Positions 1-22,508 of a stretch of DNA of 22,508 nt are shown here, in pieces. Position 1 is the first letter of the stretch. Every line of letters starts with the position of its first letter. The notes beneath the pieces were generated by a model. The model had not been told where the DNA came from. It searched no databases and worked only from the letters and a program-made list of their open reading frames with translations. Origin of the DNA: a virus; IMG/VR virus record IMGVR_UViG_3300023278_000915, positions 1-22,508 of that record; one strand, 5' to 3'. The translations under genes were made by a program, and so were the position numbers.

Positions 1-1
1 A

Positions 2-202
2 GATAAGGTGGCAAGAGTGTCAGATATAAGCGCTTCTTTAGAGAGTGGTAGAGTAAGTTTGCTAAAAGGGAAATGGAACGAAGAATTTTTAAATCAATTA
101 GTCCGTTTTCCTGCTGCAAAACACGACGATATGGTGGACTGCCTAGTTATGGCAATAAACAAAAATATGTGGAACAAAGCTAGTGTATTATATTTTGAGT
201 AG
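2..202 (+). CDS. Terminase large subunit, C-terminal end (partial)
   Basis: The left window edge cuts this gene; reading is open from base 2 to a TAG stop at 200-202. The 66 visible residues run DKVARVSDISASLESGRVSL, then KGKW, and later FPAAKHDDMVDCLVMAI. This is the usual end of the nuclease domain of phage terminase large subunits: a DK-R-------GRV strand followed by the KHDD-D acidic motif, whose aspartates help bind the catalytic metal. The enzyme drives DNA into the prohead and cuts it. The GTG at base 8 is an internal valine and not a start. A 65-base gap with promoter-like sequence follows, so the gene ends its transcription unit or sits just before a new one. The call is based on motifs seen in the sequence; the ATPase domain is outside the window. 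Confidence 0.82.
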   Translation, partial: DKVARVSDISASLESGRVSLLKGKWNEEFLNQLVRFPAAKHDDMVDCLVMAINKNMWNKASVLYFE

Positions 203-211
203 TTACTTTTA

Positions 212-250
212 AAAACTTCGCAGTTATACGGATTTTTTTTTATATTATTG
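212..250 (+). promoter_or_regulatory. Candidate phage promoter of the tail module
   Basis: The 11-base element AAAACTTCGCA (212-222) is followed after exactly 20 bases by TATTATTG (243-250), one base off the Bacteroidetes -7 box TAnnTTTG. The same 11 bases, the same 20-base gap and a perfect TATTTTTG box occur before the head module at 14351-14389. The repeat is seen directly in the sequence; promoter function is inferred. Confidence 0.5.
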
Positions 251-260
251 CGAAATAATA
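243..260 (+). other. Hairpin with GCGA tetraloop before the first tail-module gene
   Basis: TATTATT (243-249), GCGA (250-253) and AATAATA (254-260) form a perfect 7-bp stem capped by a GNRA-type loop, ending 7 bases before the ATG at 268. The stem is pure A-T and therefore weak. It overlaps the candidate -7 box, so it may be a DNA palindrome for a regulator rather than an RNA structure. Confidence 0.35.
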
Positions 261-267
261 AGTATAA

Positions 268-678
268 ATGAAAATAGAGGCAATAAATAAGAAGCACGCA
301 GGTTTTTTAAAGAACTATATTAAAGATATTCAAGAGATTATGTTTGAAGCAACTGAAAATGCTAATGTTGGCAAATTTTCAGAAATAAACAACCTTTTAT
401 CAAATGTCGTTAGGTATTCTAATAAATTTAAAGAATATACTAATAATCATAAAGAAATTAACGAGTGGTGCTATATGATTCCTAATTTAATGATGTATGC
501 TTCAACAGGGTTTTTAATTGGCATAAGAAGTGATGAAAATGGAGAAGATGTTGATAATGCGATTGATAAATTATTTGCAACAACCGTATCTATAACCTCA
601 GAGACAAATAAAATGCTTGACGAACTAGAGGCTTTAGGAGAATTAGAGTTAATGCTAACAAATTTAATAAAAAAATAA
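268..678 (+). CDS. Hypothetical phage protein, 136 aa
   Basis: I do not recognise this protein. It starts at the first ATG after the candidate promoter and ends in TAA, four bases before the next gene, so the two are probably co-transcribed. The sequence looks largely alpha-helical, with many Lys, Glu and Asn residues. A modestly hydrophobic stretch (about residues 67-85, MIPNLMMYASTGFLIGI) is too weak for a confident membrane segment. The C-terminal third (SITSETNKMLDELEALGELE) has heptad-like spacing and could form a coiled coil. It lies between the terminase and the tail assembly chaperone, so a role in tail or neck assembly is possible, but that is inferred from position only. Confidence 0.6.
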   Translation: MKIEAINKKHAGFLKNYIKDIQEIMFEATENANVGKFSEINNLLSNVVRYSNKFKEYTNNHKEINEWCYMIPNLMMYASTGFLIGIRSDENGEDVDNAIDKLFATTVSITSETNKMLDELEALGELELMLTNLIKK

Positions 679-682
679 AAAT

Positions 683-1393
683 ATGCTTATAATTGATGTG
701 ATTGATGGAGATTCTACTAAGACGATAAACATACCTACTGATTGGGAGGATATGACTCTTAATTATTGGTGCGGGATATTTAGAATAATAAATAAGTACA
801 AAAAGAAGCAAGAGTTTTCTGAAACAGTTGTTGAAAATGAAGAAAAAAACTCTTTAGCTGATTATACTAAAGATATGAAAGAGGCTAATCTAGATTTTTT
901 AGAAAAAAGAGATATAATCAATATGAATAGAGAGATATTTCAGTATGTAGCTCAGGTTAATGATGAGGATATTAAATCAGTAGATATGGAGGAAGCTACT
1001 AAGGTTTTAAATGCAATGGATGTTTTTAGAGATGAATATGTATCAAAAGGAGTAAACTCTTTTGAGTTTGAAGAAGATACTTATTATTTTCCAATGGACA
1101 ATTTATTAGACAATACTTTTGGAGATTATATAGAAGCAACTCAGTTAGAAATGAATATAGAGCAATTAACAAATGGTAATTATGATGTTTTACCTCAGCA
1201 AATGGCTATTCTTTGCAGGAAACTTGGAGAAGAATATGATGAAGAAAAAATAAAAGAAAGAACGCAATCTTTTAGAAGGCTTAAAATGGACACAGTATTA
1301 GAGTTCGCTTTTTTTTTGACCAATCAAAGTCAGAAATTAGCAAGCGCTTTAGCAATGTATTCGGAGGAGAAAGAAGAGGTGGAGGAAGTATAA
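683..1393 (+). CDS. Tail assembly chaperone, short (unshifted) form
   Basis: The 236-residue product is acidic and helical. It begins with a short beta-like segment and then IPTDWEDMTLNYW, resembling the IPxSWxEVT start seen in tail assembly chaperones of Bacteroidetes phages. Proteins of this type bind the tape measure protein and are made in two forms through a -1 ribosomal frameshift (the lambda G/GT arrangement). The sequence supports that pattern here: a run of nine T (1309-1317) lies near the 3' end, and the -1 frame stays open through it to 1623, although that frame has no useful start codon of its own. The C-terminus of the short form is a Glu-rich tail (EEKEEVEEV). The function is inferred from order, length and frameshift layout; the ORF itself is clear. 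Confidence 0.6.
   Translation: MLIIDVIDGDSTKTINIPTDWEDMTLNYWCGIFRIINKYKKKQEFSETVVENEEKNSLADYTKDMKEANLDFLEKRDIINMNREIFQYVAQVNDEDIKSVDMEEATKVLNAMDVFRDEYVSKGVNSFEFEEDTYYFPMDNLLDNTFGDYIEATQLEMNIEQLTNGNYDVLPQQMAILCRKLGEEYDEEKIKERTQSFRRLKMDTVLEFAFFLTNQSQKLASALAMYSEEKEEVEEV
1309..1317 (+). other. Candidate -1 frameshift slippery site (T9)
   Basis: Nine consecutive T lie inside GCTTTTTTTTTGAC. The zero frame reads GCT TTT TTT TTG; slipping back one base keeps TTT-TTT pairing and enters the open frame that ends at 1623. It is the longest homopolymer in the overlap of the two frames (1285-1390). Confidence 0.55.
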
Positions 1394-1623
1394 AAGGAAA
1401 GGTAGCTTCAGAAGGCTACTACAAAAAATATATAAAGCCTTTTGGGTGGCTTAATAGTCTGTTTGCTTTAGCAAAAGAAAAGGTTTTTACAATAAAGGGA
1501 ATGAACGAAATAGATAGTGTTAAAAATACAAACTTATATAAGATATTAACTTATTTAAGTTGGCAAAATGCAAAAGCAGATTATGAAGGTGCGGTGCAAG
1601 AAGCTATACACTCAGAAAAATAA
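1309..1623 (+). CDS. Tail assembly chaperone frameshift extension
   Basis: In the -1 frame relative to the preceding gene, reading is open from 1285 to TAA at 1621-1623. From the T9 run it encodes about 104 residues, including SEGYYKKYIKPFGWLNSLFA and ILTYLSWQNAKADYE. The pattern of a Trp/aromatic-rich helix pair ending in LSWQNAKADYE matches the second domain of chaperones of this type, whose members often end in a (F/L)(A/S)W-A--D-E motif. The only in-frame ATG (1501) would discard half the domain, so expression as a fusion with 683-1393 (about 313 residues) fits better than a separate gene. It ends 6 bases before the next ATG. The alternative is a homopolymer length error, which would make this one ordinary gene. 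Confidence 0.62.
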   Translation, partial: FFFDQSKSEISKRFSNVFGGERRGGGSIKGKVASEGYYKKYIKPFGWLNSLFALAKEKVFTIKGMNEIDSVKNTNLYKILTYLSWQNAKADYEGAVQEAIHSEK

Positions 1624-1629
1624 AATAAA

Positions 1630-3546
1630 ATGGCAATAAATAGATTAACTGATATAGTAGCTGCAATGAAAAGCAAATGGCCTTATGGAGATAAGGACTT
1701 TGCATATAACTTTGAGGTTAATGAAAAGCATAATACTCAATATCCTTATATGATGATTAATCCTCCTAACTCAGAAATGCCTGAGATATATGGGGGTTGG
1801 GAATCTTATGATTTTGAAATAAGCTTTTTTGATACATATAAAACAGCTTCTCAACAAGCAGTAACATTAGAGCAGAAATGGGATAATCTTCAGGACTTAT
1901 CCTTAGAGTGGTTTGACAATTTAATGATACACTACAACAATCCGGGAGGAGCAAATGTAGGTATTTACTTTTTAGAGGAAACGCTTGATTTTGAAAGAGT
2001 TAAAGAAGTAGCTAATGACAGGCTTGTTCAGATTAAAATGTTTTTTACATTGAGGTCGGTTACTAGATGTTTAATGGGTAATGTTCCAATGAATTATTAC
2101 CCTAATCAAATACCTAATCTTGCATTGTGGTTAAAAGCAGATAGTGGTGTTGAGTACGATATACCAACTAAAAGAGTAAGTGCTTGGAAAGACCAATCAG
2201 GAAATAACAATAATTCTTCTCAATCTACAGTATCAAATCAACCTTTAAGATATAATTATGATGGGTCTGCAGATAAAACTAGAATAAATTTTGACGGAAC
2301 AAATGATGAGATGGTTTCTGATTCTAATAGCCCAATAACTACTGATGTTACAATTTTTACAGTTGCTCAGTCAAAACCCGTAACTCCTGCTTTTACTAAT
2401 AAATATTCTACTCATCTTGAATCAGGTGGAGCTGTTGTGAGTTGTGGAAATCCTTCAGGAGGAGCAGGGGGTCAATTATTCTCCTTTACAGATGGAGCAG
2501 GGGTAGACCAACCGTTTAGTATTTCTTGTTGGGCAAATATAGACCCTACCCAACCTTGGAGGGGATTTATGGAAAAAAACGAAACAGGACAACAAGAATA
2601 TACATTAAAACCGGGATATAGTTCGGGATATATAGAATTTAGAGTTTATGATAATGCAACAGGAGGAAGTCTTATGGCTAGGGTTACCACTTTTGCTTCT
2701 GCTCAAAAGGGTAGTTGGCATCATTATGCAGGAACATATGATGGTAGTGGAACTGCTGCAGGCGTAAAAATATATATTGATGGAGTGGAAAGTCAAGACA
2801 CACAAGCGGTGATGGGAGTATATAACAATATGCAACTAACAACATCTAATCTTGATTTAGGAAATGGAAATTCAAACTCTTATTTTGGAGATATAGATGA
2901 GTGTAGTGTATACAACAAACAATTAAGTACCGTTGAAATTGTTGAGATGTTTAATTTAGGAAATCCTAATGATTTAACAACACTAACTAGTAGTTCGGCT
3001 AATCTTATTGGTTGGTGGAGAATGGGAGATGGGGCGATATATCCTACTATTCCTGATGATAGTACAAACTCTAATAATGCCACTATGGTAGGTCTGACTG
3101 CTGATAATATTAGAGAATATGCTCCTAATTCAGAGTCGTCTACTTATTTTAATTATGAATATAATAATGTTAGATTAAATTTAGGAAGTTCTTCTGAAAG
3201 GCTTTATTGTCAAGTAGCAGATGACACTCAAGGTTATGGAGAGTGGAACGCTAGAAATATATGGGACGGAGACACCTCAAAGTACCATATAGCCACTATG
3301 TCTATAGAGTCAGCAACAACTAAATTGAGACTTCAATATAACAATGCTACAAGTATGGAGGGAGTTATGGCTAACTACAATACAGCTCAAACATATAATC
3401 AAGCTTCTTTTAAAATAGGTAATGGAACACATTTAGGAGAATTGGATGGAAATATACAAGAAATAATAATATACAATAGGGTTTTGACATCATTAGAACA
3501 AGAATATGTAAGAAACTATTTAAATAATAAATACAAAATATACTAA
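1630..3546 (+). CDS. Tail-terminator-like protein fused to nested LamG domains
   Basis: The 638-residue product has three visible parts. Residues 1-145 resemble a small tail terminator/neck protein (YGGWESYDFEISFFDTYK, then LDFERVKEVANDRLVQIKM). From about 162 begins a concanavalin A-like (LamG) fold of the type seen in Bacteroidetes surface proteins: LALWLKADSGV, WKDQSGNNNN, FDGTND, TIFTVAQ. A second complete LamG-3-type domain then intervenes (about 252-500: FSISCWANID, WHHYAGTYDGSG, VKIYIDGV, GDIDECSVYNKQLS, GWWRMGDG). The ending typical of the first domain follows only at 596-638 (IGNGTHLGELDGNIQEIIIY through NNKYKIY). So one LamG appears inserted inside the other. LamG modules usually bind sugars, so a host-surface role is likely. 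The domain calls are from recognisable motifs; the terminator assignment is weaker. Confidence 0.7.
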   Translation: MAINRLTDIVAAMKSKWPYGDKDFAYNFEVNEKHNTQYPYMMINPPNSEMPEIYGGWESYDFEISFFDTYKTASQQAVTLEQKWDNLQDLSLEWFDNLMIHYNNPGGANVGIYFLEETLDFERVKEVANDRLVQIKMFFTLRSVTRCLMGNVPMNYYPNQIPNLALWLKADSGVEYDIPTKRVSAWKDQSGNNNNSSQSTVSNQPLRYNYDGSADKTRINFDGTNDEMVSDSNSPITTDVTIFTVAQSKPVTPAFTNKYSTHLESGGAVVSCGNPSGGAGGQLFSFTDGAGVDQPFSISCWANIDPTQPWRGFMEKNETGQQEYTLKPGYSSGYIEFRVYDNATGGSLMARVTTFASAQKGSWHHYAGTYDGSGTAAGVKIYIDGVESQDTQAVMGVYNNMQLTTSNLDLGNGNSNSYFGDIDECSVYNKQLSTVEIVEMFNLGNPNDLTTLTSSSANLIGWWRMGDGAIYPTIPDDSTNSNNATMVGLTADNIREYAPNSESSTYFNYEYNNVRLNLGSSSERLYCQVADDTQGYGEWNARNIWDGDTSKYHIATMSIESATTKLRLQYNNATSMEGVMANYNTAQTYNQASFKIGNGTHLGELDGNIQEIIIYNRVLTSLEQEYVRNYLNNKYKIY

Positions 3547-3548
3547 TT

Positions 3549-5414
3549 ATGCCAAGTTTAAATCGTACAGCTATATACTTTAGCTTAGCCCCTAGGACTT
3601 ATGCTTCCCAATCCACAAATGATGGAGGGATGGCTTATGATGTTTTTGGAAGCCAAACAGAGCAAATGCTATACTCTACAAATCAAGATATGAATGTTCA
3701 GGTGCAATGGGAAAACACAGGTTTACTTCAAGACCACGAAGGCACAGGCGGCAGCTACGAAAGAATTGAGGGAGACTTAGTCAATGTTTTATTTGATATA
3801 TATGAGCAGCCTTGTAATTATAATTCCTCTACATCTATTTCAAGTAATTGGGTTAAAATATGCACAATTAAAAAATCAAAAGATGTTCCTGTTAAATGGC
3901 AGGGATTTAAAACAGATGAAACTCCCTTACCCGGACATAGATTTACAGTAAACTTACAACCTATTTTAAGCAATATATTGTCTTATAGTTTAATTCCTCC
4001 CGGAATAGGAGCTTGGGGAGGTAGTGATGATGGTACTACAGGGAAACAAGATAATGGTATGAATGGTTCTCGTGGTGTTTTTGGAGGTATGAATGGTCAA
4101 TGGCAGATGAACACTGTTGTAAGCACACAACTATCTGCTATGGAGTTTAATTTTGAAGGGAATGGAACTTGTAGAAGGATATATGTAGGTGCTAGATTTG
4201 AATTATACGCTGCTGATGGTAGTTTAGAACTCTGTACTAGTCCTGCATCTAGAGCCACCTCTTCTTTTTGGACTTATAATGGCGCTCCTCAATTAGAAGA
4301 TAGATTTGCTGTAAGTGGGGGAGGTAAAAGAATGGAGATATCAAACAATGCTACCGCTTCTAGTATTTTTATGTCTGACTGTCCTAATGGTCAGGCAAGA
4401 ATAGGAGGGGTAACTACAGACCCTGATAAAATATATTTTAAAAAAGTTAGAGCTACTGATAGTTCTGACTATTTACAATGGTGGCAAAAATACACACCGT
4501 ATTCGGGTGGTACAGATATTTGTACTGATTTTGCATTAAGAGTTGATTATTCTGCAAATAAGGACTTTACATCTATGAGTACAGTATATTTAGTTGATTT
4601 TGCAGCAGGACAAAGACCTAATAGGTCAGGGACTAGCACATCTAATTATAAGTTTGCTAAAGGTCAATTTAGAACCTTTGCTCAGAATGTTAGTGTAGGA
4701 TATATTAATCAACATAATAATGGAACAGAATCAAGAGTTTGGGATGCAGGTCAATATGTCGCTAATCCTATTGACGCTACTAAACCATACTATAGAGTTT
4801 CAGTATTCACTAAAACCTCAGGAGGAAGTTTTAGAAATAGTGAGTATCGTTATTATTACTTAGACTCAAACATAGATAACACTAGTTGGTCAGATATTGA
4901 TGGGTTTAAAGGCGGTGTAAAATTTATGTGGCTAAACAGAAAAGGAGGTATTGACTCTTATACTGCTGAAAGAAATATATCTTCATCTGTAGATGTAGAG
5001 CAAGATACAATTACAAAACAAACTCCATACTCTAGGTTTTTATGGGATTATGATACTTTAGGAAGCCCTATGAGTAGTAGGGTTTTAGCAGATATGTATC
5101 CTCATAGAAGAGAGGTTTTAAATGTAAATGCAAATAATACATACTCTGTATTTACTGACCCTTTAAATGTTGCAGAAGCCAAGTGGTTAAAATCACTATT
5201 AACATCTCCTAATGTTTGGGTTGTAAAAGAAAACTCTCGTCAAGAATATATGGGAGATATTAACGATACAGAGAGAACTAGACCGGGAGAAGTGAGTTAT
5301 GTTCCAATATTAATAACAAATAGCTCCACTACCGTTCTAGATGAGTCGCAAGGACTATCTGCTATACAAATAGATTTTGTAGACTCTAACCCTATAAACA
5401 CTCAAGGAAACTAA
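3549..5414 (+). CDS. Tail structural protein (distal tail/baseplate type)
   Basis: The 621-residue product starts two bases after the previous stop. Its beginning (PSLNRTAIYFSLAPRTYASQ) and the segment WQGFKTDETPLPGHRFTVNL resemble conserved tail proteins of Bacteroidetes siphophages, though no specific function is established that I can name. The protein is rich in Ser, Thr, Gly, Asn and aromatic residues and looks mostly beta-stranded, with no signal peptide or membrane segment. The C-terminal 100 residues contain a compact domain (LNVAEAKWLKSLLTSPNVWV and later ERTRPGEVSYVPILITN). Its position between the terminator-like gene and the large hub-like gene suggests a distal-tail or baseplate component. 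Confidence 0.6.
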   Translation: MPSLNRTAIYFSLAPRTYASQSTNDGGMAYDVFGSQTEQMLYSTNQDMNVQVQWENTGLLQDHEGTGGSYERIEGDLVNVLFDIYEQPCNYNSSTSISSNWVKICTIKKSKDVPVKWQGFKTDETPLPGHRFTVNLQPILSNILSYSLIPPGIGAWGGSDDGTTGKQDNGMNGSRGVFGGMNGQWQMNTVVSTQLSAMEFNFEGNGTCRRIYVGARFELYAADGSLELCTSPASRATSSFWTYNGAPQLEDRFAVSGGGKRMEISNNATASSIFMSDCPNGQARIGGVTTDPDKIYFKKVRATDSSDYLQWWQKYTPYSGGTDICTDFALRVDYSANKDFTSMSTVYLVDFAAGQRPNRSGTSTSNYKFAKGQFRTFAQNVSVGYINQHNNGTESRVWDAGQYVANPIDATKPYYRVSVFTKTSGGSFRNSEYRYYYLDSNIDNTSWSDIDGFKGGVKFMWLNRKGGIDSYTAERNISSSVDVEQDTITKQTPYSRFLWDYDTLGSPMSSRVLADMYPHRREVLNVNANNTYSVFTDPLNVAEAKWLKSLLTSPNVWVVKENSRQEYMGDINDTERTRPGEVSYVPILITNSSTTVLDESQGLSAIQIDFVDSNPINTQGN

Positions 5415-5415
5415 T

Positions 5416-8400
5416 ATGGCTCAAAAAAATATAACTATAGATATTATAGATAAAGAGTATGATGATACTTATATACCATCAACTGCTCTTTATGATGAGA
5501 ATAATGTTGGTAATGGAGCTTTTAACAATCCACTTTCCGGTTCAAATATAGGGGAGGCAGGTTGCGGTACTTCAAACCCTGCAAAATACAATATAAGTGG
5601 AGCTAATGGTACTCCTATATCTAATAACCTTAAGCCGTGGTCTTATGACTCTAATCTTGCTCCGGGCGCAGGGTTTTGTGGTATTGTTTATAGAGATACT
5701 CCACTACCATATACATCAGGAGGTCAGCTTAAGTTTCCCGGAACTCCTCCGCCTTCTAACGCGGGAGTTGAATATGTAAAGGATTTTGATTTTACAGGAA
5801 ATCATAATGCAGCTAATAATAATGGGTGGATGAATGGTTCGGGATATCCTATGGCTAATTATTATCCCGGAGCAAGTCAATATGCTATGAATTATTTAGG
5901 AGCTAATGCTCCTGTAGGTAATAACCAAGCTTGGTATGGTGTGAATACTGTTTGTTATAACGGAGGTCTTGGAAGTTTTAATCCTACTTCAGCAGCCATA
6001 CCTGCTCTTACTAACACATATGCCGCTTATAATTATATGAAAGTAGGGGGTGGGTCACCTGACACTTGCGGAGCAGGAGGTAATATAAGTTATGCAGGTG
6101 TATGGCAAAGAATTACCGGCCTTACAGCAGGGGTTAATTATACCTTGAAAATAAAACTTGCAGGTGCAGATATTAACGGAACTAGTTATATAGCTATGGG
6201 AATAAATCCCGGAACTTATCAAGGAACTTATTATGAACCTTTAGGAGGGGCTAGTGCGACTATGTATGGAGGAGGCCCCGGAAGTATCTATGGTGGACAA
6301 AGCACCGTCCCAACATATTCAGGAAACCTTAGACAAGATATAACTACAGAACAAGTATTTACATTTAACTCTGTAGGAGGTAATGAAGTTTTTAATATAG
6401 ATGTAATGTCTGACAATACCTCAGGAAGCACTGCTTCAATAACTATTGACTATGTTAGTATACAAGAAACACCATCATCACAAATTGGAAATTGGAGTGG
6501 AGTTTACACTAAAGTTGATATTGGGGATGCTAACACAGGAAATCCTGCAGGTGTAGCAAAGGTAAGGGCGAATATAGATACAATAGATACTTCTGTAAAT
6601 GGAGATGCTATAATGATTGGTCAAAGTGCTATGCAGGGTGGAAATCTAACAGGAGCAGTAGGCTTAAATAATATGTTTCAACCTGTAATAATTGCTAGTA
6701 ACAATCCACTTTTAAGCCCAACACACCCTTTAAGCACAGGAATGAATACTTGGAGTCAGTTTACGCAATTAGCAGACTCTACAGGAGCTTTTAATGCTGA
6801 TGACAGGCTATTTGAAATGCAAGTTATAAATACAAGTGGTAATACTATTAAATTTGACAGTTTAGATATCAGGTATACGAGCTATACAACCCCTGTTACT
6901 TCTCAGACAATTAATTATGACAAGAGTGTTGTTGGTACTTTAGAGGTGTCAGAAAGTGAAGATTTTCCTTTAGACATATCATACACAATATCAGATGGAA
7001 AAAATTTAGAAAATAGATTTGGGGATTACTCTAAAAGTTTTGACTTACCTGCAACTGCAAACAACAATAAAGTTTTAAATAATATATGGAAGGCTAATGT
7101 AGACCAAAAAGATAAAAAAACATATGGTATAAAAGACTGCAGAATAAGTGTAGATGGCATTCCATTCTTTGAAGGAAGTATTCAAGTAAAAAAATCAACA
7201 CACGCAGGAAAAGCAAAGTCATATAGTTGTACTGTATATGGTGGTAATTTCAGTTGGATGTCTTTATTAAAAGATAAGGGTCTTTGCGAAACTTTTGATG
7301 AGGCAGATTCTTTTCCTTTTGACTATGCAAACATAGAAAACACTTGGACACAAACTCAAAGCACTACAGATATACAATACCCTTTAGTATCTTGGAAAGA
7401 TTTTAATATTGGTGGGCTGCAAAATTATATAAACACTTTTGATACAGATAAAGTTCCTGATTTTCAAGCTGCATTTTATGTTTATAACATACTTCAAAAG
7501 ATATTTAAAAATATAGGATATAAATTAGATTCTAATTTCTTTGAAACTGCTAACTTTAAAAGATTAATAACTACATTTCCATTTTTAAAGAATGACGCTA
7601 AAGACGACAGAGTTCATTATACTTGCACTCAGCAAAGACAGACAAATGATTGGCAACAGGTTCATTATAATGTAGGTTTAGGAACGCTTACAGGCTCTTG
7701 GAATACTTGTATATTGAATCACAATGTAAATGACCCGTCTCAGTCTTATGATAATAGTAATGGAGTATGGACTTGCCAAAAACAAGGAACTTATGATGTA
7801 ACGGCTGAAATGGGATTTGGTATATTTCTTTTGAGTGATGTAATGGCAGATTGTGGAGGGAACACAAGTACCACTTGTGATTGGGAGTACACTTCTGCTT
7901 CTCCTTCTGACGCTTGGTATTGGGCTTCAAGAGTTAAGGTAACTACAGCTTCAGGAGTTGTGTATGGAAATACACCTTCTACAGGTTGGGGAACTAATGT
8001 AATACACGAATTAGATTGGTATAGTGTTTATTGTTGGGATACAGCTACAGAAAAACTTACTTTACCCTCTTTTAGTGTTACTCTTGATGTGGGAGATACT
8101 ATTGAACTTCAAGGTCAATTTACAGGTCAAAACTTATTAGGTTGCGACCCTGATGTAAAAGCGTCTTTTGGTTTTGATGCAAGTACAGCTAGTTTAGGAA
8201 ATAGACAACCAAGAATGACTATAGCATTTAATGATTCAACTCCTAATATAGGTGGTGATGTTGTTAAAAATAATATTTTACCTTGTGGAACTAGTCAGGT
8301 AGATTTTATAAAAAGTATTTCTCATTTATTTAATTTGTATTTTACAACAGATGTCTCTTCAAAAACAGTATATGTTGAGCCTTTTAATGATTTTTATAAA

Positions 8401-9336
8401 CCAAAAGGAGAGGGGATAGATTGGACTACAAAGGTAGATTTCTCTCAAGATATTCAAGATGACTATGATATAGGACTTAAAAGCGACCTTAGAGTAGGAT
8501 ATAAAAAAGATGGTGGAGATAAGTATATGGAAAACTTAAATTATAAAAGCAATATATATGGAGATACAACTAGGCTTTATGATTACAATGAGACGCTAGG
8601 AGATGATTTTGAATCAGGAACTTTAGAAATGATAAACCCTTTATTTGCTTCATCTACTCAGGTTTGGGATAATGATGCTCACGACGACAACACAGTTTCT
8701 AAAGCTCCTGTATTAATACCTAACGCTTGGACTGAAGATTGTTACAATGGCATAGGTTTAGGAAATAATCAGTATCGCCCTTCGCAATTAATTGATGGCT
8801 ATATTCCTAGAATATTTTACTACTGTTGGGAAAATCCTGTAAGCTATACAACTATACCAAATGGTTTAGTTGCTAATGCAGCCGGAACTCAAACATATTG
8901 GTCTAGAGTCTTTAGTAATGGAAGCCCGTTTCAAAACCAAACAGTTTATCCTAGAGCTACATTTGTAGATTGGGAAGAAAGAGTTCATAATATAACTATG
9001 AGGCCTTCACTATCTTTTAATGATGAAAGTTTTACAGCTCCGGGACAATTTAATGTAAATACAGTTCCGGGATTATATACTGTTTACTATAAAAATATGA
9101 TAGAGCAGTTAAAAGAAGCTCCTAGAATAAGAACTGTATACATAAACTTAAAAATAGCAGATATATTATCTTTAGATATGAGAAAGTTAGTTTACCTAGA
9201 TGAGACTTGGTGGAGAATTAATAAAATAGACGGATATAATCCTGCTAAAAATCAAACAACTAAGGTTCAGCTTATACAATGGATAGATGTAGGATTTTAC
9301 CCTATATATGTTAATGGAGATAAAATAGATTACTAA
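5416..9336 (+). CDS. Large baseplate hub/adhesin-like tail protein
   Basis: This is a 1306-residue protein. Residues 1-15 are followed by about 480 residues rich in Gly, Asn, Ser and Tyr that look like carbohydrate-binding beta modules (WQRITGLTAGVNYTLKIKLA, VFNIDVMSDNTSGSTASITI). From about 500 comes a different region that I recognise from Bacteroidetes phage tail proteins: SESEDFPLDISYTISD, YSKSFDLPATANNNKVLNNI, then DGIPFFEGSIQVKK. Residues 733-935 form another beta-rich, Cys-containing module. The conserved part resumes near 954 with TSQVDFIKSISHLFNLYFTT and VYVEPFNDFY. The likely reading is a baseplate hub scaffold carrying two inserted receptor-binding modules. The gene starts one base after the previous stop and ends one base before the next ATG. 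Motifs are seen directly; the receptor-binding role is inferred. Confidence 0.62.
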   Translation: MAQKNITIDIIDKEYDDTYIPSTALYDENNVGNGAFNNPLSGSNIGEAGCGTSNPAKYNISGANGTPISNNLKPWSYDSNLAPGAGFCGIVYRDTPLPYTSGGQLKFPGTPPPSNAGVEYVKDFDFTGNHNAANNNGWMNGSGYPMANYYPGASQYAMNYLGANAPVGNNQAWYGVNTVCYNGGLGSFNPTSAAIPALTNTYAAYNYMKVGGGSPDTCGAGGNISYAGVWQRITGLTAGVNYTLKIKLAGADINGTSYIAMGINPGTYQGTYYEPLGGASATMYGGGPGSIYGGQSTVPTYSGNLRQDITTEQVFTFNSVGGNEVFNIDVMSDNTSGSTASITIDYVSIQETPSSQIGNWSGVYTKVDIGDANTGNPAGVAKVRANIDTIDTSVNGDAIMIGQSAMQGGNLTGAVGLNNMFQPVIIASNNPLLSPTHPLSTGMNTWSQFTQLADSTGAFNADDRLFEMQVINTSGNTIKFDSLDIRYTSYTTPVTSQTINYDKSVVGTLEVSESEDFPLDISYTISDGKNLENRFGDYSKSFDLPATANNNKVLNNIWKANVDQKDKKTYGIKDCRISVDGIPFFEGSIQVKKSTHAGKAKSYSCTVYGGNFSWMSLLKDKGLCETFDEADSFPFDYANIENTWTQTQSTTDIQYPLVSWKDFNIGGLQNYINTFDTDKVPDFQAAFYVYNILQKIFKNIGYKLDSNFFETANFKRLITTFPFLKNDAKDDRVHYTCTQQRQTNDWQQVHYNVGLGTLTGSWNTCILNHNVNDPSQSYDNSNGVWTCQKQGTYDVTAEMGFGIFLLSDVMADCGGNTSTTCDWEYTSASPSDAWYWASRVKVTTASGVVYGNTPSTGWGTNVIHELDWYSVYCWDTATEKLTLPSFSVTLDVGDTIELQGQFTGQNLLGCDPDVKASFGFDASTASLGNRQPRMTIAFNDSTPNIGGDVVKNNILPCGTSQVDFIKSISHLFNLYFTTDVSSKTVYVEPFNDFYKPKGEGIDWTTKVDFSQDIQDDYDIGLKSDLRVGYKKDGGDKYMENLNYKSNIYGDTTRLYDYNETLGDDFESGTLEMINPLFASSTQVWDNDAHDDNTVSKAPVLIPNAWTEDCYNGIGLGNNQYRPSQLIDGYIPRIFYYCWENPVSYTTIPNGLVANAAGTQTYWSRVFSNGSPFQNQTVYPRATFVDWEERVHNITMRPSLSFNDESFTAPGQFNVNTVPGLYTVYYKNMIEQLKEAPRIRTVYINLKIADILSLDMRKLVYLDETWWRINKIDGYNPAKNQTTKVQLIQWIDVGFYPIYVNGDKIDY

Positions 9337-9337
9337 T

Positions 9338-9730
9338 ATGGCAACTAACGAACAAGCAGTAAGAACAATTCCTAAAAGGTCGCATTCATATAACAATGCT
9401 CCTTTAAATTCTAATAATGGTAGAGATAATAATAACCCCATAACTCCTAATGACATTCATATAACCGATACCGGTATAGTCAGAGAAAAACAAGGAAAGG
9501 TTTTTATGACAGAAACTTTAGGAGAGAGTAAGAGTGTGCTTTTAAATGTATTAATAAAAGATGAGTTTGGAAATCTTGTAGAAATGGTAAGAAATTCAAA
9601 TGAAGGAGATGTAAGCACAGGAAGCTATGTAAATAATCAAGGGGTAAAAAACATACCAAACCCAAGAACCACAATGATAAAGGGGAAGCCAAGTAGAAAT
9701 GTAAGTGAAAACGGAACTACAACTTTATAA
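9338..9730 (+). CDS. Hypothetical tail-module protein, 130 aa
   Basis: I do not recognise this protein. The first 50 residues are unusually rich in Asn (NNAPLNSNNGRDNNNPITPN) and probably disordered. The middle (about 60-90) has a short beta-like patch (SKSVLLNVLIKDEFGNLVEM), and the C-terminus is again polar. There is no signal peptide, membrane segment or cysteine. Its stop overlaps the next ATG (TAATG), indicating translational coupling with the gp10-like gene. Its position suggests a minor virion or assembly factor. Confidence 0.6.
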   Translation: MATNEQAVRTIPKRSHSYNNAPLNSNNGRDNNNPITPNDIHITDTGIVREKQGKVFMTETLGESKSVLLNVLIKDEFGNLVEMVRNSNEGDVSTGSYVNNQGVKNIPNPRTTMIKGKPSRNVSENGTTTL

Positions 9731-10239
9731 TGAGTAACGGATACGAAAAAATAGCGGCAGTCTTGTTTAGTGAAGGAGAGCAATTAAAAAGTATCTTACA
9801 ACAAGAGCTTATTGTTCAAGAGCATATTGCTTCAGGAAAACTATATAACTCTTTTGATGTAGAATTTGATGTGGTTGGAGGTTCTCTTGTTTTGAATGTT
9901 ACTAATAGTGCAGGCTATGCTGTAGCGGTAGATGAAGGCCTTAAGCCGGGGACAAAGGTAGGTTTGTTTAAACTTATAGCTTGGGTTAAAAATAAGCAAA
10001 AGCTAGGCAAAATGCTTCCTTTTGATAATGAAAGCGCATTAGTTATAGCAAATAGAGTTAGGAAGTCAATTAGAGACAAGGGAACAGTAAGCCCCAAAGG
10101 ATTTATAGGAAATGCTCTTGAAACTGCTGAGAGGTCAGGAATGTTTAAAAGAATAGCTACAGCAACAGGACTTCAGGTAGATGCAATATTAGGAGAGTCA
10201 GAGATAGATAAAACAATTACAATAACAGCAACAATATAA
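9730..10239 (+). CDS. HK97 gp10-like tail completion protein
   Basis: The 169-residue product has the features of the HK97 gp10/neck family: an N-terminal helix with an early segment ASGKLYNSFDVEFDV (release of tails or joining to heads in the family), beta strands around GGSLVLNVTNSAGYAVAVDEG, and a conserved patch of the type GLKPGTKVG followed by a Trp-containing helix (LFKLIAWVKNKQ). A C-terminal stretch SPKGFIGNALETAERSGM matches the usual ending in which a conserved Phe precedes a final amphipathic helix. In siphophages such proteins act at the head-tail joint or in tail completion. It directly precedes the tape measure gene, four bases away. The family call rests on pattern; the exact role is inferred. 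Confidence 0.62.
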   Translation: MSNGYEKIAAVLFSEGEQLKSILQQELIVQEHIASGKLYNSFDVEFDVVGGSLVLNVTNSAGYAVAVDEGLKPGTKVGLFKLIAWVKNKQKLGKMLPFDNESALVIANRVRKSIRDKGTVSPKGFIGNALETAERSGMFKRIATATGLQVDAILGESEIDKTITITATI

Positions 10240-10243
10240 CAAT

Positions 10244-13200
10244 ATGGCCTCACAAGAAACAAAAATAATTAATGTAAAGATTAAAGGTGTAAATGACCTT
10301 TTAAAGCTTAAAGCTGAATTAAAAAAACTCAAGAAAGAACAAGAGAAAATTACTTCTGTAAATAAAAAAGGAGAGAAAGAGTGGATTGATAAAGAAAGAG
10401 CAATTACTAAGGCTACTCAAAAGGTAAGAAAGCATAGAAATGAATTAACAAAACTAGATAAGGAACAAAGAAAAACTCAAAAAGGTGGAGCAGGATTTTC
10501 TAAAGGTTTACTTAAGATGGCTGCAGGTATTACTGCTGTTGTTGCTACTGTAAGAGCTTTAAGTAGAGTTTTTGTTTCTGCATTTAAAACCTTTACTGAG
10601 TTTGAATTCTCTATGGCTAAGGTAAGAGCAATATCAGGAGCTACAAATGAGGAGTTTATGAAGCTTGAGCAAAGTGCTAAAGAGCTTGGTAGAACTACAT
10701 TCTTTACAGCTAAAGAAGTTGCAGAATTACAAGTAAACTTTTCTAAATTAGGATTTACAGCCGAACAAATTTTAAACTTACAAGAAGCAACACTAGATTT
10801 AGCAATGGCTACAGGAAGTGATTTAGCTAGAAGTGCAATGGTTGCAGGTTCTGCAGTTAGAGGTTTTGGATTAGATGCTGCTGAAGCAACTAGAGTAGTT
10901 GATGTTATGGCTGTTTCATTTACAAGCTCTGCTTTAGATATTGAAAAATGGCAAACATCTATGACTAAAGTTGCTCCTATTGCCGCTAGTATGGGAGTAA
11001 GTATTGAGGGTACTGCTGCTGTTATGGGAGTGTTAGCAGATACAGGTATTGAGGCTTCTATTGCAGGAACATCATTAAGAAATATATTCTTAAAAATGGT
11101 TAATCCAACATCTAATCTTGCTAAGAGAATAGGATTTACCGTCAATAGTACTAAAGATATGATAAAAGCTCTTAAAAAGCTAAGAGATGCTAAAATTGGA
11201 GATTTAGAAATGAGTTCTCTTGTAGATGTAAGACAGCAGGCTTCATTTAAGGCTATGCTTAAAGGTGTAGATATAATTGAACAATATACTATAGCAAACG
11301 ATAATGCTACCGGAGCAAGTAGAGAAATGTCTGCAATTATGGAAGACTCTACTAAGGGTGCATTCAAAAGATTTACCTCAGCAATGGAAGGATTGTTTTT
11401 AGTGCTTTCAGAAAAGATTGCTCCATTTATAAACAAAGTAACTAAAGGAACTAGAGAATGGATTGAAATGCTTACGGGAGCTGCAGATAAAAAAATATCT
11501 GATAGAATGAAAGACCAAGTTAAAGAGTTTCAAAACCTTTTTAATGTTTTAAAAAAATCTACAGTTTTAGACCAAACTAAAGAAAAAGCCTTAAAAGAAA
11601 TTAACAGAAAATACTCTGAATATTTAGGCTATCAACTTACTGATATTAACGACACAAAAGCTTTATATGAAGCTGAAAAATTACTTAACGAGCAATTTGC
11701 AGAAAGAATTCAACTGCAAGTAGCAGAAGAAGGGTTAGGTCAATTTTACAAAGACCAAGAAAAAAGAGCTTATGATTTATTTAATTTACAGAAAGAGATA
11801 GCTAAAAGTCCATTAGGAAAATTAAAATCATATGAAGACCTTTTTAGTGAAGGTGCAAATGTTGCTATGGATGACGCTAAAGCATTGTGGGATTTTATTT
11901 CTGACTTAAAGGTTAATACTTTTGAAGAGGACGGAGAGATAGACGGATTTATGCAAAAACTAGAAGCAGGACTTGTATTTGGTACAGGAGTGCTAAACAA
12001 CTTATGGGCTATACCTCAAGCGTTTATTAAAGATATGGACGCTTGGGCAGACTTTAAGTTAATATCAGATGAGATTGCTAAACTACAAGCTGAAATTACT
12101 GCAGAAAGTAAAGATGAGTCTTATTGGAAGGATAGAGTAATAGCTGCAGGAGGAAAAATAAAAGACTTACTTGGTAAAGCCAAACTTGAACCTTGCCCTT
12201 CAGGTCAGCATAGAGACCCTATAACAAAGGAGTGTGTAGACCTTGTGGCTGTTAGGAATTTTGCTGAAGAGTTGGCTGCATTTCAAGTATCCGTAAATGA
12301 CAGAACTTCTGCTGATTTTATAGCTAATGAAGAAAAAAGAAACATTAAGATATTAGAAAAAAAGAAGGAGTTAGCTGAGGCTGAGTTTAATCTTCTTGCA
12401 GATGGAGACCAAAAAAAGGCTGCGGCACATTTAAAATATTTAAAATCTATTGAGAGATTAGATAGGGCTAACTTAAAAAGACAAGAAAAAAGATTAGATG
12501 AAGGTCTTGTTATGACCAAAAGAAAATTAGCTCAAGAAGGTAGAGATAAAGAACATTTTACATTACAATTAGAAAGAAAGGAGTTGCTAGCAGAGAAAAG
12601 AATGCTAGAGAAAAAATTACTTCTATATAAAGACTATAGTGAAGAGTGGAAAAAGATTAGGAAACAGATGGAGAAGGTTGATGAGGATATTAAAGTCAAT
12701 GACCACGAAAGTGAAATGGAGCTTAGTCAGTTTAAGGTTGAGATTGCTCAAGAAATAGCCAATGCTACCTTTGCTATTATGTCTAATAATCTTGCAAGAG
12801 AAAAAGAAGCGGCAATAAATGACTTGCAAAATACCTATGATAATGAAATGTGGTATCTTGATAGGCAATTAGAGGATAAAACTATGTCTAAGGCTGATTA
12901 TGATGGTAAAAAACTTATAGCAGATACTAAGCTTAAAGAAGAAGAGGAAAGAGTAAATAAAGAATTTGCTAAAAAGGAGAAAAACGCAGCAAAAGCGCAG
13001 GCTGTAATAAATGGTGCTTTAGCTGTTACTAAAGTGTATGCTCAATTAGGAACTCTTGCAACTTTTACTGTCCCTTTAATTATTGCTGCTACAATGGCTC
13101 AGTTAGCAGTTATTGAGTCTCAGCAATTTGCTAAAGGAGGAATTGTAGAAAAATTTGCTGATGGAGGAATGGTTGTAGGTAAGTCTCACGCTCAAGGAGG

Positions 13201-13495
13201 AGAAAAGTTTGCAGTAGGAGGAAGGGTTGTTGAATTAGAAGGAGGAGAGGCTGTTATTAATAAAAGAAGTACAGCAATGTTTGGAAGTCAATTATCTGCA
13301 ATGAATGCCGCAGGAGGAGGTGTTAAGTTTGCTGATGGAGGTCTTTTAAATCAAAGTTCTTTTAGTTCGGCAAGATTTAATTCAGCAGGATTTAATTCTT
13401 CACAAGGAGGAGGAGGCAGGGTTGTTGTTGTAGAATCAGATATTACAACATCACAAAGAAAAGTTAGAGCAATAGAGAACAATGCAAGCTTTTAA
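10244..13495 (+). CDS. Tape measure protein (TP901 type)
   Basis: The 1083-residue product sets tail length and passes through the tail during DNA injection. Residues 1-75 are a Lys/Glu-rich coiled coil. About 88-115 is hydrophobic (GLLKMAAGITAVVATVRALS). The conserved TP901 core follows at about 120-290 (EFSMAKVRAISGATNEEFMK, ELGRTTFFTAKEVAELQVNF, then MGVLADTGIEASIAGTSLRN). A long helical middle region carries a two-Cys segment near 650 (PCPSGQHRDPITKEC). Another hydrophobic stretch lies near 930-965, and a Gly-rich repeat ending contains AKGGIVEKFADGG and LEGGEAVINKRS, which is typical of tape measure C-termini in these phages. At roughly 0.15 nm per residue the tail would be about 160 nm long. 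This is the most certain assignment in the tail module. Confidence 0.92.
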   Translation: MASQETKIINVKIKGVNDLLKLKAELKKLKKEQEKITSVNKKGEKEWIDKERAITKATQKVRKHRNELTKLDKEQRKTQKGGAGFSKGLLKMAAGITAVVATVRALSRVFVSAFKTFTEFEFSMAKVRAISGATNEEFMKLEQSAKELGRTTFFTAKEVAELQVNFSKLGFTAEQILNLQEATLDLAMATGSDLARSAMVAGSAVRGFGLDAAEATRVVDVMAVSFTSSALDIEKWQTSMTKVAPIAASMGVSIEGTAAVMGVLADTGIEASIAGTSLRNIFLKMVNPTSNLAKRIGFTVNSTKDMIKALKKLRDAKIGDLEMSSLVDVRQQASFKAMLKGVDIIEQYTIANDNATGASREMSAIMEDSTKGAFKRFTSAMEGLFLVLSEKIAPFINKVTKGTREWIEMLTGAADKKISDRMKDQVKEFQNLFNVLKKSTVLDQTKEKALKEINRKYSEYLGYQLTDINDTKALYEAEKLLNEQFAERIQLQVAEEGLGQFYKDQEKRAYDLFNLQKEIAKSPLGKLKSYEDLFSEGANVAMDDAKALWDFISDLKVNTFEEDGEIDGFMQKLEAGLVFGTGVLNNLWAIPQAFIKDMDAWADFKLISDEIAKLQAEITAESKDESYWKDRVIAAGGKIKDLLGKAKLEPCPSGQHRDPITKECVDLVAVRNFAEELAAFQVSVNDRTSADFIANEEKRNIKILEKKKELAEAEFNLLADGDQKKAAAHLKYLKSIERLDRANLKRQEKRLDEGLVMTKRKLAQEGRDKEHFTLQLERKELLAEKRMLEKKLLLYKDYSEEWKKIRKQMEKVDEDIKVNDHESEMELSQFKVEIAQEIANATFAIMSNNLAREKEAAINDLQNTYDNEMWYLDRQLEDKTMSKADYDGKKLIADTKLKEEEERVNKEFAKKEKNAAKAQAVINGALAVTKVYAQLGTLATFTVPLIIAATMAQLAVIESQQFAKGGIVEKFADGGMVVGKSHAQGGEKFAVGGRVVELEGGEAVINKRSTAMFGSQLSAMNAAGGGVKFADGGLLNQSSFSSARFNSAGFNSSQGGGGRVVVVESDITTSQRKVRAIENNASF

Positions 13496-13518
13496 TTATA
13501 AAATTAAAATATATTTTA

Positions 13519-13526
13519 TATATTTG
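13519..13526 (+). promoter_or_regulatory. Candidate Bacteroidetes-type -7 box before the small-gene cluster
   Basis: TATATTTG fits the TAnnTTTG consensus exactly. It lies in the 53-base gap after the tape measure gene, 22 bases before the ATG at 13549. No clear TTG -33 box is present at the expected distance, so the call is tentative. The identical octamer occurs at 21539. Confidence 0.4.
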
Positions 13527-13548
13527 CTAACCAATAAAATACTAACAA

Positions 13549-13758
13549 ATGTTTGTTGATAAATACATAAAGGAGGCTCGTATAAGTGTTTGTAAAAAAT
13601 GCGAGTTTTACAGAAATTTTTTAATGCTAAAAAAACCAATCATAACAAGAGGCTCAAGATGCGGAAAGTGTTCTTGCTTTTTAGATGCTAAAGCAGGCCT
13701 TACTAAAGAGTGGTTTGGGAAATGCCCGATAAATAAATGGGAAGAAAAAGGACTTTAA
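13549..13758 (+). CDS. Small zinc-ribbon protein, 69 aa
   Basis: The protein carries CKKCEFY near residues 15-21, then RCGKCSCF near 42-49, and GKCPINKW close to the end. The paired CxxC motifs should bind one zinc ion. Short proteins with this CxxC / CGKCxC / KCPxxKW layout are common next to tail genes in Bacteroidetes phages, but their function is unknown to me. The gene follows a candidate promoter and overlaps the possible early start (13737) of the next gene. It lacks a membrane segment, so it is probably a cytoplasmic assembly or regulatory factor. Confidence 0.7.
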   Translation: MFVDKYIKEARISVCKKCEFYRNFLMLKKPIITRGSRCGKCSCFLDAKAGLTKEWFGKCPINKWEEKGL

Positions 13759-13772
13759 AGAAAAATACAGAT

Positions 13773-14015
13773 ATGAAATTAGTAGAATCTATAATATCCA
13801 AGGTATCTAAAGAAGATAAAGAAGAGATACAGAATAACATTTATTTAATAGAAAAAATAACAGACAAAGAGCATTATAATAGCGGCTTAATGAGAGTGCT
13901 TTTTCATTTTTGGGCTAAATACATACCTCAGCACAAGCAAAGTATGAAGTGTGGTGGATGTCGTCAAGCTGTATTAAGATTTTGGAAGCAAATTAATACT
14001 GAATGGAATAAATAA
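13773..14015 (+). CDS. Small CxxC protein, 80 aa
   Basis: I chose ATG 13773 (MKLVESIISK) rather than the upstream in-frame ATG 13737, because the earlier start would overlap the zinc-ribbon gene by 22 bases and add a Lys/Arg-rich stretch that looks like the shadow of that gene. The product is helical and ends with MKCGGCRQAVLRFWKQINTE, a CxxC followed by an aromatic-rich helix that I recognise as a recurring ending in small Bacteroidetes phage proteins of unknown function. Its TAA overlaps the next start (TAATG), so it is co-translated with the helix-turn-helix gene. Confidence 0.6.
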   Translation: MKLVESIISKVSKEDKEEIQNNIYLIEKITDKEHYNSGLMRVLFHFWAKYIPQHKQSMKCGGCRQAVLRFWKQINTEWNK

Positions 14016-14338
14016 TGGCGCAAAGACAGAATGATATAGAAATAGTATATGAGTATTTAGATTTAATGGAAAAGGAGATTACATTAAGAATACCTGAAGA
14101 TGCTACAATTAAAGACACAATACTACATTTACTTGAAAAAGGATTGATACCTCCAAAAAAAGTAAGAAATTATATGATTATTAATGATTTTGACAAATTA
14201 TTAGTAAGCAATGAAGGTAATCGTACTCATACTTTTATGGATATATCTATAAAATATGAAATAACTGAAAGGCAAGCTCAGACTATAGTTTACAAGGATA
14301 GAAATAAACATATGCCTACCTATAACATTAGTTATTAA
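14015..14338 (+). CDS. Small helix-turn-helix protein, possible regulator
   Basis: The 107-residue product has an N-terminal helical region and a C-terminal segment FMDISIKYEITERQAQTIVY (about residues 74-93). This reads as a helix-turn-helix of the kind seen in Mor-like activators and small terminase-like proteins: a first helix, the turn YEITERQ, and a recognition helix. It ends 55 bases before the protease start, and the intervening gap contains the 11-base promoter element shared with the tail module. A role in switching on late genes is therefore attractive, but a DNA-packaging role (small terminase-like) cannot be excluded. Function is inferred from motif and position. Confidence 0.5.
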   Translation: MAQRQNDIEIVYEYLDLMEKEITLRIPEDATIKDTILHLLEKGLIPPKKVRNYMIINDFDKLLVSNEGNRTHTFMDISIKYEITERQAQTIVYKDRNKHMPTYNISY

Positions 14339-14350
14339 AAACTTGTTCCT

Positions 14351-14389
14351 AAAACTTCGCAAATACTTTTAATACTATTTGTATTTTTG
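14351..14389 (+). promoter_or_regulatory. Candidate phage promoter of the head module
   Basis: AAAACTTCGCA (14351-14361) is separated by 20 bases from TATTTTTG (14382-14389), an exact TAnnTTTG box. The same element and spacing lie at 212-250. The ATG of the protease gene follows at 14394, so transcription starting a few bases after the box would give a leaderless or nearly leaderless message. Confidence 0.55.
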
Positions 14390-14393
14390 TTAA

Positions 14394-14699
14394 ATGCAAA
14401 AAGAATGGTATAAAATTAAGAATAATGCATCTGAAACTTCAGATGTTTATTTATTTAACGATATAGGTACTTTCGGAATAACAGCTCAAAGCTTTATTGA
14501 TGAGATTAAAGAGTACGATAACAAAGAATTAAATATACATATTAATAGTTTAGGAGGAGAAGTTTTTGAAGGTATGGCTATTTATTCTATTATTCAAAGA
14601 AGAAAAGCAAAAACAACAGTTTATATTGAAGGTATAGCAGCTAGTATTGCTTCTGTTATAGCATTAGCGGCAGACGAGGTTATTATGAGTGAAAATTAA
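14394..14699 (+). CDS. ClpP-type prohead protease, N-terminal part (ends at in-frame TAA)
   Basis: This 101-residue piece is the N-terminal half of an S14 (ClpP-like) serine protease, the kind that processes phage proheads. Recognisable elements are LNIHINSLGGEVFEGMAIYS, the oxyanion-loop region of the family, and GIAASIASVIALAADEVIM, where Ser84 matches the catalytic serine of ClpP (GxAASxA). Reading stops at TAA (14697-14699) right after MSEN. The same frame continues with LLMIHNAWGG, which carries the catalytic histidine. Thus a single codon separates two halves of one conserved domain. The stop may be a sequence error, a nonsense mutation, or a site of readthrough or reinitiation. Alone, this fragment cannot be an active protease. 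Confidence 0.8.
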   Translation: MQKEWYKIKNNASETSDVYLFNDIGTFGITAQSFIDEIKEYDNKELNIHINSLGGEVFEGMAIYSIIQRRKAKTTVYIEGIAASIASVIALAADEVIMSEN

Positions 14700-14705
14700 T
14701 TACTT

Positions 14706-15395
14706 ATGATACACAATGCTTGGGGCGGAACTCAAGGAGACGCTAGAGATATGAGAAAACAAGCTGATGTTCTTGATAAAATCACAAATGAAATTGCTGA
14801 AGTTTATGTAAAGAAAACCAACATTCCTTATGACAAAGTTATAGAGATGATGAATGAGGAGACTTGGCTTACAGCAAAAGAAGCAGTAGCACTAGGTTTT
14901 GTAAATTCCATCTCAGAACCAATTAAAGTAGCTGCAAAATATGATGTCTCTAGATTTAAGAACATCACAAACAAAAAGGTGGATACAATTTTAAGTTTAA
15001 CAGAAAAAAAGAAAATCAAAATGACAGAAGAATTAAAAACTTGGTTTAACTCAAAGGTTGATGAGATTATTGCTAAAGTGAAAACTGATGGTAGTGAAAC
15101 TCGTGAAACTGTTGAGTCTGTTGAGGTTGAAGTAAAACTTACTGATAACGAAGATGTGATGAACAAATTTTCGGATTTAGAAGGTACTATTTTAACACTT
15201 AACAATTCTATTATTGAATTAGAAGGAGAAAAAGAAACTCTTTCTGTAGAAATAAATAGAGTAAATGCTTTATTAAGCAAGTCGGAAGCGAAAGGAACTG
15301 ATACCTCTACAGACTCAGACCCTGCCGTAGTAGAAAACAAAGTAGAGGACGCAAATAGTAATTTCTTTGATAATTTAGCTTCAAAGATAAAATAA
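14706..15395 (+). CDS. Prohead protease C-terminal part with scaffold-like extension
   Basis: This 229-residue reading frame is in phase with the preceding fragment and begins at the Met of LLMIHNAWGG. The first 85 residues complete the ClpP-like fold: the histidine motif MIHNAWGG, a helix with KQADVLDKITNEIAEVYVKK, and NEETWLTAKEAVALGFVNSI, the family's final acidic/helix motif. The remaining 125 residues are a separate, acidic, helical region with coiled-coil spacing (LNNSIIELEGEKETLSVEIN) and a Ser/Thr/Asp-rich linker, resembling a scaffold domain. Read through the stop, the complete protein would be 333 residues. Reinitiation at 14706, seven bases after the TAA, could also give two chains that pair, but this has not been shown for the family to my knowledge. 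Confidence 0.75.
   Translation: MIHNAWGGTQGDARDMRKQADVLDKITNEIAEVYVKKTNIPYDKVIEMMNEETWLTAKEAVALGFVNSISEPIKVAAKYDVSRFKNITNKKVDTILSLTEKKKIKMTEELKTWFNSKVDEIIAKVKTDGSETRETVESVEVEVKLTDNEDVMNKFSDLEGTILTLNNSIIELEGEKETLSVEINRVNALLSKSEAKGTDTSTDSDPAVVENKVEDANSNFFDNLASKIK
15021..15395 (+). CDS. Possible scaffold protein from an internal start
   Basis: An in-frame ATG at 15021 (MTEELKTWFNSKVDEIIAKV) follows an A-rich leader of the kind used for initiation here, exactly at the junction between the protease and the helical region. Initiation there would make a free scaffold of 124 residues identical to the protease C-terminus, as in the nested lambda C/Nu3 arrangement. The product has coiled-coil character and a short amphipathic C-terminal helix (FFDNLASKIK), which in scaffolds often contacts the capsid protein. 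This is inference from layout. Confidence 0.4.
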   Translation: MTEELKTWFNSKVDEIIAKVKTDGSETRETVESVEVEVKLTDNEDVMNKFSDLEGTILTLNNSIIELEGEKETLSVEINRVNALLSKSEAKGTDTSTDSDPAVVENKVEDANSNFFDNLASKIK

Positions 15396-15420
15396 TTAAT
15401 AATAAAAAAAGAAAAAGAAA

Positions 15421-16533
15421 ATGGCAAATTTAGCAGATAATGGCTTAGGAGGATTATATGTAGGTACTTACGCATCTAACATTCTTCTAGAGCCTATGTT
15501 CCGTTCAGATGATGTTATGAGAAACTATACAGTTTATCCTAATGTTAAGTACAAGCAAAATATTTTAATGGCAAACAAACTAACTGATATTACAGCAGTA
15601 AATACAGGGTGTGGTGCTAACACTTGTACAGGAGCAAACTTAAACGATTTTGATATTACTCAAAAAGTTTTAGAAGTACAAAATGTTTCAGTAAAACAAA
15701 CTCAATGTTGGGCAGAGTTTAAAGCTGAAGTTATTAGAGAGTCTTATGCAGCAGGTATTAGTATGCCTGACTTAAATGGAACTCAATTAGCAGAGATTAT
15801 TGGAAAAAGAACTCAGCAAGGTATCGCACACGATACAATTAGAAATATGTGGGCAGGAGATGTTCTTTTAAATGCAGCAGCAGCGAACTGTTCTTATGGT
15901 TCAATGGGAGATGGTCTATGGAAATTATTATCTGTAGGTAATGCTATCGCAGGTGGAACTCAGTTAAGAGAATTTACAGCTACAGCTACAGCGGCAGCTA
16001 ATTTAATTGCAGTAGGCGCTACAATTTCTCCTACTGATGCAGAAATGTTATTAAGAAGCGTATTTGATGGTGCAGACGCAGAATTACAACAAACTCCTGC
16101 AGGAGAGAAGAAAATGTTCGTTACTCCAAATATCTACAATGCATACTACGGAGCTTTAACAGCAGTTTCTCCGTCAGTAGGTGCGGTTGATTATGGACAC
16201 TCAGAAGCTCAATCAGGTGTAAATTACCCTAAATTAAGATTCAGAGGTGTTGAGGTAGTTCCAATGTACGAATGGGATACTGCTTTAACTGCATTAGGAA
16301 CAAGTGCTTCAACTGCATTATTTACAGCAGCAACAGCAGGTATTCAAGCAACTCAAGGATGTATTTACGCAGCAAAATCTAACTTATTTATAGGTTCTGA
16401 TGTTACTGCTCCTGAGAACAACTTCAAAATGTTCTATGATGAGTCAGCAGAAGATATGAAAATTAGAGCTTACTTTACTATGGGCTTCCAATACGGTTGG
16501 GACTCTTTAGTAAATGGAGGAATGCTAGTATAA
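15421..16533 (+). CDS. Major capsid protein
   Basis: The 370-residue product follows the protease/scaffold gene by 25 bases of purine-rich leader. Its opening (MANLADNGLGGLYVGTYASN) and a later segment (VNYPKLRFRGVEVVPMYEWD) fit HK97-fold capsid proteins of Bacteroidetes siphophages; the strand-turn KLRFRGVEVVPM is the typical late beta-strand of that fold. The ending SAEDMKIRAYFTMGFQYGWD also matches capsid proteins, which commonly close with an ...FxxGvqygw-like strand. The codon choice is somewhat less AT-rich than in neighbouring genes, as expected for a highly expressed protein. A stable hairpin follows the stop. Confidence 0.85.
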   Translation: MANLADNGLGGLYVGTYASNILLEPMFRSDDVMRNYTVYPNVKYKQNILMANKLTDITAVNTGCGANTCTGANLNDFDITQKVLEVQNVSVKQTQCWAEFKAEVIRESYAAGISMPDLNGTQLAEIIGKRTQQGIAHDTIRNMWAGDVLLNAAAANCSYGSMGDGLWKLLSVGNAIAGGTQLREFTATATAAANLIAVGATISPTDAEMLLRSVFDGADAELQQTPAGEKKMFVTPNIYNAYYGALTAVSPSVGAVDYGHSEAQSGVNYPKLRFRGVEVVPMYEWDTALTALGTSASTALFTAATAGIQATQGCIYAAKSNLFIGSDVTAPENNFKMFYDESAEDMKIRAYFTMGFQYGWDSLVNGGMLV

Positions 16534-16546
16534 TCAATTAATAGAA

Positions 16547-16568
16547 GTAGGGGTGTAAAAACCCCTAC
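16547..16568 (+). terminator. Hairpin after the capsid gene (attenuator or RNA stabiliser)
   Basis: GTAGGGGT (16547-16554) pairs perfectly with ACCCCTAC (16561-16568) around a six-base loop. No clear U-run follows (AACTTTAACCTT), so it is more likely a partial terminator or 3' end stabiliser than a full stop. It sits between the capsid and tail tube genes. Confidence 0.55.
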
Positions 16569-16596
16569 AACTTTAACCTTAAAAAAATAAAATAAA

Positions 16597-17172
16597 ATGG
16601 CAATAGATACAGGTATAGCATTAGATTGTGCAGCATTAGTAGAAGTAGGGGGGTTAAACAATATTTTTGTAACAGATATTGAAAACTTAACTGCAGTTAC
16701 TCCTGCTTCATCTGCTACAACTCACGAGTACACAAACCTTACATACGGTACTTGGGCAATGTTTCAATTAAAACCTAACACAGCAACTTGGGCGACAACT
16801 TCTTCTAAGGAAAATGGTGTTACTAAATTTGAAACTACTGTTCAATGGTACATTCCAAATATTACTACAGCAATGTCAGCAATATTGGAGAATATGAAAA
16901 ACAAATGTATAGTAGCAGTTGGAGAATTTAGAAGTGGTGTTAGTTTAACTTGCGGTATTAGCGAGACTTATCCGGGAACAGGAGCAGGCTCTGATTATTG
17001 GAAGTATAATAAAACTTATGCTCATATGACAGTTGAGTCTACAAGTGGAGCTGATTTCGTTGATGGAAATGGAGCTACAGTTACTTTAGTAGCGAGTTCT
17101 TTTGAAACTCCTAGAGTATATGCAGGAGCAATTACTTATGCAGCAGGAAATACTCAAGCAAGTTTAGCATAG
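16597..17172 (+). CDS. Probable major tail (tube) protein
   Basis: The 191-residue product is beta-rich. It has segments typical of tail tube proteins: an N-terminal strand followed by ...IFVTDIENLTAV, a central KENGVTKFETTVQWYIPNIT leading into a helix (AMSAILENMKNKCIVAVGEF), and a C-terminal ADFVDGNGATVTLVASSFET strand pair. A decoration or minor capsid protein is the main alternative, since the gene lies next to the capsid gene rather than the tape measure gene. It is flanked by hairpins on both sides (16547-16568 and 17205-17242), as expected for a gene whose level is set separately. Its start leader is identical over more than 20 bases to that of the gene at 1630. Confidence 0.6.
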   Translation: MAIDTGIALDCAALVEVGGLNNIFVTDIENLTAVTPASSATTHEYTNLTYGTWAMFQLKPNTATWATTSSKENGVTKFETTVQWYIPNITTAMSAILENMKNKCIVAVGEFRSGVSLTCGISETYPGTGAGSDYWKYNKTYAHMTVESTSGADFVDGNGATVTLVASSFETPRVYAGAITYAAGNTQASLA

Positions 17173-17204
17173 TCTGAAACTGCTGAGATTAATAATTTGA
17201 TAAA

Positions 17205-17242
17205 GTGAGAGGTTTAAAAGCCTCTTACTTATATCTTTTTTT
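17205..17242 (+). terminator. Intrinsic terminator after the tail tube gene
   Basis: GTGAGAGG (17205-17212) pairs with CCTCTTAC (17221-17228) with one G-T pair around an eight-base loop. A run of seven T follows at 17236-17242. The stem, spacing and T-run fit an intrinsic terminator, which argues against the ATG at 17245 as a start. Confidence 0.68.
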
Positions 17243-17304
17243 ATATGTGCGACTGCAATAGAAAAAATTTTGTAGATTTACAAAAAATTAAATTATATTT
17301 AAGT

Positions 17305-17532
17305 ATGGCAAAATACGAAGTTAAGAAAAAATGGTTGGGAGAAGGTATTGCTACAAACTTTACTGATGGAAATGGTTCTACTCTTAGTATAGGGTGGGAT
17401 AATGCTAGTCAAAAAGATTTGGCTAGAGCTTATGAAGAATTCAATGGTGCAGAAGCATTTATTAATAAAACAGAAAAATCAAGTGAAAAAGCAAAAACCA
17501 AAAAGCCAAGCAAAACTATCAGCAAAGACTAA
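17305..17532 (+). CDS. Small Lys-rich protein upstream of portal, 75 aa
   Basis: I chose ATG 17305 (MAKYEVKKKWLGEGIATNF) rather than the in-frame ATG at 17245, which lies directly against the terminator T-run. The N-terminal half looks like a small folded domain with Trp and Gly residues (KKKWLGEGIATNF, LSIGWDNASQKDLARAYEEF), and the last 25 residues are Lys/Ser-rich and probably disordered. I do not recognise a function. Small accessory head proteins are common at this position. A weak promoter-like pair (TTG at 17270-17272 and TATATTTA at 17294-17301, 21 bases apart) precedes it. The gene end overlaps the start of the portal gene in another frame. Confidence 0.55.
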   Translation: MAKYEVKKKWLGEGIATNFTDGNGSTLSIGWDNASQKDLARAYEEFNGAEAFINKTEKSSEKAKTKKPSKTISKD

Positions 17533-18832
17533 AGCTAAGACTAAAGACAATGTTTATGAGTTTGGGGTGTTTAATTTAGCAGTTCCTCAAAGCGTCTCAG
17601 AACCTAAAAATCTTACAAACATAAGGACTAAGTGGATTCCTTTTGGGGATGATAATTTATTTCCTCAGTATCTTGCTGAATTAAAAAGAAAATCATCAAC
17701 CAATCGTTCTGTTTTAGCTCAAAAAACTATATTTACTAGTGGAGCTAAATTTGTTTGTGATAATGAGCCTTTAAGAAAGTTCATTGAAGATGTAAATGCA
17801 GACCACGAATCTTTAAGAGATGTTTTTAAAAAACTAGCTGATGACTATTACACATTTGGTAATGCATACTTAGAGTGCGTAGTGTATGATGGGGGTATAA
17901 ATCTATATCACTTAGACGCAACTACAGTTAGAATGTCCAAAACAAACAAAGAGGTTTATATAAACTCTGATTGGAAAAGATATTGGGCTAATGATGAAAA
18001 AATATCACGACTACCTATATACCCTAGAGTAGCTCACAATAAATTTGTAGTTCATTTTAAGGACTACGAACCTACATTTAACTTTTATGGCCTTCCTGAT
18101 TATGTTGCTGCATTAGAGCATATTGCAGTTGATTATGAAATAGGTAAATGGAATCATACTAAGTTTAAAAATGGCTTTCAACCTTCTGCAATCGTTGAGA
18201 TTAGTGGAGATATGGGAGAGGAAGAAGCAAAAAAATTAGTGCGTGAAGCACAAAAGAAATTTGTTGGAGATGGTAACAATGGAAAGATTATGTTTATTGT
18301 TAAAAATGGAGATACTTCTCCTGCAAATGTTTCTATAATAAAAGATGACCAAGACGGAAGTTGGTTGGATTTACAAAGAGTTACCGACCAAAATATAATT
18401 ACTGCTCATAGATGGCAACCTTCTTTAAGCGGTATTGTTAGTTCGGGTAAAATGAATAATACAGGTAGTGAGATTAGAATTGCTTATGATTTAGCAATGA
18501 CTACTGTTGTTAAAGATACTTCTGAATTATTGTTAAACGGAATAAGAAGAATCTTATATAATGAAATGGGATTTGACCCTAGAGATTTAAAGATACATTA
18601 TGAGCCGCCTGTATCTTATGCAAATGAAATAGATGTTAAGCAAGTTCTAACAATTAATGAGCAAAGAAGAATGTTAGACGAGGACTTGCCAATGCTAGAG
18701 GACGGAGATATGTTTGTTTCTGATAGAGAGGTAATAATTACTGATTATGATGAGTCTGAAGAGCAAGAGGTTGAAATAAAAGATGAAGATAATTATGAAG
18801 ATGATATTGATAACACTATAATAGAAGATTAA
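17483..18832 (+). CDS. Portal protein
   Basis: The portal is the dodecameric ring at the capsid vertex through which DNA passes. Recognisable segments are LTNIRTKWIPFGDDNLFPQY, DDYYTFGNAYLECVVYDGGI, YGLPDYVAALEHIAVDYEIG, NGKIMFIVKNGDTSP and QNIITAHRWQPSLSGI, which match the portal family of Bacteroidetes phages. I favour the GTG at 17483 (MKKQKPKSQAKLSAK), because earlier in-frame ATGs (17402, 17432, 17444) lie deep inside the upstream gene and would add a shadow translation of it. The 449-residue product has a very acidic tail (EDNYEDDIDNTIIED). The family call is firm; the start is uncertain. Confidence 0.85.
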   Translation: MKKQKPKSQAKLSAKTKAKTKDNVYEFGVFNLAVPQSVSEPKNLTNIRTKWIPFGDDNLFPQYLAELKRKSSTNRSVLAQKTIFTSGAKFVCDNEPLRKFIEDVNADHESLRDVFKKLADDYYTFGNAYLECVVYDGGINLYHLDATTVRMSKTNKEVYINSDWKRYWANDEKISRLPIYPRVAHNKFVVHFKDYEPTFNFYGLPDYVAALEHIAVDYEIGKWNHTKFKNGFQPSAIVEISGDMGEEEAKKLVREAQKKFVGDGNNGKIMFIVKNGDTSPANVSIIKDDQDGSWLDLQRVTDQNIITAHRWQPSLSGIVSSGKMNNTGSEIRIAYDLAMTTVVKDTSELLLNGIRRILYNEMGFDPRDLKIHYEPPVSYANEIDVKQVLTINEQRRMLDEDLPMLEDGDMFVSDREVIITDYDESEEQEVEIKDEDNYEDDIDNTIIED

Positions 18833-18833
18833 T

Positions 18834-19448
18834 ATGGCAAATTTAAGACAATATAAACCATTAGCTACAGCAGGAGAAGTAATATCTCAGTCATTTACTA
18901 ACGCTAATACAGACCCTTACTTAATATCAGATGACACGATTGTTATGGCTGAATTGGCTCATATTAAATCTTTGTTGGGGGTTAAGTTTTACGGAGAATT
19001 AAAAGAGCAGAATAATAATGGAACTTTAACTGTAGACAATCAAACATTTATGACTTATTATCTTATTCCTGCTTTATGTTGGATGTCTAGATTTGAAGTT
19101 ATATTGGAGATACAAAACAATAGTAGTTCAGCAGGCGTTGTAACTAATTTAGATGAGTTTGCAAGTGCTGTTAGTTCTGATGAGCTTAATGTTTACAGGC
19201 AAAGTACATATAGAAAGGGGAAGTTATTTTTAAATGATATGATGGATTACTTAAGAGGTAGTGAGCAGGCGGGTCTTTTCCCTACATTTGAAGATAATAA
19301 GTCTTGTATGACAGATGAAGTTTTTAAAAATCACGGAATAGTAATGTATGATAGTATATATGATAGAGACTATTATGGTAATTTTATTGTCGGCAATTCT
19401 TACTGTAATGGCTATTGCAATAATGGCTGTAATTGTAATTGTAATTAA
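18834..19448 (+). CDS. Head-tail connector/adaptor protein with Cys-rich tail
   Basis: The 204-residue product begins one base after the portal stop. It reads as a helical adaptor of the gp6/DUF6712-like group: an N-terminal strand with SDDTIVMAELAHIKSLLGVK, then FYGELKEQ, TYYLIPALCWMSRFEVILEI, and a helix RKGKLFLNDMMDYLRGSEQA. Adaptors of this kind bind the portal and start the tail-facing neck. Its last 16 residues are unusual: SYCNGYCNNGCNCNCN has five cysteines, and part is encoded by three tandem TGTAAT units (19428-19445). The Cys-rich tail could bind metal or form disulfides in the virion, or be a slippage product without function. Confidence 0.65.
   Translation: MANLRQYKPLATAGEVISQSFTNANTDPYLISDDTIVMAELAHIKSLLGVKFYGELKEQNNNGTLTVDNQTFMTYYLIPALCWMSRFEVILEIQNNSSSAGVVTNLDEFASAVSSDELNVYRQSTYRKGKLFLNDMMDYLRGSEQAGLFPTFEDNKSCMTDEVFKNHGIVMYDSIYDRDYYGNFIVGNSYCNGYCNNGCNCNCN
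19428..19445 (+). repeat. (TGTAAT)3 microsatellite at the 3' end of the connector gene
   Basis: Three perfect tandem TGTAAT units encode Cys-Asn three times before the TAA at 19446-19448. Tracts like this change copy number by polymerase slippage; each unit adds or removes two residues without a frameshift. Confidence 0.7.
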
Positions 19449-19465
19449 AATTAAAGATAAATTAA

Positions 19466-20101
19466 ATGGCAAGCAACGAACACGCATTTTTAAGTGAAGC
19501 AAATCTTCACAATCCTAAAGGACTTTCTTTAGCTAACAACAATTCAGTATGTTCTAAAGATGATAGTGGTCTTTTAGCTTGGAAGCCAAATTCTTTTTTA
19601 AAGGTTGATACTGCTATCTTAGAAGGGTATTGCGATTTAACGGGTAATTATCAGTTTCCGTCTAATTATACAAATAATAATAAAGCTCCATATCAGATTA
19701 ATAGAGATTATGGTAGCGCAACAATAACCTCAACTCCTAGTATAGCTCAAAATACTTTTTTTAAAGTAGCTTCATTTGTAGCGGCAAGAGATGCGGTGGT
19801 AAACGGAGGTATACTTCAGGTTATAGCTCCAGGAACAGGTAATTTTACTGTAGCGATAGTAAAGCATACGCCTAGCACTACAGCTCAATTAGCGTACCCT
19901 GTAGTTCTTTCTGAAAAAATAGTAGCAGGTCTTGGTAATACCAACTTAGTTAATTCTTACCCTTACAATATTCCTTTAGATTTTGCCAACACAGCAATAA
20001 CTGCAGGAGATAGAGTTTTTATTATGCTTAAGGGTTCAGAAGGAGGAGAGCTAGGAGAAGTTTCTGTTTGTGCAACCATTGAAATAGGATATATTTCTTA
20101 A
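19466..20101 (+). CDS. Virion surface (fibre/decoration-like) protein, 211 aa
   Basis: The N-terminal segment NEHAFLSEANLHNPKGLSLA followed by NNNSVCSKDDSGLLAW resembles a short anchoring module that I recall from surface proteins of Bacteroidetes phages, usually found at the start of head-fibre or accessory virion proteins. The rest (from about residue 75) looks like a single beta jelly-roll: TSTPSIAQNTFFKVASFVAA, GNFTVAIVKHTP, then DRVFIMLKG and VCATIEIGY. No membrane segment is present. It could bind host or environmental glycans. The anchoring role and glycan binding are inferred; the ORF is secure. Confidence 0.55.
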   Translation: MASNEHAFLSEANLHNPKGLSLANNNSVCSKDDSGLLAWKPNSFLKVDTAILEGYCDLTGNYQFPSNYTNNNKAPYQINRDYGSATITSTPSIAQNTFFKVASFVAARDAVVNGGILQVIAPGTGNFTVAIVKHTPSTTAQLAYPVVLSEKIVAGLGNTNLVNSYPYNIPLDFANTAITAGDRVFIMLKGSEGGELGEVSVCATIEIGYIS

Positions 20102-20111
20102 ATAAAAAATA

Positions 20112-20285
20112 ATGAAAAATACAATAAATAATAGTATGAAAGATACAACAGAAGTTTTAATTGCAAATGGAAGTGTAATAGGATTGAGTTTAGGAGAGTG
20201 CAATGAAATCCTTCTTTTAATATCTACAACACTAGCTATTGCGTTTACAATTTATAAATTTATAAAACTTAAAAAAACAAAATAA
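20112..20285 (+). CDS. Small single-TM protein, possible holin, 57 aa
   Basis: The gene begins 10 bases after the previous stop with ATG AAA AAT. The product has a polar N-terminus of about 20 residues and one membrane segment near residues 32-52 (EILLLISTTLAIAFTIYKFI), followed by a basic end KLKKTK. This topology and its place at the start of the probable lysis cassette suggest a small holin or a membrane accessory protein. A second in-frame ATG (residue 9) could give a shorter form, as in dual-start holins. It ends one base before the next ATG. Confidence 0.6.
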   Translation: MKNTINNSMKDTTEVLIANGSVIGLSLGECNEILLLISTTLAIAFTIYKFIKLKKTK

Positions 20286-20286
20286 T

Positions 20287-20778
20287 ATGGCAACAACAAT
20301 AACACCTTCAGATTTTACATCATCTTTAACAGATAATTTATCTTTAAACACTAGAGATTTTGGCTCAAATACCACTCACACGGTTACAAGTTGTACTGAA
20401 GCTGACCATAGAATAGTAAATGTAATAGTATCAGAGCCTGCTAGAGCTGCAAGTTGGACTGAATTGTTTTATTGGGATACTGCAAATGAGCAAGGTCAAG
20501 GAATTACTACAGAGTTTGAGTATGTTAGGCTTACTAACCTAGACAATACAAACTATTGCATTGTTCAGTTTGAATTAGCTGCTACAAATAATTTTTTAAA
20601 CATTAAGCTTGGTGCGGGTCAGTCTTTTATGTTTCAAGATGTTAATGTGGCAGTTTCTACATCTGCCGCTCCTGCTACAGGGTACTTAACATATAGCACT
20701 ATAAGCAAAATTAGAGCCGCTGCAGATACTGCCGCTTGTAATGTTGAAATTGTAACAGTATTTAAACCTACTTCATAG
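20287..20778 (+). CDS. Virion protein, beta-rich, 163 aa
   Basis: This product looks like a small jelly-roll virion protein: alternating strands VNVIVSEPARAASWTELFYW, FEYVRLTNLDNTNYCIVQFE, FLNIKLGAGQSFMFQD and the final strand ACNVEIVTVFKPT. Such domains occur as decoration or fibre proteins in flavophages. No signal peptide, membrane segment or catalytic motif is visible. It lies between the small membrane protein and the small basic protein, and its TAG stop overlaps the GTG start of the latter (TAGTG). Function is inferred from fold-like pattern only. Confidence 0.5.
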   Translation: MATTITPSDFTSSLTDNLSLNTRDFGSNTTHTVTSCTEADHRIVNVIVSEPARAASWTELFYWDTANEQGQGITTEFEYVRLTNLDNTNYCIVQFELAATNNFLNIKLGAGQSFMFQDVNVAVSTSAAPATGYLTYSTISKIRAAADTAACNVEIVTVFKPTS

Positions 20779-20900
20779 TGGCAAAAATAATATCTACATT
20801 TAGTGGAAATACTCGTAAAAAACGCAAAGGAATTCATTCTAAAAATGCTTCAAAAAGTCAAAATGGCTATAAGAAAAAGTATAGAGGACAAGGAAGGTAG
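20778..20900 (+). CDS. Small basic protein, 40 aa (GTG start)
   Basis: GTG at 20778 shares its G with the preceding TAG stop. The 40-residue product starts MAKIISTFSGNTRKKRKGIH and ends QNGYKKKYRGQGR. Very short proteins with the layout KKR-G-HSKN...KKYRGQGR recur in phages of Bacteroidetes, so I regard this as a real gene despite its size. It is strongly basic (about a third Lys/Arg) and could bind nucleic acid. Its function is not known to me. It overlaps the next gene by 38 bases in another frame. Confidence 0.7.
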   Translation: MAKIISTFSGNTRKKRKGIHSKNASKSQNGYKKKYRGQGR

Positions 20901-21312
20901 CGCTAATCTTTTATTAATAAGAGACACATTTACAGATAAATCTGTTTTAGGAAAACTGTATTGCAATTCAGAGTTTATTGCACATACTTTAGAATTGCCT
21001 TGGAAAGACAATAAAAAAAGTGTATCTTGCGTGCCTGCAGGAGAATATTCTTGTAGAATAAGATTGGCAAGAGAAAGTGCTAGTAGAGATTATGTTCATT
21101 TACTAGTAGAAGATGTTAAAGATAGAAGTTATATATTATTTCATAGAGGAAATTATCCTTCTGATAGTAGGGGGTGTATATTAACAGGTACTCATAGAGC
21201 GCAAGTTCCTGATAAGATTTTAGAAAGTAAAATAGCGCATAGTTATTTAATGGATTATATATTAATTAATCAATTAAGTTCAAGAATAAGTTTAATAATT
21301 AAAAATAGATAA
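20863..21312 (+). CDS. DUF5675-family protein
   Basis: I favour ATG 20863 (MAIRKSIEDKEGSANLLLIR); the in-frame ATGs at 20803 and 20845 lie further inside the small basic gene. The 149-residue product carries the DUF5675 pattern: LLLIRDTFTDKSVLGKLY, FIAHTLELPWKDNKKSVSC, VPAGEYSCRIRLARESASRD, SYILFHRGNYPSDSRGCILT. The last segment (His94, Gly96, Asn97, Ser102, Gly104, Cys105) resembles the HxxN / SxGC signature of L,D-transpeptidase-like catalytic domains. DUF5675 proteins are common near phage lysis genes, so a cell-wall role is reasonable but unproven. No separate endolysin is seen in this window. Confidence 0.75.
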   Translation: MAIRKSIEDKEGSANLLLIRDTFTDKSVLGKLYCNSEFIAHTLELPWKDNKKSVSCVPAGEYSCRIRLARESASRDYVHLLVEDVKDRSYILFHRGNYPSDSRGCILTGTHRAQVPDKILESKIAHSYLMDYILINQLSSRISLIIKNR

Positions 21313-21313
21313 A

Positions 21314-21514
21314 ATGAAAAAGTTTTTAGAAAAGTACCTTATTGGTCAAATGTTAAAGTCAAAAAAGTTTTGGTATGCAATTAGTTCTGTAGTTGTTCCT
21401 GCATTAGCTACATTATTAGGAGTAGAACCTGACACAGCAACAGAACTTTATCACGCAATTCTCGTACTGATATTAGGTCAAGGTATTGCTGATATAGCAA
21501 AAGCTAAAAAATAG
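21314..21514 (+). CDS. Two-TM holin-like protein, 66 aa
   Basis: After a basic N-terminus (MKKFLEKYLIGQMLKSKKFW) the product has two hydrophobic segments, about residues 20-37 (WYAISSVVVPALATLLGV) and 45-60 (LYHAILVLILGQGIAD), with a polar turn EPDTATE between them and a basic end (AKAKK). The overall design and placement right after the DUF5675 gene suit a class II-like holin or other small lysis membrane protein. It starts one base after the upstream stop and closes the operon; a new promoter begins within the next few bases. Confidence 0.62.
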   Translation: MKKFLEKYLIGQMLKSKKFWYAISSVVVPALATLLGVEPDTATELYHAILVLILGQGIADIAKAKK

Positions 21515-21516
21515 TA

Positions 21517-21546
21517 TTGCTATTTAAAAAATAAACATTATATTTG
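21517..21546 (+). promoter_or_regulatory. Bacteroidetes-type promoter (TTG-N19-TATATTTG)
   Basis: TTG at 21517-21519 is separated by 19 bases from TATATTTG at 21539-21546. Both boxes and the spacing match the primary Bacteroidetes promoter consensus (-33 TTG, -7 TAnnTTTG). The start would be near 21550. It lies just after the holin-like gene and 230 bases ahead of the next coding start, with hairpins and a likely terminator in between. Confidence 0.7.
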
Positions 21547-21550
21547 CATT

Positions 21551-21632
21551 GTGTAAAGTAGGCGCTCGCCTACATTCATAGTCGTAACATAGTTTAGTTG
21601 AAGAAAGAGAGGGGGTAGTTTCCCTCTTTTTC
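21551..21632 (+). ncRNA. Candidate phage noncoding RNA of about 80 nt
   Basis: Between the strong promoter (21517-21546) and a terminator-like hairpin (21603-21632) lies a region with no credible ORF on either strand. It begins with a GC-rich perfect hairpin, GTAGGCG-CT-CGCCTAC (21558-21573), striking in such AT-rich DNA, followed by about 30 mostly unpaired bases and the terminator stem. Promoter, structured head and terminator together suggest a small independent RNA. It could also be a long structured leader of the downstream phosphoesterase gene. No known RNA family was recognised. Confidence 0.5.
21603..21632 (+). terminator. Terminator-like hairpin
   Basis: GAAAGAGAGGG (21603-21613) pairs with CCCTCTTTTTC (21622-21632) as an 11-bp stem with one G-T pair and an eight-base loop. 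The five T at 21627-21631 lie in the 3' arm, so an unfolded lower stem would give a stem plus U-tract. Confidence 0.55.
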
Positions 21633-21671
21633 GCATTCTAATTAAAAAATTTTCATATATTGCGCCAACTA

Positions 21672-21759
21672 AAAATGCTGTTGAAACTGCTGTATGTGCG
21701 CATAAGTCATTGAAACTGCTGTATATATGTGTATAGGCTGTTGAAACTGCTAGCATTTT
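21672..21759 (+). repeat. Three-copy ~30-bp noncoding repeat with inverted ends
   Basis: The core TTGAAACTGCT occurs at 21681, 21710 and 21741 (spacing 29 and 31). Copies 1 and 3 share GCTGTTGAAACTGCT exactly 60 bases apart; copies 1 and 2 share TTGAAACTGCTGTAT. Each full core is an imperfect dyad (GCTGTT-GA-AACTGC). The block is bounded by AAAATGCT (21672-21679) and its complement AGCATTTT (21752-21759). It ends 15 bases before the next start codon. Three dyad sites just ahead of a gene suggest operators or iterons. Confidence 0.65.
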
Positions 21760-21774
21760 ACATAAAGAATTTAT

Positions 21775-22508
21775 ATGAAAGAATATGGTAGACGATTAAG
21801 ATTATCAACTGATGAAGAAAACCTTATATACAAATACAGAGCAAAATCAGTAGACAATATAAATGATAATTCAGCATTAGATACACACTTATTAGAAAGA
21901 GGTATAGATAAAAAAGATGTCGTTTCAGTTAAGCATTGGCAATCAGCTAGTGGAGATTTTAGATTTTCAATAGTAACAAAAGAGGATTGTGGTTTAGATG
22001 AGAGCCAAATATTTGACAATGTAAATAAGTTTATAGAAGGATACTCCCCTGACTATAAAACAATAAAAAGAAAAAAAGGTAATCATCTTTTAGTTATAAA
22101 TCCTGCTGATATTCATATTGGAAAATATGCAAATGAGTTAGAGACGGGAGAGAATTATGATAGTGAAACTGCTGTTGGTAGAGTGTTAGAAGGAGTTCAA
22201 GGTCTGATAAATAAAGCAGAAGGATTTGATATTGATAAAGTTTTATTTTGCATAGGTAATGATGTTCTTCATATAGATAATGTTTATAACACTACTACTA
22301 AAGGAACTCATCAGGATACTGATGGTAAATGGTGGGAGCATTATGAAATAGCTTTAATGCTTTATGTTAAATGTATAGAAATGCTTAGGGAAATTGCTCC
22401 TGTTGATGTATTACATAGTATGAGTAATCACGATTATCAAAGTGGATTTCATTTAGCACACACTCTTAAGTCTTGGTTTAGAAAAGCTAATGATTTTTCT
22501 TTTGATGT
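21775..22508 (+). CDS. Metallophosphoesterase (calcineurin-like), partial
   Basis: The gene opens at ATG 21775 and runs off the right edge after 244 codons. Residues 1-45 look like a small helical DNA-binding-type domain (YGRRLRLSTDEENLIYKYRA). From about 104 the metallophosphatase core begins: LLVINPADIHIGKYAN (Asp112, His114), then VLFCIGNDVLHIDN (Asn162, Asp163, His166), and LHSMSNHDYQSGFH (Asn218, His219, Asp220). These match the DxH, GDxxH and GNHD metal-binding motifs, with GND in place of GD and SNHD in place of GNHD. Phage members of this family are probably nucleases or phosphatases acting in DNA metabolism. It follows the three-copy repeat and probably begins a new module. Confidence 0.82.
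   Translation, partial: MKEYGRRLRLSTDEENLIYKYRAKSVDNINDNSALDTHLLERGIDKKDVVSVKHWQSASGDFRFSIVTKEDCGLDESQIFDNVNKFIEGYSPDYKTIKRKKGNHLLVINPADIHIGKYANELETGENYDSETAVGRVLEGVQGLINKAEGFDIDKVLFCIGNDVLHIDNVYNTTTKGTHQDTDGKWWEHYEIALMLYVKCIEMLREIAPVDVLHSMSNHDYQSGFHLAHTLKSWFRKANDFSFD

Follow-up and report, generated by a model that had tools for sequence, protein, structure and literature searches.

A single in-frame stop codon in the ClpP-like head maturation protease gene of a metagenomic phage contig

The viral record IMGVR_UViG_3300023278_000915, analysed here over a stretch of 22,508 nucleotides (the window), presents a puzzle. Its head maturation (prohead) protease gene is interrupted by one TAA codon, located between two catalytic residues, and seems otherwise well preserved. 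Is this stop a device of the phage, or an accident of the record? A preliminary description had left four options: sequencing error, recent nonsense mutation, stop readthrough limiting the protease dose, or reinitiation giving a two-chain protease. Our comparisons favor the first two, which fit the evidence, while readthrough and reinitiation as evolved devices find no echo among relatives.

A ClpP-like protease gene interrupted at codon 102

The protease gene lies at positions 14394..15395 on the + strand, as established from its translation, profile matches, and relatives. Translated, it comprises 334 steps with one internal stop, the TAA of codon 102 (14697..14699, + strand), and the frame is the same on either side. 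The two halves flanking this codon, of 101 residues (N-terminal) and 229 residues (C-terminal), both match the Pfam profile CLP_protease (PF00574; E-values of 3.5e-14 and 2.7e-15, respectively), and they do so over consecutive ranges of this profile, i.e., 5-98 and then 110-180 (of 182). Both also match PHROG head maturation protease families (PHROG 133, 94, and 2976). Alignment to solved ClpP chains showed that the GIAAS and MIHNAW motifs coincide with the Ser and His active-site motifs of ClpP. The first contains the catalytic Ser84 codon (14643..14645, + strand) and the second begins with Met-Ile-His, codons 105-107 (14706..14714, + strand), with the catalytic His107. The location of the TAA between Ser84 and the His motif, within a single ClpP-like frame, is thus as the preliminary description had it, and translation, Pfam, PHROG, and structure alignment all agree on this point.

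The gene resembles phage head maturation proteases of the ClpP/S14 type in its sequence, in its GIAAS and MIHNAW motifs, and in its place just before the presumed major capsid gene. It directly precedes a 370-residue gene (15421-16533), which gave no strong match to Pfam or PHROG profiles and which, from its place, probably encodes the major capsid protein; the portal protein gene, recognized by Pfam, lies further downstream. Unlike these proteases, the window copy carries an in-frame stop at codon 102, so that its Ser and His motifs are not in one continuous frame. The stop is present in the given contig consensus and, read as this consensus gives it, the gene is a broken copy of a ClpP-like head maturation protease.

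Near the portal gene, a 95-residue gene (17245-17532) and the portal frame (17402-18832) share about 130 bases, which are read in different frames. The 36.7 kb relative (L002, see below) is arranged likewise, and the portal start may lie downstream of the listed ATG.

Codon 102 in relatives

An IMG/VR search yielded 80 relative loci (39-100% identity). In all 80, codon 102 is a serine codon (TCA or TCT), one base away from the stop, and the Ser and His motifs stand in one continuous frame; the aligned protease is free of stops in each of the 80. When all fetched loci are counted, many of them overlapping, serine is found at codon 102 in 202 and a stop only in the window's own copy. The exact flanking DNA of the window, with the differing base left open, was found in two other records, the contig L001 and the contig L002, both with the serine codon. 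We also scanned IMG/VR with the degenerate motif MSEN-x-LxMIHN: no match was obtained with x as a stop or Trp, against at least 120 stretches with x as serine. Named phage records provided distant relatives only (less than 60% identity, none spanning 80% of the query), and bacterial genomes gave no match. The stop is therefore private to the window contig, a singleton among the records found, although the set searched may lack records very close to the window, and further copies with the stop may exist there; the recurrence in homologous proteases for which the preliminary description had suggested looking is not seen.

This distribution bears directly on a programmed readthrough or suppression of the stop, by which the phage would limit its protease dose. 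The unchanged frame and the conserved sequence on either side of the TAA are what such a mechanism would leave, but the stop should then be conserved at the same codon, and it is missing from every relative found, in the aligned loci as in the motif scan. TAA is, moreover, generally the least leaky stop codon, the RNA fold around it is not significantly better than that of shuffled sequence (z -1.16), and neither the window nor L002 yielded a suppressor tRNA gene. Searching the literature for head maturation proteases with readthrough returned no matching paper. We regard this explanation as remote.

Reinitiation at the ATG of position 14706 would produce two chains, the first with Ser84, the second with His107 and the remainder of the enzyme, reassembling like a split enzyme. 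This ATG is in frame, three codons after the stop and seven bases after its last base, and both protease halves retain conserved sequence. Yet this Met, as the M of the conserved MIHN motif, occurs in almost all unsplit relatives and hence did not arise here as a new start. A split copy, with the protease in separate reading frames, was seen in none of the relatives found. No Shine-Dalgarno-like sequence was seen by eye before the ATG, which is weak evidence, as some hosts use none. Nor does the window protease bear any mark of adaptation to being split: it is identical to that of its nearest relative except at the stop base. Such a two-chain protease is thus very improbable. Nearly as improbable is the broader case of a real and tolerated stop, in which a working protease would be obtained either through two chains, with reinitiation at Met105, or through low-level readthrough.

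The nearest copy and the neighbouring genes

The nearest relative of the window is IMGVR_UViG_3300023196_000939 (L001), which has serine at codon 102 and an intact protease frame where the window copy has the stop. Over window positions 12642-16731 (about 4,090 bases), the two differ at only five bases, one of which is the stop base, 14698. The differences at 13417 and 13653 are both synonymous, and the two remaining ones are amino acid changes in gene 15421-16533, for which L001 is the odd one out. Only at 13417 and 14698 does the window stand alone among the relatives compared. Within the protease, neither half shows a synonymous or a nonsynonymous change relative to L001 (0 and 0), and because the gene is otherwise identical, the stop is either an error or extremely recent. 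As far as can be read from the gene itself, no adaptation to the stop is visible. Relative to L002, the N-terminal half carries 3 synonymous and 0 nonsynonymous changes and the C-terminal half 3 and 5, numbers too small for a test of relaxed selection.

Leftward of this region, about 415 bases of the tape measure gene (12227-12641) form a tract that differs from L001 at about 85 positions (about 82% identity), while rightward of it the window and L001 are 99.9% identical. In this tract, many alleles are common to L001 and L002 against the window. It has the look of a recombined tract, of strain diversity, or of a chimeric join.

The L002 contig (36,753 bases) probably represents a genome that is closed or circularly permuted, since the match of window gene 5416-9336 spans its ends, which also overlap. 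Apart from the protease, the window genes are read without interruption and have counterparts of matching length in L002 (full-length or near full-length), at 83-100% protein identity and with no stop inside the matches; for gene 18834-19448, the match spans residues 1-193 of 204. At the right edge of the window, a reading frame that stays open for at least 244 codons (21775-22508) runs past the window end and is 95.9% identical in L002.

Could TAA have been reassigned to an amino acid in this phage? The single in-frame TAA of the protease is what such a reading has in its favor. Stop recoding is recognized by a stop that is avoided as terminator, present in-frame in many genes, and often accompanied by a suppressor tRNA, a pattern that the window does not show. 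Indeed, TAA is the normal terminator, ending 18 of the 21 window genes, the other genes are uninterrupted, and tRNA genes of any kind are lacking in both the window and L002. The preliminary description had held wholesale recoding to be unlikely with TAA as the ordinary terminator, and we would go as far as to discount it almost entirely.

A defective phage whose genes are decaying at large was also considered and rejected, the other genes being intact relative to L002. The preliminary description had named, as what would speak against its reading, absence of the stop from every related phage together with decay elsewhere: the absence is observed in every relative found, but no decay is seen, as the remainder of the window is intact.

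An isolated substitution and its meaning

With a probability of roughly 93%, we consider the stop to result from one isolated nonsense substitution, of a single base, which the contig consensus carries in a protease gene that is otherwise ordinary and intact, and not to be a programmed feature. One base substitution in the consensus would have turned the serine codon 102 into TAA. As to its origin, we infer that the consensus rather probably went wrong at this base, through a sequencing or assembly error or because a thinly covered contig took up a minority or damaged read. A genuine nonsense mutation that arose very recently in the phage sampled is possible, and we hold it more tentatively. 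The intact remainder of the window, if it says anything, favors an error or an event of very recent date. Of random single-base changes in the window genes, about 5.3% create a stop, so that a few consensus errors per contig suffice to produce such cases in a scan covering many windows.

Were the change real, the chain would end before the catalytic His and, by analogy with ClpP-type proteases, protease function would be lost and head maturation thereby blocked, unless the host suppresses the stop. A stray stop of this kind has little significance beyond quality control. More generally, where a phage contig from a metagenome shows a premature stop that a near-identical contig lacks, recoding, readthrough, or gene splitting should not be inferred from it.
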